Positions 1-64,000 of a stretch of 64,000 nucleotides of DNA are shown piece after piece; position 1 is the first letter of the stretch, and every line of letters starts with the position of its first letter. The translations under genes and the position numbers were made by a program. Location: positions 558,001-622,000 of the forward strand of contig NZ_JPRI01000001.1 in the NCBI RefSeq assembly GCF_000737765.1, given 5' to 3'. This DNA is from Chryseobacterium vrystaatense (GTDB taxonomy: Bacteria > Bacteroidota > Bacteroidia > Flavobacteriales > Weeksellaceae). The notes under the pieces were generated by a model that was not told where the DNA came from, did no database searches, and saw nothing but the letters and a program-made list of their open reading frames with translations.

Positions 1-1
1 T

Positions 2-478
2 CCTATTCCGGGAATTCAGTTCAAAGATATTTCACCTATTTTTCTTAACCCGAAGCTTTATGAAGAAGTTATCGCAGATCTCACCGCTTTCAGTAAGGGT
101 AAAGTAGATGCCGTTTGCGGAATAGAAAGCCGAGGTTATCTATTCGGAATCGCCATTGCAGTAGCATTGGAAGTTCCATTCATTCTGATTCGTAAAAAGG
201 GGAAACTTCCTCCACCGATCATTTCAGAAAAGTATGATCTTGAATATGGAAGCGCAGAAATAGAAACGCGCGAAGGGCACATTAAAAAAGGACAGAGAAT
301 TCTTATCCACGATGACCTTCTCGCAACCGGAGGAACGACAGAGGCCGCTGCTAAGCTTGTAGAAAAGCAGGGAGCCACAGTTTCCCAGTTCAGCTTTCTG
401 ATCGGTCTAAAAGATCTTAAGGGCGAAGAAAAACTGAAGAAATTCGGGGCGGACGTATACAGCATCCTCGAATACTAA
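2..478 (+). CDS. apt: Adenine phosphoribosyltransferase (5' end outside window)
   Basis: Converts adenine plus PRPP to AMP in cytosolic purine salvage. The frame is open from base 2, so the gene begins before the window; about 158 residues are visible. They start with PIPGIQFKDISP, the usual N-terminal part of Apt, then GIESRGYLFG and the PRPP-binding loop ILIHDDLLATGGT near the expected position. Only roughly 15-20 residues should be missing. No other gene is visibly coupled to it downstream; the next gene has its own promoter. Family assignment is firm because both signature motifs are intact. Confidence 0.95.
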   Translation, partial: PIPGIQFKDISPIFLNPKLYEEVIADLTAFSKGKVDAVCGIESRGYLFGIAIAVALEVPFILIRKKGKLPPPIISEKYDLEYGSAEIETREGHIKKGQRILIHDDLLATGGTTEAAAKLVEKQGATVSQFSFLIGLKDLKGEEKLKKFGADVYSILEY

Positions 479-658
479 GTTTTTTGAAACAAAAAGAGAA
501 GCGTTTTCTGAGCTACTTTGCAAATATTTGCTTGATTTCGAACTCACAAAACGATAAAAAAAATGCTATTACAGATATCACGCTGAACGAAATCGAAGCG
601 TTTTTACGAATAACATTTGGCAATTCATAACATTTTCACAATAATACTTCAAAGTATT

Positions 659-688
659 TTGTAAATCATTCAGAAACAATTAAATTTG
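659..688 (+). promoter_or_regulatory. Bacteroidota-type promoter for the TPR gene and ribH
   Basis: TTG at 659-661, a 19-base spacer, then TAAATTTG at 681-688, a perfect TAnnTTTG -7 element at the preferred spacing. The expected transcription start is a few bases later, leaving a leader of about 15 nt before the ATG at 710. Confidence 0.8.
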
Positions 689-709
689 CATTTCAATTTT
701 TAAGAATTT

Positions 710-1417
710 ATGGCAAAATTGGGAAAGAATGCTCAAAATGAGCAAGAAGGTAAAGAAACGGTTGAGTTCTTTAAAGACCTTGACAGAGAGGCTTTAAACA
801 CCGAAAGATTTCTTGAGAAATATTCAAAACAATTGGGTATTGTATTCGGGGTATTGGTTTTAGGCGTTTTAGGGTTCTTTGGATACAAACAGTTTATAGA
901 GGCACCTAAAAATGTTGAAGCTGTAAAAAGTTTCCTTTCTGCTCAAAAAAAGCAGACTGAAGGAAAAGATAAAGAAGCATTAGGCGGAAAATCTGCAGCA
1001 AATCCAGGTTTTTCAGGAACATATAACGAATATTCCAACACGAAGATTGGTAAACTTTCTGCTTACAATGCGGGTTTACTGAAGTTCAAAGAAGGAAAAT
1101 TCCAGGAAGCTTATGATCTTTTAGACAAATTTTCATCTGACAACAAAACATTGGTAGCAATGAAATTCGGTGCTATGGCAGATGCAAAATCAGGTCTTAA
1201 CAAAAATGACGAAGCTCTGTCTCTATTAGACAAAGCAACAACTGCTTCCGATGATCCTTACACAATTTACTACTTCACAAGAAAAGCAGGTATTGTAGCA
1301 TTAGGATTAAAGAAAAATGCAGAAGCTAAGAAATACTTCTCTGCAATTGACGAGAAATATCAGGACTACGATAACGGAATGTCTGATTCTTATATTGAAA
1401 TGACTAAATATTTTTAA
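710..1417 (+). CDS. Single-span membrane protein with tetratricopeptide repeats
   Basis: 235 residues. A charged cytoplasmic N-terminus (about residues 1-40) is followed by one membrane segment at about 43-61 (IVFGVLVLGVLGFFGYKQF). The rest, from about 110, holds TPR-like helical pairs such as GLLKFKEGKFQEAYDLLDKF and NKNDEALSLLDKA. The layout resembles the YfgM/PpiD-partner type of periplasmic TPR protein, but I infer only a scaffold or chaperone-like role. It lies 3 bases before ribH and shares its promoter, an arrangement that suggests co-transcription rather than a role in riboflavin synthesis. Confidence 0.85.
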   Translation: MAKLGKNAQNEQEGKETVEFFKDLDREALNTERFLEKYSKQLGIVFGVLVLGVLGFFGYKQFIEAPKNVEAVKSFLSAQKKQTEGKDKEALGGKSAANPGFSGTYNEYSNTKIGKLSAYNAGLLKFKEGKFQEAYDLLDKFSSDNKTLVAMKFGAMADAKSGLNKNDEALSLLDKATTASDDPYTIYYFTRKAGIVALGLKKNAEAKKYFSAIDEKYQDYDNGMSDSYIEMTKYF

Positions 1418-1420
1418 AAA

Positions 1421-1939
1421 ATGGCAACAGTTAATCTTTCCGATTACAAGCCACTTCATATAACAAATGCCGAAGATTTTTCTATCGGCATTGTTTTTTC
1501 TGAGTGGAATGAATTTGTAACTTACAATCTTCGTGATGCAGCCCTGGAAATCCTTGAAAAGGAGGGCGTAAAACCAGAAAACATCAGACTATTCCCGGTT
1601 CCGGGTGCTTTTGAGCTTAACTATGCAAGTATGCAGCTTTGCAAAGAAAGAAAATACGATGCTGTGATTGCTATCGGATGCGTAATCCGTGGTGAGACCC
1701 CTCATTTCGATTTTGTATGCTCAGCAGTAGCACAGGGAATCAAAGACTGTAATGTCTTAACAGATACTCCTACTATTTTCTGTGTTTTGACAGATGACAC
1801 AAAAGAACAGTCCATTGCAAGAAGCGGTGGTGATTTAGGAAATAAAGGTGTAGAGGCAGCGGTTACCGCTTTGAGAATGATCGATTTCAAAAAAAATCTT
1901 TCCAACAAAAAAGGAAACATCGGTTTCGGACATTCTTAA
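1421..1939 (+). CDS. ribH: 6,7-dimethyl-8-ribityllumazine synthase
   Basis: Condenses 5-amino-6-ribitylamino-uracil with 3,4-dihydroxybutanone 4-phosphate to give lumazine, the penultimate step of riboflavin synthesis, in an icosahedral or pentameric cytosolic assembly. Visible family motifs: FSEWNEFVT near the N-terminus, PVPGAFELNYA, and IAIGCVIRGETPHFDFVCSA, which carries the catalytic His of the GETxHF motif. 172 residues, slightly longer than typical. It directly follows the TPR gene and is closed by a terminator. Confidence 0.97.
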   Translation: MATVNLSDYKPLHITNAEDFSIGIVFSEWNEFVTYNLRDAALEILEKEGVKPENIRLFPVPGAFELNYASMQLCKERKYDAVIAIGCVIRGETPHFDFVCSAVAQGIKDCNVLTDTPTIFCVLTDDTKEQSIARSGGDLGNKGVEAAVTALRMIDFKKNLSNKKGNIGFGHS

Positions 1940-1964
1940 TTCTTAATACATCTTAACAACACAC

Positions 1965-1992
1965 AGGACTATTTTTCAATAGTCCTTTTTTT
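1965..1992 (+). terminator. Terminator after ribH
   Basis: AGGACTATT (1965-1973) pairs perfectly with AATAGTCCT (1978-1986) around a 4-base loop and is followed by a run of T. Confidence 0.85.
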
Positions 1993-2131
1993 AGTGATAA
2001 TCAGATTCCTCTATCCTTTTTCGAGAGATTTCTTAAATTACATAATACGTTAATTCTTCACTAATAATTCAAAAAAACTATAAGAGATATCATGTTTTTA
2101 TTTTTTTTCACTAAAAGTTATATACAAAAAC

Positions 2132-2139
2132 TATCTTTG
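2132..2139 (+). promoter_or_regulatory. -7 promoter element of the sulfatase gene
   Basis: TATCTTTG matches TAnnTTTG exactly. No clear TTG is seen about 20 bases upstream, where the sequence is a T-tract. Its last base is the G of a GTG that would otherwise extend the downstream reading frame, so that GTG cannot be the start if this promoter is used. Confidence 0.6.
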
Positions 2140-2165
2140 TGGGAATTAATCTATACTTAATATAC

Positions 2166-4244
2166 ATGTTTCCAAGCAAAATAAAACCATTCTTGTATTT
2201 AGGGATCTTTTATCTTATTATTTCACTGATCGTTCGGACCGTATTCTTTTTTCATCCCATTACTACGGCCAGTTTCGGTTTTTTTGAAGTCTTAAAAGTT
2301 CTGTCTATCGGATTGCTGAATGATATTTTTGTTTTCACTCTGGCCAGTACCATTTTGGCAGTTTACTTTCTATTCCTGTCGGATTCCAAATACAAAAAGC
2401 CATACGGATATATCATTTTTGGAGCTCTTGTGCTCTTTTTTCTATACATCCTGCTTATTCCCAATAATATTTTCAACCAGTATGGGGGATCTATATCAGA
2501 AGTGGCTTTAACTTTCGTTGGAATCAAGACTCTTTTCTTTGGTCTGATGCTTTTTATTCCATCAAAGAGGATCAAAATCAGGAATGTATTATATTTCATC
2601 ACCTTACTGCTCTATGTTCTTCTGATTATCTTTAATGCAGTCAGTGAATATTTCTTTTATAATGAGTTTGGGGTACGTTACAATTTTATTGCAGTCGATT
2701 ATCTGATATATACCAACGAGGTTATTGGAAACATCATGGAAAGTTATCCTGTTGTTCCTTTGTTTTCGGCTATTCTTATAATTACTTTAGCGGTAACATG
2801 GTTTATTTATAAGAAAACCAAAGACGAACTTTTAGAACTTCCGAATTTTAAACAGAAAATGATCCTTGTAGGTACTTTTGCAGTGATGGCAGGCATCAGT
2901 ATTTTCGGTATATCTTCATTAATGCAGATCAGGTCTGACAATGTTTTTGCAGACGAGATCGAAGACAACGGACTTCCAAAATTCTACTGGGCCTTTACCC
3001 ACAACGAATTGGACTATTTCCAATTTTATCCGCAAATCGGCCAGCAGGATGCTGAAAAGAACTTTTTAAGCCAGTATTCCGAACCTTCATTATCAAGAAA
3101 TATAACTTCAGAACAGCCTGAACTTAAGAAAAATGTTGTTTTAATCTCCATTGAGAGCCTATCTGCTGACTTTATGGAACATTATGGGGGCACCAAAAAG
3201 ATCACTCCTTTCCTGGATAGCCTGGCAGACCGCTCCATGATGTTTACCAACCTGTATGCGACTGGAAACAGAACCGTAAGAGGACTTGAGGCACTAACAT
3301 TATGTATTCCTCCTACTGCCGGAGAAAGCGTTATCAAAAGAGACGACAACAAAAATAAATTCACAACTGGCAGCGTATTCAAATCTAAAGGATATGATGT
3401 AAAATTCCTCTATGGGGGCTACAGTTATTTCGATAATATGCAGGACTTTTTCGCAGGAAACGGTTATGGTATTGTCGACAGAAATAATTTTAAACCGGAA
3501 GAAATCACCTTTGCCAATGTTTGGGGAGTTGCTGATGAAGATATGGCTAAAAAAGCAATACAGACCATGAACGCTGAAGCCAAATCCGGAAAACCATTTT
3601 TTAACCACTGGATGACGGTTTCCAACCACAGACCTTTTACCTATCCTGACGGAAGAATTGATATCCCCGGAACAGCAAAATCTCGTGACGGAGGTGTAAA
3701 ATACACCGATTATTCACTTAAGATGTTCTTTGAAATGGCTAAAAAGCAGGATTGGTATAAAAACACAGTGTTTGTGATTATTGCTGATCACTGTGCTTCC
3801 AGCGCCGGAAAAACAGAACTTCCGATGGACAAATACAGAATTCCCGCTTTGATTTTCTCAGAAGGGTTTATTCAGCCTCAAAAGTTTGACAAGCTGATGT
3901 CGCAGATCGATATAATGCCAACCCTTTTTGGGCTGTTGAATTTCAATTATCAATCTAAATTTCTTGGTCAGGATGTATTTACAAAAGAATTCCAGCCAAA
4001 AGCCTATATCGCCACTTACCAGGATCTTGGTTTGGTAAAAGACGGACGTTTAACAATCATTTCACCTGTTAAAAAAGTGAAACAATATTCTTTACAGCTG
4101 GAATCCAGCAGTCTCGCTCCTGAATTCAAACTGTATTATGATGAGAAACTAATGAAAGATCCGGAGCAGAAACTTGTCAATGACGCTGTATCTGCTTACC
4201 AATCTACTTCATTCTGGCTTAAAGAAAAGAAACTTAACCGATAA
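2166..4244 (+). CDS. LTA synthase family sulfatase / phosphoglycerol transferase-like membrane protein
   Basis: About 692 residues. The N-terminal third has five or so hydrophobic segments (for example PFLYLGIFYLIISLIVRTVFF and ILAVYFLFL); the remainder is an extracytoplasmic alkaline-phosphatase-fold sulfatase domain with VVLISIESLSADFMEHYGG (metal site Glu; the following GNRTVRGLEAL carries the usual catalytic Thr), HWMTVSNHRPF and VIIADHCAS. In Firmicutes this family polymerises glycerol phosphate from phosphatidylglycerol; Gram-negative members act on envelope glycans or lipids, so the substrate here is unknown. I chose ATG 2166 rather than GTG 2139 because GTG 2139 sits in the promoter. 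The 3' end overlaps the convergent gene by 11 bases. Confidence 0.88.
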   Translation: MFPSKIKPFLYLGIFYLIISLIVRTVFFFHPITTASFGFFEVLKVLSIGLLNDIFVFTLASTILAVYFLFLSDSKYKKPYGYIIFGALVLFFLYILLIPNNIFNQYGGSISEVALTFVGIKTLFFGLMLFIPSKRIKIRNVLYFITLLLYVLLIIFNAVSEYFFYNEFGVRYNFIAVDYLIYTNEVIGNIMESYPVVPLFSAILIITLAVTWFIYKKTKDELLELPNFKQKMILVGTFAVMAGISIFGISSLMQIRSDNVFADEIEDNGLPKFYWAFTHNELDYFQFYPQIGQQDAEKNFLSQYSEPSLSRNITSEQPELKKNVVLISIESLSADFMEHYGGTKKITPFLDSLADRSMMFTNLYATGNRTVRGLEALTLCIPPTAGESVIKRDDNKNKFTTGSVFKSKGYDVKFLYGGYSYFDNMQDFFAGNGYGIVDRNNFKPEEITFANVWGVADEDMAKKAIQTMNAEAKSGKPFFNHWMTVSNHRPFTYPDGRIDIPGTAKSRDGGVKYTDYSLKMFFEMAKKQDWYKNTVFVIIADHCASSAGKTELPMDKYRIPALIFSEGFIQPQKFDKLMSQIDIMPTLFGLLNFNYQSKFLGQDVFTKEFQPKAYIATYQDLGLVKDGRLTIISPVKKVKQYSLQLESSSLAPEFKLYYDEKLMKDPEQKLVNDAVSAYQSTSFWLKEKKLNR

Positions 4245-5361
4245 GGTGAGGAACAAAACGGCTCTGGTTATTGGTGATCAGATGAACACTTTCTCTGATC
4301 CCAATGCCCGCAGGCTCCTGCCCTATTACCCAGCTTCCAATAACAGGATAGTTCCCTGCAAAATTAGGCAGGTCAAATAACTGCTGATAAATAAAACCTT
4401 CTTTACCATACACGCCATCATTCTGCTCAACAGGAATATTATTTTTGTGCAGAATCACATTAGCTCCTTCTCTTGAATAAATGGGCTTTTTAGCAAAATC
4501 TTTCAGATGCTTCGGTTCAAAATAAGACTCCAACAGATAGGGATGATTGGGATACATTTCCCAAAGAACCGGAAGGATAGCTTTGGATGAAAGTAAAATT
4601 TTCCATGCTGGCTCAATCCATTGGGATCTGAAACCGTTTTTAACGAGTTTTTCGCCAAAACCGTCCGCAAGAATCCATTCATAAGGATAAAGCTTGAAAA
4701 TATATTCCATCACCGAACGGTCGCCAGCCACAAATTCTGAAATATCTTCTGCCCATCCAATATCCTGAACCGGAATAAACTCAGTATCGAAACCAGCCTG
4801 TGAAGCACAGTCACGCATATATTCTACATTGGTAACATCTTCAATATTGGTAAGTGATGCAAAGTAAATATGATGCGGATTCATATAATTTTTCAGATGC
4901 TTCCAGTACGCAATCAGCTTCTCATGAATAGAATTAAACTGATCTTTATATGGAAATTGCTCCTGCAGCCAATACCACTGTATGACCGAACCTTCATATA
5001 ACGAAGTCGGCGTATCAGCATTGAACTCCAGTAATTTCAAATTCTTCCCGTCAAAACCAAAATCAAATCTTCCATAAATGGAGGGATGATCCTCTTCCCA
5101 GCTTGCAATAATATAGCTCCTGAACCATTCAGGAATATTGAATTTTTCCCAAAGATTTTTTTCAATAATATAATCTACAGCTTCCAGACACATTTGCCAG
5201 AGCTCAGCCGTTGCACTTTCGATGGTATTAATTTCTTCTCCGGTAAACTGATAGTAATGACTTTCATCCCAATAAAGTCCTTCCAGCGAATGATATCCGA
5301 ACCCTAGATTTTCAAGTTTATGCTGCCAGTTTCTTCTAAACTGTGATTGAATTCTCTCCAT
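4234..5361 (-). CDS. Glutathionylspermidine synthase family ATP-grasp protein (YgiC-like)
   Basis: 375 residues. Family-typical sequence includes FRSYIIASWEEDHPSIYGRFDF, LLEFNADTPTSLYE near residue 130, the ATP-grasp segments KPIYSREGANV and EGFIYQQL, and a C-terminal end VIGSWVIGQEPAGIGIRE. True glutathionylspermidine synthetase joins glutathione and spermidine, but short members lacking the amidase domain, like YgiC and YjfC, have no established substrate. It is last in a three-gene unit behind two small lipoproteins (spacing 3 bases), an arrangement reminiscent of ygiB-ygiC in enterobacteria. An acyl-ligase acting on a peptide or amine is the safest reading. Confidence 0.88.
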   Translation of the reverse strand: MERIQSQFRRNWQHKLENLGFGYHSLEGLYWDESHYYQFTGEEINTIESATAELWQMCLEAVDYIIEKNLWEKFNIPEWFRSYIIASWEEDHPSIYGRFDFGFDGKNLKLLEFNADTPTSLYEGSVIQWYWLQEQFPYKDQFNSIHEKLIAYWKHLKNYMNPHHIYFASLTNIEDVTNVEYMRDCASQAGFDTEFIPVQDIGWAEDISEFVAGDRSVMEYIFKLYPYEWILADGFGEKLVKNGFRSQWIEPAWKILLSSKAILPVLWEMYPNHPYLLESYFEPKHLKDFAKKPIYSREGANVILHKNNIPVEQNDGVYGKEGFIYQQLFDLPNFAGNYPVIGSWVIGQEPAGIGIRESVHLITNNQSRFVPHLIG

Positions 5362-5364
5362 AAC

Positions 5365-5691
5365 TTATGATGATGCACTGAAACCACTTTTCCCTAATTG
5401 GCCTCTTACTACATTTCCTTTGTAATTATTTCTTCCGATATTGGATTTATTGCTAATTGCATCACTGTAGTAACCCGCCTTCTGATAGGACCCATAGCTG
5501 TAAGCTCCATACGGTCTGAATGCATGATACAGAAGAATTCCTGCCATAAAACCGTGTGTTCTTGTATAAGAGGCTGTCGTATCAGATCTCATATATACTT
5601 TCTTCTCTCCGCTATTTTTTGGTTTTTCCTGAGAACAGGCCGCTAATATACCTGTCACAAAAAGCAATTTTATAGAACTCGACTTTTTCAT
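5365..5691 (-). CDS. Small lipoprotein, YgiB-like in context
   Basis: 108 residues. It starts with a lipoprotein signal MKKSSSIKLLFVTGILAAC, Cys at 19. The mature part is rich in Ser, Tyr and Gly (AYSYGSYQKAGYYSD) and ends VVRGQLGKSGFSASS, similar in flavour to the RGGFG end of YgiB/UPF0323-type lipoproteins that also precede an ATP-grasp gene of the YgiC kind. That resemblance is by composition, position and a short motif only. The start overlaps the stop of the preceding lipoprotein gene by one base (TAATG), and the ATP-grasp gene begins 3 bases after it, so the three are probably translated together. Confidence 0.75.
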   Translation of the reverse strand: MKKSSSIKLLFVTGILAACSQEKPKNSGEKKVYMRSDTTASYTRTHGFMAGILLYHAFRPYGAYSYGSYQKAGYYSDAISNKSNIGRNNYKGNVVRGQLGKSGFSASS

Positions 5692-6011
5692 TATTGCACC
5701 GTTATAAAAAATTCGTAGTCTTTTTTCGTTTTGGCAATATGGCTGGAACCGTCACTGTCTTCTCCTCCTACAAGAGTATCTCCAAGACTAGGAATAGTAT
5801 CTTTTTTTATAATTTCTTTAAAAAGCGTCTTATTCTTCCATATTTTATGCTTAGTGATGAGAACATCGGCGGTATCCAAATGTTCAACAGAAAGTTCTGT
5901 TTCAATAGAACCACTCTTGTCAACACTGTTCACTTCATCTTCTTTCTCTTTTTTACATGCTGTAAATGCCATTATTCCAATTGATAACAGGCAAAGTTTA
6001 ATTTTTTTCAC
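5691..6011 (-). CDS. Small lipoprotein of unknown function
   Basis: 106 residues with signal MKKIKLCLLSIGIMAFTACKK; the Cys at about residue 19 is followed by charged KKEKEDE, as in exported Bacteroidota lipoproteins. The rest (for example SIETELSVEHLDTADVLITKHKIW) is not recognised. It is first in the unit with the YgiB-like lipoprotein and the ATP-grasp ligase, and a promoter-like CAAAAATA lies 19 bases upstream. Confidence 0.75.
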   Translation of the reverse strand: MKKIKLCLLSIGIMAFTACKKEKEDEVNSVDKSGSIETELSVEHLDTADVLITKHKIWKNKTLFKEIIKKDTIPSLGDTLVGGEDSDGSSHIAKTKKDYEFFITVQ

Positions 6012-6029
6012 GAAGGCTGTAATTTTTCA

Positions 6030-6037
6030 CAAAAATA
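6030..6037 (-). promoter_or_regulatory. -7 element for the lipoprotein/ATP-grasp operon
   Basis: Read on the minus strand this is TATTTTTG, a perfect TAnnTTTG, 18 bases from the ATG of the first gene. No clear TTG partner is seen at 17-23 bases. Confidence 0.55.
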
Positions 6038-6120
6038 GTAATTTACTAATGATATTATTTTAAATCATCCGTTTTATAAAAAATATGCTCACATAAAAAT
6101 CACTACATAATGATATTTTT

Positions 6121-6128
6121 TATATTTG
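6121..6128 (+). promoter_or_regulatory. -7 element before the 6180 gene
   Basis: TATATTTG matches TAnnTTTG. The TTG at 6126, the first possible start of the downstream frame, lies inside this element, which argues for a later start codon. Confidence 0.55.
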
Positions 6129-6179
6129 AAAAAAATAATGCTTTTACCATTCAGCGTTTCTCATGAAAGACCTAAAAAA

Positions 6180-7052
6180 ATGAAATATTCATATTTAAGT
6201 AAAACGATTTTTCCTTTTCTCTTATTTTCTTTTGCAATCCTATCTGCTCAAAAGATCATCATTATCAATAATGCCGGTGAATCTATCAATGTAAAATCCG
6301 GCAAAAAAGAAATAACCATAAACGGCAATGATAAAAAAGAGTTTTCAGAGACAAAAAGGATTTCGATCAGTGGTCCGAAAGATCTGAACAGATTTATAAA
6401 TATATTTCTTGAACCATCAGATCAATTGGTGATAGCTGTAGAAAAGAATACTACAATTCATTACTCCGGAGATCAGGCATCCCTTCATCAATACATCAAT
6501 GAACAACTCAATATCGACACTTTTGGAAGTATAAACCTCTATGAAAATGCGGGAAATAATAAAAAAGCAGGGGAACTAAAAAATATTTCAGAATTACTGC
6601 TTGTCAATATTATGAAAAAAGCCAATCTGAGGAATATTCTTATTACTCAGAACGATAAAGATTCAACTAAAAGACTAAAAAATCATATTAAATATAGCTG
6701 GCTTAATACCCTGTTTCCTTCAATTGGCAGAGCAGATATGGATTTCAGAAAAGAAGTTATAAATTATTATTTCAAGAAATATATCGAACCAGATATTGAA
6801 AAATACAGTTGTGGTAATTCTCTGCAATATAATGTGCTTGAAATTTTAGCCAAAAACAAAGATATATTACAAGCTAAGCTTCCAGTGTATCCTATTGTTG
6901 AACATACGGACGCTGATAACATCAATCAGTATCTTCCCCAAAATTGTCAAAAGCAATACTTCCGTAATAAATACAACTATCTTGAGCATATCAATGGTCA
7001 CAGCAAAGCGTATTATAAAAAGGTTCTAAAAGAAAAATTCAATGATGAATAA
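6180..7052 (+). CDS. Secreted protein of unknown function
   Basis: 290 residues from ATG 6180, with a clear signal peptide MKYSYLSKTIFPFLLFSFAILSAQ. Upstream in-frame starts at 6126 (TTG) and 6138 exist, but the first lies in the promoter and only the 6180 start gives a clean signal sequence. The mature protein is Lys/Asn-rich (SINVKSGKKEITINGN, VEKNTTIHYSG) and has only one visible Cys pair (SCGNS, PQNCQKQ). No family is recognised. It stands alone between divergent lipoprotein genes and a metallopeptidase. Confidence 0.75.
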   Translation: MKYSYLSKTIFPFLLFSFAILSAQKIIIINNAGESINVKSGKKEITINGNDKKEFSETKRISISGPKDLNRFINIFLEPSDQLVIAVEKNTTIHYSGDQASLHQYINEQLNIDTFGSINLYENAGNNKKAGELKNISELLLVNIMKKANLRNILITQNDKDSTKRLKNHIKYSWLNTLFPSIGRADMDFRKEVINYYFKKYIEPDIEKYSCGNSLQYNVLEILAKNKDILQAKLPVYPIVEHTDADNINQYLPQNCQKQYFRNKYNYLEHINGHSKAYYKKVLKEKFNDE

Positions 7053-7259
7053 ATCAAATCTTAATGTATAAATTTTAGAAAGTTATCAGACATTCACTTT
7101 ACTTATAAAACCCATGGTGCAGACAGCAGACAGGTCAATGCAAATGGGGAAAGCATCATTAAAAAATAATAACTGTCCGGATAAAGACATTCATGTTGTA
7201 AGATTTTATCTGTTGTAACATTTAAATTTATAAATTTACGATACAAAAATGATATTCTT

Positions 7260-8117
7260 ATGAAATGGACAGACGACAGAGGCGGAAACGTTGACGACCG
7301 CCGTGGTTCTGGTGGCAGCGGAGGCATGGTTGTAGGAGGTGGACTCGGAACTTTGATTATTGCTGCAATTATTTTCTTTTTAGGAGGCGATCCTTCGGGC
7401 ATTCTGAGCTCGGGCAGTGTGCAATCTTCCGGAAGCGGACAACAACGGGAACTTACTGCCGAAGATAAGCAAATTGGACAAATGGTAGACATGATGGGCA
7501 AATGGAACATCCTTACCTGGGACCAGATCTTTAAAGAAAACGGCATGACATACCGTGAACCGCAAATTGTTCTTTTTGAAGATACAACGCACTCCGATTG
7601 CGGAACTGCTCAGTCTGCTATGGGACCATTCTATTGTCCTGCAGACCAGAAAGTATATATGGACATGAGATTTTTCAATGAATTGCAAGAGAAGTTCGGA
7701 GCTAAGGTAACAGAATTTACGGTCGCTTATGTTCTGGCACATGAAGTTGGCCATCACGTACAAACCCTTCTTGGAACAACACAAAAAGTAGATCAGCTAA
7801 GAAGAAGCGGAAGGTATTCTGAAGCAGAAATGAACAGAGTTTCTGTGGCAACTGAACTTCAGGCAGATTTTTATGCGGGAGTATGGGCAAAAAGAACCAA
7901 CGATACAAAAGGTATTCTTGAGCCCGGGGATATAGAAGCTGCGATAGATGCAGCTCAGGCTGTTGGTGATGACAATATTCAGAAAAGATCTCAAGGCTAC
8001 GTCAATCAGGAAAGCTTTACCCATGGATCTTCGGCTCAACGTAAAGAATGGTTTATGAAAGGCTACAATACAGGAGATATTAAGCAGGGAGATACTTTCA
8101 ACCAGCTATTGAAATAA
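7260..8117 (+). CDS. Neutral zinc metallopeptidase, YpfJ family
   Basis: 285 residues. Polar, Gly-rich N-terminus (MKWTDDRGGNVDDRRGSGG), one membrane segment at about 26-42 (LGTLIIAAIIFFLGG), then the peptidase domain with CGTAQSAMGPFYCPADQKVYMD and the zinc motif AHEVGHHVQ near residue 162; the third ligand is probably in ELQADFYAGVWA. The whole layout matches the YpfJ/KPN_02809 family, whose physiological substrate is not known. Single gene closed by a bidirectional terminator. Start ATG 7260 gives the family's standard N-terminus. Confidence 0.93.
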   Translation: MKWTDDRGGNVDDRRGSGGSGGMVVGGGLGTLIIAAIIFFLGGDPSGILSSGSVQSSGSGQQRELTAEDKQIGQMVDMMGKWNILTWDQIFKENGMTYREPQIVLFEDTTHSDCGTAQSAMGPFYCPADQKVYMDMRFFNELQEKFGAKVTEFTVAYVLAHEVGHHVQTLLGTTQKVDQLRRSGRYSEAEMNRVSVATELQADFYAGVWAKRTNDTKGILEPGDIEAAIDAAQAVGDDNIQKRSQGYVNQESFTHGSSAQRKEWFMKGYNTGDIKQGDTFNQLLK

Positions 8118-8137
8118 TACTTTTAAATGTAATTAAA

Positions 8138-8170
8138 AACCCCTGAAGAAATTTCTTCAGGGGTTATTTT
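8138..8170. terminator. Bidirectional terminator between convergent genes
   Basis: A perfect 28-base palindrome (8138-8165) built on AACCCCTGAAGAAA, with A-rich sequence on its left and T-rich on its right, so it can end transcripts of both the metallopeptidase and the GLPGLI gene. Confidence 0.88.
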
Positions 8171-9010
8171 TTATTCCAGTTCTATTGGATTACTATTTCT
8201 TTTGGCTTCATCTTTTGCTCTTTCTTCCATTCTTTTTCTCATATCTGCAGGATTCTGATTTCCTCCTCGTCCTCCACCAGCCGGTCTGGGAGGCGCAGGA
8301 AATCCACCACCGCTCTGCATAAATGACATAGGATCGCTTTTATACTTTGCCTGTTGCTTCAGATAATCCGTCCTTTTTACTTTTACAGTATTTCCAAACT
8401 GATTCTGAGCAGGGATTTCTGCAATTTTGTAATTTTTCATAAGGTCAAAAGAATATTCTCCTTTATCATCTTCTACTTTAACGATCAGCCCGGGAAGTCC
8501 TCCGAATTTATACGGTCCGTCCTGATAAGGCAGATCGGTCGTAAACCAGGCTGTCCATTTCCGCCCGGCAAAATCGCTGGTTGCTTTCTGAACTTTATAT
8601 TCTCCTATCTTCGTCGTTTCAGAAGACATCTTCCAGTTCAAAGGGCGGTCTTCGTCATACACATAAATGTCTCTTCCTATTCTGTCTTTATAAGATATTT
8701 TCTGGCTGGACTTGTCTTTTTCGATAGAATAATTGATATTGCTCCTAAAACTTTCGAGCTGCTCTCTATTAATTGAGCCTCTTCCTCCTCCACCCTGAAA
8801 TGCTTTCTGCAAGGTAGAATCTCTTTTGTATCTGTTTTCAGAATAAAAAAGTGATTTTTCTGCGGAAATATCCAAATATGCATTTTCAGTTTTAATATCG
8901 CTTTTATTTTCCGCGTCAGGTTTCATCGTTACCTGATAAACAAACCTATTGTATTGTGCAGAAATATGCTGGATAAACAGCATTAGAGCAATGATGCTTA
9001 ATTTTTTCAT
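8171..9010 (-). CDS. GLPGLI family secreted protein
   Basis: 279 residues with signal peptide MKKLSIIALMLFIQHISAQ. It contains the naming motif in YKFGGLPGLIVKVED at about residues 165-180, preceded by AWFTTDLPYQDGP. Members are frequent in Flavobacteriia and are of unknown function, probably envelope or T9SS-related. The C-terminus is unusual in being rich in Gly, Pro and Arg (QSGGGFPAPPRPAGGGRGG) and ends NSNPIELE, typical of the family end. A -7 element lies 39 bases upstream. Confidence 0.9.
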   Translation of the reverse strand: MKKLSIIALMLFIQHISAQYNRFVYQVTMKPDAENKSDIKTENAYLDISAEKSLFYSENRYKRDSTLQKAFQGGGGRGSINREQLESFRSNINYSIEKDKSSQKISYKDRIGRDIYVYDEDRPLNWKMSSETTKIGEYKVQKATSDFAGRKWTAWFTTDLPYQDGPYKFGGLPGLIVKVEDDKGEYSFDLMKNYKIAEIPAQNQFGNTVKVKRTDYLKQQAKYKSDPMSFMQSGGGFPAPPRPAGGGRGGNQNPADMRKRMEERAKDEAKRNSNPIELE

Positions 9011-9048
9011 TGTAGAATAAATTTATTGTTTGGATTTCAAAAGGTTAA

Positions 9049-9056
9049 CAAAGTTA
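9049..9056 (-). promoter_or_regulatory. -7 element for the GLPGLI gene
   Basis: Minus-strand TAACTTTG, matching TAnnTTTG, 38 bases before the start at 9010. Confidence 0.45.
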
Positions 9057-9119
9057 AGCCATCAATAATAAAAATCGATAAAATAAAAATGCTGATTTTT
9101 ATATCCTGATTTTTGTTCG

Positions 9120-9127
9120 TATTTTTG
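9120..9127 (+). promoter_or_regulatory. -7 element for the suf operon
   Basis: TATTTTTG matches TAnnTTTG and lies 28 bases before the sufA ATG. The -33 partner is unclear. Confidence 0.55.
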
Positions 9128-9155
9128 CATCATTAAATCATTCTAAATAAATACA

Positions 9156-9485
9156 ATGATAAAAGTATCAGACCAAGCAAAGGCAAAAGCCATCCAACTT
9201 ATGTCGGAAGATGGTTTCAACCCTGCTGAAGATTATATAAGAGTAGGGGTAAAAAGTGGAGGATGTTCTGGTTTAGAGTATGTTTTGGGATTTGACAATC
9301 AAAAAACAGACACAGATCAAGTTTTTGAAGACAATGACGTTAAAATTATTGTTGAGAAAAAGTCTATCCTTTATTTAGCAGGAACAATTCTTGAATATTC
9401 AGGAGGATTAAACGGAAAGGGGTTTGTTTTCAACAATCCTAATGCATCCAGAACGTGTGGTTGTGGAGAGAGTTTTTCTTTATAA
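9156..9485 (+). CDS. sufA: Fe-S cluster A-type carrier (HesB/IscA/SufA)
   Basis: 109 residues. Carries nascent [Fe-S] clusters from the SufBCD scaffold to apoproteins. The three ligand cysteines are present: one in VKSGGCSGLEYVLGF and two in the C-terminal RTCGCGESFSL. Length and motif order are standard. First gene of the suf locus, which identifies it as SufA rather than a stand-alone ErpA, though the sequence alone cannot separate these. Confidence 0.93.
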   Translation: MIKVSDQAKAKAIQLMSEDGFNPAEDYIRVGVKSGGCSGLEYVLGFDNQKTDTDQVFEDNDVKIIVEKKSILYLAGTILEYSGGLNGKGFVFNNPNASRTCGCGESFSL

Positions 9486-9562
9486 TTAGAAGTTAGAAAC
9501 GAGAAGTTAGACATTGGCACCATGCTAAAACTAACATCTAAAACCTAACATCTAAAATCTAT
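9486..9562. repeat. Short AT-rich repeats between sufA and sufB
   Basis: The gap holds AGAAGTTAGA twice (around 9488 and 9502) and CTAACATCTAAAA twice (about 9529-9556). The two kinds of unit are roughly reverse complements of one another, so the transcript could fold. Such short units are common in flavobacterial intergenic DNA; a role in setting sufA/sufB ratios is only a guess. Confidence 0.5.
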
Positions 9563-9566
9563 TAAA

Positions 9567-11015
9567 ATGAGTAAATACACTGAAGACGACTTAAGAGTTG
9601 ATCTTGAAAATAAAAAATATGAATTCGGGTGGGAAACGAAGATCGATTATGAAGATTTCCCAATCGGACTGAATGAGGATATCGTTCGTGCCATCTCTGC
9701 TAAAAAAGAAGAGCCGGAATGGATGACAGAATGGCGATTGGAATCTTTCAGAATTTGGCTTAAGATGACAGAACCTACCTGGGCCAATATTAAATATGAA
9801 AAGCCTGATTTTCAAGCAATCCGTTACTATGCTGCACCAAAAGCAAGACCTGAACTAGACAGTCTTGATGAAGTAGACCCTGAATTATTGAAGACTTTTG
9901 CAAAATTAGGAATCAATATCGAGGAACAAAAAAGACTTTCAGGAGTTGCTGTAGACATTGTCATAGACTCTGTTTCTGTTAAAACTACATTTCAGGATAC
10001 CTTGATGGAAAAAGGAATTATCTTCTGTTCTATTTCAGAAGCAATTAAAAACCATCCTGATTTAGTAAGAAAATATCTTGGAAAAGTAGTTCCGAGAGGA
10101 GATAATTTTTATTCAGCACTGAATTCCGCAGTATTTTCTGACGGTAGCTTCTGTTATATTCCAAAAGGTGTAAGATGCCCAATGGAACTTTCTACCTATT
10201 TCCGTATCAACCAGGCAGGAACAGGACAGTTTGAAAGAACACTTGTCATCGCTGACGAAGGAAGTTATGTTTCTTACCTTGAAGGATGTACAGCACCGTC
10301 AAGAGACGAAAACCAGCTTCATGCAGCTGTTGTTGAATTGATCGCTATGGATAATGCTGAGATCAAGTACTCAACGGTTCAGAACTGGTACCCAGGAAAT
10401 GAAGAAGGAAAAGGAGGGGTTTTCAATTTCGTAACCAAAAGAGGTTTGTGTGAAACGAAAGCAAAAATCTCATGGACTCAGGTTGAAACAGGTTCTGCTG
10501 TAACCTGGAAATATCCTTCATGTATCTTAAAAGGTGACGGAGCTATCGGTGAGTTCTACTCTATCGCAGTGACGAACAACCATCAGTATGCAGATACAGG
10601 AACAAAAATGATCCACATCGGGAAAAATACAAGATCAACGATCATTTCAAAAGGAATTTCCGCAGGAAAATCTCAAAATTCATACAGAGGTCTGGTAAAA
10701 GTAATGCCTTCTGCAAAAGGAGCAAGAAACTTTTCACAGTGTGACTCTCTGTTGATGGGTAATGAATGTGGTGCACATACTTTCCCTTATATTGAAATCA
10801 AAGATCCTACTGCCCAATTGGAACACGAAGCAACAACTTCGAAAATTGGAGAAGATCAGATCTTCTACTGCAACCAGAGAGGAATCAATACGGAAAAAGC
10901 AATTGCTTTGATCGTAAATGGTTTCAGTAAAGAAGTATTGAATAAACTTCCAATGGAATTTGCCATTGAAGCACAAAAATTATTAGAGATCTCTCTAGAG
11001 GGATCTGTTGGATAA
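9567..11015 (+). CDS. sufB: Fe-S cluster assembly scaffold SufB
   Basis: 482 residues, the usual length. With SufC and SufD it forms the SufBC2D scaffold on which clusters are built. Recognisable segments: [61 protein letters not shown], the conserved QCDSLLMG segment and the C-terminal YCNQRGIN. It is the second gene of the operon. Confidence 0.97.
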
Positions 11016-11021
11016 TTGATT

Positions 11022-11522
11022 ATGGAAACTGAAAGTTTAATTTTAAGAAGACCCGAAAAAGATGATTTTGAAAGGTTTTTTGAAATTAACAAAGATCCAC
11101 AAACTAATCTTTATAACCCAAGTGGACCGATGAATTCTGCAAAAGCAGAAAACACATTCAAAAGAATGCTGGAACACTGGGATCAATATAATTTTGGAGG
11201 TTGGACTATTATAGCAAAAGAAAACAAAAGCATTATAGGTTTTGGAGGCTTGAGCTATAAAATGTATGGAGAAGAAGAAAAACTAAATCTTGGATATCGC
11301 TTAGCTGTGGAAGCATGGGGAAAAGGATATGCAACAGAGTTTACAAAGAAAGCTATAGACTTTGGATTTACTGGTATGGGTAAAGAAGAAATATTTGGAA
11401 TTGTTCGTCCGGATAATATAGCTTCTATTAAAGTTTTGGAAAAGGCAGGTATGACGCAGATAGGAAAGCTAAGTGATGTTCCTGGTCAGCCTGAAAGTTT
11501 AGTATATAGAATTCAAAAATAA
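11022..11522 (+). CDS. GNAT acetyltransferase (RimJ/RimL type) inserted in the suf operon
   Basis: 166 residues from ATG 11022; a TTG at 11016, right after the sufB stop, is a weaker alternative. Typical RimJ/RimL-like start METESLILRRPEKDDFE, acetyl-CoA motif YRLAVEAWGKGYATEF at about 93-108, and the ending PDNIASIKVLEKAGM. It should acetylate a protein N-terminus or a small amine; the substrate is unknown. It sits between sufB and sufC with no gap to sufB and 18 bases to sufC, so it must be co-transcribed with Fe-S genes though no functional link is known. Confidence 0.85.
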   Translation: METESLILRRPEKDDFERFFEINKDPQTNLYNPSGPMNSAKAENTFKRMLEHWDQYNFGGWTIIAKENKSIIGFGGLSYKMYGEEEKLNLGYRLAVEAWGKGYATEFTKKAIDFGFTGMGKEEIFGIVRPDNIASIKVLEKAGMTQIGKLSDVPGQPESLVYRIQK

Positions 11523-11540
11523 TTTGTTTAGCAAATAAAA

Positions 11541-12284
11541 ATGTTAGAAATAAAAAACTTGCACGCCAGAATTGAAGACGGCGCAGAAATTTTAAAAGGT
11601 ATTAATCTTGAAATAAAGCCGGGCGAAGTTCATGCGATCATGGGACCGAACGGAGCTGGAAAATCTACTCTTTCTTCAGTAATTGCAGGAAAAGAGGAAT
11701 ATGAAGTAACAGATGGAGACATTCTTTTTGAGGGAGAAAACATTAGTGAATACGCTCCTGAAGAAAGAGCACATAAAGGGATTTTCCTTTCTTTCCAGTA
11801 TCCAGTAGAAATTCCGGGAGTTTCTGTAACCAACTTTATCAAGGCTGCTTTAAACGAAACGAGAAAGGCAAACGGATTGGCAGAAATGCCTGCAAAAGAA
11901 ATGCTTGCTATGATCCGGGAAAAATCTGAGCAATTAGGTATAAAAAAAGATTTCCTTTCAAGATCACTCAACGAAGGATTCTCCGGAGGTGAAAAGAAAA
12001 GAAACGAAATTTTCCAGATGATGATGCTTAACCCGAAACTGGCGATTCTGGATGAAACAGATTCAGGGCTTGATATCGATGCATTGAGAATTGTTGCAGA
12101 TGGTGTCAACCAATTTAAAAACGAAGGGAATGCGGTTCTTTTGATTACTCACTATCAGAGATTGCTTAACTATATCCAGCCAGACTTTGTTCACGTTCTT
12201 GCCAATGGAAAAATCATCAAAACAGGTGATAAATCTCTTGCATTAGAATTGGAAGAAAAAGGCTACGACTGGCTTCTTAACTAA
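11541..12284 (+). CDS. sufC: Fe-S cluster assembly ATPase SufC
   Basis: 247 residues, a soluble ABC-type ATPase that drives conformational change in SufBC2D. Walker [11 protein letters not shown] at about 36-45, signature [15 protein letters not shown], Walker [13 protein letters not shown], and the switch His in LLITHYQR are all intact. The ending [18 protein letters not shown] is family-specific. Confidence 0.97.
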
Positions 12285-12382
12285 GAAGAAAATTTTTCAG
12301 CCGGGATTTTATCAATCCTTTCTGGAGATGCGGAAAACCCGCAATACATAATATTATTTTTAAATATATAAAATAAGGTGTG

Positions 12383-13708
12383 ATGGCCGAAATATCAGTA
12401 ATGGCTTTATACGATCAGATTATTGACAATCACGGTGAATTTTTGGAGAGTCTTCGTCACAGATTTCTGGACGAACAGAGAATAGCTGCTCTTCAAAATT
12501 TCGAAAACTTAGGTTTTCCGACAAAAAAAGACGAAGAATATAAATATACCAGCATAAAGGAGATCACAGAGAAAAATTATAATTTTTTCCCTAAAGAAAG
12601 TCACAATATCACCAGAGAACAGCTGGATCAGCTGCACCTGGGTGAAGAAAATTTTGACTGGATCGTTTTTGTGAATGGTAAACTGCATAAGGAACTTTCA
12701 AAAGTTTCTATTGAGAACGTAGAATTTCTTTCATTCAACTATGCTTTGAATGATGAGAAACACAAAGAAGTATTTGATAAGTATTTTAATACTATCGCTT
12801 CTAAGGATACAGCTTTCACCAATTTAAACCTTGCTTACTGCAAATATGGTTTCTTCCTGAAAGTCCCTAAAAATGTTGTTATCGAAAAACCGATCCACGT
12901 TTTTTATATTTCTCAAAATCAGGAAGAAAATACTTGTTATAATACAAGAAACTTACTGATTGTAGAAGAAGGGGCTAAAGTAGAGATCATCGAAAGTCAC
13001 CACAATTTCGACAGTACTTATGTGCTTACCAATTCTGTGACGGAGATCTTTACATATCCTAATGCAAAAGCAGACTGGCATAAACTTCAGAATGACAACA
13101 ATACGTCATATCTGGTAGACAGTACTTTCGCAAGACAGGAAAAGGACAGCTTAACAACTGTAAATACATTCACTTTCGGAGGGAAGCTTGTAAGAAACAA
13201 TCTGGATTTTATTCATAACGGAAGCAATATCAATTCTTTTATGAACGGAATTACAATCATTGGGAAAGATCAGCTTGTGGATCACCATACGGCTGTTCAT
13301 CACAATTTCCCGAACTGTGAAAGCTACCAAAACTATAAAGGTATTTATGACGGAAATGCCCATGGAGTTTTCAATGGAAAGGTGTTTGTTAATAAGATTG
13401 CTCAGAAAACAAATGCTTACCAGCAGAACAATAATGTCTTGCTAAGTGAAGGGGCTACTATTGATACCAAACCGCAGCTGGAGATCTTTGCAGATGATGT
13501 AAAATGTTCTCACGGTTGTACAGTAGGTCAGCTGAATGAAGATGCACTGTTCTATTTAAGAGCAAGAGGTATTTCCAAGAAAGAAGCTCAGGCATTACTT
13601 TTATATGCCTTTGCCAATGACGCAATGCAAAATATTGACATTGAACCGCTTAAAGAAAAAATTTCGAAACTTTTAGCTGAAAAGTTAAAAGTGGATCTAG
13701 AGTTTTAA
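12383..13708 (+). CDS. sufD: Fe-S cluster assembly protein SufD
   Basis: About 441 residues from ATG 12383; a GTG at 12380 and an ATG at 12401 (MALYDQIIDNHGEFLESL) are also possible, and the last fits the family start best. SufD pairs with SufB and SufC and helps iron entry. The C-terminal SufBD core has VDHHTAVHHNFPNCESYQNYKG and DDVKCSHGCTVGQLNEDALFYLRARGI. Last gene of the suf operon, followed by a strong terminator. Confidence 0.95.
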   Translation: MAEISVMALYDQIIDNHGEFLESLRHRFLDEQRIAALQNFENLGFPTKKDEEYKYTSIKEITEKNYNFFPKESHNITREQLDQLHLGEENFDWIVFVNGKLHKELSKVSIENVEFLSFNYALNDEKHKEVFDKYFNTIASKDTAFTNLNLAYCKYGFFLKVPKNVVIEKPIHVFYISQNQEENTCYNTRNLLIVEEGAKVEIIESHHNFDSTYVLTNSVTEIFTYPNAKADWHKLQNDNNTSYLVDSTFARQEKDSLTTVNTFTFGGKLVRNNLDFIHNGSNINSFMNGITIIGKDQLVDHHTAVHHNFPNCESYQNYKGIYDGNAHGVFNGKVFVNKIAQKTNAYQQNNNVLLSEGATIDTKPQLEIFADDVKCSHGCTVGQLNEDALFYLRARGISKKEAQALLLYAFANDAMQNIDIEPLKEKISKLLAEKLKVDLEF

Positions 13709-13729
13709 GACTTATATAAATTGATACCC

Positions 13730-13762
13730 AAAAAAGCACTTCCATAAGAAGTGCTTTTTTAT
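13730..13762 (+). terminator. Terminator after sufD
   Basis: A-tract, AGCACTT paired with AAGTGCT around a short loop (CCATAAG-like), then a T-tract. The symmetric A and T tracts let it serve the convergent DUF3078 gene as well. Confidence 0.85.
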
Positions 13763-13779
13763 TGATACATGATTTAGGA

Positions 13780-14700
13780 TTATTTCAGCCACGACTGATT
13801 ATCTTTCTTATCAGAGCGTTTCTTTCCATTATCAATATTATACGCAAAACCTACTCCTAAAGTCTGTTTAAGCTGTGTTTTTTGGATCTGGTTGTGATCA
13901 TACATCAGATCCAGTGTAATATTTGTTGAAATAAACTTATTGATCTTCATGTTAAGAATTCCACTGTATCCAAGTACCAGATGGTCTGGTTTATCAAGAT
14001 AATTCGAAAATACAGAAGCTGAATTGGTCAGATTGATATTCTCCATAATTTTGACCTTGTATATGGCTGTACCCAGGAAACCGAATTGGAAGAGAGAAGA
14101 ATCTCCATTATTTTTCAGTCCATATGTTCCTGCTGTCTGAAGATCTTCATCCAGAACAAAGGTTACCCTCGCATTGGCAGGACGAAGCGTCACTGTAAAA
14201 TTATCATTGGGACGGTAGGTAACCCCAACCCCCACATTGAGGTATCCAGGAGCCATGAAATTGGAGATTTTTTTTGCGTCAGGATTATTTCCGTCCTCAT
14301 AACCTCCTGCAAATTGGGTCTGAAGACCTATCCCTCCGGAAAGGTACCAGTTCTTGGCAAATTCACGCCCATAATTAGTCGAGATATTAATTACATCCTG
14401 AGTTTTTCTTGTTCCGATTCCTTTTGTATTATTCTGTCCATAGCCAAGAATAATAATGTTTTCCCAAAGGTCTTTACCTTTTTCATAGGTGAGATTGTAA
14501 TTAACTCCGGCAAGCCAGCCAACATTGTTGGCTCCTCCACCGACCCAGTTAGAAAATGCGGCCTGATTGAGCATTAATGTATTCTGCCCCTGGATAGACC
14601 AGGCTTTCACAGTATCTGCTGCCGCAGCATCAGGTTTGGCCTCCTGAGCCATTGTGCTTATTCCAATAGATATGGAAAGGGCTAATAAAAGTTTTTTCAT
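13780..14700 (-). CDS. DUF3078 secreted / outer-membrane protein, copy 1
   Basis: 306 residues with signal peptide MKKLLLALSISIGISTMAQ. The hallmark region NQAAFSNWVGGGANNVGWLAGVN starts near residue 50; alternating hydrophobic strands and an aromatic end suggest an outer-membrane beta-barrel. Function unknown. It is a tandem paralogue of the gene at 14941-15867, with near-identical motifs along the whole length. Confidence 0.88.
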   Translation of the reverse strand: MKKLLLALSISIGISTMAQEAKPDAAAADTVKAWSIQGQNTLMLNQAAFSNWVGGGANNVGWLAGVNYNLTYEKGKDLWENIIILGYGQNNTKGIGTRKTQDVINISTNYGREFAKNWYLSGGIGLQTQFAGGYEDGNNPDAKKISNFMAPGYLNVGVGVTYRPNDNFTVTLRPANARVTFVLDEDLQTAGTYGLKNNGDSSLFQFGFLGTAIYKVKIMENINLTNSASVFSNYLDKPDHLVLGYSGILNMKINKFISTNITLDLMYDHNQIQKTQLKQTLGVGFAYNIDNGKKRSDKKDNQSWLK

Positions 14701-14890
14701 AAGTAAGGATTTTTCGGTATAAAAATATACATATAATTTTTGTTAAAAAACTAATCACTTAGCTTTGAAATATTAAAATTATTATTTAATACATTAAAAA
14801 TCTGCCATATATCCCGAAAACATTGTTTAAAACAAGCGTTTTTGAACTTATAATTACTTAAAAAATCTTTTATAAAAGCAAGCAACAACA

Positions 14891-14922
14891 AGAAAGCACT
14901 TCATCATGAAGTGCTTTCTTAT
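14891..14922 (-). terminator. Terminator after DUF3078 copy 2
   Basis: AAGAAAGCACTTCA pairs with TGAAGTGCTTTCTT across a short TCA-type loop, with flanking A- and T-rich tracts. It closes the upstream minus-strand DUF3078 gene and separates the two copies. Confidence 0.8.
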
Positions 14923-14940
14923 TAAAAAAAATAATATGAT

Positions 14941-15867
14941 CTATTTTTTAATCCACCACTGGCTGTCTTTACGATCGGAACGTTTTACACCATTATTTAA
15001 AATATAGGCGAATCCTATACCCAAAGTTTGTTTCATCTGTGTTTTTTGGACCTGGTTATGATCATACAGAAGATCCAATGTGACATTGGAGGAAATAAAC
15101 TTATTGACCTTAAAGTTTAAAGCTGCCCCGTAAGCAAGAACAAGTCTCTCAGGATGATCCAGATAATTAGAGAAAACAGAAGCAGTATTCGTAATATGGA
15201 CATTCTCCATAAGCTTGACTTTATACAGTGCTGTTCCCAGAAAACCGAACTGCAGCAGCGAAGTATCACCGTCGTTTTTCAAACCATAGCTTCCTGCATA
15301 CTGAAGTTCTTTGTCTAAAACAAAGGTCCATCTGGCGTTGGTAGGTCGCATTGTTACCGTCAGATTGTCATTGGGTCTGTAGGTGATCCCCATACCGACG
15401 TTAAGGTAGCCGGGAGCCATAAAATTGGATATCTTTTTTGCAGCAGGATTATTTCCATCTTCATATCCGGCGGCAAACTGTGACTGAATACCTGCTCCTA
15501 AAGAAAAATACCAACTTTGAGAAAATTTACGTCCGTAATTGGTTGATACATTGATAACGTCCTGTGTTTTTCTTACACCAAGTCCCTTAGTATCATTCTG
15601 TCCATAATCCAGAGCAATAATGTTTTCCCAGAGGTCGTTGTCTTTCTCATAGGTGATATTGTAATTCACTCCGGCAAGCCATCCTACATTGTTGGCACCA
15701 CCACCCGCCCAGTTTGAAAAGGCGGCCTGATTGATCATTAAACTGTTTTTTCCTAATACTGACCAGTATTTTATCGTATCCACGACTACTGAATCTTTTT
15801 TCAATTCTTCTTGTGCACTTGCATAGATCCCCATAGAAAAGGAAAGAATCAATAAAATCTTCTTCAT
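14941..15867 (-). CDS. DUF3078 secreted / outer-membrane protein, copy 2
   Basis: 308 residues with signal peptide MKKILLILSFSMGIYASAQ. It aligns end to end with its neighbour: NQAAFSNWAGGGANNVGWLAGVN, RKTQDVINVSTNYGRKF, and KQTLGIGFAYILNNGVKRSDRKD. It has a better promoter than copy 1, so the two may be expressed separately. Likely outer-membrane beta-barrel; no known role. Confidence 0.88.
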   Translation of the reverse strand: MKKILLILSFSMGIYASAQEELKKDSVVVDTIKYWSVLGKNSLMINQAAFSNWAGGGANNVGWLAGVNYNITYEKDNDLWENIIALDYGQNDTKGLGVRKTQDVINVSTNYGRKFSQSWYFSLGAGIQSQFAAGYEDGNNPAAKKISNFMAPGYLNVGMGITYRPNDNLTVTMRPTNARWTFVLDKELQYAGSYGLKNDGDTSLLQFGFLGTALYKVKLMENVHITNTASVFSNYLDHPERLVLAYGAALNFKVNKFISSNVTLDLLYDHNQVQKTQMKQTLGIGFAYILNNGVKRSDRKDSQWWIKK

Positions 15868-15888
15868 TATTTTACATGATTTTCATTA

Positions 15889-15920
15889 CAAAAATATTAA
15901 TATAATTTTTTTTAAAGCAA
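15889..15920 (-). promoter_or_regulatory. Promoter of DUF3078 copy 2
   Basis: On the minus strand TTG (15920-15918), 21 bases, then TATTTTTG (15896-15889), 21 bases before the ATG: a good Bacteroidota promoter. Confidence 0.7.
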
Positions 15921-16125
15921 ATCTTATCTTATAAAAAAGCTTAAACTCAATTAATTTTCACTTCAACTACCAAAAACAAGCCACTTTAACAAATTCAGGG
16001 TCAAAATATTACCCCTTTTATTATAAAATGAGAACCTTTTGTCCTAAAATAGATGTCCCTTTCTACAATTCATCGCCAAATTTTCCGACATTTATTGTTG
16101 GCTTTTGATTTGACGTAACCTCCAC

Positions 16126-16893
16126 ATGCTTAAAAATATAATTTCCAAAAGAGCTGTTATAACTCCATTGCTGATGCTTTCAGCGATGTGGTTCGGCTAT
16201 TTTCTGCAGATGCAGGGCTTTTTTCAAAGCTGTTTTGGGGCCATTATACCATTGCTACCGGAAGGTTTGCTGGGAGTCATTACATCTCCCCTTCTGCACG
16301 GAAACATGGATCATATAATAGGAAATTCTATACCCATAGCGGTTCTCCTGTTTCTTTTATATCAGTTTTATCCGTTGGTCGCCAATAAAGTATTCATTAT
16401 CGGCTGGCTGGCGACAGGTCTGCTCGTCTGGATGCTTCCTCCTATTGACATTCTCACCGGAGACTATATATATACCTGCACTATCGGAGCCAGCGGTGTG
16501 GTATACGTACTGGCATTTTTCCTGTTTTTCAGTGGTGTTTTCAAATGGAATATGAAACTTCTTACAATATCACTTCTTGTCGTTTTATACTATGGGAGTT
16601 TGATTTGGGGTATGTTTCCGGAAGAATTATTTTATAATCTTCAGGAGCCGAGCAAGATTTCATGGCAGGCCCATCTTTCAGGAGCCGTAGTGGGAAGCAT
16701 CATCGCTTTTGCCTTTAAGAATGTCGGTGAAAGAAAAAAGAAGTATATCTGGGAATTTCCCAATTACTACAGCGAAAAAGATGATAAGCTTTGGCAGGAA
16801 TATAAAGAAAACCATCCTGATGACTTTCTGGAACTGCCTTATAAAAAAAGAGACGATATTTGGGATCATTTGGATGAATTGCGAAAGAAATAA
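16126..16893 (+). CDS. Rhomboid family intramembrane serine protease
   Basis: 255 residues with about six hydrophobic segments. Rhomboid motifs: SPLLHGNMDHIIGNSIP (conserved His/Asn loop), the catalytic serine motif GASGVVY at about residue 125, and the catalytic His in WQAHLSGAVVGSIIAF. Cleaves transmembrane segments within the membrane; substrates unknown. The hydrophilic C-terminal tail of about 60 residues (KDDKLWQEYKENHPDDF) is cytoplasmic. No clear promoter was seen just upstream. Confidence 0.92.
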   Translation: MLKNIISKRAVITPLLMLSAMWFGYFLQMQGFFQSCFGAIIPLLPEGLLGVITSPLLHGNMDHIIGNSIPIAVLLFLLYQFYPLVANKVFIIGWLATGLLVWMLPPIDILTGDYIYTCTIGASGVVYVLAFFLFFSGVFKWNMKLLTISLLVVLYYGSLIWGMFPEELFYNLQEPSKISWQAHLSGAVVGSIIAFAFKNVGERKKKYIWEFPNYYSEKDDKLWQEYKENHPDDFLELPYKKRDDIWDHLDELRKK

Positions 16894-16905
16894 AACTAAT
16901 TTTAT

Positions 16906-16913
16906 TACTTTTG
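16906..16913 (+). promoter_or_regulatory. -7 element for dprA
   Basis: TACTTTTG matches TAnnTTTG, 13 bases before the dprA ATG, with a TTG at 16879-16881 (24-base spacer, slightly long). The implied leader is only a few nucleotides. Confidence 0.5.
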
Positions 16914-16926
16914 AAAAAAAGCACAC

Positions 16927-18036
16927 ATGATCACCGAAGAACATTTATACGCAATCGCTCTCCGCGAATGCAGCCTGATTGGCGACATCAATTTTCACAA
17001 ACTTGTACGTGCCTTCGAAAGTCCCCAGGAGGCTTGGAAACATGCAAAAAAAGACTACAGCAAAACCGATGGTATAGGTAGAAAAACAGTGTCTGATATT
17101 GGCAACGAAGACTATCTCAAATTTGCAGAAAGAGAATTAAAGTTCTGCGAGAAAAACGACATCAGCATCCATCTGAGATACCGTAACGAGCTTCCCCACC
17201 TGCTTAATGAATGTGATGATGCTCCTGCCATTCTTTATCAAAAAGGAAGCATCGACTATTCTTTACAGAAGGTCAGTATTGTTGGAACCCGCAACATGAC
17301 TTCATATGGCAAACATTTTATTGGAGATTTCATGGAAGCCACAAAGTCTTCCGAATACCTATCTGTAAGCGGATTAGCTCTCGGAGTTGATAAAGAAGTA
17401 CACGAACAGTCCATTCAGTATAAAATCCCTACAGTAGCTGTACTGGCCCATGGATTTCAGACACTCTATCCCTCTAAAAACAGGAAGCTGTCCGAAAGAA
17501 TTCTGGAGGAAGGAGGCGTCTTGCTAAGTGAATTCAACTCATCCCGAAAACCGGACCGGGAAAATTTCATTCAAAGAAACAGAATTATAGCAGGCCTTTC
17601 ACCTGCAACCATAGTAGTGGAAACGGCATTTGGAGGCGGATCTATAAGTACTGCGGCCTTTGCGAATGACTATAACCGTGATGTTTTTGCTCTTCCCGGA
17701 AAGATCACTGATCCATACAGCCAGGGGTGTAATCAACTGGTTTTCCAGAACAAAGCATCAGCGATTTCTACGGTAAAAGATCTTATTGATTCACTAGGAT
17801 TCAATCACTCAAAAGAGCACGTTGCGGAGCTGTTCCCATATAGTGAAATAAACATACAACTTACTGAAAATCAAAAAGCGATATATCAGTCTATCAAAGC
17901 CCATCCTCAAGTATCTCTGGATGATCTGGCACAGATGATTTCAATCTCTCCGTATAAAATTCTACCGGTAATTTTGGAATTAGAGCTTTTGGGGAAAGTA
18001 AAATCATTTTCCGGGAGGCAATTTACCGCAATTTAA
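16927..18036 (+). CDS. dprA: DNA-processing protein DprA (Smf)
   Basis: 369 residues. Binds incoming single-stranded DNA and loads RecA during natural transformation. The Rossmann-like core shows KVSIVGTRNMTSYGK, VSGLALGVDKEVHEQSI, VLAHGFQTLYPSKNRKL, FIQRNRIIAGLSPATIVVE and the ending of the DprA_WH winged helix near the C-terminus (LDDLAQMISISPYKI). Its presence is worth noting because comM, another transformation gene, is disrupted in this window. Confidence 0.95.
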   Translation: MITEEHLYAIALRECSLIGDINFHKLVRAFESPQEAWKHAKKDYSKTDGIGRKTVSDIGNEDYLKFAERELKFCEKNDISIHLRYRNELPHLLNECDDAPAILYQKGSIDYSLQKVSIVGTRNMTSYGKHFIGDFMEATKSSEYLSVSGLALGVDKEVHEQSIQYKIPTVAVLAHGFQTLYPSKNRKLSERILEEGGVLLSEFNSSRKPDRENFIQRNRIIAGLSPATIVVETAFGGGSISTAAFANDYNRDVFALPGKITDPYSQGCNQLVFQNKASAISTVKDLIDSLGFNHSKEHVAELFPYSEINIQLTENQKAIYQSIKAHPQVSLDDLAQMISISPYKILPVILELELLGKVKSFSGRQFTAI

Positions 18037-18170
18037 GAATTAACGATTTCTTAATATTGCATTATTTGAGTCTTAACCTTTAATTTTTAACAAGATTTGA
18101 TATCAAATTATTAATTTAATAATATTTCGGGACATTATTATTTAATTTTCAGCAATGTTGAAATACGGTA

Positions 18171-18200
18171 TTGTGAATCTTGAAAAAAAAATTAAATTTG
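18171..18200 (+). promoter_or_regulatory. Promoter of gdhA
   Basis: TTG (18171-18173), 19 bases, TAAATTTG (18193-18200): optimal Bacteroidota promoter 26 bases before the ATG. Confidence 0.85.
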
Positions 18201-18226
18201 TTGACAATAATATTCAACCCTAATAT

Positions 18227-19585
18227 ATGGAACAATATAATATTGACCAGAAAATCCAGGAGTTTATTGCCAAGATTGAAGCAAAAAATCCTAATGAACC
18301 AGAATTTTTACAAGCCGTAAAAGAAGTAGCTGTGACTGTAATTCCGTTTATTATGACCAAAAAGGAATACACAGGAATGAAGCTTCTAGAAAGAATGGCT
18401 GAACCTGAAAGAGTTATAATTTTCAGAGTTCCATGGGTTGATGACAAAGGAGAGATCCAGGTAAACAGAGGCTTCAGAATCCAAATGAACTCTGCGATCG
18501 GACCATACAAAGGAGGGATTCGTTTCCACCCTACTGTAAACCTTTCAGTTCTTAAATTCTTAGCTTTCGAGCAGGTATTTAAAAACTCATTGACGACTCT
18601 TCCAATGGGAGGAGGTAAAGGAGGATCAGATTTTGACCCACAAGGAAAATCTGATATGGAAGTAATGCGTTTCTGCCAGGCATTCATGACTGAATTATGC
18701 AAGCATATCGGTCCTGAAACAGACGTACCTGCAGGAGACATTGGTGTAGGAGCAAGAGAAATCGGATATCTTTTCGGACAATACAAAAAAGTAAGAAACG
18801 AATTTACCGGAGTACTTACTGGAAAAGGTCTTGCCTACGGAGGTTCACTGATCCGTCCTGAAGCTACAGGTTATGGCGTTGTATACTTCGCAGAGCAGAT
18901 GCTTAAGACGATCAATGAAACTTTTAAAGATAAGATTGTAAGTGTATCAGGTTTCGGAAATGTAGCATGGGGAGTAATCAAGAAGGCTACTGAGCTTGGT
19001 GCTAAAGTAGTAACGATTTCTGGTCCTGATGGATACATCTATGATAAAGACGGTATCAGCGGAGAAAAGATCGATTATCTATTAGAATTGAGATCTTCCG
19101 GAAACAACAGAGCTGAAGACTATGCTAAAAAATATCCTTCTGCTGAATTCCATGCCGGAAAACGTCCTTGGGAAGTTAAATGTGATGTAGCATTCCCTTC
19201 TGCAACTCAAAACGAACTGGATCTTGAAGATGCTAAAGTTTTGGTAGAAAACGGATGTGTTTGCGTTACTGAAGCGGCTAATATGCCTTCTACTTTAGAT
19301 GCAATCAATTATTTCCTAGACAATAAAATATTATTCTCGCCTGGTAAGGCTTCCAACGCTGGAGGTGTTGCTACTTCAGGTCTTGAGATGACACAGAATT
19401 CTATCCGTCTTAACTGGACTTCTGAAGAAGTTGATGCAAGGCTGAAAGAAATCATGATCGGAATCCACAAGGCTTGTAGAGATTACGGAAAAGATGAAAA
19501 TGGCTACGTAAACTACGTGAAAGGAGCCAATATCGCCGGATTCGTAAAGGTTGCGGAAGCAATGTTAGCTCAGGGAGTGGTATAA
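18227..19585 (+). CDS. gdhA: NADP-specific glutamate dehydrogenase
   Basis: 452 residues, the size of hexameric GDH. Interconverts 2-oxoglutarate plus ammonium and glutamate. Substrate-binding IGPYKGGIRFHP and catalytic PMGGGKGGSDFDPQGKSD (Lys near residue 130), then the dinucleotide fold with VSGFGNVAWGVIKKATELG. The length and the GxGxxA-like site fit the NADP-linked biosynthetic type. Monocistronic, with a strong promoter and two downstream hairpins. Confidence 0.97.
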   Translation: MEQYNIDQKIQEFIAKIEAKNPNEPEFLQAVKEVAVTVIPFIMTKKEYTGMKLLERMAEPERVIIFRVPWVDDKGEIQVNRGFRIQMNSAIGPYKGGIRFHPTVNLSVLKFLAFEQVFKNSLTTLPMGGGKGGSDFDPQGKSDMEVMRFCQAFMTELCKHIGPETDVPAGDIGVGAREIGYLFGQYKKVRNEFTGVLTGKGLAYGGSLIRPEATGYGVVYFAEQMLKTINETFKDKIVSVSGFGNVAWGVIKKATELGAKVVTISGPDGYIYDKDGISGEKIDYLLELRSSGNNRAEDYAKKYPSAEFHAGKRPWEVKCDVAFPSATQNELDLEDAKVLVENGCVCVTEAANMPSTLDAINYFLDNKILFSPGKASNAGGVATSGLEMTQNSIRLNWTSEEVDARLKEIMIGIHKACRDYGKDENGYVNYVKGANIAGFVKVAEAMLAQGVV

Positions 19586-19593
19586 AAATAAAT

Positions 19594-19624
19594 AAAGGTT
19601 GGGTATATTCCCAGCCTTTTTTGA
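19594..19624 (+). terminator. Terminator after gdhA
   Basis: AAAGGTTGGG and CCCAGCCTTT pair with one G-U, loop TATATT-like, followed by TTTT. Confidence 0.75.
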
Positions 19625-19672
19625 TAAAGCCTGTTCCCGGGATAATGGGAAAAAAGTAAAAAGTGAAAGGAG

Positions 19673-19703
19673 AAAGCGCAGTACATCTACTGCGCTTTTT
19701 TTA
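19673..19703. terminator. Second terminator between gdhA and the amidohydrolase
   Basis: AAAGCGCAGTA (19673-19683) pairs perfectly with TACTGCGCTTT (19688-19698), 4-base loop CATC, then a T-tract. Confidence 0.8.
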
Positions 19704-19765
19704 TTTTTCTGGAATGTAAAAAATACTTTCTTGTGAACATTCAGATGATAAATTCTCTCTGTACA

Positions 19766-21286
19766 TCATTTCAAGTATTCGTTGATTGATATTCTCCTGC
19801 TTTCGTTATTGGCATCTTCGATACCCTTCAGGATTGTCTTGATTTGGACCTTGTTCATTATATATGTATTAAAAAACACATATTCAATCGCCTTTGTGTT
19901 TTTAATGTTGCTTAATGGATTGCCGGCTAGCAACACCAGGTCCGATTGATACCCCTCTTTTATTTTTCCAGTCTTACTTTTCATCCATTCACCAGGGGCA
20001 ACCGTGGCAGAGTAAAGGGCTTGGGAATTGGTCATTCCAGAATTAGACAGAGACTCCAGCTCATCATGTAGAGAAAACCCGGGGACAACAGTTGCTACAT
20101 TAGCATCCGTTCCTGCCATAATAGTAACCTTATGATTGACCAGCGCTCGGGTCATGATATGAATCGCCTCTGCATAGGTCTTCCAAAAAGTCAATGATAG
20201 TTTCTTTGCATCAGGATCATCTTTTCCATTGTATTCATATCCGTTTCTACCTGGCAGCCAGCCCAATTTGTAAAGTGGAGTTCCTTCAATAATTTGTGGG
20301 TTAGCATATTTTAATTCAATTTCTTTAAGTTTAGAATCTAAATTAAATCTTTGGCTGACAAAACTTTCACATAACCATACCGTTGACGTAACACTAATGT
20401 TTCTCTCCTTTAGTTTTTGTGCGATTTGCTCAGAACGTATTGTAAGAAAACGGAGGTACTCCTGCGGATTTTTAGAGATTGATTTTCCAAACTCATCAAT
20501 CGTTTTAACCGTTATTTCTTCAATATGTGCCACTTCTTTCTGACCCGACTGATAAAAGGTTTCTAAATTAACCAATGGGATATGTCCAATAACCGGAATA
20601 TGATTTTGTTCGGCAATTCCGATTGTTGTTTTAAACATTTGGGGATTCACAAACCCATACATTTTAATAGCATCATATCCCTGCCCGCTTATTTTCTTTA
20701 TTGCTTTCTGAGCATCTTTTTTATTAGAATAATTAACGGCCCGCCTGGTCCAGCTATAATAATAACCGGCTAACCCATTCTCACTAAATATCGGTGGTGA
20801 AGCAACATACATTCGTGGCCCCAAACCATTTTTCTGTATCGATCTTCTCCATTCTAAAATAACAGGCTGTCCTGCCATTTCTCTAATGTAAGTAACCCCA
20901 TTCACAAGATATAAAAACAAATCATTTCTGCTTTCTTTTAAATGAACATGGCTATCTACCAGTCCCGGGATCAGATACCGTTCTTTCCCATCAATAACTA
21001 CAGCTGTTTCATCTATTACCTGATCCGTCCCTAATCTGACAATTATACCGTCTTTTATAACGACATCCTGATTCTTCATAAAATGAGTGCAGTCTTCAGA
21101 TAGAACATTGACATTTCTTATATGAGTAATTTTTGACTGTTTAATAACTGAAGAAAAATCAATACCCTTTACCAACTTACCCGACACCTTATTCAACTCA
21201 TTATCTGCCCATAAAAATCCACACAGAAGAAGACCTAATACTATTAGAACCGAATACAGAACTCTCCTAAGCCAAAGCTTTTTCAT
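19766..21286 (-). CDS. Membrane-anchored amidohydrolase (imidazolonepropionase-like)
   Basis: 506 residues. One N-terminal membrane anchor (about residues 8-27), then a TIM-barrel amidohydrolase: metal motif GLVDSHVHL near 110, IPVIGHIPL, and the Asp motif AGTDANVATVVPG; the C-terminal beta part ends GYQSDLVLLAGNPLSNI. Related enzymes hydrolyse N-acyl or dipeptide-like bonds; no substrate can be named. It follows, on the same strand with a 104-base gap, a LytTR membrane regulator that may control it. Confidence 0.85.
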   Translation of the reverse strand: MKKLWLRRVLYSVLIVLGLLLCGFLWADNELNKVSGKLVKGIDFSSVIKQSKITHIRNVNVLSEDCTHFMKNQDVVIKDGIIVRLGTDQVIDETAVVIDGKERYLIPGLVDSHVHLKESRNDLFLYLVNGVTYIREMAGQPVILEWRRSIQKNGLGPRMYVASPPIFSENGLAGYYYSWTRRAVNYSNKKDAQKAIKKISGQGYDAIKMYGFVNPQMFKTTIGIAEQNHIPVIGHIPLVNLETFYQSGQKEVAHIEEITVKTIDEFGKSISKNPQEYLRFLTIRSEQIAQKLKERNISVTSTVWLCESFVSQRFNLDSKLKEIELKYANPQIIEGTPLYKLGWLPGRNGYEYNGKDDPDAKKLSLTFWKTYAEAIHIMTRALVNHKVTIMAGTDANVATVVPGFSLHDELESLSNSGMTNSQALYSATVAPGEWMKSKTGKIKEGYQSDLVLLAGNPLSNIKNTKAIEYVFFNTYIMNKVQIKTILKGIEDANNESRRISINEYLK

Positions 21287-21389
21287 AAATTATTTATATT
21301 TATTTCAAAAGCAAAATAAATACAAATGCTCACGAAAACATTGTAAATAAAATGATTAGGGATGAAATGCGCTGTTTTAGGGATGAAAG

Positions 21390-22130
21390 TTATAGGGATA
21401 ATACATACTCCTTATAATTTTTAGACACCGGAATTTCAATTTGAGTAAGAGATATTGTATCCTGATTTTTCCAGGCTTTAAAATGAGACGGGTTTATCAG
21501 ATGGGAACGATGAACCTGAATCAAAAAATCAAAGTCCTGCTGAATCTTTTTCAGGGTGCTTCGGATGAGTTTTGTTTTTAACTCAGTTCCGTCCATAAAG
21601 AAAATTTCAACATAATTCTGTGAATTGGAAACACAGATCAAATCATTTCTTCTGATCTTTAAAATATCAAGTTTATTTTCCCCTCTAATAATAATGTTAT
21701 CGTCTTTGGCAGGAATTAATGTAACAGCATATATCCTGGCCAAAACCAGTATTGGTGTAGAAATCAAAGCCAGTTTAAGAATGATTGTCATGAAAAATTT
21801 AGAAAAATCATACCCTCCATCTAAAACGGGACTTTTGTAAAAACAATAAGTGCTTATCGTATAAAACAGCTGAAAAAAAACAATAGCTGCTATTTCAAGT
21901 CCAGAGTTCCATTTCAACAGCTTATCAAAGACTCTTTTTTGAATGACAGCAATTAAGCTATAACATAAAAATGCGATGGTGCTAAATCCAATGCTGATAA
22001 GAATCCATACTTTAAAACTTACCGTTCCATCATCGAAAGGTCTTATAAAAAAAGCGAAAATGAAAAGCCAGATACTGAGAAATATTCCAATCAGTATATG
22101 ATGCTTAATCGAAGGGTTTAATCTTTTCAT
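21390..22130 (-). CDS. Membrane LytTR-domain transcription regulator
   Basis: About 246 residues from ATG 22130 (MKRLNPSIKHHIL). Four hydrophobic segments in the first 150 residues (for example IGIFLSIWLFIFAFF, WILISIGFSTIAFLCYSLI), then a LytTR DNA-binding domain: DLICVSNSQNYVEIFFMDG, LIRSTLKKIQQDF, IQVHRSHLINPSHFKAWKN. A longer frame from 22238 exists but its ATG lies in the loop of a terminator, so I reject it. Family members combine membrane sensing and DNA binding without a response-regulator domain. Confidence 0.85.
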   Translation of the reverse strand: MKRLNPSIKHHILIGIFLSIWLFIFAFFIRPFDDGTVSFKVWILISIGFSTIAFLCYSLIAVIQKRVFDKLLKWNSGLEIAAIVFFQLFYTISTYCFYKSPVLDGGYDFSKFFMTIILKLALISTPILVLARIYAVTLIPAKDDNIIIRGENKLDILKIRRNDLICVSNSQNYVEIFFMDGTELKTKLIRSTLKKIQQDFDFLIQVHRSHLINPSHFKAWKNQDTISLTQIEIPVSKNYKEYVLSL

Positions 22131-22220
22131 TAAAAAAAGGGCTGGCTGCCAGATGAGTTTATGGTTATTCTTTATGAAGAGGAAATATACATAAATATAT
22201 ATTGACTCGTTCACTACCCA

Positions 22221-22251
22221 TAAAAAATCCTGAGACATACTGCCTCAGGAT
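22221..22251 (-). terminator. Terminator after the 22281 gene
   Basis: On the minus strand ATCCTGAG (22251-22244), a 9-base loop, CTCAGGAT (22234-22227), then TTTTT. Confidence 0.75.
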
Positions 22252-22280
22252 CCCCTTTCTGCTTTGTTCAATATTTATAT

Positions 22281-22610
22281 TTACTTAGATGACTTTGCTT
22301 TTTTCTTACCTTTCTTTTCTGCTTTTGCAGTCTCAGAAGGCTTTGTAGCATCTGTGGCAACATCAGTACTCACCGGTGCCGCCGTTTCAGCTGTTGTCGC
22401 AGGAATCGCTGCTGGTTCTGCTGTAGTCGTTCCTGTAGTATTCTGTTTTTTGGCATCTGTAGAAGTGCTCGTTTGTGTATCCTGCTGTTGAGTTTGAGTG
22501 GTCTGGTTAACAGGTGTGCTGGCTGGCTTTTGAGTTTGTGTCTGCGCCTGAGCAGATACCGCGATTACGCCGACTAAAGTAAACGCTGCTGTTAAAACTA
22601 ACTTTTTCAT
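22281..22610 (-). CDS. Small secreted low-complexity protein
   Basis: 109 residues with signal peptide MKKLVLTAAFTLVGVIAVSAQA. The mature part is almost only Thr, Ala, Gln, Pro and Ser (QTQTQKPASTPVNQTTQTQQQ) and ends in a basic tail KAEKKGKKKAKSSK. No domain. Its own terminator supports that it is a real, separately transcribed gene. Function unknown; surface linker-like or polyanion-binding roles are guesses. Confidence 0.75.
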   Translation of the reverse strand: MKKLVLTAAFTLVGVIAVSAQAQTQTQKPASTPVNQTTQTQQQDTQTSTSTDAKKQNTTGTTTAEPAAIPATTAETAAPVSTDVATDATKPSETAKAEKKGKKKAKSSK

Positions 22611-22725
22611 AATAAAATATTTAAATGGTTGTTTAATTTAAACGACACTCTTTTTATTAAATTATGCGTAAGGGTCTTATTTAACGTACTTTATCATTAT
22701 TTAAGAGTTTTTACAAACTGCAATT

Positions 22726-23214
22726 TTACTTTGAGATATTCTTCATCATCTTTTCTACAAATTCAAATGCTGCCGGACAGATGACCGTATTTTTAATCAT
22801 CAGGTCATTGATCTGGTATATTTTTTTTCGGTCTGTATGGGGGTATTCTCTGCAGGCTTTCGGCCTTACTTCATAAATAGAACAGGTATTGTCGTTATTT
22901 AGGAAAAAACAGGGAAGATTCTGAAGTACTTTATCATTATCTTCATCCACCCTTAAAAACTTGGCTTCAAAATCAGCCTGCTTCATACGCAGATGTTTTG
23001 AAATGCGCTCAATATCTTTTTCTGTATATAGAGGTCCTGTTGTTTTGCAGCAATTGGCACATTGAAGACAGTCCACTTCATCAAAAACTTCCCCATGGGT
23101 TTCCTGAACTATATAATCAAGGTTTTTGGGCTGTTTCTTTTTCAATCCGTCCAGAAACTTTTTATGTTCCTTCTGCTTCTGTAAAGCCTGCTTTTTATAG
23201 AGGTCTAAATTCAT
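22726..23214 (-). CDS. YkgJ-family cysteine cluster protein
   Basis: 162 residues. The Cys-rich pattern is plain: CLQCANCCKTTGPLY (residues about 53-62), CFFLNNDNTCSIYEVRPKACREYPH and a late Cys in TVICPAAFEF. This family is thought to bind zinc or an Fe-S cluster; function unknown. The gene begins immediately after the stop codon of the potassium-channel gene (TAA then ATG), so the two are translationally linked. Confidence 0.88.
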   Translation of the reverse strand: MNLDLYKKQALQKQKEHKKFLDGLKKKQPKNLDYIVQETHGEVFDEVDCLQCANCCKTTGPLYTEKDIERISKHLRMKQADFEAKFLRVDEDNDKVLQNLPCFFLNNDNTCSIYEVRPKACREYPHTDRKKIYQINDLMIKNTVICPAAFEFVEKMMKNISK

Positions 23215-24186
23215 TTATTCATTATCTCCAGCTATGACCGGAAGTTCTGTTTTTTGATATTCGTTAATTTTATCCAGGTCCAATATGGTTGTCTGATCGT
23301 TATTATCCGGATAGTACATCGGGGTAAATTTGGCCCCGTACACAATCTCTTTAGAGACATATGAAGATCTCTGAACGACAGTGTTGGAAAAGACTTCATC
23401 AAAAGCGCGAACCTGGACTATAATCTCAATATCCGTATTTTGAAAGTCATCTTCAGAAAAACCATAAAATGGCGAGTCTACTGTGATCTCATGAACAACC
23501 GTCCAGTTTAGCGCCAGTGTATTGATCTTGCTCAAATGCGTCTTTAAAGAATAAAAATTGCTTTTTGGAGCCCCGTTTTCAATTACTTCAATAGCGGTAG
23601 AAACGATGACATCAGCATCGGTCAATGCATTATTTTTAAACGGTGCCAGCCTGAACATCAGAGCCCTTGAATCTTTGAACGGAGAAATAACTGCAATATC
23701 CGAAAATCTTAGATAAGCTCTCGGTCTTGAAAACCTTCCATAAAATAGCCCGGTTGCAATCGCAAAGGTAAGCAATCCCAGAAAAGCTTCAAAAGTAGCT
23801 ACAAGACTTGCCGTAAAACCTACCGGCGCAATCCTTCCATAACCTACCGTAGTAAACGTCTGTGAACTAAAGAAAAACACATCAATAAATTCGTTCAGGG
23901 GATCACTTTTATCAATACCCGTCAAATGCTCTACTCCGATGAGGTAATAGATCATTGCGAATACCAGATTAATGAGAATATACGCAATCACCAGATAGGA
24001 TAAAAAACGAAAAGTAGACAGGTTCAGCATCGTGTGATACCAACTTAGCCTGTTGAATACATTCACGCCTCTTCGCTTTACATTCGGAAGCCCGTCTTTA
24101 TTGATAAACCTTCCGGATGCATTGCTTCCGAAACCGCTGTTTTCAGTGTTTTTCTGACGAATCTTCTGCCTGAAACCTCTTGCCAT
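23215..24186 (-). CDS. Inward-rectifier (Kir-like) potassium channel
   Basis: 323 residues. Two transmembrane helices (about 58-82, STFRFLSYLVIAYILINLVFAMIYY split around 20 residues, and about 128-155) flank a pore helix and selectivity filter TVGYG in SQTFTTVGYGRIAPVG near residue 115. The C-terminal half is the immunoglobulin-like cytoplasmic domain of bacterial Kir channels (for example LSKINTLALNWTVVHEI, DSPFYGFSEDDF). Conducts K+; gating by lipids or pH is known for the family, not shown here. Immediately upstream of the YkgJ-type gene. Confidence 0.9.
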   Translation of the reverse strand: MARGFRQKIRQKNTENSGFGSNASGRFINKDGLPNVKRRGVNVFNRLSWYHTMLNLSTFRFLSYLVIAYILINLVFAMIYYLIGVEHLTGIDKSDPLNEFIDVFFFSSQTFTTVGYGRIAPVGFTASLVATFEAFLGLLTFAIATGLFYGRFSRPRAYLRFSDIAVISPFKDSRALMFRLAPFKNNALTDADVIVSTAIEVIENGAPKSNFYSLKTHLSKINTLALNWTVVHEITVDSPFYGFSEDDFQNTDIEIIVQVRAFDEVFSNTVVQRSSYVSKEIVYGAKFTPMYYPDNNDQTTILDLDKINEYQKTELPVIAGDNE

Positions 24187-24261
24187 TTTTTTAAGATTTA
24201 TGTTTGTTCGGATTTCTTAAAAAACATATTTGTTCTATTACCAGCAATCCCTTTAACAATG

Positions 24262-24269
24262 CAAAGATA
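24262..24269 (-). promoter_or_regulatory. -7 element for the channel/YkgJ operon
   Basis: Minus-strand TATCTTTG matches TAnnTTTG; a TTG lies 24 bases further upstream (24296-24294). The leader would be about 70 nt. Confidence 0.45.
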
Positions 24270-24304
24270 AAATATTGTTTTCATGAAATTTATCAAGCTG
24301 ATGA

Positions 24305-24337
24305 TTGAATTTTTAATTTGATTTTGCAGTACTTTTG
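24305..24337 (+). promoter_or_regulatory. Promoter of the globin gene, very close to the start codon
   Basis: TTG (24305-24307), 22 bases, TACTTTTG (24330-24337). Only four bases separate the -7 element from the ATG at 24342, so the mRNA would have almost no leader. Confidence 0.6.
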
Positions 24338-24341
24338 AAAT

Positions 24342-24722
24342 ATGAAAAAATTGGAATCACGAGAGGATATCGAACACCTTGTCAATTCATTTTACGCAAA
24401 AGTAATTAAAGATGAGACGATTGGGTTTTTCTTTAATGATGTGGCCAAAGTAGACTGGGACCGACATCTTCCCAAAATGTATTCATTCTGGGAATCTATT
24501 CTATTTGGAGAAATGAGTTACAAGGGAAATCCCATGGGCGTCCATTTTCCCATCAATGAGATCCAGGCCATGGAACAGAAACATTTTGACCGCTGGCTCG
24601 AACTCTGGAGAACATCCATTGAAGAAAACTTCGTAGGAGAAAATGCTGAAATGGCTATTTATAAATCTGAAAACATTGCTAAACTGATGGCTTTTAAAAT
24701 GGATCTTGCCAGGAGGCTGTAA
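24342..24722 (+). CDS. Group III truncated haemoglobin
   Basis: 126 residues. Typical group 3 globin: SREDIEHLVNSFYAKVIKDE at the N-terminus, FFNDVAKVDWDRHLPKMYSFWESILFG, then the proximal-His region HFPINEIQAMEQKHFDRWLELW. Binds haem and probably O2 or NO; function in flavobacteria is not settled. No shorter in-frame start would keep the A/B helices, so ATG 24342 stands even though it lies next to the promoter. Confidence 0.9.
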   Translation: MKKLESREDIEHLVNSFYAKVIKDETIGFFFNDVAKVDWDRHLPKMYSFWESILFGEMSYKGNPMGVHFPINEIQAMEQKHFDRWLELWRTSIEENFVGENAEMAIYKSENIAKLMAFKMDLARRL

Positions 24723-24775
24723 TGCAGATCCTGGTTTTGTAAGTCTTTTTAATATGCCGAATTCCTAAGTATTAA

Positions 24776-25846
24776 TTAAGGAACAATTACAGTAAAGATG
24801 TATGCGGCGAGATTCACTAATAAAACGGTTCCATACAGGATATTCGTTTTCCCCCGGCTTAAAGAAAGCATGACAATAAACACCGAAAGAGAAAGCAGGA
24901 TAATATCTTTTTTATCAAGCCCCAATACCAACGGAATATCATACATAATACAAACAGTAGATACTGCCGGAATCGTAAGACCAATACTTGCCAGTGCTGA
25001 CCCCAATGCCAGATTCAAACTGGATTGTATCTGATTGCTTCTTGCTGCACGTATAGCGGCCACCCCTTCAGGCAGAAGGACAACTCCTGCAATAATAACC
25101 CCAACTAAAGATTTGGGAGCTCCGATGCTCTGTACCATACCTTCAATGGTTCCGGAAAGTCCTTTCGCCATCAGTACGACAATTACCAGACAGACAACCA
25201 GGAATCCAAAGCTTATCAGTGTTTTATTCAGTGAAGGAATATAATGTTCTTCAGGATGTTCATCGGGAACGATAAAGTAGCTTCTGTGGCGCACTGTCTG
25301 TACCATCAGAAAGACTCCATAAATCACAAGACATGCAATAGAAATAAAAATTAGCTGGGCTTCGTTATAGAAAGGTCCGTTGACACTTGAAGTAAAATTG
25401 GGAAGAACAAGGGTAAGTACCAGAATGGAGACAATACTTACAAGATAGGTTGTTGCGGAAGTTCTTGCGAAAAACTGTTCATGATATTTGACGCCACCTA
25501 CCAGGATACATATCCCCAAAATTCCGTTAAGAATAATCATTACGGCAGCAAAAACGGTATCTCTGGCCAGCGTGATCGCCTGATCTCCGCCGGCCACCAT
25601 CAGTGAGATGATCAGCGCGACTTCAATGATCGTGATACAGAGTGCAAGAATAATAGTTCCAAACGGCTCCCCTACTTTATGGGCGACCACTTCTGCGTGA
25701 TGTACTGCAGATAAGACACTTCCGGTGAGGAGAAGGCCTGCAATAATGTCATAGAAAACTCCGCTTCCCATCAATCCTGAAAAGTAATAACCCACCGCTA
25801 AAACGGGAAAGATATACGTATAATGTAAAAGTTCTTTTAATCTCAT
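24776..25846 (-). CDS. ChaA-like calcium (sodium)/proton antiporter
   Basis: 356 residues, about ten or eleven hydrophobic segments. The alpha repeats carry the exchanger signature GEPFGTIILALCITIIEVALI near residue 58 and GVIIAGVVLLPEGVAAIRAARSNQ near residue 250, including the conserved acidic residues. Exports Ca2+ (or Na+, K+) in exchange for protons across the inner membrane. Stands alone; no promoter match was found in the short upstream gap. Confidence 0.9.
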   Translation of the reverse strand: MRLKELLHYTYIFPVLAVGYYFSGLMGSGVFYDIIAGLLLTGSVLSAVHHAEVVAHKVGEPFGTIILALCITIIEVALIISLMVAGGDQAITLARDTVFAAVMIILNGILGICILVGGVKYHEQFFARTSATTYLVSIVSILVLTLVLPNFTSSVNGPFYNEAQLIFISIACLVIYGVFLMVQTVRHRSYFIVPDEHPEEHYIPSLNKTLISFGFLVVCLVIVVLMAKGLSGTIEGMVQSIGAPKSLVGVIIAGVVLLPEGVAAIRAARSNQIQSSLNLALGSALASIGLTIPAVSTVCIMYDIPLVLGLDKKDIILLSLSVFIVMLSLSRGKTNILYGTVLLVNLAAYIFTVIVP

Positions 25847-25912
25847 AAGCTGTCTACAAAATACAAAAAATCTATGAAATTTGAAATATCAAAAGAAAAT
25901 ATTAATAATATT

Positions 25913-26251
25913 TTAATGAATCCACAGGTTAAAATCCAGAAAATCCGTCAGCATATGGAACAAAAGACCAATAGCTGCAATTCTGATATTTCCTTTAAAA
26001 AACAGCAGCAAAAAATACACCGCAATGGCATAATAGGAATGTAAAAAATGAAAACCTATGCTATTTCTTGAAGGATCGAAGACAGGATTGGCAAAAAGAT
26101 GGTCCAAATCTACGGCCATTGTACCCAGCATAATGAGATACGCTTTTTTCCAGTTTTTGCGAAAAAAGATCAAAGCAATAAAAACCGGAAAAACCAGATG
26201 TAAAAAATAGTGTGTGAATGTTTTCAGTAATGCAATTTCAGATAATGTCAT
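25913..26251 (-). CDS. DUF6122-like small membrane protein
   Basis: 112 residues with four hydrophobic segments. Conserved-looking HYFLHLVFPVFIALIFF, GTMAVDLDHLFANPVFDP and LLFHMLTDFLDFNLWIH: the pattern of histidines and aspartates in or near membrane segments resembles membrane-bound metal-dependent hydrolases such as YdjM, which it may be related to. Function unknown. Confidence 0.75.
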   Translation of the reverse strand: MTLSEIALLKTFTHYFLHLVFPVFIALIFFRKNWKKAYLIMLGTMAVDLDHLFANPVFDPSRNSIGFHFLHSYYAIAVYFLLLFFKGNIRIAAIGLLFHMLTDFLDFNLWIH

Positions 26252-26284
26252 TAATAATCAGTCAGTTTTAGGATTACAGGTTTC

Positions 26285-27523
26285 TTACCATCTCAAAATT
26301 AAAGGCAGTTCTCCCTTCTTGGCTTTGATCTTCATCCAGTAGCTTTCTGCTTTATTTCCGTAAAAAACATACTCCAAATCAGAAAGTATTCTTTTCTCAC
26401 TCGCCGTTAAAGTACTTAAAGAAGACAGCAGCAATGGACTGTTGGCAATAAAGATATAATTTTCCTTAAGTTTTGGAGAAGATGGTATTGGTTTCTTTGT
26501 AGATGTAATGATAAGTCCTTCATTACTTTTTTCAATTAAATTAGGCTGAAAAGGAATTGCTGTGAATTGGTTCTGAGCGTTGATCCATTTTTTATGCTGA
26601 AAATATTGCCAGCTTTTTTCAGGAGCTTTACTCTGTAGTTCAATCACATAATTGGGTTGGATAATTTTCTGATAGGTCTTTTTCTCAATCTCATTAAAAT
26701 TATCGTCATAACCATAAGTGATGATGGTATCATTCACCTGCTCAAGATCAGCAGTTGACTTTAAAGAATAGATCTGAGCTGAATCTGCAAGCTTTTTATC
26801 AAAAAAACGAGCATATTTTTTTATATTCTCCGCATCCAGTTCAGCATCCAAAAAGTGTTTTTTCTTCTTCGCTTCAGCAACCACAGATGAGAAATTTCCT
26901 GTTTCTTCCGTATTTTTTATTTCAATTTCATCAGCTTTCAGGTCAATAGAAAAATTCTGAATTTTCTCTCCTGAAATAAAAGAAATGCTCCCCAAACTGC
27001 TGTGAATAAACTCATCTGCAGAACGTGTATTCTTGTCTGAAGATTGAAAAATCATTTGGTTTATATTTTCAAATGCCAAAGCAGACGTTCCAACGATGCC
27101 ATGCCCTCCCACTATTTTAATGAAAATCTGATCCTTTTGAAAGACATCAGAACCTTTACTGATAAATTGATTGCTTTTTAAATAAGCTGAAAACTGTTGT
27201 GGATCTTTCAGTTCAACCACAGTGTACCACTCTGAAAACCGGGTATCCTTAAGATGGAATATTTGTAAAAAATCCGGGATTCTGATTCCTGAGTCTTTTA
27301 ATGAAATCCCTTTTTTATCTTTTGTTCTGCTTCCTGACCATTTTGAAGGATGGGCAATGAAGCTTGAAATATATTGTCCCATTAATTTTTTCACGTCGAT
27401 TAAAACGATCACATCTGCATTTTTAGGGACAAATTTTAATGTTTTGTCTTTATAAAAACACACAAAATAAAGCGCAACTGCCAGTACAATAACTAACGGG
27501 ACAATAAGTTTCTTTTTGTTCAT
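26285..27523 (-). CDS. Envelope protein of unknown function, related to the preceding gene
   Basis: 412 residues. One N-terminal anchor (IVPLVIVLAVALYFVCFY) then a large extracytoplasmic region beginning FVPKNADVIVLIDVKKLMGQYI. That opening resembles the mature start of the neighbour's product (PTDAVFYMEINGKQLNQK), so both look like DUF4836-type or related proteins of Bacteroidota, a weak assignment. It follows its neighbour with no gap (ATG right after the stop). Third gene of the operon starting at 30228. Confidence 0.7.
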   Translation of the reverse strand: MNKKKLIVPLVIVLAVALYFVCFYKDKTLKFVPKNADVIVLIDVKKLMGQYISSFIAHPSKWSGSRTKDKKGISLKDSGIRIPDFLQIFHLKDTRFSEWYTVVELKDPQQFSAYLKSNQFISKGSDVFQKDQIFIKIVGGHGIVGTSALAFENINQMIFQSSDKNTRSADEFIHSSLGSISFISGEKIQNFSIDLKADEIEIKNTEETGNFSSVVAEAKKKKHFLDAELDAENIKKYARFFDKKLADSAQIYSLKSTADLEQVNDTIITYGYDDNFNEIEKKTYQKIIQPNYVIELQSKAPEKSWQYFQHKKWINAQNQFTAIPFQPNLIEKSNEGLIITSTKKPIPSSPKLKENYIFIANSPLLLSSLSTLTASEKRILSDLEYVFYGNKAESYWMKIKAKKGELPLILRW

Positions 27524-29542
27524 CTATAATATTTGAGGCTTTTTTTCTGATTCTTTAATTTTAAAGATCTCATCAAACAGATCAAAGAAATACATCAGGC
27601 TGTTTTCTGAAGAGTTTTTAATCTTATAATCCATTTCTGTCTCTACGCTGTCTCCTTTTACCTCAGTTTTAAAATACACTTCACCCACATTTTTTCTAAA
27701 CAGATCAAGCGTTTTTCTTTCAGAAGGTGTTTTAAATTCTTTTTCTAAACCGATCACAAGTTTCTGCATATCCAATCTTCCTGACAGTGGATATTTGGAT
27801 GAATCTTTTGCCCATTGTTTAGAAATATCTGACTGGTTCTGAGGCATAATATTTTCTGTTGCACTTGTAAGATATACAATACCATCCTTCACAATAAAGT
27901 ACAGCTGGTCCATATATCCATCTCCTTTAGCATCTTTAAAAGAATAAAAGTTTCCGGTTTTTGAGAACTTTTTAGAAGTATGCTTATTGGTCGCCAATAC
28001 ATTAAAAACACGGTTCCAATAGCCTTCATTTTCTGTTGCAAAAGCAAATGTAAAATTAGGAACTGCTACATCTTTGGTTTTCTTTACTTCTTTTTCATTG
28101 TAGTCCTCATCATACTCGTAGTCTGTATATTCTACTTTTTTAGATTTCAATTCATTCAGAACAAAGATTCCGTTTCCTGGAGCAATTTTAGTGATCGCTT
28201 CTTCATCCAAAACAATTTTCATTGTTTCCATCATCAGCTCCATTTCCTTTTTATATTCTCCTTCTCCTGAATCCTGAAGGAGACTGTACATCATGTCAAA
28301 AGATTTTGCTCCATTTATATTCATCACATAATAGCCGATACTTTTTTCATTGATAAGTTCTGCCAGTTTCTTGTTTTTCTTACCTTTATAGACTGATGAA
28401 ATTGTTTTCTGCGTTTCAGGATCTTTATGCTGATAATTATTCACCAGCCTTACTTTATCTTTATCAAAATACAAGTTGTAAGACGAATCTGAATTGTATG
28501 CATTTCTAAGGAACTGCCAAAATTCCAGCTGCTTCATCATTTTTCCGTAGATCCCTTCGTTGACCATTTTCCCGTAATCTGTATAAACATATACATCAGA
28601 ATGAGGATCTCTGAAAGTGAGCATTGTTTTTGGAACATCAATTTCTAAATTTGAACTGAAATACTGATCAAAACGGCCCTCTGCAATTTTCTTTACTATT
28701 TTGAAATTTTCAATGCGCACAGAATCCAGTTCCTTCTGATAAGCTGAATCCACTTCAGCTTCTGCATACTCTTCTTCTTTAGGGTAAACATCAGGATCAC
28801 CTTCAGAATGCTGCGTATCTACATTTTCTTTCGGGTATTTATGATTCTTTTCCAGATACTTGATATCTTTCTGAATTCTTATAATTTCCTTATTGTTATC
28901 CCTGATGCTCTCTTTTAAATATTTGATATCCTGCTTAAGGCTTATGATTTCTTCCTTATAATCAAAAGCTTTTTCTGGTTCTACAGCATAAGCAGTGTCC
29001 ACAGCAACAGCGGCACTATCTGTAACAGTTGTTGCACTATCCACCGCAGCATTAGACCACATATCCTTATAAGGCTTTGTATAATTCACCATGCTCAAAA
29101 CAGCACGGTCATTATTCCAGGCTACAAATACATTATCGTCGATATCTACATAAGAATAACTGTTTTTCTTAGAGATTTCCTGTCCTTTTTTCTTGGTAGA
29201 ATTGATGAATTCCTGGAATTTCTCCTTGTTGTCTACAATAAAATGCGTGGTGTATGTTTGTATAGAATCATTAAAACTCGCATAGTGATACTGTGTAGCA
29301 TCATATTTAATCCCGGTTTTCGAATAATCGTTCCACGAAGATTTTTCTTTATCTTTCTTGGTTAATTCATGCAATAAAGGATTCAGCTTTTGCCAATTGA
29401 TTTTTTGATTAAGCTGTTTCCCGTTGATCTCCATATAGAATACGGCATCCGTAGGAAGCTTCATGCTCTTCTGTGCAAAAACGAGCATAAAACCAAAAAG
29501 AACGAAAGTAATGGTTTGTGTTTTTAATAATATAGATTTCAT
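27524..29542 (-). CDS. Large secreted protein, DUF4836-like
   Basis: 672 residues with signal peptide ending near VFAQKS. The domain LPTDAVFYMEINGKQLNQ opens the mature part. Between about residues 200 and 245 lies a predicted coiled coil (EEIISLKQDIKYLKESIRDNNKEI split), flanked by an Ala/Val/Thr/Asp-rich linker. Several acidic stretches (YDYEYDEDYNEKE-like) follow. Function unknown; probably periplasmic or outer-membrane associated. Second gene of the operon. Confidence 0.75.
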   Translation of the reverse strand: MKSILLKTQTITFVLFGFMLVFAQKSMKLPTDAVFYMEINGKQLNQKINWQKLNPLLHELTKKDKEKSSWNDYSKTGIKYDATQYHYASFNDSIQTYTTHFIVDNKEKFQEFINSTKKKGQEISKKNSYSYVDIDDNVFVAWNNDRAVLSMVNYTKPYKDMWSNAAVDSATTVTDSAAVAVDTAYAVEPEKAFDYKEEIISLKQDIKYLKESIRDNNKEIIRIQKDIKYLEKNHKYPKENVDTQHSEGDPDVYPKEEEYAEAEVDSAYQKELDSVRIENFKIVKKIAEGRFDQYFSSNLEIDVPKTMLTFRDPHSDVYVYTDYGKMVNEGIYGKMMKQLEFWQFLRNAYNSDSSYNLYFDKDKVRLVNNYQHKDPETQKTISSVYKGKKNKKLAELINEKSIGYYVMNINGAKSFDMMYSLLQDSGEGEYKKEMELMMETMKIVLDEEAITKIAPGNGIFVLNELKSKKVEYTDYEYDEDYNEKEVKKTKDVAVPNFTFAFATENEGYWNRVFNVLATNKHTSKKFSKTGNFYSFKDAKGDGYMDQLYFIVKDGIVYLTSATENIMPQNQSDISKQWAKDSSKYPLSGRLDMQKLVIGLEKEFKTPSERKTLDLFRKNVGEVYFKTEVKGDSVETEMDYKIKNSSENSLMYFFDLFDEIFKIKESEKKPQIL

Positions 29543-29559
29543 GGCTGAGTGTTTAGAAT

Positions 29560-30228
29560 TTATTGAAATAATATCGTGTTTTGTAATTGTTTCTTTTGAA
29601 ATATAAGATCTAAAATATCCGATTCCAGTTTCACCGCTTTTTTGTTCGGAGCCAATACGTAAGAAGAATTGGTTTGAGATTTTACCGTGCTTTCAAACTG
29701 CATGATGGAAGTATATCTGGCATTATTGAAGACTTCTCTGTCCGCTTTTCCCATCTTGTCATAATCTGCTTTGAAGGTATTGACTTTGTTTCGGGTTAGG
29801 GATTTCTTTTCAAGACTCTGACTGTAAATTTGTGTAGGAATCATTTTTCCCAGAATATTTTTAGCCTTCAACTGTTCAAGTCCGGCGTTGATATTTTCTA
29901 TTTTTTTGAAATTGCAGCTCAGTTTAATGATGTAATTATCAAAATCCATTGAGGTTTTTACATTGCTGATACCCGGTGTTCCTTTGAAAATTTTAGCTGC
30001 TTCATTGATTTTATTTTCAATTTCAGATTTTTTGGGAACTTTTTTTCCGTTAATGGTTTCCATTTTAGAGATAGAAGCCAATCTGGTTTTGCTTTTACTG
30101 GCATTAAGAATAATCGTATATTCTCCGGTTCCATCAGCTTTGACATTGACTTTATCCAAAATATCAAAACAACTGCTGAGCAATAGTAAAGGAAGAAAAA
30201 GCACAAACAGCCTCAGAAAATTTTTCAT
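29560..30228 (-). CDS. Lipoprotein of unknown function
   Basis: 222 residues with lipobox LLLSSC (Cys at 20). Mature part starts FDILDKVNVKADGTGEYTIILNAS, a pattern seen in Bacteroidota lipoproteins with a beta-rich fold. No catalytic motif. First gene of a three-gene envelope operon with its own promoter. Confidence 0.8.
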   Translation of the reverse strand: MKNFLRLFVLFLPLLLLSSCFDILDKVNVKADGTGEYTIILNASKSKTRLASISKMETINGKKVPKKSEIENKINEAAKIFKGTPGISNVKTSMDFDNYIIKLSCNFKKIENINAGLEQLKAKNILGKMIPTQIYSQSLEKKSLTRNKVNTFKADYDKMGKADREVFNNARYTSIMQFESTVKSQTNSSYVLAPNKKAVKLESDILDLIFQKKQLQNTILFQ

Positions 30229-30245
30229 ATTTGAGTTTTAAAACA

Positions 30246-30253
30246 CAAAACTA
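30246..30253 (-). promoter_or_regulatory. -7 element for the envelope operon
   Basis: Minus-strand TAGTTTTG matches TAnnTTTG, 17 bases before the lipoprotein ATG. Confidence 0.5.
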
Positions 30254-30313
30254 CTTAATTCCGTTTGAAAATACTTTATGGAGTCTGTTATTTCACTGAA
30301 AACAACCATTTTT

Positions 30314-31036
30314 TTAGATTCTGCCTTTCAAATAATCCTGTCTCACCTCTTCATCCAGCTTTTCGATGGCATATCTGAGGCATGTTCTCGGCATTTCATG
30401 GTAATATTTATTTAGAAAACTGATCAGTTCTCTTTCGTCCTTCTGCCCCATTTCCCTCAGCAGCCACCCGTTTGCTTTGTGCATCAGATCGTGGGGATGC
30501 CTGAGATTTTTGATGACGAATTCTTTAGTAAGTTCAAAAGATCCTTTTTTCACGTAGTGCATTGTTCCTACTACAGCAATTCTCTTGTGCCACATTTCAT
30601 CAGAATCTGAAAGGTCTCTCAACAGCTCCTCCTTTCCGGTTTCAAAGGCATATCTGCCTAAAATTTTATAACAGGTTGAATCTACCAGATCCCAGTTATT
30701 GACATAAGGAAGATGATTGAGATAAAATTGTATGATTTCTTCCTTTACAGCTTTATCTTTCGTTTTTTCAAACTTGGAGATCAGCATAAAGAGCGCGGTA
30801 AGTCTATGTTCGTGGTATTTGGAAGACAACAGAATACTTAATTCCTGCAAGCTTATTTTTGAATAATATTCTTTGGCCACCGATCTCTGGTCCGGAACTT
30901 TTACGCCCAGGAATACATCTCCTTCTCCATATTCACCTTTTCCAGTTTTGAAGAATTTGGGAAAGAATTCAGCCTTCTCAGAAATGGATAATACGGCTAA
31001 TGCTTCCTGTATTTCTTTGATTAGATGATCTGCCAT
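30314..31036 (-). CDS. DNA alkylation repair enzyme (AlkD-like)
   Basis: About 240 residues from ATG 31036; an upstream TTG-type extension to 31123 is unlikely. HEAT-like helical repeats throughout, with family signatures YLNHLPYVNNWDLVDSTCYKILGRYAF and HKRIAVVGTMHYVKKGSFE, which include the conserved Trp-Asp region of the AlkD fold, and a C-terminal MPRTCLRYAIEKLDEE. A base-excision glycosylase for bulky alkylated purines is the expected activity. Confidence 0.9.
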   Translation of the reverse strand: MADHLIKEIQEALAVLSISEKAEFFPKFFKTGKGEYGEGDVFLGVKVPDQRSVAKEYYSKISLQELSILLSSKYHEHRLTALFMLISKFEKTKDKAVKEEIIQFYLNHLPYVNNWDLVDSTCYKILGRYAFETGKEELLRDLSDSDEMWHKRIAVVGTMHYVKKGSFELTKEFVIKNLRHPHDLMHKANGWLLREMGQKDERELISFLNKYYHEMPRTCLRYAIEKLDEEVRQDYLKGRI

Positions 31037-31173
31037 CCTTGTAAAAATTTTTATGATGAACTGTTTTTTCGAAAATAGATCTGTCCCTTTTTTAAATATA
31101 TTAAAGTAAGACCCTTGGTTCAAATTTTATTCCCCGCGAAATAATTTATTTATTTCAATGGTGTTTTATTTAG

Positions 31174-32457
31174 TTAAGCATGCTCGTCTAAAACCGCCGT
31201 CTCCTCTGCCTCTTCTTTCGCAATCGCTTTTGGATTGGCTACTTTAGCAATAGTAAGCCCCTGAACAATAATAGAAAATACGACCACGCAGTAGGTAATA
31301 CTTAAAATGATCTCACTGTATTCACTTTTGGGAATAGACATGGCCAAGGCAATGGAAACCCCTCCACGGATTCCTCCCCACACCAAAACTTTTATGGTCT
31401 GTGGACTAAATCTTGTTTTCAGAGACATAAATCTCGTAGGCACCCAAATTGATATCAAACGGGCAAATAAAACGACTGCAATAGCCAGAAGACCCGGAAC
31501 CATAAAGTGTTTCAAATCTTTGATCATTAACAGTTCAAATCCGATAAATAAGAATAATACCGCATTCAGAATTTCATCAATAAGTTCCCAGAATTTGATC
31601 AGATAATCCTGAGTGATGGATTTCATTTTAAAACTGACGTTAAAGTTACCCATGAATAAACCTGCTGCAACCATCGTCAATGGTCCGGAAATATGCATCT
31701 GTCTTGCGATAAGATATCCACCCATCACCACAGACAGTGTTACCAAAACGGAAATAATGTAGTCATCCACTTCACGCATCAGTCTGGAAGTAATCCATCC
31801 CAGTACGACACCGAGTAAAATACCTCCACCGGCTTCTTTCATCAGAAGCAATCCTATGCTTTCAACACCCAGATCCACTTCTTTTCCAACCGCCAGCTGC
31901 AAGACTACAGTAAACACCACAACAGCCATACCATCATTGAAAAGAGATTCACCAGCTACTTTGGTTTCCAGTGATTTGGAAACATTAGCCTGCTTAAGAA
32001 TACTCAAAACAGCAACCGGATCGGTAGGTGAAATAAGCGCCCCAAAAACCAGACAGTAGATAAACGGAAGCTGAATTCCTAAAAACGGAAGCATATAAAA
32101 CATTCCGAATCCAACTACAAATGTAGAAATGACAACTCCGGCCGTCGAAAATATGAGGACCGGCCTGAACTGCTCTTTGAGGTCGTTGATATTGATATGG
32201 ATTCCTCCTGCAAAGAGCAGGAAATTAAGCATGGCACCCATAAGAACTTCTGTGAAGTCTATACTAATCATTAACTTGTTAAGATGCCTATAAGTCTTGG
32301 GAAGCGCTACTTCTCCAAACATTACCAAGAAAATAGAAACTACTATGGCAATGACCATAATTCCGATGGTACTCGGAAGTTTCAAAAATCTGTAGTTAAG
32401 ATACGCGAAAATCGATGCCAGGACTATCAAGACTGAAAATGAATAATATAACTCCAC
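31174..32457 (-). CDS. Na+/H+ antiporter, CPA1 (NhaP) family
   Basis: 427 residues, about 12 membrane segments. The ion-binding region GALISPTDPVAVLSILKQ and the following KVAGESLFNDGMAVVVF (conserved Glu-Ser and Asn-Asp) are intact, as is WGGIRGGVSIALAMSIPKS with its Arg. Exchanges Na+ or K+ for H+ in the inner membrane. Its short C-terminal tail is acidic (KEEAEETAVLDEHA). Downstream of the DUF4919 gene with a 24-base gap and possibly co-transcribed. Confidence 0.93.
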   Translation of the reverse strand: MELYYSFSVLIVLASIFAYLNYRFLKLPSTIGIMVIAIVVSIFLVMFGEVALPKTYRHLNKLMISIDFTEVLMGAMLNFLLFAGGIHININDLKEQFRPVLIFSTAGVVISTFVVGFGMFYMLPFLGIQLPFIYCLVFGALISPTDPVAVLSILKQANVSKSLETKVAGESLFNDGMAVVVFTVVLQLAVGKEVDLGVESIGLLLMKEAGGGILLGVVLGWITSRLMREVDDYIISVLVTLSVVMGGYLIARQMHISGPLTMVAAGLFMGNFNVSFKMKSITQDYLIKFWELIDEILNAVLFLFIGFELLMIKDLKHFMVPGLLAIAVVLFARLISIWVPTRFMSLKTRFSPQTIKVLVWGGIRGGVSIALAMSIPKSEYSEIILSITYCVVVFSIIVQGLTIAKVANPKAIAKEEAEETAVLDEHA

Positions 32458-32481
32458 TAAGTGTTCTTTTTTGTATTAAGT

Positions 32482-33111
32482 TTATAGGTCTAAATAAAGT
32501 ATTTTAATATAGAGCTTACGCCCGTCTTTTTCCCAGATATCAAACATCCCGTCTTTGGCAACTTTTGAACCTCTTTCGTAATCTTTTCCAATATTCAGAA
32601 TATTCAGAAGGATATATTCATCTCCTACAGAATTCACCAGATAGGCTGTTTTCTCAGAGGCTCCGTCTCCTGAATCCCTTATTCCCTCCGTAAGAGAACG
32701 GAACTGGCTGAGATGGTGCATGAAATTACTTCCGTCCTTCTGGGAATCATAGGCTCTTAGAAGGACCAGAAGAATATCAAGATTCGTGGGATCTTTTTCA
32801 TAGAGAATTTTTCCCTGTTTGATGCATTCTTCAAAATTATTCTGTTTAAATGCATCTGCCAAACTCTTGAAGCTGTCGTCAAGCGTTGAAATTTTATCTT
32901 CTCTGAAATTTCTGCCGTAATAAAGATATTGAGCCTCAATACTGTCAAGAGATTTTGGATATACTTTATATTTAAAAATCAGTTTCTCATAATTGTATGG
33001 AGAATCTGGATTTTTAAGGCTTTTTTCAATGTTCTTTAAATCAATTTTTGACTTCTGACTGAATCCAAAAACCGAAAATAAAACCAATAACAGGAAAAAG
33101 GGATATTTCAT
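32482..33111 (-). CDS. DUF4919 secreted protein
   Basis: 209 residues with signal peptide MKYPFFLLLVLFSVFGFSQ. Family pattern NPDSPYNYEKLIFKYKVYPKSLDSIEAQYLYYG and DPTNLDILLVLLRAYD, then a TPR-like helical middle and a beta-strand end. Function unknown. Its start overlaps the hflX stop by one base, so it is translated with hflX. Confidence 0.83.
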   Translation of the reverse strand: MKYPFFLLLVLFSVFGFSQKSKIDLKNIEKSLKNPDSPYNYEKLIFKYKVYPKSLDSIEAQYLYYGRNFREDKISTLDDSFKSLADAFKQNNFEECIKQGKILYEKDPTNLDILLVLLRAYDSQKDGSNFMHHLSQFRSLTEGIRDSGDGASEKTAYLVNSVGDEYILLNILNIGKDYERGSKVAKDGMFDIWEKDGRKLYIKILYLDL

Positions 33112-34337
33112 TAATCGTTGTTTTCTTCTTCCTCGTCGTTGTCGAAATATTCGAAAAGAAAATCATTGTAAGGAAATCTGGAGATATGAATCTTCATCAC
33201 CTCATCGTAGATCATTTTCTTCATTTCCGGGAAATTTTCTTTTGTTAAGGCAGAGATGAAAACTGTTGGATATTTTGATTTTCCCATCCAGGTTTTTTTC
33301 CATTCCTCTAAAGAAATATTCTTTTTCGTAGATGGCGTAAGATCATCATCATCCTTTCTGTCGTAGCTGAAACCATCAATTTTATTGAAAACCATGATCA
33401 TCGGTTTTTGATGAGCATTGATCTCCATTAAAATATTATTAACAGATTCTACCTGATCTTCAAAGCTTTCATGAGAAATATCCACTACATGGATAAGCAG
33501 ATCTGCTTCTCTTACCTCATCCAAAGTAGATTTAAATGATTCTACAAGCTGAGTCGGAAGTTTTCTGATAAATCCTACTGTATCGGTAAGCAAGAATGGT
33601 AAATTTCCAATAACTACTTTTCTTACTGTGGTATCAAGCGTTGCAAACAGTTTGTTTTCTGCAAAAACGTCAGACTTGGAAAGCGCATTCATCAACGTAG
33701 ATTTCCCCACATTGGTATACCCTACCAAAGCAGCACGTACTACCTTTCCACGGTTATTACGCTGGGTAGCCATCTGTCTGTCTATTGTTTTAAGCTTCTC
33801 TTTTAACAGGGAAATTCTGTCGCGGATGATACGACGGTCAGTTTCAATCTCTGTTTCTCCGGGACCTCTCATCCCAATCCCCCCTTTCTGACGTTCCAGG
33901 TGGGTCCACATTCTTGTAAGACGTGGCAAAAGATATTGATACTGCGCCAATTCTACCTGAGTTCTTGCATAAGAAGTCTGTGCTCTCTGAGCAAAAATAT
34001 CAAGGATAAGATTGGTTCTGTCAAGAATTTTAACTTCTATTTCTTTTTCAAGATTTTTAAGCTGAGAAGGAGATAATTCGTCATCAAAAATAACCGTCCC
34101 TATCTCATTTTCTTTTACGTACTCTTTTATTTCCTGTGCTTTTCCACTTCCTATAAATGTTTTGGAATCCGGCACCGTTAATTTTTGTGTAAAACGTTTC
34201 TGAACTGTTGCGCCTGCTGTGAAGGCCAAAAACTCCAATTCATCCATATATTCCGTAAGCTTATCTTCATCCTGATTTTGGGTAATAACCCCCACCAAAA
34301 TGGCTTTCTCGTAATTATGTTCTTTCTTATCTAGCAT
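33111..34337 (-). CDS. hflX: Ribosome-associated GTPase HflX
   Basis: About 408 residues from ATG 34337 (MLDKKEHNYEKAILVGV); an upstream TTG would add 13 residues. N-terminal HflX domain, a coiled-coil arm (RIIRDRISLLKEKLKTIDRQ), then the G domain: ALVGYTNVGKSTLMNAL, DTVGFIRKLP, NKID and SALTKENFP. HflX splits stalled 70S ribosomes under stress. The C-terminus is unusually acidic (EYFDNDEEEENND). Confidence 0.95.
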   Translation of the reverse strand: MLDKKEHNYEKAILVGVITQNQDEDKLTEYMDELEFLAFTAGATVQKRFTQKLTVPDSKTFIGSGKAQEIKEYVKENEIGTVIFDDELSPSQLKNLEKEIEVKILDRTNLILDIFAQRAQTSYARTQVELAQYQYLLPRLTRMWTHLERQKGGIGMRGPGETEIETDRRIIRDRISLLKEKLKTIDRQMATQRNNRGKVVRAALVGYTNVGKSTLMNALSKSDVFAENKLFATLDTTVRKVVIGNLPFLLTDTVGFIRKLPTQLVESFKSTLDEVREADLLIHVVDISHESFEDQVESVNNILMEINAHQKPMIMVFNKIDGFSYDRKDDDDLTPSTKKNISLEEWKKTWMGKSKYPTVFISALTKENFPEMKKMIYDEVMKIHISRFPYNDFLFEYFDNDEEEENND

Positions 34338-34542
34338 TAATTTCTGTCTATGTTTGTGATTTTCACAAGATACCAATTTTCAGGAAAAAAAACAAAATCA
34401 TTTTTTAATATTCTCTATTTTTTAATGTTAATTTAAGTTTTAGTAATCTTTCTTTTATAAAAAATTATTAACTTTATAAAGAAGATTTATGAATAATAAA
34501 CATTTAAAATTATAGATCTTATAAAAAAACTAACACTACATC

Positions 34543-35250
34543 ATGATTGCGCATATTAAATGTATGATCATTGATGATGATGAACTGGACAGACTGGTTC
34601 TTCAGCATCATATCAGACAATATGAAACTATAGAAGTTATTGCGTCTTTTAATTCGGCGGAAAAGGCTGTTCCATACCTTGAATTTCCGATCGATCTCCT
34701 GATCTGTGAAACTAAACTTCCAGGGATGAACGGATTGGAATTCAGAAAGCTCGCACACAAGATTCCTGCCTGTATCTTTGTAAGTTCCCATACCGAAATG
34801 GCTGCTGCAGCTTTCGAAATTAATGCATTAGATTTTGTTTCAAAACCTCTAATAACAAAGCGCTTTCATCATTCAATAGAGAAAGTCTTCGCCTTTTTTG
34901 AAATGAAAGAAAAATGCGAGTGTTTTGATGCTCTTCTCGGCGAAAACTGTATTAAGATAAAGGAAGGCGGACATATCACCCAGATTAAACTTACGGATAT
35001 TCTTTACCTTGAAGCACTGAAAGATTATACACGGCTCGTCACCCATGATAAGAAACACTGCATCCTCGATTCGCTTGGAAATCTTCTTCATAAAAGCTTT
35101 TTCGACTCTTTTGTCAGGATACACCGCAGCTATGCTGTTCCCCGTCATTTCATCCGTGGAAAAAACAGCCACGAGATCGAACTGATTCACCAAATCAAAC
35201 TGCCAATAGGAAGAACCTATAAAGAGAATCTTTCTTTTCTCAATCCATAA
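34543..35250 (+). CDS. LytTR-family response regulator with Glu at the phospho-acceptor site
   Basis: 235 residues. Receiver domain (about 1-120) with acidic pocket IDDDELDR, the Ser/Thr position in CIFVSSHTEM and the conserved Lys in DFVSKPL; the phospho-acceptor stretch reads LLICETKLPGMNGLEF, where a family member would show Asp (as in LxLDIxMPGMNG), so Glu replaces it. LytTR domain from about 135: DILYLEALKDYTRLVTHD and RIHRSYAVPRHFI. It should bind DNA; no histidine kinase is adjacent. Upstream of a secreted-protein operon, with LytTR-like boxes between them. Confidence 0.9.
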   Translation: MIAHIKCMIIDDDELDRLVLQHHIRQYETIEVIASFNSAEKAVPYLEFPIDLLICETKLPGMNGLEFRKLAHKIPACIFVSSHTEMAAAAFEINALDFVSKPLITKRFHHSIEKVFAFFEMKEKCECFDALLGENCIKIKEGGHITQIKLTDILYLEALKDYTRLVTHDKKHCILDSLGNLLHKSFFDSFVRIHRSYAVPRHFIRGKNSHEIELIHQIKLPIGRTYKENLSFLNP

Positions 35251-35281
35251 TTCTGGAATACCTACATTTTTGCAGTAAAAT

Positions 35282-35310
35282 GACGTTGGTCGATTATATT
35301 TACCGTTAGT
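35282..35310. promoter_or_regulatory. Pair of LytTR-like boxes
   Basis: Two GTT-centred 9-mers, GACGTTGGT (35282-35290) and ACCGTTAGT (35302-35310), spaced exactly 20 bases apart, about two helical turns. The second fits the LytTR consensus [TA][AC][CA]GTTN[AG][TG] fully, the first except for its first base. Confidence 0.45.
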
Positions 35311-35411
35311 CTATTTTTCTCTGATCAGGTTGTGATATGTGGTAATTTAGTGTTTACAAATTTTCTATTGAAAGTTTTGAAAACCAATTAATAACCACAA
35401 AATTATTTTAC

Positions 35412-35894
35412 ATGAAAAGAACATCTATTCAATGCTTCTTTCTAACTCTGTTCTCTTTTTCGGTCAGTATTCTCAACGCCCAGTCGGCAGTTCTGACTAC
35501 AGGAACAGATGCATCAGGAAGCAGCGGCTCGGTTTCTTACAGTGTTGGCCAAACCACTTATCTGTACAAGGGAGCAAACTCTCAGGTTATGGAAGGTGTG
35601 CAGCAAGCCTACGAAATCACAACACTATCTGCCAATGAAACCGTATCAAAGCAAGAAGGCATTCTACTCTATCCCAATCCTGTCAGAGATTATCTCTACA
35701 TAGATTTTACTTCAGCTCCGTATAAAGGATCCGAATATCAGCTATTTGACGCTCAGGGTAAACTGATCAAAAAGGACGTGATTTCACAATCAAAGTCTGA
35801 ACTCGATTTTTCTGCTCTTCCATCGGCTGTTTATTTGATCAGAATCAATCAGAACGGGGAAAACCTAAAAACATTTAAAGTCATAAAAAAATAA
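35412..35894 (+). CDS. Small T9SS type A sorting-domain protein
   Basis: 160 residues. Signal peptide ends ILNAQS; a short N-terminal segment (VLTTGTDASGSSGSVSYSVGQ) is followed by a C-terminal type A sorting domain, with LYPNPVRDYLYIDF near residue 82 and the closing AVYLIRINQNGENLKTFKVIKK. Exported by the type IX system and attached to the surface or released. First of three secreted-protein genes (4 bases to the next). Confidence 0.9.
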   Translation: MKRTSIQCFFLTLFSFSVSILNAQSAVLTTGTDASGSSGSVSYSVGQTTYLYKGANSQVMEGVQQAYEITTLSANETVSKQEGILLYPNPVRDYLYIDFTSAPYKGSEYQLFDAQGKLIKKDVISQSKSELDFSALPSAVYLIRINQNGENLKTFKVIKK

Positions 35895-35898
35895 CGCC

Positions 35899-38448
35899 AT
35901 GAAAAAAATATTATTATCGCTGGGGATCATGCTGGGCCTTTTTATCGGGCATGCACAGGCTCCGGAAAAAATGAGCTATCAGGCCGTGATGAGAAACGGA
36001 TCCGGCCAGCTGCTGGCCAACCAAAGTATTGCAGTTAAAGTAAGTGTTCTTCAAGGTTCTCCTGCCGGAACACTGGTTTATTCTGAGAGGCTGGCAGGAA
36101 ATACAAATGCAAACGGACTTATCAGTTTGGAAATAGGAACAGGAACAGTGCTTTCCGGAACCTTTGCTACGATCAACTGGCCTTCAGGCAGCTATTATTT
36201 AAAAACAGAAACTGACCCTGCAGGGGGTACCAACTATACCATCGCAGGAACAAGCCAACTTTTAAGTGTTCCCTATGCTATGTATGCAAAGTCTGCGGGA
36301 GGAACCGGTGGCAACTTCACTATACCTTATACAAACACGGTAAATAATGCATCTACTCTTTTTTCATTAGTTAATGATGGAGACGGAACATCTGTGGAAG
36401 GCATTAATAATACAACCTCTTCCAGCATAGCTGCTGTACGCGGAATCGTAAGCAACACCGCACCTGGAGGGTTCTCCAGTGCGGTGCGGGGTATCAATAA
36501 CGGAACCGGCGGACTCGGAATAGGAATCTGGGGAAGCCAGGCCGGAAGCGGATGGGGCGTATATGGGGTTACTCCCGGCGGACTCGGAGTTTATGGAAAT
36601 TCATCAGGGGCAGGAACGGGAGTGTATGCAAACAGCAATACAGGAACCGGCCTTACTGCAACCAGTACTAACGGGATTGCAGCAAGCATGTCTATTTTCA
36701 ATAATGCCAATAACAACAATGTCCTTAATGCCAATACCCTTGGAAACGGAACAGTCATTAATGTTTCCTCTTCAGGAAGTGGTGCAGGTGTTCTCAGTTC
36801 AACAGGAACAGGATTTGCGATACATGGTATTACCAATGCTCAAACCTCCGCAGGTATCATAGGGGATAATAGCGGAGCTGGTGAAGCAGTAGTAGGCAGA
36901 ACAACGAGTGATATTGCAGGAGCTGTAGTGGGTAGAAATGATGGAGGAGGTTATGGTGTAAGAGGTTTTATTTCCACCAATACTACCGGAACAGCCGTTG
37001 GGGTGTTAGGCCAGGTAGGATCAAACAATAGTAAAGGGCGTGCAGGACGCTTTGAAAACTTTAATGCTTCCAATGATATCAATAATGTATTTGAAGTGGA
37101 AACTAACGGTAACGGAAACATTCCTGATAACACGCAAGGTAATGCTGCTTCCTTCATAGTTGACAATACCAATAGTGTCGGGGCAGCGGTAAGAGGTGAA
37201 GTGAATACCATTTTCGGGAACTTTGGTGCTGCAGGTATTTTTGGGATTTCTTCAGGGACAGGCGGCCGTGCAGGTTTGTTCTATGCCTCAAACCCCTCCG
37301 GAAACGGAGCCGCACTGATTTCCCTAACTGATGGAAACGGAAATGCGATCACAGCCAATGCAGGCAAAGATGGAAACGGTGTAGAAACCAATATCGACGG
37401 TGCAGGAAATGCTCTTTATGCATGGGTCCCCACTTTTGCAACAGGACGGGCAGGAAAGTTTAATATATTCAATGACGCAAATACAAGTGATGTTATAACA
37501 GTAACTACCGTAGGTAATGGTAATGCCGGAAACTTTAAGGTTGACCGGGTAACAGGCACCTCTGCTGCTGTAAGAGGAGAAGTCAATTCACAATTTGCCA
37601 ACTTTGGGACTGCGGGAATTTACGGTATTTCGTCAGGTACCGGTGGATTTGCCGGATTATTCCATGCCAGCAATCCGGCTGGAAACGGTCCTGCTCTGAT
37701 CGCCATAGCAGATGGTAATGGAAATGCTATTACTGCGAATGCGGATAATCTTGGAGATGGTATAGAGAGCACGGTAAATGGCAGCGGAAGTGCTATTTAT
37801 GGCTGGGTACCTAATTTCGGAACGGGACGGGCCGGATATTTCAGAAATTTTAACGCTGCCAATGGAACGCCTGTACTTTCTGTAACCAATGCAGGAACCG
37901 GAACCGGGGTATTTGTCAATCATACAGGTCCTTCAGGAAACATTGCTGTATTCCAAAGTGCCGGTGTCAATGTAGCAAGAATCAATAAGGCAGGAATGGG
38001 ATTCTTCAACGGAGGGACTCAAAACAGTGGTGCTGACGTTGCTGAAGCATTTGACGTAGAAGGTAATACTTCAGATTATGAACCCGGTGATATTTTGGTG
38101 ATCTCAACAGATTCGGACCGTACCGTAGAAAAATCATCAAAAGCCTACTCTACTCTTGTGGCCGGAGTGTATGCAACGAAACCCGGTGTTCTTTTAACGG
38201 AAGAAAATATTGATTCTGAATTAATCGGAAAAGTTCCGATGGGTGTCATTGGTGTGATTCCTACAAAAGTTTGTCTTGAGGGCGGAAAAATTAAAAGAGG
38301 AGATCTTTTGGTAACCTCATCAAAATCAGGAACAGCCATGAAAGCAAATCCTAAGAGGGTAAAAATCGGGCAGGTCATCGGAAAAGCTCTTCAGGATTAT
38401 GACCAAAACTCTATCGGTAAAATTAAAGTATTGGTAAACATTAAATAA
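35899..38448 (+). CDS. Large Gly/Asn-rich repeat surface protein
   Basis: 849 residues. Signal peptide MKKILLSLGIMLGLFIGHAQ, then a widespread flavobacterial N-terminal domain (APEKMSYQAVMRNGSGQLL, YYLKTETDPAGGTNY). From about residue 140 to 700 it is built from short beta-type repeats rich in Gly, Asn, Thr and Ala; two copies of a 127-residue unit (from about 429 and 556) are obvious. The C-terminal 125 residues (SGADVAEAFDVEG, GDLLVTSSKSGTAMKANP) form another conserved domain seen at the end of tail-fibre-like proteins. No T9SS sorting domain. Role unknown; adhesin-like architecture. Confidence 0.82.
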   Translation: MKKILLSLGIMLGLFIGHAQAPEKMSYQAVMRNGSGQLLANQSIAVKVSVLQGSPAGTLVYSERLAGNTNANGLISLEIGTGTVLSGTFATINWPSGSYYLKTETDPAGGTNYTIAGTSQLLSVPYAMYAKSAGGTGGNFTIPYTNTVNNASTLFSLVNDGDGTSVEGINNTTSSSIAAVRGIVSNTAPGGFSSAVRGINNGTGGLGIGIWGSQAGSGWGVYGVTPGGLGVYGNSSGAGTGVYANSNTGTGLTATSTNGIAASMSIFNNANNNNVLNANTLGNGTVINVSSSGSGAGVLSSTGTGFAIHGITNAQTSAGIIGDNSGAGEAVVGRTTSDIAGAVVGRNDGGGYGVRGFISTNTTGTAVGVLGQVGSNNSKGRAGRFENFNASNDINNVFEVETNGNGNIPDNTQGNAASFIVDNTNSVGAAVRGEVNTIFGNFGAAGIFGISSGTGGRAGLFYASNPSGNGAALISLTDGNGNAITANAGKDGNGVETNIDGAGNALYAWVPTFATGRAGKFNIFNDANTSDVITVTTVGNGNAGNFKVDRVTGTSAAVRGEVNSQFANFGTAGIYGISSGTGGFAGLFHASNPAGNGPALIAIADGNGNAITANADNLGDGIESTVNGSGSAIYGWVPNFGTGRAGYFRNFNAANGTPVLSVTNAGTGTGVFVNHTGPSGNIAVFQSAGVNVARINKAGMGFFNGGTQNSGADVAEAFDVEGNTSDYEPGDILVISTDSDRTVEKSSKAYSTLVAGVYATKPGVLLTEENIDSELIGKVPMGVIGVIPTKVCLEGGKIKRGDLLVTSSKSGTAMKANPKRVKIGQVIGKALQDYDQNSIGKIKVLVNIK
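37182..37945 (+). repeat. Tandem 381-base coding repeat
   Basis: Two adjacent 381-base (127-codon) units, starting near 37185 and 37566, each opening with AAVRGEVN and GISSGTGG and sharing GNGNAITANA. They are diverged in sequence, so the duplication is not recent. Confidence 0.75.
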
Positions 38449-38454
38449 ACGATC

Positions 38455-38880
38455 ATGAAATCACTATATATCATCGCATTTTCAGCATTAAGCATGAGTA
38501 TTTATGCTCAGGAAAACAAGAAAGCCATGGAACAGGAAGATCAGGCTCAGGAGGTGAAACAGCTCAGGGAGCGGGAAGCTCAACTGACAAAATCGTCTCA
38601 GGAAAATGCTCCGAAAAAACAGAGCGCTACCACACTTGCTTCAGAACAGTGGCTGGAAGTGAAAAAACAGGAAACAAAACCTCAAGTTTCTCAATCAAAT
38701 AATCAATCAGGAAAACTACTCCCCAACACAGCAAGCCTTGCCGAAATCAAAGCTTCTATTCCCAATAGACAGGTATCCCATAACCGCACAGTAAATTCTA
38801 GGAACACAAATAATAATGTCGTAGGTCTGCCCAATACGGCGACTTTGGAAGAAATAAAAAAAACAATCCCAAAAAACTGA
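38455..38880 (+). CDS. Small secreted protein with a twice-repeated LPNTA motif
   Basis: 141 residues with signal peptide ending IYAQEN. Highly charged, Gln/Lys/Glu-rich middle. The motif LPNTASLAEIKASIPNRQ (about residues 89-106) recurs as LPNTATLEEIKKTIPKN at the very C-terminus, split by an Asn-rich linker. Nothing is known for this family as far as I recognise it. Third gene of the surface-protein operon (6-base gap), ending at a terminator. Confidence 0.72.
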   Translation: MKSLYIIAFSALSMSIYAQENKKAMEQEDQAQEVKQLREREAQLTKSSQENAPKKQSATTLASEQWLEVKKQETKPQVSQSNNQSGKLLPNTASLAEIKASIPNRQVSHNRTVNSRNTNNNVVGLPNTATLEEIKKTIPKN

Positions 38881-38903
38881 TAACCAAAACAGATTTCAAA
38901 AAG

Positions 38904-38926
38904 AAAGTCCGCCAAGTGCGGACTTT
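38904..38926. terminator. Terminator between convergent genes
   Basis: AAAGTCCGC (38904-38912) and GCGGACTTT (38918-38926), loop CAAGT, followed by T. Confidence 0.78.
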
Positions 38927-38952
38927 TATATTTTTAAGCTCAACAACCTGAG

Positions 38953-39387
38953 TTAATCCCAATCTGCTGCAACAAACTTCATAGCGTTACCATTATTATC
39001 TGACAAGGTAAGAAAATGTCCTTCGATTGTATAATTGGTCATTTTATCGAATTTTTGCCCGAAAGCTGTTTCCAATTCCATATTCTGGCAGGCTTTCAGT
39101 GTACTTCCCACTCCTGATATTTTTACATTTCCATCGCTTTTAAATTCAGACGTAAAAAACATACTGTTGCATCCCATATGAGCGCCTCCGCGAATTTTTC
39201 CTTTTTCTATTGCTCCTGTCAGATTGATTTCTGCTCTATTTTTAATCAATTCTTCTTTAGAAAACTGATCAAAAGAAATCAGCATCCACTGCCTTTGAAG
39301 ACCTGGATTTTTTTCGGGAACAGCAGAGCAATTGACAACGGCAGCTAAAAGCAAAACAGCAAAAAATGATGTAAGTATTTTTTTCAT
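38953..39387 (-). CDS. META-domain (HslJ-like) lipoprotein
   Basis: 144 residues with lipobox AVVNC (Cys at about residue 20). The META domain shows GLQRQWMLISFDQFSKEELIKNRAEINL, GAHMGCNSMFF and LKACQNMELETAFGQ. Related to HslJ, a heat-induced outer-membrane protein, and to secreted protease inhibitors. Standard length for a single META domain. Single gene, convergent with the surface-protein operon. Confidence 0.88.
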   Translation of the reverse strand: MKKILTSFFAVLLLAAVVNCSAVPEKNPGLQRQWMLISFDQFSKEELIKNRAEINLTGAIEKGKIRGGAHMGCNSMFFTSEFKSDGNVKISGVGSTLKACQNMELETAFGQKFDKMTNYTIEGHFLTLSDNNGNAMKFVAADWD

Positions 39388-39473
39388 GCGGATTATCCTT
39401 CCATTTTCATACCATTCCGGGACAGAATATCGTAAAAATTAGTAAATTAGCGACACAAAAATTATTTTATAAA

Positions 39474-41684
39474 ATGAAAAGACTATTTCTACTGTTCACT
39501 TTCTTATTGGGCTTTGCTCAGATGAGGGCGGATGAGGGGATGTGGCTGTTAATGCTCATCAAAAGACTTAACGGGGTCGACATGCAAAAAGAAGGACTGC
39601 ATTTGACACCTGAAGAAATTTATTCGGTAAACAATTCAAGCTTAAAAGATGCTATCGTAAGCTTTGGAGGCTTCTGTACCGGGGAAATTGTTTCTGACAA
39701 AGGACTTATTTTCACGAACCACCACTGTGGTTACGGTGCTGTTGCTGCCGCTTCTACTCCTGAAAAAGATTATCTTAAGAACGGATTCTGGGCTATGAAG
39801 CAGAAGGATGAATTTAATGCAAAAGATCTTTATGTAAGATTTTTAGTAAGAATGGATGATGCTACGCAGAGAATTAATTCTAAGCTAAACAACAATATGA
39901 CCGGAGCAGAGAGAAAAGCAGTTATTGATGCTGAAACAAAGGCAATCCAGACTGAAAACTCTGAAAACGGAAAATATACAGTAGTCGTAAGAGATTTCTT
40001 CAACGGAAATGAATTTTACTATTTCGTATATCAGGATTATAAAGACATCAGATTAGTAGGAGCACCTCCTTCATCATTAGGTAAATTCGGTGGTGATACA
40101 GATAACTGGGAGTGGCCAAGACATACAGCTGACTTCACCGTATTCAGAGTATATGCTGATGCAGCAGGAAATCCTGCAGAATTTGCTCCTGGTAATGTAC
40201 CATTGAAGCCTAAGCATTTCCTTCCTGTTTCTCTTAAAGGAATTAAGCCTGGTGATTTCTCTATGATCTTAGGATATCCTGGAAGAACAAACCGTTATCT
40301 TACTTCTTATGGAATCCAGCAGATGGTAAACAAAGATTATCCGGCCTGGGTAGAAGCTTCTAAACTGGCTATGGATGTCATGAAAAAGTATATGGACAAA
40401 GATAAAGCTACTCAGCTTAATTATGCGTCTCAATATGCTTCTGTAGCAAACTACTGGAAAAACAGACAGGGAACTATTGACGCCGTAGAGAAAAACGGAA
40501 CGATCTCTGACAAACAAAAAATCGAGGATACTTACAGAAAATGGTCTGTAATGCCTGGAAATACAGAATATGACGGAATCCTTGAAGATATTGAAGCCTA
40601 TTACAAGCAGGTTTCTGAAAGAAATGTTGAGAGAAATTACGCTTCTCAGTTTTCAAGAAATGCAAAATATATCACGCTTGCTTTACAGGTAGGATCTGTT
40701 CTTAAGGCTTATTCTGCTCAGGATATGCAGGGAAGACTTGCGATGAAAGCTAAGACTGAAGCTGCGCTTAAAGCAGCTTACGAAAACTTCAATCCATCTC
40801 TTGAAGGAGAAATGCTTGCTTCTATGACCAATCTTTACCAGACAAGAGTGACTAATAAAGAAGTGGCATCTGCAACAATTCTAGGATTGGATGCTAAGAC
40901 GCTTTCTAATGTAGCTTATTCTTCAATCTTCGCTAATAAGACTTCTGCTACGAATTTCTTATTGAATCCGGATGCATTGAAACTTGATGCTGATCCACTT
41001 TGGAAAATTGCCAACGGAATTGTTGCTGACCAAAAAATGGGTATGGAAAGATATGCGAAAGTTGATGATAACTTCAGCAAAAACAACCGTCTATTCTTAG
41101 CCGGATTGATGAAAGCAATGCCTGAGAAAAAATTCTATCCGGATGCTAACTCTACGATGAGATTAACATACGGAACTGTAGATAAACTTCCGGTAAGACA
41201 GGACAGAAACTACTTCGGTGTTACAGATAACTATTATACTGATATGACAGGTCTTGTAGGAAAATACAAGAAAGGTGACGAAGAATTCGATCTTCCACAA
41301 AGAGTGATCGATCTTTATAACCTTAAAGATTTCGGACAGTATGCTGATGCTGCAGGATATATGCCTGTAAACTTCCTTTCTAACAACGATATTACAGGTG
41401 GAAACTCTGGATCTCCGGTAATTGACGGAGACGGAAACCTTATCGGTATTGCATTCGACGGAAATAGCGAAGCATTAAGCGGTGATATTGTATTTGAACA
41501 GGATTGGCAAAAAACGATCAACGTAGATGTACGTTTCGTTCTTTGGACTATTGACAAATATGCAGGGGCAAGAAGACTGATCGATGAATTAAAGCTTGTA
41601 AGAGGAGAAAACACTCCTGCTGATACAAAGACTAAAAATTCAGGAACAACTCAAATGCCTAAGAAAACAAAAAGCAAAAAATAA
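39474..41684 (+). CDS. S46 dipeptidyl-peptidase (DPP7-like)
   Basis: 736 residues. Signal peptide MKRLFLLFTFLLGFAQMRA, mature start DEGMWLLMLI typical for S46. Catalytic triad: His in FTNHHCGYG, Asp in GGDTDNWEWPRHTADF, Ser in TGGNSGSPVIDGDG. Removes dipeptides from peptide N-termini in the periplasm. Eighteen residues after the catalytic Ser the residue is Gly (in AFDGNSEA), the position that in Porphyromonas is Gly673 of DPP7 and Arg673 of DPP11, so specificity for hydrophobic rather than acidic P1 residues is inferred. Confidence 0.95.
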   Translation: MKRLFLLFTFLLGFAQMRADEGMWLLMLIKRLNGVDMQKEGLHLTPEEIYSVNNSSLKDAIVSFGGFCTGEIVSDKGLIFTNHHCGYGAVAAASTPEKDYLKNGFWAMKQKDEFNAKDLYVRFLVRMDDATQRINSKLNNNMTGAERKAVIDAETKAIQTENSENGKYTVVVRDFFNGNEFYYFVYQDYKDIRLVGAPPSSLGKFGGDTDNWEWPRHTADFTVFRVYADAAGNPAEFAPGNVPLKPKHFLPVSLKGIKPGDFSMILGYPGRTNRYLTSYGIQQMVNKDYPAWVEASKLAMDVMKKYMDKDKATQLNYASQYASVANYWKNRQGTIDAVEKNGTISDKQKIEDTYRKWSVMPGNTEYDGILEDIEAYYKQVSERNVERNYASQFSRNAKYITLALQVGSVLKAYSAQDMQGRLAMKAKTEAALKAAYENFNPSLEGEMLASMTNLYQTRVTNKEVASATILGLDAKTLSNVAYSSIFANKTSATNFLLNPDALKLDADPLWKIANGIVADQKMGMERYAKVDDNFSKNNRLFLAGLMKAMPEKKFYPDANSTMRLTYGTVDKLPVRQDRNYFGVTDNYYTDMTGLVGKYKKGDEEFDLPQRVIDLYNLKDFGQYADAAGYMPVNFLSNNDITGGNSGSPVIDGDGNLIGIAFDGNSEALSGDIVFEQDWQKTINVDVRFVLWTIDKYAGARRLIDELKLVRGENTPADTKTKNSGTTQMPKKTKSKK

Positions 41685-41704
41685 TCTTTTTAGATTTATT
41701 TTTG

Positions 41705-41733
41705 AAACCGTGAACAGATGTTCACGGTTTTTT
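41705..41733 (+). terminator. Terminator after the S46 peptidase gene
   Basis: AAACCGTGAAC (41705-41715) pairs perfectly with GTTCACGGTTT (41720-41730), 4-base loop, T-tract after it. The T-tract runs into a -7 element for the next gene. Confidence 0.88.
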
Positions 41734-41741
41734 TATTTTTG
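41734..41741 (+). promoter_or_regulatory. -7 element overlapping the upstream terminator's T-tract
   Basis: TATTTTTG matches TAnnTTTG; ATG 41757 begins 15 bases later. Confidence 0.5.
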
Positions 41742-41756
41742 AGTATTAAATTTTTT

Positions 41757-42230
41757 ATGATGAAACCCATAGAATTTACAGCAGTCATACAAAAGAACGG
41801 TGAAATGAATGCTGCATTTGTAGAATTTCCGTTTTCTACAGAAAAGCTCTTCAACAAAAAAGGACAGGTGAAAATCAGAGCCTTATTTGATCAAAAAGTG
41901 GAATACAGAGGAAGTTTAGCCAAAATGAAGTCTGACTGTCATATTTTAGGCCTGACTCAGCAGGTTCGGGATCAACTTGGAAAAAGATTCGGGGATGAGG
42001 TTTTTGTTTCCTTAATTGAAGATAATGAAGAAAGAGAAGTGGAAATCGCTGATGATATTGCTTCTGTTTTTAATGAAAATCCTGATGCAAAATCCCTGTT
42101 TGATAAAATGAGCTATACCCACAGAAAGGAATATATCCGGTGGATTGAGGAAGCTAAGAAACCGGAAACCAGAGAGAAGAGAAAGGTCAGGATGATAGAA
42201 ATGATTCTGAAGGGGAAAAAGGGAATATAA
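41757..42230 (+). CDS. DUF1905 / YdeI-OmpD-associated family protein
   Basis: About 157 residues from ATG 41757; ATG 41760 is equivalent. An in-frame ATG at 41718 sits in the loop of the terminator and is rejected. N-terminal DUF1905 beta-barrel (IEFTAVIQKNGEMNAAFVEFPF, FGDEVFVSLIEDNEERE) followed by the YdeI-type helical end PDAKSLFDKMSYTHRKEYIRWIEEAKKPETREKR. Function unknown; some relatives are annotated as bacteriocin-protection proteins. Confidence 0.87.
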   Translation: MMKPIEFTAVIQKNGEMNAAFVEFPFSTEKLFNKKGQVKIRALFDQKVEYRGSLAKMKSDCHILGLTQQVRDQLGKRFGDEVFVSLIEDNEEREVEIADDIASVFNENPDAKSLFDKMSYTHRKEYIRWIEEAKKPETREKRKVRMIEMILKGKKGI

Positions 42231-42268
42231 AAAGAGCCCAGGAAAATCCTGAACTCTTTGGGTTTATT
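42231..42268. terminator. Terminator between the DUF1905 and beta-helix genes
   Basis: AAAGAG and CTCTTT plus CAGGA and TCCTG form a bulged hairpin (42231-42259), followed by GGGTTTATTTT. Confidence 0.65.
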
Positions 42269-42285
42269 TTAAATTAAATTATTTA

Positions 42286-44283
42286 TTATGCAAATGGGGC
42301 TCTTAAGCTATTAATGATATTGGCAGGCAATCCTGAAACGCCAGCATATCTTACATTATTAACCAATGATACATCGTCAGCTGAAGGAAATACGTAATTT
42401 CCGGTAAAAACACAGTTTTGAAACAGAGCATGGGTCAAGTGTTCAATTTTACCACCTTTCCATTCTACATTTTTGAACTGGATGTTGCAAGTATTGAATT
42501 CCCCTACTGTCTTATCATTGTCAAAATTACTCATCTCTCCTCCCTGAGCAATAAGATTTTTCACACCCATACCGTTAAATCTTAACCTGTTGTATCCAAA
42601 ACAATTATTCAATATAACTTCTGCCCTATTATTATAATCATTGTTGTCCCTTGAGTGCACGTAAGCACTTGTTGCATTACCTACATTCGTTGTTAACGTC
42701 CCTTCAATTTCTACTGTTATATTATGATTTTCCTGATAAATACTATCTTTCAATATAAGGGCGGCAACATACGAAGATTCAGGTTTTGCATTAAGTATAG
42801 TATCGGTTATTTTCAAATGCTTAACGTTATTATACTTTGCATTAATTGCTCCTAAATTATAACAAGAAATGTCAATAGCATCTGTATTAATTATTGGTTT
42901 CATAATATTTATTCTTTCGGGAAGAGTCGGAGGAGTACTAAATGCTGGAGGAGTAGCTATACCTCCCGTAGAAGTCAATGCAAACATAAAAATATCAGCT
43001 ATAGAATATGTATTAAATACCGGATTATTTATATTCACTATCCCTCCTAAATTGGGAGTATCAGCTCGGATTCCAAAAAATATTCTTGCACTCCCATTGA
43101 CTATTGGAGAATTCAGGGTAACATCATTTCCTGCAAACTGAAATGCAGCCGCGTCCGGTTCCGTTTTTATGATAGTGTCATTAGCTGTAAATCTGTCCGT
43201 CCAGTGATCATCTATTCCATCCTCCCAAACGCCTCTGTTGATGGTGACGTCTACGCTGTTTCTCCCAGTATATCCGTGTCTGCAGTCCATTACATTACCA
43301 TCATTAATGACTACACCTATTGATTCATAGTTTGCTATACCATAACCAACTCCATCTTTTCTAAATCCTATTATAAAAGGACTGTTGATGATAATATCAG
43401 CACATTGTTTTATTTCTAGTCCCACGAGTCCGACATTATTAAGCGTATTAATAATTCTTGGATTATTTAGCGTCACATTATCTCTATTAACAAATAAATA
43501 TCTTTCTTTGTTTAGCTTTCCACCTGTTTCAATACTCAGGTTTTCTATCGTAATAGGATCTTCCAATACATACTTGGTAACGGTCAACTTCTCCATCTTA
43601 GTGTATGTGCAAACTAAGGGTGTCGTTAATTTTCCATCATTACTTCTTACAAATTCCGTTTTCATGTAAGGCCCATTTGGAACGCCCTCCCGTTCGATTA
43701 AGATCTCTTTAGAATCAAAATGCAGATTTGCGAATCCTGTATTATTAAAACCTACATCTAAACTGCCTCTTAATATTTCTTGATTCCAACTGGCTGTACT
43801 AATAATTTCACCAGCGAAACGACGAGCAATCGTTATGGACACATCCCCATTCTCATTTCTAAGAATAAATTTCCCGTCACATCTTCCGCTCGCTTTAATT
43901 TCAAAAGGCTGTTGTACAACAACTTTAAATCCATCCGGAATAACCCAAAACATATTATTGGCATTGACATAATTAAAATATGATAAAACAAACGGCGTAT
44001 CATTGTATGTTCCATTTCCTTTTACCCCAAAGTATCTGACATCCAGATCGTGGGTGAAATTATGTTCCAGTTTGATTCCTCCTGTTTCGATAATACTTCC
44101 TCCATCATCCGTGCCCAATGTAGCAGATAAATGATAAATAACAGGGCCTGGAGTATCTCTTGTTTCATAATATCCTAACAGACAAACTCCCTTATAAATG
44201 CCGTTTTGGAGATCTGCTATTTCTGCAGCCGACAGATTTCTCATCTCTGTCATCGTGTTTTTTACAATACATGGAAAACTCAT
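42286..44283 (-). CDS. Right-handed beta-helix (pectate-lyase-like) protein without signal peptide
   Basis: 665 residues. The N-terminal head resembles that of phage tailspikes and prophage pectate-lyase proteins (TEMRNLSAAEIADLQNG, DDGGSIIETGGIKLEHNF, then DVRYFGVKGNGTYNDTP at about 78-94). A long region of short beta repeats (ITNSPFIIGFRKDGVGYGI-type) follows. No signal peptide, no T9SS domain and no visible catalytic motif. A polysaccharide-binding or -cleaving role is inferred from the fold only. Downstream of the double-glycine peptide and a remnant of its own paralogue. Confidence 0.8.
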   Translation of the reverse strand: MSFPCIVKNTMTEMRNLSAAEIADLQNGIYKGVCLLGYYETRDTPGPVIYHLSATLGTDDGGSIIETGGIKLEHNFTHDLDVRYFGVKGNGTYNDTPFVLSYFNYVNANNMFWVIPDGFKVVVQQPFEIKASGRCDGKFILRNENGDVSITIARRFAGEIISTASWNQEILRGSLDVGFNNTGFANLHFDSKEILIEREGVPNGPYMKTEFVRSNDGKLTTPLVCTYTKMEKLTVTKYVLEDPITIENLSIETGGKLNKERYLFVNRDNVTLNNPRIINTLNNVGLVGLEIKQCADIIINSPFIIGFRKDGVGYGIANYESIGVVINDGNVMDCRHGYTGRNSVDVTINRGVWEDGIDDHWTDRFTANDTIIKTEPDAAAFQFAGNDVTLNSPIVNGSARIFFGIRADTPNLGGIVNINNPVFNTYSIADIFMFALTSTGGIATPPAFSTPPTLPERINIMKPIINTDAIDISCYNLGAINAKYNNVKHLKITDTILNAKPESSYVAALILKDSIYQENHNITVEIEGTLTTNVGNATSAYVHSRDNNDYNNRAEVILNNCFGYNRLRFNGMGVKNLIAQGGEMSNFDNDKTVGEFNTCNIQFKNVEWKGGKIEHLTHALFQNCVFTGNYVFPSADDVSLVNNVRYAGVSGLPANIINSLRAPFA

Positions 44284-44402
44284 AAAAATATTTTTTGTTG
44301 GTTAATTTTAAGACAGAGAGGTTATTCTCTTTCTATCTGAAGCAAATATCGTCACGCACAGCGACAGAACTCGACGTATTATAATGTGATGATAAAATAA
44401 AA

Positions 44403-44429
44403 ACTGCCCGGAGCATAGCTCCGGGCAGT
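44403..44429 (-). terminator. Strong terminator after the leader-peptide gene
   Basis: ACTGCCCGGAGC (44403-44414) pairs perfectly with GCTCCGGGCAGT (44418-44429), 3-base loop; on the minus strand it is followed by a T-rich tract. Confidence 0.85.
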
Positions 44430-44450
44430 CTAAAAAAGAAAATTTTTCTA

Positions 44451-44651
44451 TTATTGCATTGGTTTCGTCAGTACAGGTGTAGAAGGTCCCGTTGTTGGTG
44501 TTGTTGTAGAAGGATTTACAGTAACTCCACAGGCACTTGCACATGCTGATATGGAAGAATATTCTCCTTTATAGGTAGTTCCACAATAGCATGCAAATCC
44601 TCCCTGTACCGATCTCATGTTTTCTCTTGTTAATTTTTTCAGATTTTTCAT
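44451..44651 (-). CDS. Bacteriocin-like double-glycine leader peptide
   Basis: 66 residues. MKNLKKLTRENMRSVQGG is a Chryseobacterium-type leader, with cleavage expected after GG (residue 18). The core has four cysteines (CYCG, CASACG) and a Thr/Pro-rich tail (NPSTTTPTTGPSTPV). Such peptides are exported by C39-peptidase ABC transporters and some are modified (RiPP precursors). No transporter or modifying enzyme is in the immediate neighbourhood. A 12-bp terminator directly follows it. Confidence 0.8.
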   Translation of the reverse strand: MKNLKKLTRENMRSVQGGFACYCGTTYKGEYSSISACASACGVTVNPSTTTPTTGPSTPVLTKPMQ

Positions 44652-44776
44652 AGTAAATATTAATTTTATGATCCCTACTCTTTTAGCTTTTCGGGTTTCG
44701 CTTTATTTCCCTAAATATAGAAATAATATTGTTAACATTCAAATTACAACCTGATATTTAATAACTTATAATGAAA

Positions 44777-44942
44777 TTAAATAAAAATAGGTGTCAAACC
44801 ATTGGTAATATTGCCCGGCAATCCTGAAACATTTGCATATTTTATATTATTAACCAGGGACACACTATCCGCTGAAGGAAATACATAATCTCCGGTAAAA
44901 ACACAGTTTTGAAACAGAGCGTGAGTCAGCTTGTCAATGCTT
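44777..44942 (-). pseudogene. C-terminal remnant of a second beta-helix gene
   Basis: The minus-strand frame with stop 44779-44777 reads LTHALFQNCVFTGDYVFPSA, then DSVSLVNNIKYANVSGLPGN, nearly the same as the last 50 residues of the beta-helix protein at 42286-44283. Homology stops abruptly near 44940, so about 92% of the gene is gone. The preserved frame and good identity suggest a fairly recent duplication followed by deletion. Confidence 0.85.
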
Positions 44943-45047
44943 TACTTTGAAAACAAAACAACTGATTTTCAACAAATTAAAAACAAATAAATAAAATCCC
45001 TGTCAGGATTCACGAACCTTTTCGACAGTATTTGTGTAACAAATAAT

Positions 45048-45076
45048 AATACCAGATAGTCTTGCTATCTGGTATT
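45048..45076 (-). terminator. Terminator after the NRPS-like gene
   Basis: AATACCAGATAG (45048-45059) and CTATCTGGTATT (45065-45076), perfect 12-bp stem and 5-base loop. Confidence 0.82.
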
Positions 45077-45095
45077 TACTCTATAACATTAATAG

Positions 45096-48000
45096 TTACG
45101 AAACAGGAATTCCTAAATATTTGAGATAGGCATCCAGCATTTTTTTATCAAATACCGGTTCCTCAATTCGAGAATTTTCCAGAAACTGAATCACATTCGA
45201 ACAATCCCAGACATAGGTATTCTGATACAACTCCACCGTAGAAAGCCCTTCATGCATATTGTCTTTGAAAAGACTTGTCAGTGGGTACAGCCGGTTCTTA
45301 CTGTCATCCTCCCACTGTTTTCTCCATTCTTTGTAGGGAAGTCCTTCCAGGGTAAGGGGATAATATTTCTTCAGCAGATCAAAGAAGCTTTCCAGAGTGA
45401 GATTGGTTTCCGGTCTGGCAATAAGGTTAAATTTTTTCCCTACCGCTTCTTTATTTTTTGTGATGTGAGCCATGGCTTTGGTCATATAGTCTACCGTGAT
45501 CAGCCCTTCTCTCAATTCTGTGAGTAGAGGATAGGATTTGAATTCCACACAGTTTTTCACTAAACCAGACCACCACTGATAAGGAGCACTTGCTCCTGTT
45601 TCACTATGGCACATTGCGTAGCCCAGACGGTAAGTAATCAATGGAAGTCCTTCTTTAGCGGCCAGATCAGCTACAGCTTCCATTACCCATTTACTTCTTA
45701 CATACCCAATATCCTTACTTACAGACATCAGATTCTGTTCAATATCATCGCTTTCCAACATCACTGTTTTTCCCGTGAATATATGTCCCCAACTGTAAAC
45801 AGAAATAGTCGACAATAGCGCAAGGCATTTGGTCTTTTCAGCACCGGCAAGTTTTATAATCTCTCTCAATCCTTCGACGTTAGGAGCTTTCATATAAGAA
45901 TATGGCTCTATGAAATTTACAGAGCTGCCTGAATGGTAGATAAGGTCAAGCATCCCTGCAAGACTTTTGAACTTTTCATCAGAAAGGCCTAGCAATGGAA
46001 GAGACAGATCGCCTATTACCGGAATGATTCTTGGCTTCTGTTCTTCTTTTCTTTCAATATTGTATTGTTTAAAGCAATGGTCTATTTTTTCTACTGCATG
46101 GAATTCATCCTGAGCTCTTACAAGACAATAAATATCTGCGTTTGTAGTATCTAAAAGTTCCTGAAGTAAATGAATTCCGACAAATCCGGTGACTCCTGTT
46201 ACAAACAAGGTCTTTGGATTCTCTAATTGTTTAGGATCAAAACCTCCGGCGAAAACAGTTCCCGGTGCAAGATAGACGTCTTGCTGCAAGGCTACGTAGG
46301 GCTCTACATCTTCTTCAGGAATAGCTTCACGGGCTTCTTTCGCTCTTCGGATCAATTCACCGGCGAGCTGCTTAAGGACAGGAAACTGGTAGACATCCCG
46401 CATATAGACTTTGGTATCAACTTTTGAATTCAGTGCTGTGGCTACTATAGCTACTAAAAGGGAATTCCCTCCGATATCAAAAAAATTATCCGTTATGTTG
46501 ATCACAGGTCGTTCCAGTTCCTCAGCCCAGATATCCGCAATAATTCTCTCTGTCTCATTTGTAGGCGGTTCTGTGGAAATGAGTTCATTTGCCTCTTTAT
46601 CTGCGAGTTCTTTTAAGAAATGGGTATCTGTTTTTCCATTGGCTGTAAGTGGTATCTTATCAACATTTACGATCTGAGCAGGAATCATATACCCCGGTAA
46701 TTCTTCTTTAAGCTGTTGTCTCAACCATACGGCGTCTGTCTTTTCTCCGGATTTCATCACGACAAAAGCTACGATATACTTATTATTTCCAGTACTGTCT
46801 TTTGTGATGACAGCAGCCTCCTGTACTCCTTCGAGTCTGGGCAGAGTCCTTTCTATTTCTCCCAATTCGACACGGAACCCTCTAATCTTTACCTGATTGT
46901 CTATTCTTCCTAAAAACTCAATATTACCGTCAGATTTCCAACGGGCAAGATCGCCTGTACGGTATATCTTTTCATTTTCACTGAATGGGCTGGTAATGAA
47001 TTTTGCGGCTGTCAGTTCCTCATTATTAAGATATCCCTTAGCCAAAAGTATTCCTCCAATATGCAGTTCTCCTACTGCTCCTACTGGTAGCAATTCATTA
47101 TTTTCTCCTAAAATATAAGCTTTTGCGTTGGCAACCGGTTTTCCGATCGATGGAATGTATTCTCCATTCACATCTTTTACTTTCCTGAACGTAGCATAGA
47201 CTGTACATTCTGTAGGACCATAGTAATCAACCAGTTCATAACTTAATTCGCTTGTGAGTACAGGTTTGAGCTTTTCCCCACCGGTAAACAGAAATTTAAG
47301 CTGAAGGTCTGTATAATTTCTGGTTTCATTGACAAAAGAAGGAACAAGAACAGAAGGAACGAAGCCATGGGTAATATGATTTTTCCGGAAATACTTTACA
47401 AGTTCGGCAGCCTCTACCCGATCTTCATTATCTGCAATAAAGATCATCGCTCCGGCAGTAAGCGCTGACCAGGTTTCCCAGACCGAGATATCAAATGCCA
47501 GTCCCGCAACAAGGGTAAGCCGCGATGTATGGTCAACATGAAAATGATGATTGTGCCAGGTTACAAGATGCTGAATACTGTGATGTGAAATCATCACTCC
47601 TTTTGGGTTTCCAGTGGAACCGGATGTATAGATTGTATAGGCTAATGCATCCTGATGAAGTTCAATATCAGGATGTTCTTCGGATAGATGAGAATGATTT
47701 TCCAGATGGTCAAGGTGAAAAATTTCAGCATCAATTCCTTCTCCCAACAGATTTCCCCGCACCCCATCTGTCAGTATAATAACCGCTGAGGTATCTTTGA
47801 GGATATATTCTGCTCTTTTTACAGGATAGGAAGGATCTACAGGTACATAGGCCGCTCCTGTTTTCAGTACGCCAAGGATCGCCACAAGCCATTCCATTGA
47901 GCGGTCGAGCCAGACAGGTACGTACATCCCTTCCTTGACACCTTTTTCCATGAGAATATGAGCAAGCTGGCTGCTTTTCCTGTCAAGGTCACTATAGGTA

Positions 48001-48203
48001 ATGTGCTTATCCTGATAAACAGCGGCTATATTTTCAGGATGAAGAGATACCTGCTTTCTGAAAAGTGAAACCAGTGTTTCTTCTTCAGGATAATCCCATC
48101 CCGTTGTATTGAAATGGTCGAGAAGTTTTTTACGGTCCTCAGCGGATAAAAGAACCTGCACACCAGCTTGTTGTCCTGATGATGCTGATAATGTATTGAG
48201 CAT
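45096..48203 (-). CDS. Stand-alone NRPS-like enzyme: adenylation, carrier and thioester-reductase domains
   Basis: About 1035 residues from ATG 48203. Domains: adenylation at about 40-540 (AYTIYTSGSTGNPKGVMISH core A3, YYGPTECTVY, YRTGDLARW, the final Lys motif NGKTD); peptidyl carrier at about 545-625 (DNFFDIGGNSLLVAIV, Ser for phosphopantetheine); NAD(P)H thioester reductase at about 665-1035 (TGVTGFVGIHLLQELL). No condensation domain. It should activate one amino or aryl acid and release it as an aldehyde or alcohol. Likely pocket residues include Asp, Ile and Trp of FDISVWE and Phe in FLFTGG; I do not know the substrate. Confidence 0.93.
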   Translation of the reverse strand: MLNTLSASSGQQAGVQVLLSAEDRKKLLDHFNTTGWDYPEEETLVSLFRKQVSLHPENIAAVYQDKHITYSDLDRKSSQLAHILMEKGVKEGMYVPVWLDRSMEWLVAILGVLKTGAAYVPVDPSYPVKRAEYILKDTSAVIILTDGVRGNLLGEGIDAEIFHLDHLENHSHLSEEHPDIELHQDALAYTIYTSGSTGNPKGVMISHHSIQHLVTWHNHHFHVDHTSRLTLVAGLAFDISVWETWSALTAGAMIFIADNEDRVEAAELVKYFRKNHITHGFVPSVLVPSFVNETRNYTDLQLKFLFTGGEKLKPVLTSELSYELVDYYGPTECTVYATFRKVKDVNGEYIPSIGKPVANAKAYILGENNELLPVGAVGELHIGGILLAKGYLNNEELTAAKFITSPFSENEKIYRTGDLARWKSDGNIEFLGRIDNQVKIRGFRVELGEIERTLPRLEGVQEAAVITKDSTGNNKYIVAFVVMKSGEKTDAVWLRQQLKEELPGYMIPAQIVNVDKIPLTANGKTDTHFLKELADKEANELISTEPPTNETERIIADIWAEELERPVINITDNFFDIGGNSLLVAIVATALNSKVDTKVYMRDVYQFPVLKQLAGELIRRAKEAREAIPEEDVEPYVALQQDVYLAPGTVFAGGFDPKQLENPKTLFVTGVTGFVGIHLLQELLDTTNADIYCLVRAQDEFHAVEKIDHCFKQYNIERKEEQKPRIIPVIGDLSLPLLGLSDEKFKSLAGMLDLIYHSGSSVNFIEPYSYMKAPNVEGLREIIKLAGAEKTKCLALLSTISVYSWGHIFTGKTVMLESDDIEQNLMSVSKDIGYVRSKWVMEAVADLAAKEGLPLITYRLGYAMCHSETGASAPYQWWSGLVKNCVEFKSYPLLTELREGLITVDYMTKAMAHITKNKEAVGKKFNLIARPETNLTLESFFDLLKKYYPLTLEGLPYKEWRKQWEDDSKNRLYPLTSLFKDNMHEGLSTVELYQNTYVWDCSNVIQFLENSRIEEPVFDKKMLDAYLKYLGIPVS

Positions 48204-48605
48204 ATTAGTTTTTCGTTTTGGTTGATGATAAATGGTCAGAATGATCCGCATACACAGCAGAACTGTAGACTTATTCAGAATGGTCTACTACAAATCAAAC
48301 GATAAAGAATATGATTAATTCTTAAACATTACTATTTAAGACCATGTGGCTAGGTCTTGTTCATCAATTTGTCTTTCATAATGCAATATTTTTAATAATT
48401 TGGTAATCAAATTTAACATAATATTTTAAATGAAAGATTAAGCATTTCTTATTTTATCCCAAAAAAGAGAAATAATTTAGATATATCTATTCATCAACTG
48501 ATAAGATAAGACATAATAAATGGTGGGAAATATTAAAGCAATTTACTTTTTTCTTTAAGACCTAAACATCAAAAAATGTGTTATTTATCGATTGACAATA
48601 GGAAA
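48204..48605. other. Intergenic, no gene seen
   Basis: About 400 AT-rich bases between the NRPS-like start and the comM remnant. No good ORF, no clean TAnnTTTG element. The only structure is an imperfect hairpin near 48335-48352 (AAGACC paired with GGTCTT). It may hold the NRPS promoter of an unusual type. Confidence 0.5.
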
Positions 48606-49283
48606 CTAAACGTTCCAAAATTCTCTATCCAAACTTCTGTACTGTATGGCTTCTGAAATATGATGAGAAAGTATATTTTCGGTTCCTTCGAGATCAGCAA
48701 TGGTTCTGGCCACTTTAAGGATCCGGTCATAGGCTCTCGCGGAAAGATTCAACTTTTCCATAGCCATCCTGATAAGATTAAGCGATGTTTCATCAAGGCT
48801 GCAAAACGCTTCGGTTTCTTTAGGTCCTATTTGGGCATTATAACTGATATTAAGCGCCTTATACCGTTCATTCTGAATATGACGAGCTTTTAATACCCGT
48901 TCCCGTATATCTTCACTTTTCTCTCCTTTCCTTTTTTCAGCGAGCTGTTCAAATTCTACTTTCTGCACTTCAATATGAATATCTATCCTGTCTAATAAAG
49001 GTCCGGAAAGTTTGTTCATATACCTTTGCATTTCATAAACGGAGGACGTATTGCCGGGATCATCGGGAAAAAAACCGCTGGGGCTGGGGTTCATGGAAGC
49101 AATCAGCATAAAACTGGCAGGATAATTCACTGTAAATCTTGCTCTGGAAATGGTGACTTCACGGTCTTCGAGGGGCTGTCTCATTACTTCCAAAACGGTT
49201 CTTTTAAATTCAGGCATTTCATCCAGAAACAGAACACCGTTGTGTGCCAGTGAAATTTCTCCGGGTTGAGGATAGCTGCCACC
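48606..49283 (-). pseudogene. comM: 3' part of comM (yifB), cut by a Tn7-like transposon
   Basis: 225 C-terminal residues of the Mg-chelatase-like AAA+ helicase that promotes branch migration in natural transformation. The remnant begins at GGSYPQPGEISLAHNGVLFLDE, that is at the conserved ALVGGGS glycine run, and continues through the RPLEDREVTISRA-like region to the C-terminal Mg-chelatase domain. About 280 N-terminal residues, including Walker A, are absent from the window. Upstream in-frame codons (about 19 residues) come from the transposon end. The gene is therefore inactive. Confidence 0.93.
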
Positions 49284-49304
49284 TGTCAAATATAAAATAT
49301 AATG
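49281..49304 (+). repeat. Left transposon terminus
   Basis: TGTCAAATATAAAATATAATG begins at 49284 (TGT terminus as in Tn7). It is preceded by comM sequence ACC (GGT on the coding strand). Two loosely similar 34-base stretches start at 49302 and 49347, both ATGC...AAAAA...ACAG; they may be TnsB-binding sites, a weak call. Confidence 0.7.
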
Positions 49305-49366
49305 CAAAAAAAGAGCAACTAAACTCACAAAACAGCACACAAGATGATGCTAAAAATAGTTGCCAA

Positions 49367-50095
49367 GTGACTCGCGACAGGGGGGATTTACTAGAAGAAG
49401 ATGCAAATTTTAGTAAACGCGTGAGAGAAATTACCGCAAAGAGATTTTCTTTGACTGGGGTAGTAAATTCGAAAAGGCTCAAAACAACAATTCAATTTGA
49501 ATCATCGTTGGAAAGGGATTTTATCTATTTGCTAGAGTATGACGATAATGTAAAGTATTATTTAGAACAACCCTTAGAAATTAAGTATGTCGACTCTCAA
49601 GGTAATGATAGACGATATTATCCTGATTTTTTAATAGAATATTTTAATGAACAAATTCCAAGGTTAGTAGAGATTAAGTACGAAAGTACGTTAATCAGTA
49701 AAGGTGCGGAACTTCGTGAAAAATTTCATGCAGCAAAACTATTTTGCGAAAACAAAGGCTTTGAATTTTGCGTTATTACCGATTTACAAATTAGATCTGA
49801 AAGGGTTATAGAACTAAATAATTATAAATTTATAGACAGATACAAAAATTTTTTTTGTAATATTAATAAAGAAGACAGTGCATTTCCTGAGTTTAATACA
49901 GATCTTCAATTGCTATTTTCAGAAATGGAAAAACAAAAGAAAATTACCGTTGAAAATTTACTTAATGAAATTACGGATGATAAAGAGAAACAAGCTGAAT
50001 TAATTTTCTTAACTTGGTATATGGTATCAAATAATTTCCTTTATACTAATTTAAAGGAAAAGCTAACTTTAAAATCTTTGATATGGCTTCCTTAA
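49367..50095 (+). CDS. tnsA: TnsA-like transposon endonuclease
   Basis: About 242 residues from GTG 49367; the frame is open upstream through the transposon end into comM, where a GTG at 49244 is not credible. Cuts the 5' ends of the transposon with TnsB. The restriction-like fold shows FESSLERDFIYLLEYDD (catalytic Glu), RYYPDFLIEYF (Asp) and VEIKYEST (Glu-x-Lys). Beginning ITAKRFSLTGVVNSKRLKTTI is typical. Its end overlaps tnsB by 13 bases. Confidence 0.88.
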   Translation: MTRDRGDLLEEDANFSKRVREITAKRFSLTGVVNSKRLKTTIQFESSLERDFIYLLEYDDNVKYYLEQPLEIKYVDSQGNDRRYYPDFLIEYFNEQIPRLVEIKYESTLISKGAELREKFHAAKLFCENKGFEFCVITDLQIRSERVIELNNYKFIDRYKNFFCNINKEDSAFPEFNTDLQLLFSEMEKQKKITVENLLNEITDDKEKQAELIFLTWYMVSNNFLYTNLKEKLTLKSLIWLP

Positions 50096-51954
50096 AATTT
50101 GTTCCTGGTACAAAAGTCCTTTATAATAATCAACCTGCAGTTATTCTTAAAATTGTTGATGTGAATTTAATCACAATTCAGTCATTGCAGACCAATGTAT
50201 TGCATAGTGTACCTCCGAAAGATCTGCAAGCGGTAAACAATGAATCCGGCCATAATACAAATACTTCAATCGAAGTTATGACGGATTTAGAATGGAACAC
50301 GGCTGTTTACAGGCATGAGATTGTCAAAAATATTCTTGACAATCAATTATCTACAGAAGAAATAAAAGATATAGCTGCAAAGAATAAAGTTCATTATTCA
50401 ACCATATATCGCTGGATAAAAAAATTCAATTCTGAAGGCAGTATAAGTGCACTTAGCGCAAAGAAAAGAACAGGCGGAAAAAATAAAAGTAGATTAGACT
50501 TACACTTAGATAGCCTTGTTAATGAAACAATTGCCAATATATACTTAGACTCATCTAAAAAATCTATTACGAAAGTGATAAGAGAAATCACTCTGCGATG
50601 CAAAGAACTAGATTTGATTCCTCCTCATAAAAATACGATAAGAAATCGTATTAAAAACCTATCCGATGAAGAGGTGCTAAAAGCCAGATTCGGAACGAAA
50701 GCTGCAAGGGATAAGTTTGACCCTATTAAAGGTAATTTTCCTGGGGCTAACTTTCCACTCTCTGTTGTCCAAATTGATCATACTACGGTAGATATAATTT
50801 TAGTTGACGAGCTTTATCGCAAGCCATTTAAGCGCCCTATACTTACTGTTGCAATTGATGTTTTTAGTAGAATGGTGGTAGGATTTCATTTATCATTTGA
50901 TCCCCCGGGGGAAATGGGCACCGGCATCTGTATAGCAAACGCAATTTTGACTAAGGATTTATTATTAGATAAATACGGTATTCAAGGTGATTGGCCGTGT
51001 TGGGGCACGATGGCGACAATTCATTTAGATAACGCGAAGGAATTTAGAGGAAACATGTTAAAAAAGGCCTGTCAAAATTATGGAATAAATATAGAACATA
51101 GACCTATAGCTACTCCCCATTGGGGTGGTCATGTTGAAAGATTATTAGGCACCTTCTCAAAAGAGATTCACAATCTTTCCGGTTCTACTTTTTCGAAAAT
51201 TAGTGACCGAGAAAACTACAATTCAGTTGAAAAAGCATCATTAACCATAAGTGAATTTGAGAAGTGGTTGACAATTTATATTGTAAATGTTTATCATCAG
51301 AAAGTACATTCTTCGATAATGATGTCACCTTTAGAAAAATATAAAAGTGGAATTTTCGGGTTAAATGGCGAAACTGGCACTGGGCTACCACCAAAACTAT
51401 TTAATGAAAGAAGAATTAAGCTTGATTTCATGCCTTTTGTTGAAAGGACAATTCAAGAGTATGGTGTGTTAATAGATCATATAACATATTATGACGATAT
51501 ACTTAGAAAATACATTCATTCTAGAGAAGATTCCAGTAAATACAGTAAAAAGCAAAAATATATTTTTAAGAGAGATCCGAGAGATATAAGCATTATATAT
51601 TTTTATGATCCAGTATTAAATGATTATTTTGAAATACCTTATAGAGATACGTCAAAACCACCAATCTCTATTTGGGAGTTTAATGAAGTTGTAACGAAAC
51701 TTCAAAAATCAAACCTAGCAGTAGATGAAGATTCAATCTTTGAAGCCTATAAAGAGATGGATGAAATTGAAATGAAAGCAATAAGAGAAACAAAAAGACT
51801 TAAACGCTTTTCAAGATTATCTGATAAAAGAAATGAAGAAATTCATAGTAATACGAAAACCACACTTCATAAAAGTGAGTTTTTACAAGAATCCATAGAT
51901 ATAAAATCAATACAACCTTTTGATGAAATCGATGATGAAGCATTTACATCCTAA
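50083..51954 (+). CDS. tnsB: TnsB-like DDE transposase
   Basis: 623 residues. N-terminal helix-turn-helix region (IAAKNKVHYSTIYRWIKKFN) then the retroviral-integrase-like core: first Asp in VVQIDHTTVDI, second in IHLDNAKEFRG, Glu in HWGGHVERLLGTF; a Mu-type C-terminal beta-barrel follows (YFYDPVLNDYFEIPYRD). Joins transposon 3' ends to target DNA. Its 3' end overlaps the tnsC start; TnsA and TnsB form the heteromeric transposase. Confidence 0.93.
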   Translation: MASLKFVPGTKVLYNNQPAVILKIVDVNLITIQSLQTNVLHSVPPKDLQAVNNESGHNTNTSIEVMTDLEWNTAVYRHEIVKNILDNQLSTEEIKDIAAKNKVHYSTIYRWIKKFNSEGSISALSAKKRTGGKNKSRLDLHLDSLVNETIANIYLDSSKKSITKVIREITLRCKELDLIPPHKNTIRNRIKNLSDEEVLKARFGTKAARDKFDPIKGNFPGANFPLSVVQIDHTTVDIILVDELYRKPFKRPILTVAIDVFSRMVVGFHLSFDPPGEMGTGICIANAILTKDLLLDKYGIQGDWPCWGTMATIHLDNAKEFRGNMLKKACQNYGINIEHRPIATPHWGGHVERLLGTFSKEIHNLSGSTFSKISDRENYNSVEKASLTISEFEKWLTIYIVNVYHQKVHSSIMMSPLEKYKSGIFGLNGETGTGLPPKLFNERRIKLDFMPFVERTIQEYGVLIDHITYYDDILRKYIHSREDSSKYSKKQKYIFKRDPRDISIIYFYDPVLNDYFEIPYRDTSKPPISIWEFNEVVTKLQKSNLAVDEDSIFEAYKEMDEIEMKAIRETKRLKRFSRLSDKRNEEIHSNTKTTLHKSEFLQESIDIKSIQPFDEIDDEAFTS

Positions 51955-52819
51955 AACAGAAGAATTTATTAATTCTTCAACCGATTCTGAACGGATTAAT
52001 CATCTTAGAAAACCTCGGTGGATCGGATATACTGGCGCAAAGAAAGTTCATAATAAGTTGGATGAACTTAGAAATTATCCCACTAATTTACGCATGCCAA
52101 ACCTTTTACTTGTCGGGGATTCTAATAATGGCAAAACCGCCATGTTAAACAGGTTTGCAATGATGAATCCCTCTTTCGTAGAAGAGGAAACGCAAGAATT
52201 ATTTTTACCAGTCCTCATGATTCAAGCGCCTCCGGAACCCGATGAAAAAAGATTTTATAATACTATTTTAGATAGCTTACATTCTCCCTATAAAATATCT
52301 GAAAAAGCAGAATTGAGACAGCAAAGAGTTATACATCTACTTCAAAAGTTAAAGGTTAAACTTTTAATTATAGATGAGATACATCATCTTCTTGCTGGCA
52401 CCATGAGTAAACAGAGATTATTTTTGAACGTGATAAAGTATCTTTCAAATGAGCTGAAAATTTCGCTTGTTTGTGCTGGAACACGAGAAGCCTTTAACGC
52501 CATCCAAACTGATCCCCAATTAGCTAATCGATTTGAACCAAGAGTATTATCGAAATGGAGGAACGATGAAGAATATTTGAGACTTTTGACCAGCTTTGAA
52601 AGAATTCTACCTCTAAAGAAGCCATCATATCTTATAGAAAGTTCAATTTCTTCCATCATACTTTCGAAAAGTGAGGGTTTATTAGGCGAAGTATCAAAGA
52701 TTTTAGAATTGTCAGCTATTCTAGCTATTGAGTCTGGAGTTGAAACGATAAGTAAAAATATAATTGAGAATATAGATTACACTCCTCCTAGCGATAGGAA
52801 AAAAATGATTTTCAGATGA
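51932..52819 (+). CDS. tnsC: TnsC-like AAA+ regulator
   Basis: About 295 residues; ATG 51923, 51932 and 51935 are all possible and all lie inside the tnsB end (overlap about 20-30 bases). Walker A LLVGDSNNGKTAMLN at about 65-78, Walker B KLLIIDEIHHLLAGTMSKQ, sensor region SLVCAGTREA. TniB/TnsC links target selectors to the transposase and holds target immunity. The stop overlaps the tniQ start by 4 bases (ATGA). Confidence 0.93.
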   Translation: MMKHLHPKTEEFINSSTDSERINHLRKPRWIGYTGAKKVHNKLDELRNYPTNLRMPNLLLVGDSNNGKTAMLNRFAMMNPSFVEEETQELFLPVLMIQAPPEPDEKRFYNTILDSLHSPYKISEKAELRQQRVIHLLQKLKVKLLIIDEIHHLLAGTMSKQRLFLNVIKYLSNELKISLVCAGTREAFNAIQTDPQLANRFEPRVLSKWRNDEEYLRLLTSFERILPLKKPSYLIESSISSIILSKSEGLLGEVSKILELSAILAIESGVETISKNIIENIDYTPPSDRKKMIFR

Positions 52820-53778
52820 CAAAGAAATATGTTATCCCAGGCTATATACCACCAGAAGAAGATGAGATATTATCAAGCTGGATCTTTCGCTTAGCTCGCT
52901 CTCATAAAATGAAACCTTTCACATTTGCAAAATATGGCTTAGAAGTGCCAGACTTGTGGAATAGGGATTTCGATAAGTTCTATAACCAAAAACTAGTTGA
53001 TCTACTTACAACCCTGACACCATTAAATCATTGTAAAATTAATTCTCTTCATCTAATTTCTTATCAAGATATAATTTTTAATTCTAAAATAAATTCAGCC
53101 TTTACAGAAGGTATATTAAATGTTGGTGTAGAACATAGAATGAGGAATAATAAAGGGCTGTTAGCCTGTCCTCTTTGTTTAAGTAAAAAAGAATTTTATA
53201 AAAAAAGTTGGCGATTAGTGAGCTCTATAGTATGTACTGACTGTCTCTGCAATCTAATCGATGAATGTCCGGACTGTAAAATGCCTATTGTATTCCAAAG
53301 ATTAGATATTGGAAAAAAAGATGTATATCTTGAAAAACCTATGTATTTATGTTGGAACTGCAATAATGATCTTCGCAAAAATTATACTTTAATCGACAAA
53401 AATTCGGATATTTTCAAATATCAAGAATACATTAACAGAACTATAGAATATGGTTATAACAAAAATACCCAATATTCATTTAATTATTTTAGCGTTCTAT
53501 TCTCAATTTTGAGAAAATCCCGCTCTAACTCAACAAAATTTTTTCGACTTAGAGAAGCCTTTACTAAAGAATTTGAAATTAGTAGTGATGAGTTAAGTAT
53601 TCATAACTTTGAATTATCATTACAATTAAGAAAGCTTCTTCTTCCTTTGATTTACAATCTACTTTCTGATTTAGATCAAAATTTTATACCTTTTTGCGAA
53701 AGAAATTTTATTCGAATTAGCGATATAAGAAGTGACGGTCAACCACTACCATTTTGGATATTTAATAAGTTCAGGTAA
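52816..53778 (+). CDS. tniQ: TniQ target-selection protein
   Basis: 320 residues, shorter than Tn7 TnsD (about 500). N-terminal TniQ motif EDEILSSWIFRLARSHKM, then four CxxC pairs: CPLC, CTDC, CPDC, CWNC, which should bind two zinc ions. No long C-terminal DNA-binding extension as in TnsD, so if it recognises comM it does so in a compact form. Its 3' end overlaps the convergent tnsE-like gene by 8 bases. Confidence 0.9.
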   Translation: MTKKYVIPGYIPPEEDEILSSWIFRLARSHKMKPFTFAKYGLEVPDLWNRDFDKFYNQKLVDLLTTLTPLNHCKINSLHLISYQDIIFNSKINSAFTEGILNVGVEHRMRNNKGLLACPLCLSKKEFYKKSWRLVSSIVCTDCLCNLIDECPDCKMPIVFQRLDIGKKDVYLEKPMYLCWNCNNDLRKNYTLIDKNSDIFKYQEYINRTIEYGYNKNTQYSFNYFSVLFSILRKSRSNSTKFFRLREAFTKEFEISSDELSIHNFELSLQLRKLLLPLIYNLLSDLDQNFIPFCERNFIRISDIRSDGQPLPFWIFNKFR

Positions 53779-55489
53779 GAATTCGTTTTATTCGAGTTTC
53801 GAAAATAATACTTGCAGTTTTTCTGGTTGCAGTTTTTAAAGCTTCTTTTGGATTCTTTTTATTATCACCATTTATCTTTTTTTGGTGGTTTACTCCCGTA
53901 TATATAATAATTTTTTTATCACTAACCTCATTTAGTCTTCCACTATCGTATTGATCTTTAATGTAAGTCCACAAAACTTTCCTTTTACCAACCTTTTCTG
54001 TATAATTAATAAAACCTTTTACTAATAAAGATAAATAGTCCAATCCTATTCTCTTTAGAGAGATTGATGAGAACACTCCTATAATTCCATTTCCAAATTC
54101 AATTAAATACATTGTTTTTGATTGGTTTAGTATCTCCGCTACATAAAATGAATCCTTTCCATTAGGACAATAATGTAAATTTACTTTAAATCTTGGATCA
54201 GTCAAAAAGAATTCTTTCTTTAAGATTTCAATCAGGACATTGAAATACTCAAAATTATTCGTCTTAATGACAATAGTCTTGATATTTTCAATAATATTAT
54301 TAGAATCTATCTCAAGATTTTCAAGTTCTCTAGTTAGATCAGCAACTTGTAAATCATTAGGGATATAGTTTACGTCATAGGCACTTAATTGTTTGTCTCT
54401 TTTTATTATTTCCACCGGAATATTAAAAGGATTTGATACAGCATTATTTTCCTGTGTATTCAAGGGTGGATGAGGGTTTGCTGAACCAGCATTTAAGTTA
54501 AGGGAAACGCCGTCGATCGTTGGATTTCCAGGCTTGTCAATATTCTCCGGCTTGTGATTTTCTCGATCATCAGTCGAGTTTTTTTCATTTAATGGAAATA
54601 ATTCTATTTTGTCAATTGTGAAAGGGTTTAAATCATTGAACTTAAAATTACAAATTCGGTGTGCTAGTAGGTAGCTTTTATCTTCATTGTAAAAGGACTT
54701 ACCAATCACACTAATTTTATAATTCCAGAATTCCTGCCAGAAAAAAAGAGGATAAGAAGATTTACTACCATGAAGAGTATTTAAAAAAGCACTATTGACA
54801 TGCGAGGAAATACTTTTTAAGAATTTAATACCAGCATTATTCTTTAGGACCAAATAGGGAGCAATTAAAACAGCTTCTTGTTGTGAGAGTTTTGCAACGT
54901 CATAACGTAACATTCCAATCAGTTCTCCAGTCTCTGCGCAATTACGATATTTTATTTGACTTACTTTGAAACCATCAAGAAGTTCTCCACACATAGCCTT
55001 AGTAATGAGTTCGTCATTATAGAACAGTAAATATTGAAGAATTGTATACGGTGATATAAGAATGTGTCTTTTTCTACTACTGCTTCTACCAAAAGTTTTT
55101 AAATAGCTAAAACCCGTAGGTTTGATCTCAGCGGCATTCGGTAAAAAATTTTTGATACCAATTAATGGAAACTCTTTCTTGGCTAGAAATAGATTTTCTT
55201 CAACACTAAATTCAAACAGTTCGTTCAAATCTAGATCTTCAAATTTGTTCTCTCTAACATTATAAACTGATCCAATTCCTAATTCTGACAGACTTGAAAC
55301 AGGAAGTTTTGTTCTAAATAACATGTTTGACCCAGATTTATAATCATTCGCATTATGTTTATTACGAAAGTGGACATCTATCTTTCTTTCCTTTTCATAA
55401 TGTATTTCATATATCCATTCGACTTCCCAGTAATTACCTGTAGCATTTGGAAAATCAATTTTAATAGGTTTTTTCTTTCTTTTAGCCAT
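53771..55489 (-). CDS. tnsE: TnsE-like target-selection protein, convergent with tniQ
   Basis: 572 residues. I recognise a TnsE-like pattern: a stretch with RKRHILISPYTILQYLLFYN, a mid-protein NEDKSYLLAHRICNF matching the NEDKxYL element I remember from Tn7 TnsE, and a C-terminal third with VNLHYCPNGKDSFYVAEIL. A charged, low-complexity linker (about 310-355, Asp/Asn/Pro-rich) joins the halves. Size fits TnsE (about 540). Known TnsE directs insertion to replicating or conjugating DNA through the sliding clamp; here inferred. Unlike Tn7 it is transcribed toward tniQ. Confidence is limited because recall of the Tn7 sequence was used without alignment software. Confidence 0.68.
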   Translation of the reverse strand: MAKRKKKPIKIDFPNATGNYWEVEWIYEIHYEKERKIDVHFRNKHNANDYKSGSNMLFRTKLPVSSLSELGIGSVYNVRENKFEDLDLNELFEFSVEENLFLAKKEFPLIGIKNFLPNAAEIKPTGFSYLKTFGRSSSRKRHILISPYTILQYLLFYNDELITKAMCGELLDGFKVSQIKYRNCAETGELIGMLRYDVAKLSQQEAVLIAPYLVLKNNAGIKFLKSISSHVNSAFLNTLHGSKSSYPLFFWQEFWNYKISVIGKSFYNEDKSYLLAHRICNFKFNDLNPFTIDKIELFPLNEKNSTDDRENHKPENIDKPGNPTIDGVSLNLNAGSANPHPPLNTQENNAVSNPFNIPVEIIKRDKQLSAYDVNYIPNDLQVADLTRELENLEIDSNNIIENIKTIVIKTNNFEYFNVLIEILKKEFFLTDPRFKVNLHYCPNGKDSFYVAEILNQSKTMYLIEFGNGIIGVFSSISLKRIGLDYLSLLVKGFINYTEKVGKRKVLWTYIKDQYDSGRLNEVSDKKIIIYTGVNHQKKINGDNKKNPKEALKTATRKTASIIFETRIKRILT

Positions 55490-55782
55490 TTGCGTTTTCT
55501 AATGTACGCAATTTAACATCTTTTTTGAGAGCACAAAAATCAAATTATATTTTATTCTATGTAACTCTTTTATAATAGATTTACAAATAGTAAATCTAAT
55601 AAGACATAAATGTATTTTACACATGCTAATGATAAAATAGATCTTTAGCCTACAAATAAAAAGTATCAAAAAAGGTTTATTTGCAAAACAACTAAATGAG
55701 ACGGAAAATATTACTAATTTTATCCAATCAGAAAAAACGTTTATATTGTTTCATAAAACGATCGTTTATTAAAACCAAAAAT
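55490..55782. other. Spacer with a dyad, between tnsE-like and recombinase genes
   Basis: Very AT-rich. The only clear structure is TAGATTTAC (55576-55584) opposite GTAAATCTA (55590-55598), 9-bp arms with a 5-base gap, a candidate operator or resolution site for the adjacent serine recombinase. No perfect TAnnTTTG was seen. Confidence 0.55.
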
Positions 55783-56349
55783 ATGACTGTAGGATATGCA
55801 AGAGTTTCGACTTCTGAACAGAACATTTCTAATCAAGTTGAAATTTTAAAAGAAAATGGATGTGAAAAAGTTTTTACAGATATAGCAAGTGGTGTCCGTG
55901 AAGATCGAGTGGGTTTAAATGACATGCTTTCTTATTTACGTAAGGATGATATAATAATGGTCTACAAAACAGATCGCATTTTTCGCTCACTAAAAAACAT
56001 GATTGATCTGATTGAGAGGTTTAATGAAAAAGGGATTCTTTTTAAAAGTATAACTGAACCTGCGTTCGATACTACTTCAGCAAATGGGAAATTTATTATC
56101 CAAATTTTTGGAGCTGTTGCGGAATTTGAAAGAAACTTAATTAGTGAGAGAACGAAAGCTGGTTTAGAAGGAGCCCGAAGAAGAAAAAAACTTTTAGGAA
56201 GACCTAAAGGCTCTAGCCAAGTTAGTGTAGAAAAATATCAATACGCCAAACATTTATATGAAAATAAGAATATTCCTATCGATAAAGCTTGCAAGCAAGC
56301 AAGTATAAGCAAGGCTACTTTTTATAGAATTGATAAAATAAAAAAATAA
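55783..56349 (+). CDS. Serine recombinase (resolvase/invertase family)
   Basis: 188 residues from ATG 55783 (MTVGYARVSTSEQNISNQ); upstream starts would add a non-homologous basic stretch. Catalytic Ser in ARVSTSEQ, the YKTDRIFRSLKNMIDLIE and AEFERNLISERTKAGLEGAR segments, and a C-terminal helix-turn-helix (KACKQASISKATFYRI). Resolves cointegrates or inverts DNA. Divergent from the TnsE-like gene, first of the cargo genes. Confidence 0.93.
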   Translation: MTVGYARVSTSEQNISNQVEILKENGCEKVFTDIASGVREDRVGLNDMLSYLRKDDIIMVYKTDRIFRSLKNMIDLIERFNEKGILFKSITEPAFDTTSANGKFIIQIFGAVAEFERNLISERTKAGLEGARRRKKLLGRPKGSSQVSVEKYQYAKHLYENKNIPIDKACKQASISKATFYRIDKIKK

Positions 56350-56447
56350 TTACTTTAATACGTCACGATTTGTCGCATTAAAAAATTATTATTGCCAAAT
56401 AATTATTATTAGAATTAACAGGATTTTATATTATATAAAATAGACTT

Positions 56448-56984
56448 ATGTCAAGTAAAATTTTTTTTATAGGAGGTATTCATGGTGTTGGTAAAAGTAC
56501 GATATGTAAAGAAATTTGCAGAGAATTAAACTTAGAATATTTATCTGCAAGTCAGCTATTAAAATGGAATGAATTAAATAAAAATCCACAGAATAAAAAA
56601 GTTGACAACATCTTATTGACTCAAAATAACTTGATTATTGGTTTAAGAAACAATACCCAAAATGATAAAAATTATCTCCTTGATGGGCACTACTGCTTAT
56701 TAAACAAAACTAATATGATTGAAGCTATTCCACTTGATACCTTTATTCAAATCAATCCTATAAATCTGAATATTATTTTGGGTAATATAGGTGAAATTAG
56801 CAAAAGGCTTGAGGATAGAGATAAAAAAATATATCCAGTTGAACTTCTGCAAAAATTTCAGAATTATGAATTATTCCATGCTAAACAAATATCTAAAGAA
56901 TTAAATATTAATCTTAATATTGGTCTTCCTAATGATTATGACGAAATAATAAAAACCATTTATATTAAACTAACTAAACCATGA
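56448..56984 (+). CDS. P-loop kinase-like protein
   Basis: 178 residues. Walker A GIHGVGKSTICKEICREL at residues 9-20, then LLDGHYCLLNKTN and a lid-like IGEISKRLEDRDKKIYP segment. The fold is that of the AAA_33/adenylate-kinase-like group that phosphorylates nucleosides, nucleotides or RNA ends. No specific substrate. Its stop overlaps the start of the PIN-GNAT-ASCH gene by 4 bases, so they are translated together. Confidence 0.8.
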   Translation: MSSKIFFIGGIHGVGKSTICKEICRELNLEYLSASQLLKWNELNKNPQNKKVDNILLTQNNLIIGLRNNTQNDKNYLLDGHYCLLNKTNMIEAIPLDTFIQINPINLNIILGNIGEISKRLEDRDKKIYPVELLQKFQNYELFHAKQISKELNINLNIGLPNDYDEIIKTIYIKLTKP

Positions 56985-58483
56985 AAGCATTACTAGACAC
57001 AAACATTATTATCCATAGGGAGGCTTCTAGGGTAATTAACCAAGATGTTGGAATTCTTTATCGATGGCTAGAAAGAGCCAAATACACGAAATGTGTTCAC
57101 TCTCTTTCAATTGCTGAAATTGAAAAATATAAAGATCAAACAGTTGTTAATACCTTTCATATAAAGCTAGACAGTTATGAACAAATTGAGCTACCCTCTC
57201 CCCTACAAAAAGAGGTTTTAGAATTATCTAGTATAATAGATGTGAATGACAATGATAAAAATGACACTCAACTTTTGAATGAAGTTTATATTGGTAGAGT
57301 CGATATTTTAATTACTGAAGATAAAAAGATGCATAGGAAAGCTCTTGAGTTAAAAATTCAAGATAAAGTCTTTACTATAGATTCATTTCTGGAAAAAACA
57401 TTTGCAGAGCATCCTGACCTTGTCAATTATAAGGTTCTTAATGTTCAGAAGCTCAAATTTGGTAGAATTAATTTAGATGATAACTTTTTTGAGAGTCTTA
57501 AAGAAGATTATGACGGATTTGACAAGTGGTTTATAAAAAAGTTTGACGAAGAAGCATATATTACCATAAACTCAAATAATGGTCTATTACTATCATTTTT
57601 ATACTTAAAAATTGAAGACAGTAATGAAAGTTATCCTGATATTACACCTCAATTCCCTCCTAAAAAAAGGCTGAAAATAGGAACTTTTAAAGTAATAAAT
57701 AATGGATTTCGCTTAGGAGAAAGATTTATGAAAATCATTTTTGATAATGCTTTAAAAAATAAAGTTGAAGAAATATATGTCACCATATTCGACAAAAGAG
57801 ATGAACAAAAAAGACTCATCGACTTATTGGAGCAATGGGGTTTTGTTCTTTGGGGGAAAAAAAATAAAGAACTAATATATGTAAGAAACTTTACTAAAAC
57901 TTTTAACAAAGAGAATTTAAAAGCAAATTATCCCTATATTTCAAGATCAGAAAATTGTTATATAGTTCCAATTTATCCTGATTACCATACAAATTTATTA
58001 CCAGACTCAATCTTAAATACAGAATCTCCAGAGGAATATGTCGAAGATTTCCCTCACAGAAATGGCATTAATAAAGTTTATGTTTCACGAGCATACGAAC
58101 CACATCCTGAACGTGGAGACATTCTCATTTTTTATAGGACAGGAGGTTACTACAAAAGTGTAATTTCAACAATTGGAATAGTCCAAGAAGTTAAATATGA
58201 TTTTAAAGACGAAGATGATTTCGTTTTATATTGTAGAAAAAGCACAGTATTTCCAGAACATGACTTACGGAAAATGTGGAATTATTCTACTGAAAAGCCC
58301 TTTGTTGTTAATTTTTTATATGTTTATTCTTTTCCTCACAGGATTAATATGAAAGAGTTAATTGATTTAAAAGTTCTTAATGGCGTTAATGATTCACCGC
58401 GAGGATTCAAATATATCAGTGAACAAAAATTTGATGATATTTTAAAGAATACAAAGAGTGATGAAAGCTTTATTCTTGATTAA
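56981..58483 (+). CDS. PIN - GNAT-like - ASCH/EVE-like fusion protein
   Basis: 500 residues, three modules. PIN nuclease at 1-145: MKALLDTNIIIHREAS (first Asp), SLSIAEIEKY (Glu), DILITEDKKMHRKA (Asp). Middle about 155-310 has GNAT features: GTFKVINNGFRLGERFMK and KRLIDLLEQWGFVLWG. C-terminal about 350-490 (RGDILIFYRTGGYYKSVISTIG) is a PUA-fold, ASCH/EVE-like reader. So one chain joins an RNA-cleaving, an acyl-transferase and an RNA- or modified-base-binding domain, fitting a toxin or defence effector. Middle of the four-gene operon. Confidence 0.8.
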   Translation: MKALLDTNIIIHREASRVINQDVGILYRWLERAKYTKCVHSLSIAEIEKYKDQTVVNTFHIKLDSYEQIELPSPLQKEVLELSSIIDVNDNDKNDTQLLNEVYIGRVDILITEDKKMHRKALELKIQDKVFTIDSFLEKTFAEHPDLVNYKVLNVQKLKFGRINLDDNFFESLKEDYDGFDKWFIKKFDEEAYITINSNNGLLLSFLYLKIEDSNESYPDITPQFPPKKRLKIGTFKVINNGFRLGERFMKIIFDNALKNKVEEIYVTIFDKRDEQKRLIDLLEQWGFVLWGKKNKELIYVRNFTKTFNKENLKANYPYISRSENCYIVPIYPDYHTNLLPDSILNTESPEEYVEDFPHRNGINKVYVSRAYEPHPERGDILIFYRTGGYYKSVISTIGIVQEVKYDFKDEDDFVLYCRKSTVFPEHDLRKMWNYSTEKPFVVNFLYVYSFPHRINMKELIDLKVLNGVNDSPRGFKYISEQKFDDILKNTKSDESFILD

Positions 58484-58504
58484 TAGTTAATAATATTCTA
58501 AAAA

Positions 58505-59437
58505 ATGAAAAGCATAGCTATTTGGGAATCAAGAAATGATAATAATCCATTTCAAGACATTGAATTACATTTTAATTATTGGAAAATACCTAATAAACGA
58601 AAAGAATTTCATAGATTTTTAGATATTGGTCTAAAATTAATATCAACTCAAAATACTAATTGTATAAATTTTTACTTTCCGGCTAAAATAGAACAAGATA
58701 ACTTTCATGAGATAGTGTCTAAATTTATAAATAAACCTGATTTGTTGAGTGCAATATTTAATGAAAACTATAAAGTTGTTAGTCAAGTAAGTAAACAACA
58801 TAAAATTTTAAATGATCAAGATGAAGAAGTTTTTACTATTTATGAGTTTTCAAGTAATGATTTAACTTTTGAATATAAGTATAATGGAACTATTGTAAGT
58901 ATAAATCTTCCTAAATTAAATAAACAATTATATATAAGATTTAGAATTTCTGGTCAATTTTTAAATCAATTATCGACAATTAGTACTCCTCCAAATTCAG
59001 TTTTTGAAAGTGCTTTTTCTGAATTAGAAATGATTGATTTTAGAGTTAATGAAATAAGAGATTTAAGTAAAGACTTAGTTGAAATCTATGGGAAGATGTG
59101 CCATATTAAAAAACAACATTTCTTTTATATTTGCAGCAATAATGAAGATGTTATTGGATATCATACGCCATATTTGAGTTGTCGCAATCTCGAAAACTAC
59201 AGATGGAACGGATATGTTGATCTACCTAATATTGAGAGTGCAATTTTTCTCGCATATCATTGGAAATGGGATAGCCAAGAAAACAGTTCGCTTTTAATTA
59301 AATCTAAATATGAAAAGAACAATTGGAATACTATAGCAAAATATTTGTTATTAGTCGTTGGTATATCATTGCTAGGAAGCTGTTTATATGATATATTTAA
59401 GTTAATTATAAAATTATTTATTACTGAGTTAAAATAA
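58505..59437 (+). CDS. C-terminally membrane-anchored protein of unknown function
   Basis: 310 residues. A long soluble part with no recognised domain (MKSIAIWESRNDNNPF, CHIKKQHFFYICSNNEDVIG) and one strong transmembrane segment near the C-terminus (YLLLVVGISLLGSCLYDIF, about 280-300), so it is likely tail-anchored with the bulk in the cytoplasm. It sits between the PIN-fusion and ASCH genes; membrane-anchored partners occur in defence operons, hence the interest. The stop overlaps the next ATG by one base. Confidence 0.7.
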   Translation: MKSIAIWESRNDNNPFQDIELHFNYWKIPNKRKEFHRFLDIGLKLISTQNTNCINFYFPAKIEQDNFHEIVSKFINKPDLLSAIFNENYKVVSQVSKQHKILNDQDEEVFTIYEFSSNDLTFEYKYNGTIVSINLPKLNKQLYIRFRISGQFLNQLSTISTPPNSVFESAFSELEMIDFRVNEIRDLSKDLVEIYGKMCHIKKQHFFYICSNNEDVIGYHTPYLSCRNLENYRWNGYVDLPNIESAIFLAYHWKWDSQENSSLLIKSKYEKNNWNTIAKYLLLVVGISLLGSCLYDIFKLIIKLFITELK

Positions 59438-59814
59438 TGAGAGTATTATTATCAATAAAACCTGAATTCGCTTTCAAAATATTTGAAGGAGAAAAAAAAT
59501 TTGAATTTAGAAAAGTCATTTTTAAGAAATTGGATGTTACAACTGTTGTCGTTTATGCCTCGTCTCCCGTACAACAAGTTATCGGGGAGTTCGAAATTGA
59601 TACAATTCTAACTTCTAATCCTGAAGATATCTGGCAAAGAACAAAAAAATTATCTGGAATTACTGAAAAATATTTCTACGAATATTTTGGAGAGAGAGAA
59701 ATTGCACATGCGATAAAAATTAAGGAGGTAAAAAAGTATTCGAAACCACTATCATTGAAAGATGATTTTAATGTTTCCCCTCCTCAATCTTATATGTATT
59801 TGGATATTGCATGA
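59437..59814 (+). CDS. Small ASCH-domain protein
   Basis: 125 residues. VLLSIKPEFAFKIFEGEKKFEFRKV at the N-terminus, VVVYASSPVQQVIGEFEID and HAIKIKEVKKYSKPLSL fit the ASCH/PUA-like fold, with the conserved GxKxxEFR region that contacts nucleic acid. Possibly an RNA or modified-nucleotide binder and the partner or antitoxin of the PIN fusion. Last gene of the operon, closed by an exceptionally strong terminator. Confidence 0.85.
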   Translation: MRVLLSIKPEFAFKIFEGEKKFEFRKVIFKKLDVTTVVVYASSPVQQVIGEFEIDTILTSNPEDIWQRTKKLSGITEKYFYEYFGEREIAHAIKIKEVKKYSKPLSLKDDFNVSPPQSYMYLDIA

Positions 59815-59817
59815 TCA

Positions 59818-59868
59818 AAATTTTAACAAAGAAGCCTGTGAAAAACACAGGCTTCTTTGTTAAAATTT
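59818..59868. terminator. Exceptional 23-bp perfect hairpin terminator
   Basis: 59818-59840 pairs without mismatch with 59846-59868, loop AAAAA; the outer part is A/T-rich, so it acts on either strand. Confidence 0.9.
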
Positions 59869-59898
59869 AAATAGATAAATTAGAAATCTATTTATAAC

Positions 59899-60058
59899 TT
59901 AAATCCATTCCTCATCAGCAGATGTAATGTTAAAAGGAACAGATCTTTCAAACTCCTGGATGTTACCTGTCAGCCTCTAAACCGACTAAATGGTGTAATA
60001 GTTGTGATAATTGCCAATCTTTTATTCTATTGATATCTTCAATTTTTATCTCATTCAT
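59899..60058 (-). pseudogene. Remnant of a PIN-domain gene fused to another gene's start
   Basis: Minus strand: ATG 60058 opens MNEIKIEDINRIKDWQLSQL and ends at a TAA after GLEADR. In a different frame across that stop, LTGNIQEFERSVPFNITSAD then EEWI and TAA (59901-59899) is like the C-terminus of VapC-type PIN proteins (TGNIxDFE). So two partial genes meet, with no functional product expected. Confidence 0.6.
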
Positions 60059-60195
60059 TTTTTTACAATATATTTGTGTAGTGAATTTCATCAAATTTAC
60101 AATCGTTTTATTTAAATCCAAATAAGCATGTGAAATTTCTATATGCTTTCAAAATATATAGACTAGTAATACATATAAATATCAATTATTTATAA

Positions 60196-60203
60196 TAAAT
60201 TTG
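60196..60203 (+). promoter_or_regulatory. -7 element of the second cargo operon
   Basis: TAAATTTG matches TAnnTTTG, 17 bases before ATG 60221. No TTG at 17-23 bases upstream. Confidence 0.55.
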
Positions 60204-60220
60204 TTTCACAGATAGTGAAA

Positions 60221-61051
60221 ATGACTAAAGACCAAATTCATCGCGAAGATTTAAGAAAGAATATGATGAAGAACATCATATTTCGAGTATATTATCAGGG
60301 AATTATAGATTCTGAAGATATTATAAGAGTATTTAATGAGAAATTTAGAGAATGTTTTAAATCATTCGAAACAACTTTCTATAGTAAATTAGAGTTAGAT
60401 TTTAATAATATTGATGATGTTATCGATACTTTATCAATCCCTCGTTCTGAAATTCAATCTCAGGAAATTTTCAGATATACAGAAAACACCTTTGGAACTG
60501 ATAAGCTAACTTTTGATATTAATAAATATTTTTCCTCATTAACAATTGATTGTACAAACTATGTAAATATAGATCCTTATCTAAGCTTTTTTGCAGATTA
60601 TTTAGAGTTCTTATATGAGCACAACGAATTTCTAAAGATCAAAAAAATTGCTTTACGTAAATTAGGAGGTGATATTTATCGTAGTCATGAAAGTATTTAT
60701 GAAGATTTTGAGTCCAATCTTTTTAAATCAGATTTTGAAGAGTATGGTTATCGCCCAATGCAAAACAGATATGAGGATATTTTACAAAGTGGTGTCAAAG
60801 AGCCTATTATTAATATCATCCGTTCTTATGAATTTGGAACCTACAAGAACGAAAACTCTGAAGATGCTCCCGCATTTCAGGTTCTATTAGATCTTGAAGG
60901 ATATTATCCGGAATATATTTTAGAAAAAATTGGTTTTGGAAAAAATCAAGCTGAAAAAACTTTAAAACATATTAATCATAATCATTTATTTAATATCTTT
61001 AAATTATCTGTAACAGAAAATTATTTAAATAAACATTCACGAAATGGCTAA
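60221..61051 (+). CDS. Unknown protein, first gene of a compact cargo operon
   Basis: About 276 residues from ATG 60221 (GTG 60215 is the alternative). Acidic and helical, no signal peptide or membrane segment; conspicuous YFSSLTIDCTNYVNIDPY and a C-terminal LEGYYPEYILEKIGFGKNQAEK. No family recognised. Its stop overlaps the next gene by 8 bases. Confidence 0.72.
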   Translation: MTKDQIHREDLRKNMMKNIIFRVYYQGIIDSEDIIRVFNEKFRECFKSFETTFYSKLELDFNNIDDVIDTLSIPRSEIQSQEIFRYTENTFGTDKLTFDINKYFSSLTIDCTNYVNIDPYLSFFADYLEFLYEHNEFLKIKKIALRKLGGDIYRSHESIYEDFESNLFKSDFEEYGYRPMQNRYEDILQSGVKEPIINIIRSYEFGTYKNENSEDAPAFQVLLDLEGYYPEYILEKIGFGKNQAEKTLKHINHNHLFNIFKLSVTENYLNKHSRNG

Positions 61052-61205
61052 AATATTTATTGATAAAAACTTCAGATCCATGAAGGATGGTCGAATTGAA
61101 AAAATTGAGTTTAAGCCATCTGTTAGAAAGAGTGCAATATCCAAAGAGGTTAATGTGTCTCATTTTTTACGTACTGCTAAGCCTATTATTCGAAAAGATC
61201 AGTGA
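61044..61205 (+). CDS. 53-residue protein between two operon genes
   Basis: Frame MAKIFIDKNFRSMKDGRIEK ... RKDQ, stop TGA 61203-61205. It overlaps the upstream stop by 8 bases and the downstream GTG by 4 (GTGA). Basic, with Lys/Arg in every third or so position. Overlap with both neighbours, and the absence of a gap, argue that it is translated. Not recognised. Confidence 0.65.
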   Translation: MAKIFIDKNFRSMKDGRIEKIEFKPSVRKSAISKEVNVSHFLRTAKPIIRKDQ

Positions 61206-62179
61206 CCTATTTTGTTGAAAATATCAATGAGATCACACTTGACGTCTTTACTATAGGTTATTCTGAGAAAGGAGAAAGTCAAGTAATTTTACTTTATGAT
61301 AATATCAAAAATCAATGTTTATTTTGTTTTGTTATTGATTGCTATTCCACTGCAACATTCCATAAAACAAAAGACATTTTAGATCAATATAATATTTCAA
61401 ATATTGATTACTTTATTTGGACTCATACTGACGAAGATCATTCTGTCGGAATTGATATTTTAGTTGATAATTACTGTTCTGCGAAAACAAATTTTTATCT
61501 ACCTGAAGGAGTTGATGGTAGTGAATCAGATGTTTTCAGCTACAGTGATGATATTAAAAATTGCCTTGAGAAGATTAATTCTTTAAATAAGAATCAAAAT
61601 TACTCTGTTCATACGTTAACACTGCCTACAGGTGGAAACCTCGAAATTGCAAGAAAAACTATTAAGGAAGAAAAAACCACAAAACAGTTTAACTTTCAGG
61701 TTTTTTGTGTAGCTCCTTTCTCGGCCATTATTAGAAGAAGAAAATTAGCTAAAGAAGCAGGTGTAACACATATCAACGCAAATGACTTTTCAATAGCAAC
61801 TGTCTTCAAAGTTGGAGAATTAAGTTTATTATTTAGTGGAGACATTGAAAACCAAACAATAAATTTAATTCCAGACTATCACTTCGAAGGATTATCATAT
61901 GTGAAGACCCCTCATCATACTTCTAATACATCTACAAAATTATTGGATAAAATTGGAAATAGTTTTGATGGTATAAAAATTCCAACTGCTGTAACAACAA
62001 CCTATAAAGTATTCAATCTTCCTAAATCAGAATTAATTGAAGAATATCGGAAGTTTGTTACATCTTTTAATTCTACAGGAAGAGGCACTGAAGGTTATGG
62101 ATGCGTCAAAACAGTTTTTAATGTTATTAAAAAAGAATATACCGAAGAATTAATTGGAGACGCAATAAAACATTTTTAG
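61202..62179 (+). CDS. ComEC-like metallo-beta-lactamase-fold protein
   Basis: 325 residues from GTG 61202. Metal motif WTHTDEDHSVGIDIL (HxDxDH, as in ComEC/Rec2-type MBL domains), then LSLLFSGDIENQTI and YVKTPHHTSNT, giving later ligands. Lacks ComEC membrane domains. Cytosolic nuclease or phosphodiesterase activity is inferred. Third gene of the operon; some defence systems use this fold as effector. Confidence 0.85.
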   Translation: MTYFVENINEITLDVFTIGYSEKGESQVILLYDNIKNQCLFCFVIDCYSTATFHKTKDILDQYNISNIDYFIWTHTDEDHSVGIDILVDNYCSAKTNFYLPEGVDGSESDVFSYSDDIKNCLEKINSLNKNQNYSVHTLTLPTGGNLEIARKTIKEEKTTKQFNFQVFCVAPFSAIIRRRKLAKEAGVTHINANDFSIATVFKVGELSLLFSGDIENQTINLIPDYHFEGLSYVKTPHHTSNTSTKLLDKIGNSFDGIKIPTAVTTTYKVFNLPKSELIEEYRKFVTSFNSTGRGTEGYGCVKTVFNVIKKEYTEELIGDAIKHF

Positions 62180-62268
62180 ATACAATGAAAGCAAAAGTCA
62201 AGGTCCCGTTTTTGAAAATCAACTCTTCCCTGTAATTGTTCCAAAATTATAGCATAACATAATTTTTA

Positions 62269-62475
62269 TTATTTATCGATATTTTTGTTTTGTATTTCAA
62301 TTCTTTCTTTCTCGAGAATATCCGCCATAATTTTCGCTTGTAGTTTGCAATCCATGAGCTCCGCTTTTAAGCTGTCAATTGTTATGTCTTTCTTATCAAT
62401 AACTTTAAATGAAGTATCTGATTTTGAACAACCAACAAGTAAAAGAAGAATAATAGAGATAAGGAACTTTTTCAT
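62269..62475 (-). CDS. Small lipoprotein
   Basis: 68 residues, signal and lipobox MKKFLISIILLLLVGCSKSD (Cys at 16). The mature part is a predicted helix or coiled coil (LKAELMDCKLQAKIMADILEKERIEIQ split at about 20 residues). Entry-exclusion-like or lysis-type lipoproteins are alternatives. No known neighbour function. Confidence 0.6.
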   Translation of the reverse strand: MKKFLISIILLLLVGCSKSDTSFKVIDKKDITIDSLKAELMDCKLQAKIMADILEKERIEIQNKNIDK

Positions 62476-62867
62476 GATTTATATTTTCACTCTTAAATAA
62501 CAGAAACTTCATATTTATAAATTTTCTATTATTTATTTTATTAGCATATTTATATTATTTATCAGGTGATGTTATTTTATCAATTAGAGATGTAAATTAT
62601 CATCTCCTTTTGTATTTGACAGGTATCTCCAAAGAAATTAAAATTGAAAAGAATCTGTTTATTACCACCTGTGAAAAACAGATTTTTTATGATTAGAAAT
62701 ACTATAGTTTGTAAAAACAGGCCATCTTTCAAATCCCTTATGCTTTCTATTGGAACAAAGCGAAAAACCCTTTTCATCAATTTCATTTGTTCCTTATCAA
62801 ATCACAGGAAAGAATATAAATAAAATAGTGAAGAGGTGTTAAGAGTAGCAATTCAAAAAGATAGACA
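62476..62867. other. Intergenic stretch with a transposon-end-like sequence
   Basis: About 390 AT-rich bases. 62602-62625 contains the inverse copy of the left terminus. From about 62651 an imperfect hairpin (AATCTGTTT / AAACAGATT, then T-tract) looks like a + strand terminator. A minus-strand frame across this stretch (62580-62786) runs through the end sequence, and I do not treat it as a gene. Confidence 0.55.
62602..62625 (-). repeat. Right-terminus-like inverted copy of the transposon end
   Basis: Reverse complement is ACCTGTCAAATACAAAAGGAGATG; 16 of the first 17 bases equal the left end, and the ATG 18-20 bases in also aligns. Chance occurrence is unlikely, but the flanks do not show a 5-base duplication. 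Confidence 0.65.
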
Positions 62868-63999
62868 CTATTTTATTTGATTAATAAACCCTTCACTTAG
62901 TCGTCTCACTGTACTTGCCGAATTGTTCACGATCGCATTGTAGAGTGGTTGAATTTTATTTGGTAAATCAGAAAATTCGTCTAATTGATATTTAGTAAGG
63001 AAATCAGAGAAATACCCAACCATGTCGTGATGTTTCAGCTTTTCCAAAATAATATCGTCATTCGTAATTCCCTTTTCGAAATATTTTAACCACCTTTCCT
63101 CGGTAATTTTCGCAAGTTCATTTTCTGCTGTAGGTACAGCCGCATTTGATCTGCCATAATGATTCCCTAACAATACCACGAGATAGGCTTGTATGCAATC
63201 CATTAAGGCTGGTGCTGGAATCGTTCTACCTAAGGTAGCTAATTTTTTCACAGCCATTGGTTCATTATGAAAGTTATTGAATGCGAAATGTACATCAATC
63301 AACTGTTTGGCAGCTTTAATAAATGTATTAGAACGCAAATTTTCTGGCACATAATCAAAACCACCAACTTTTGACAAAGCTGTTTTTACACCACTAATGG
63401 CAATAGAATTACCAGAAGCAGTGACGTCACGATATGTAGAACCGATATTCCAGCGATCATTCTCACTTAATTTGTCCCATATCTGTGGAAGCATTGTATT
63501 TAAATTACCCAATGCGTTTTCTAATTTTGCTCCTATTTCAGTTTTAATGGCTGTAATAAGTATAGTTATGACGGTTCGTAAATAGAAAACAGGTGAATTT
63601 ATCACTTGATCTAATTGCTTATCATGTAGTGGCATTGTTTCGGTTAGCAAACGGTCTCTAAATTTTGAGAATTCTAATGCTATAGATATGTCCTGTTCAC
63701 CAAGAATATATTTAACACTAGTTTTAACAATGTCGAAAGCTTCAACATAATCTAAATCTTCTGTTGCGTCTTTTGAGAAATAATGAGTAATAAGTTCGTT
63801 TGCTTGCCTAAGTTTTAAAGCTGCCGTCTTCCCGATAACTCCAAGTTGCTCGGCTAATTGAATTGTTGAATAATCAGTTAATACGGAATCAATCGCAGAA
63901 TATTCATCAATATCAGGTCGGTTCAACATTTCACCAATAAATGTCATACCTAATGTTCCGATTGTATCTTTCAACTTTACTATCGCCTTTTTCCAGGCG
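62868..63999 (-). CDS. Unknown protein, 5' end beyond window
   Basis: 377 residues visible (the frame is open to the window edge: AWKKAIVKLKDTIGTL precedes the TTG at 63974, so the true start lies outside). Helical, no membrane segments; visible stretches LGEQDISIALEFSKFRDRLL and HHDMVGYFSDFLTKYQLDEF. Not recognised; the reading frame is well kept. It could be further transposon cargo if the element extends past 62,622. Confidence 0.65.
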   Translation of the reverse strand, partial: AWKKAIVKLKDTIGTLGMTFIGEMLNRPDIDEYSAIDSVLTDYSTIQLAEQLGVIGKTAALKLRQANELITHYFSKDATEDLDYVEAFDIVKTSVKYILGEQDISIALEFSKFRDRLLTETMPLHDKQLDQVINSPVFYLRTVITILITAIKTEIGAKLENALGNLNTMLPQIWDKLSENDRWNIGSTYRDVTASGNSIAISGVKTALSKVGGFDYVPENLRSNTFIKAAKQLIDVHFAFNNFHNEPMAVKKLATLGRTIPAPALMDCIQAYLVVLLGNHYGRSNAAVPTAENELAKITEERWLKYFEKGITNDDIILEKLKHHDMVGYFSDFLTKYQLDEFSDLPNKIQPLYNAIVNNSASTVRRLSEGFINQIK

Positions 64000-64000
64000 T

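Follow-up and report, generated by a model that had tools for sequence, protein, structure and literature searches.

This locus raises the question of whether a single-module nonribosomal peptide synthetase (NRPS) with no condensation domain is an enzyme with a product of its own, or whether it depends on another assembly line or is a remnant of one. The window analysed here is a stretch of 64,000 nucleotides from Chryseobacterium vrystaatense, and its minus strand encodes a 1,035-residue protein with adenylation (A), carrier (T) and thioester reductase (R) domains (45096–48203, stop codon included). The gene is a single uninterrupted open frame from the ATG at 48203 to the stop at 45096; an alternative start lies 16 codons further up, at 48251, and most relatives align from 48203. 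A Pfam scan of the whole protein gave matches to AMP-binding (residues 48–392, 2e-76), AMP-binding_C (449–524), PP-binding (PF00550; 555–615, 2e-11) and NAD_binding_4 (668–911, 5e-54), and neither a condensation nor a thioesterase domain. The adenylation domain and a short linker-like leader span about residues 38–528 (46620–48092; Pfam and PDB alignments), the carrier domain residues 555–615 (46359–46541; Pfam) and the reductase domain residues 666–1030 (45114–46208; Pfam, NCBIfam and MxaA alignment), all on the minus strand, as are the residues located below.

Comparisons with curated models and solved structures place the protein among NRPSs. It passes the NCBIfam models for amino-acid adenylation (TIGR01733; 405 bits, cut-off 317) and thioester reductases (TIGR01746; 319 bits, cut-off 213). 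Its scores fall below the cut-offs of the equivalogs for carboxylic acid reductases (CARs; NF041592, 142 bits versus 1300), aminoadipate reductase (Lys2; TIGR03443, 394 bits versus 1030) and MxcG of myxochelin biosynthesis (NF038078, 537 bits versus 2300), the last being its top-scoring NCBIfam match, which begins at profile position 457 of 1442. In a PDB search, the best long alignments were to the A-T parts of NRPSs, including LgrA, tyrocidine synthase and GrsA; the reductase part alone matched MxaA best (9e-48), then a type I polyketide synthase (PKS) reductase, then CARs, weakly (2e-19). By eye, the protein begins with a short stretch that resembles a C-A linker, and a full NRPS module is therefore its probable ancestor. 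The predicted structure (mean pLDDT of 60.7, from a shallow 28-row alignment) is too poor to use.

The catalytic residues are in place. Placement on GrsA and the family alignment identify K524 (GrsA K517; 46632–46634), in the A10 motif TANGKTD, as the catalytic lysine; the alignment supports S581 (46461–46463), in FFDIGGNSL, as the phosphopantetheine attachment serine. The catalytic T799, Y834 and K838 of the R domain (45690–45809) carry the same letters as in the solved MxaA reductase, and all five residues are invariant across the 28 rows. With an A domain, a T domain that has its serine, a terminal R domain that has the T-Y-K set and no condensation or thioesterase domain, the protein has the sequence features of a monomodular A-T-R NRPS of the ATRed type. 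A sequence-only reading of this DNA had described a complete A-T-R protein with no condensation domain, and both points hold. From the domains and the intact catalytic residues, we infer that the enzyme would reduce one activated acid to an aldehyde or an alcohol.

The three motifs quoted in the sequence-only reading (FDISVWE, FLFTGG and YYGPTECTVY) are all found in the protein. Placement on GrsA locates the pocket residues D238, I239 and W242 (GrsA 235, 236 and 239) in FDISVWE (47478–47492), F306 and G308 (GrsA 299 and 301) in FLFTGGE (47280–47288) and Y327, V335 and Y336 (GrsA 322, 330 and 331) in DYYGPTECTVY (47196–47225). G280 (47364–47366) is the likely counterpart of GrsA 278, and is ambiguous, with F281 as the alternative, because GrsA has one more residue in the strand before VPS. 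The ten-position code is thus D-I-W-G-F-G-Y-V-Y-K, with an uncertain fourth position (G or F); both G280 and F281 are invariant in the 28-row alignment. Conservation was counted, with F281 as the fourth position, over 44 sequences comprising the window protein and 43 relatives; the broken copy at locus L048 was left out. All 44 share the D, W, F, Y, V and K of the pocket, down to overall identities of 59% (Sphingobacterium) and 63% (Chitinophaga), and the variation comprises conservative exchanges at three positions (I/L, G/A and Y/F).

The aspartate and lysine of NRPS pockets hold the amino and carboxyl groups of the substrate and mark α-amino acids, as is established for the family. The nearly invariant pocket points to an α-amino acid substrate, and aryl acids are unlikely given that the Asp and Lys typical of α-amino acids are kept. 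Its bulky lining may hint at a small side chain. We know of no code that equals D-I-W-(G/F)-F-G-Y-V-Y-K, in agreement with the earlier remark that the pocket matched no recognized code, and five spellings or parts of it were absent from the literature searched.

A search of public assemblies for related loci returned 47, of which three (L049–L051), which are 35% identical, align best over the A-T part and have no reductase part, were dropped before all counts. The remaining 44 align over almost the full length of the protein at 59–88% identity, the closest at 88%, and originate from Chryseobacterium (42), Sphingobacterium (one) and Chitinophaga (one). Single frames of 1,020–1,085 residues encode 43 of these 44 relatives, L048 being broken, and such frames are too short for an additional condensation domain, as judged by length rather than by individual Pfam scans. 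A condensation domain in a misassembled upstream part, which the earlier reading had named as the observation that would overturn it, was not found: the upstream DNA is intergenic as far as the 3′ piece of comM. Because the frame is equally short in 43 of 44 relatives, we rejected a lost or misassembled condensation domain and an assembly artefact.

The A-T-R gene is a Chryseobacterium family. Matches at 1e-250 or better occur in 69 of 173 genomes sampled from the genus (about 40%), counting the broken copies in genomes G251 and G309. All matches of at least 73% identity in a family-level sample of 246 genomes were from Chryseobacterium, and a phylum-level sample of 395 genomes added only a 39% match outside the genus. 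The gene is under purifying selection: for the A and R domains of 13 pairs, dN was 0.02–0.25 per domain, far below dS where dS was computable (at least 0.84). Distances among A-T-R sequences correlate with the distances among the adjacent peptidases (r = 0.69 over 38 sequences; none of 999 shuffles was as high), a pattern that mostly vertical inheritance would produce. A few relatives have broken copies (L048 and G251, with a frameshift in G309).

The neighbours of the gene are housekeeping-like. In the window they encode a tailspike-like protein, a bacteriocin-like peptide, a YdeI/OmdA protein, an S46 peptidase, a META protein and a split comM, and no tailoring gene was seen among them, as the sequence-only reading had stated. 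Its term 'orphan' is apt in that no partner genes adjoin, and too strong in that the gene has a conserved upstream element of its own (see below). As in the window, comM precedes and the S46 peptidase follows the gene at 39 of 44 loci; neither lies within the stretch examined at L031, L032, L037, L047 and L052. We examined 12 of the 104 non-carrier genomes and found comM near the peptidase with no A-T-R gene between them in 9; in the other 3, comM falls beyond the stretch or the contig stops short. None of seven other genes tested lies near the Sphingobacterium and Chitinophaga copies, and the frame lists there show no evident shared gene.

When 15 A-T-R leaders were aligned, strong conservation emerged in a block some 220 bases ahead of the start. 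In the window, leader alignment and genome searches define a 19-base element, TATTATGTTAAATTTGATT (48405–48423, minus strand), 220 bases before the start codon, inside a wider conserved block with approximate limits of 48365–48426 (minus strand; leader alignment). When up to four mismatches are allowed, the core TATTATGTTAARTTTGATT is present in 41 of the 45 leaders, the window included, and absent in L031, L032, L037 and L047. Column identity averages 0.99 and 0.91 across the two ten-base blocks of the core and 0.81–0.85 just downstream, and falls to about 0.5 some fifty bases from the core on either side. In the genome of the window, an exact copy occurs once, and up to three mismatches give 9 sites versus 5 for a reversed control. 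Exact copies were found in 47 of the 173 genus genomes, comprising 45 of 69 carriers and 2 of 104 non-carriers, and the reversed control gave none; some of the 24 carriers with no exact copy have mismatched ones. Of 48 exact sites, 45 are 203–388 bases before the A-T-R gene and on its strand; those in G157 and G139 look unrelated.

This distribution, with exact copies 203–388 bases upstream in 45 of 69 carriers versus 2 of 104 non-carriers, is why the element looks like a dedicated, probably regulated, putative promoter. It contains TAnnTTTG, which we take to be the −7 box of Bacteroidota, and 27 longer leaders have a second block close to AATTATGTAAC about 24 bases ahead of the element. The gene of L052 sits at another place and still has the element with it. 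G108 (L090, around base 15145) has the element next to a comM 3′ piece but lacks the A-T-R gene, and this arrangement looks like the trace of a lost gene. We rejected a small conserved gene at the element; a frame read from its ATG would run for 6 to about 50 residues, the ATG is missing in two copies, and early stops or indels occur in several. We also rejected a covarying hairpin or palindrome, given that the right arm is not kept (by eye), and Rfam at gathering thresholds gave nothing at the leader.

A condensation-family match over Pfam's own cut-off, and hence a real family member even where weak, is present in 68 of the 69 carriers. The best E values are 2.6e-38 or better in 30 genomes and between 1.1e-11 and 4.0e-17 in the 38 with weak matches; G179 is the one carrier with no match at 1e-10. 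In the genome of the window, the two weak matches belong to a contig 11 PKS cluster, flexirubin-like by eye, and we assume that those of other carriers likewise come from flexirubin-like clusters. In 39 of the 69 carriers no condensation match is better than 1e-20, so the enzyme seems not to need a classical assembly-line partner. The same genome has no MbtH helper; its PF01648 matches comprise two transferase-sized genes elsewhere and a third match inside a 1,424-residue frame.

Contig 3 of this genome holds a PKS/NRPS-like cluster with an adjoining phosphopantetheinyl transferase gene, and the A-T-R protein could work in trans with such an assembly line. The existence of this cluster and the presence of some condensation-family match in nearly all carriers would suit such a role. 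We nevertheless consider it quite improbable, given the carriers in which every condensation match is weak, the location of the A-T-R gene on a different contig and the near-copies of the upstream element (up to three mismatches), which are at about control level elsewhere in the genome. It is less credible still that the gene is a decaying relic with no product. The broken copies, and the G108 lineage that lacks the gene while the upstream element remains next to a comM fragment, would fit decay; against this, the matches of the other carriers listed contain no internal stops, purifying selection is strong and the catalytic residues are invariant.

We instead propose, with about even confidence, that the protein is a minimal, self-sufficient NRPS that releases an α-amino aldehyde, which dimerises to a pyrazine. 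A phosphopantetheinyl transferase encoded elsewhere would arm S581, the A domain would activate one α-amino acid with ATP and load it onto the carrier, and the R domain would reduce the thioester with NAD(P)H and release the α-amino aldehyde. Two amino aldehydes would then condense with no further enzyme to a dihydropyrazine, oxidation of which would give a 2,5-disubstituted pyrazine. The parts of this proposal differ in strength: an amino-acid substrate and release as an aldehyde are highly probable, a pyrazine as the end product is evenly balanced, and a small side chain such as that of alanine is improbable.

An enzyme of this kind is already known elsewhere; what is added here is how the family is distributed, that its pocket is fixed and that it has an upstream element of its own. 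ATRed of Xenorhabdus indica (xind01729) is, like the window gene product, one A-T-R module with no condensation domain; it is reported to be tied to a phenylalanine-derived pyrazine, which was also obtained on expression of the gene in Escherichia coli, and dimerisation and oxidation of the aldehyde with no further enzyme are the proposal of its authors (PMC7586950). It differs in being proteobacterial and in its proposed activation of phenylalanine (PMC7586950); the likeness drawn here is one of domain architecture and reported product. HamD and the mgo/pvf systems of the valdiazen family are described as systems in which the product of an A-T-R enzyme goes into a small signal; the ham genes are in operons with tailoring enzymes, none of which was seen beside the window gene (PMC5878181). 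A second Chryseobacterium A-T-R group (L068, L070, L071 and, within a two-module protein, L069) is 37–39% identical to the window protein. The same domains were found in the three scanned, L068, L069 and L070; unlike the window gene, this group adjoins a phosphopantetheinyl transferase gene, in L069, L070 and L071. The A-T-R part of L069 forms the end of a two-module protein that has a condensation domain.

The main rival to release as an aldehyde, unlikely in our view and still well ahead of the other alternatives, is that the R domain reduces twice and yields a free amino alcohol, which could be a signal, a lipid head group or a precursor. MxaA, the closest solved R domain, makes the alcohol end of myxalamid, so reduction may go beyond the aldehyde; the top-scoring NCBIfam match, MxcG, points the same way. 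The reductase modules of MxaA and MxcG are parts of assembly lines, and the window protein differs from both modules in having no condensation domain and in scoring far below the MxcG cut-off. In the ham pathway, valdiazen is reported to arise via two two-electron reductions with the A-T-R enzyme HamD (PMC5878181), but the closest stand-alone precedent is described as halting at the aldehyde (PMC7586950), and the sequence cannot separate two- from four-electron reductases here. It is improbable that the protein is a CAR for aryl or fatty acids. The domain order is the same and the reductase part matches CAR structures, although weakly; the CAR equivalog score is below its cut-off, the amino-acid adenylation model passes, and there is no variation at D238 and K524, which in this enzyme family bind the amino and carboxyl groups.

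For a stand-alone A-T-R enzyme, one gene can suffice to yield a product, and therefore each conserved family with a fixed pocket offers a short path from sequence to molecule. Pyrazines also arise from acetoin (PMC7756357) and from aminoacetone; if the product of the A-T-R family is a pyrazine, the enzyme would be an alternative to the acetoin or aminoacetone routes, and this product could be a genus-typical metabolite. An isolate named by similarity as C. indologenes 6-4 is reported to emit 2,5-dimethylpyrazine, which three Bacillus/Brevibacillus isolates tested alongside did not (PMC10536184). The record of C. indologenes AA5 carries the A-T-R gene (L046). From these leads and the bulky residues that line the pocket, we offer as speculation a one-gene volatile system under its own control. 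In it, a small amino acid, perhaps alanine, would be converted via its aldehyde to 2,5-dimethylpyrazine, with the upstream element as the switch and the volatile as a genus-typical cue; we hold this to be a slim prospect.

Pyrazines are reported to make up about 13% of the headspace extract of C. polytrichastri, for which the authors name acetoin and amino-aldehyde routes and state that simple pyrazines may stem from the medium (PMC7756357). In a paper on the volatiles of Chryseobacterium AD48, the word 'pyrazine' occurs once, in the introduction (PMC4683202). A monomodular-reductase route to pyrazines is given as a possibility for the lentzeacins (PMC8658869). An 'NRPS-like' cluster, which may or may not be the A-T-R gene, is reported in four Chryseobacterium genomes with no evident synteny (PMC8151938). 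The literature searched held no reported product of the Chryseobacterium A-T-R family and no paper that brings together Chryseobacterium, nonribosomal peptide synthetase and thioester reductase.

Several other features of the window and the genus were observed. The comM gene is split by a Tn7-like element (TnsA, TnsB, TniB/TnsC, TniQ, a resolvase and cargo) that extends from 49298 to about 65495, beyond the window end. Codons about 1–239 and 282–511 of comM flank the element, and some 45 codons between them are at neither junction. At nine other Chryseobacterium loci, only the comM 3′ piece is in the stretch seen; eight of these pieces begin at codons 279–287, and relatives of TnsA, TnsB, TnsC and TniQ adjoin in 7 of the 9. 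The cargo in the window (56981–62179) encodes a protein that matches the PADLOC candidate defence family PDC-M11A near full length (2e-215) and another with weak matches to metallo-beta-lactamase-fold defence models. On the other side of the A-T-R gene, the minus strand encodes a 66-residue peptide with a Chryseobacterium leader (44451–44704; NF047798, bacteriocin-like), with a DUF805b RNA motif at 44672–44704, about 20 bases before its start codon. The 665-residue protein at 42286–44283 (minus strand) is tailspike-like by eye and has no Pfam or NCBIfam match, and a truncated second copy of its 3′ end (by eye) lies just upstream of the bacteriocin-like peptide, at about 44780–44880 on the same strand. 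Elsewhere in the genus, giant NRPS genes with many condensation matches form single frames of about 14,300–15,200 residues (G072, G136, G213, G221, G223, G224, G270 and G291).
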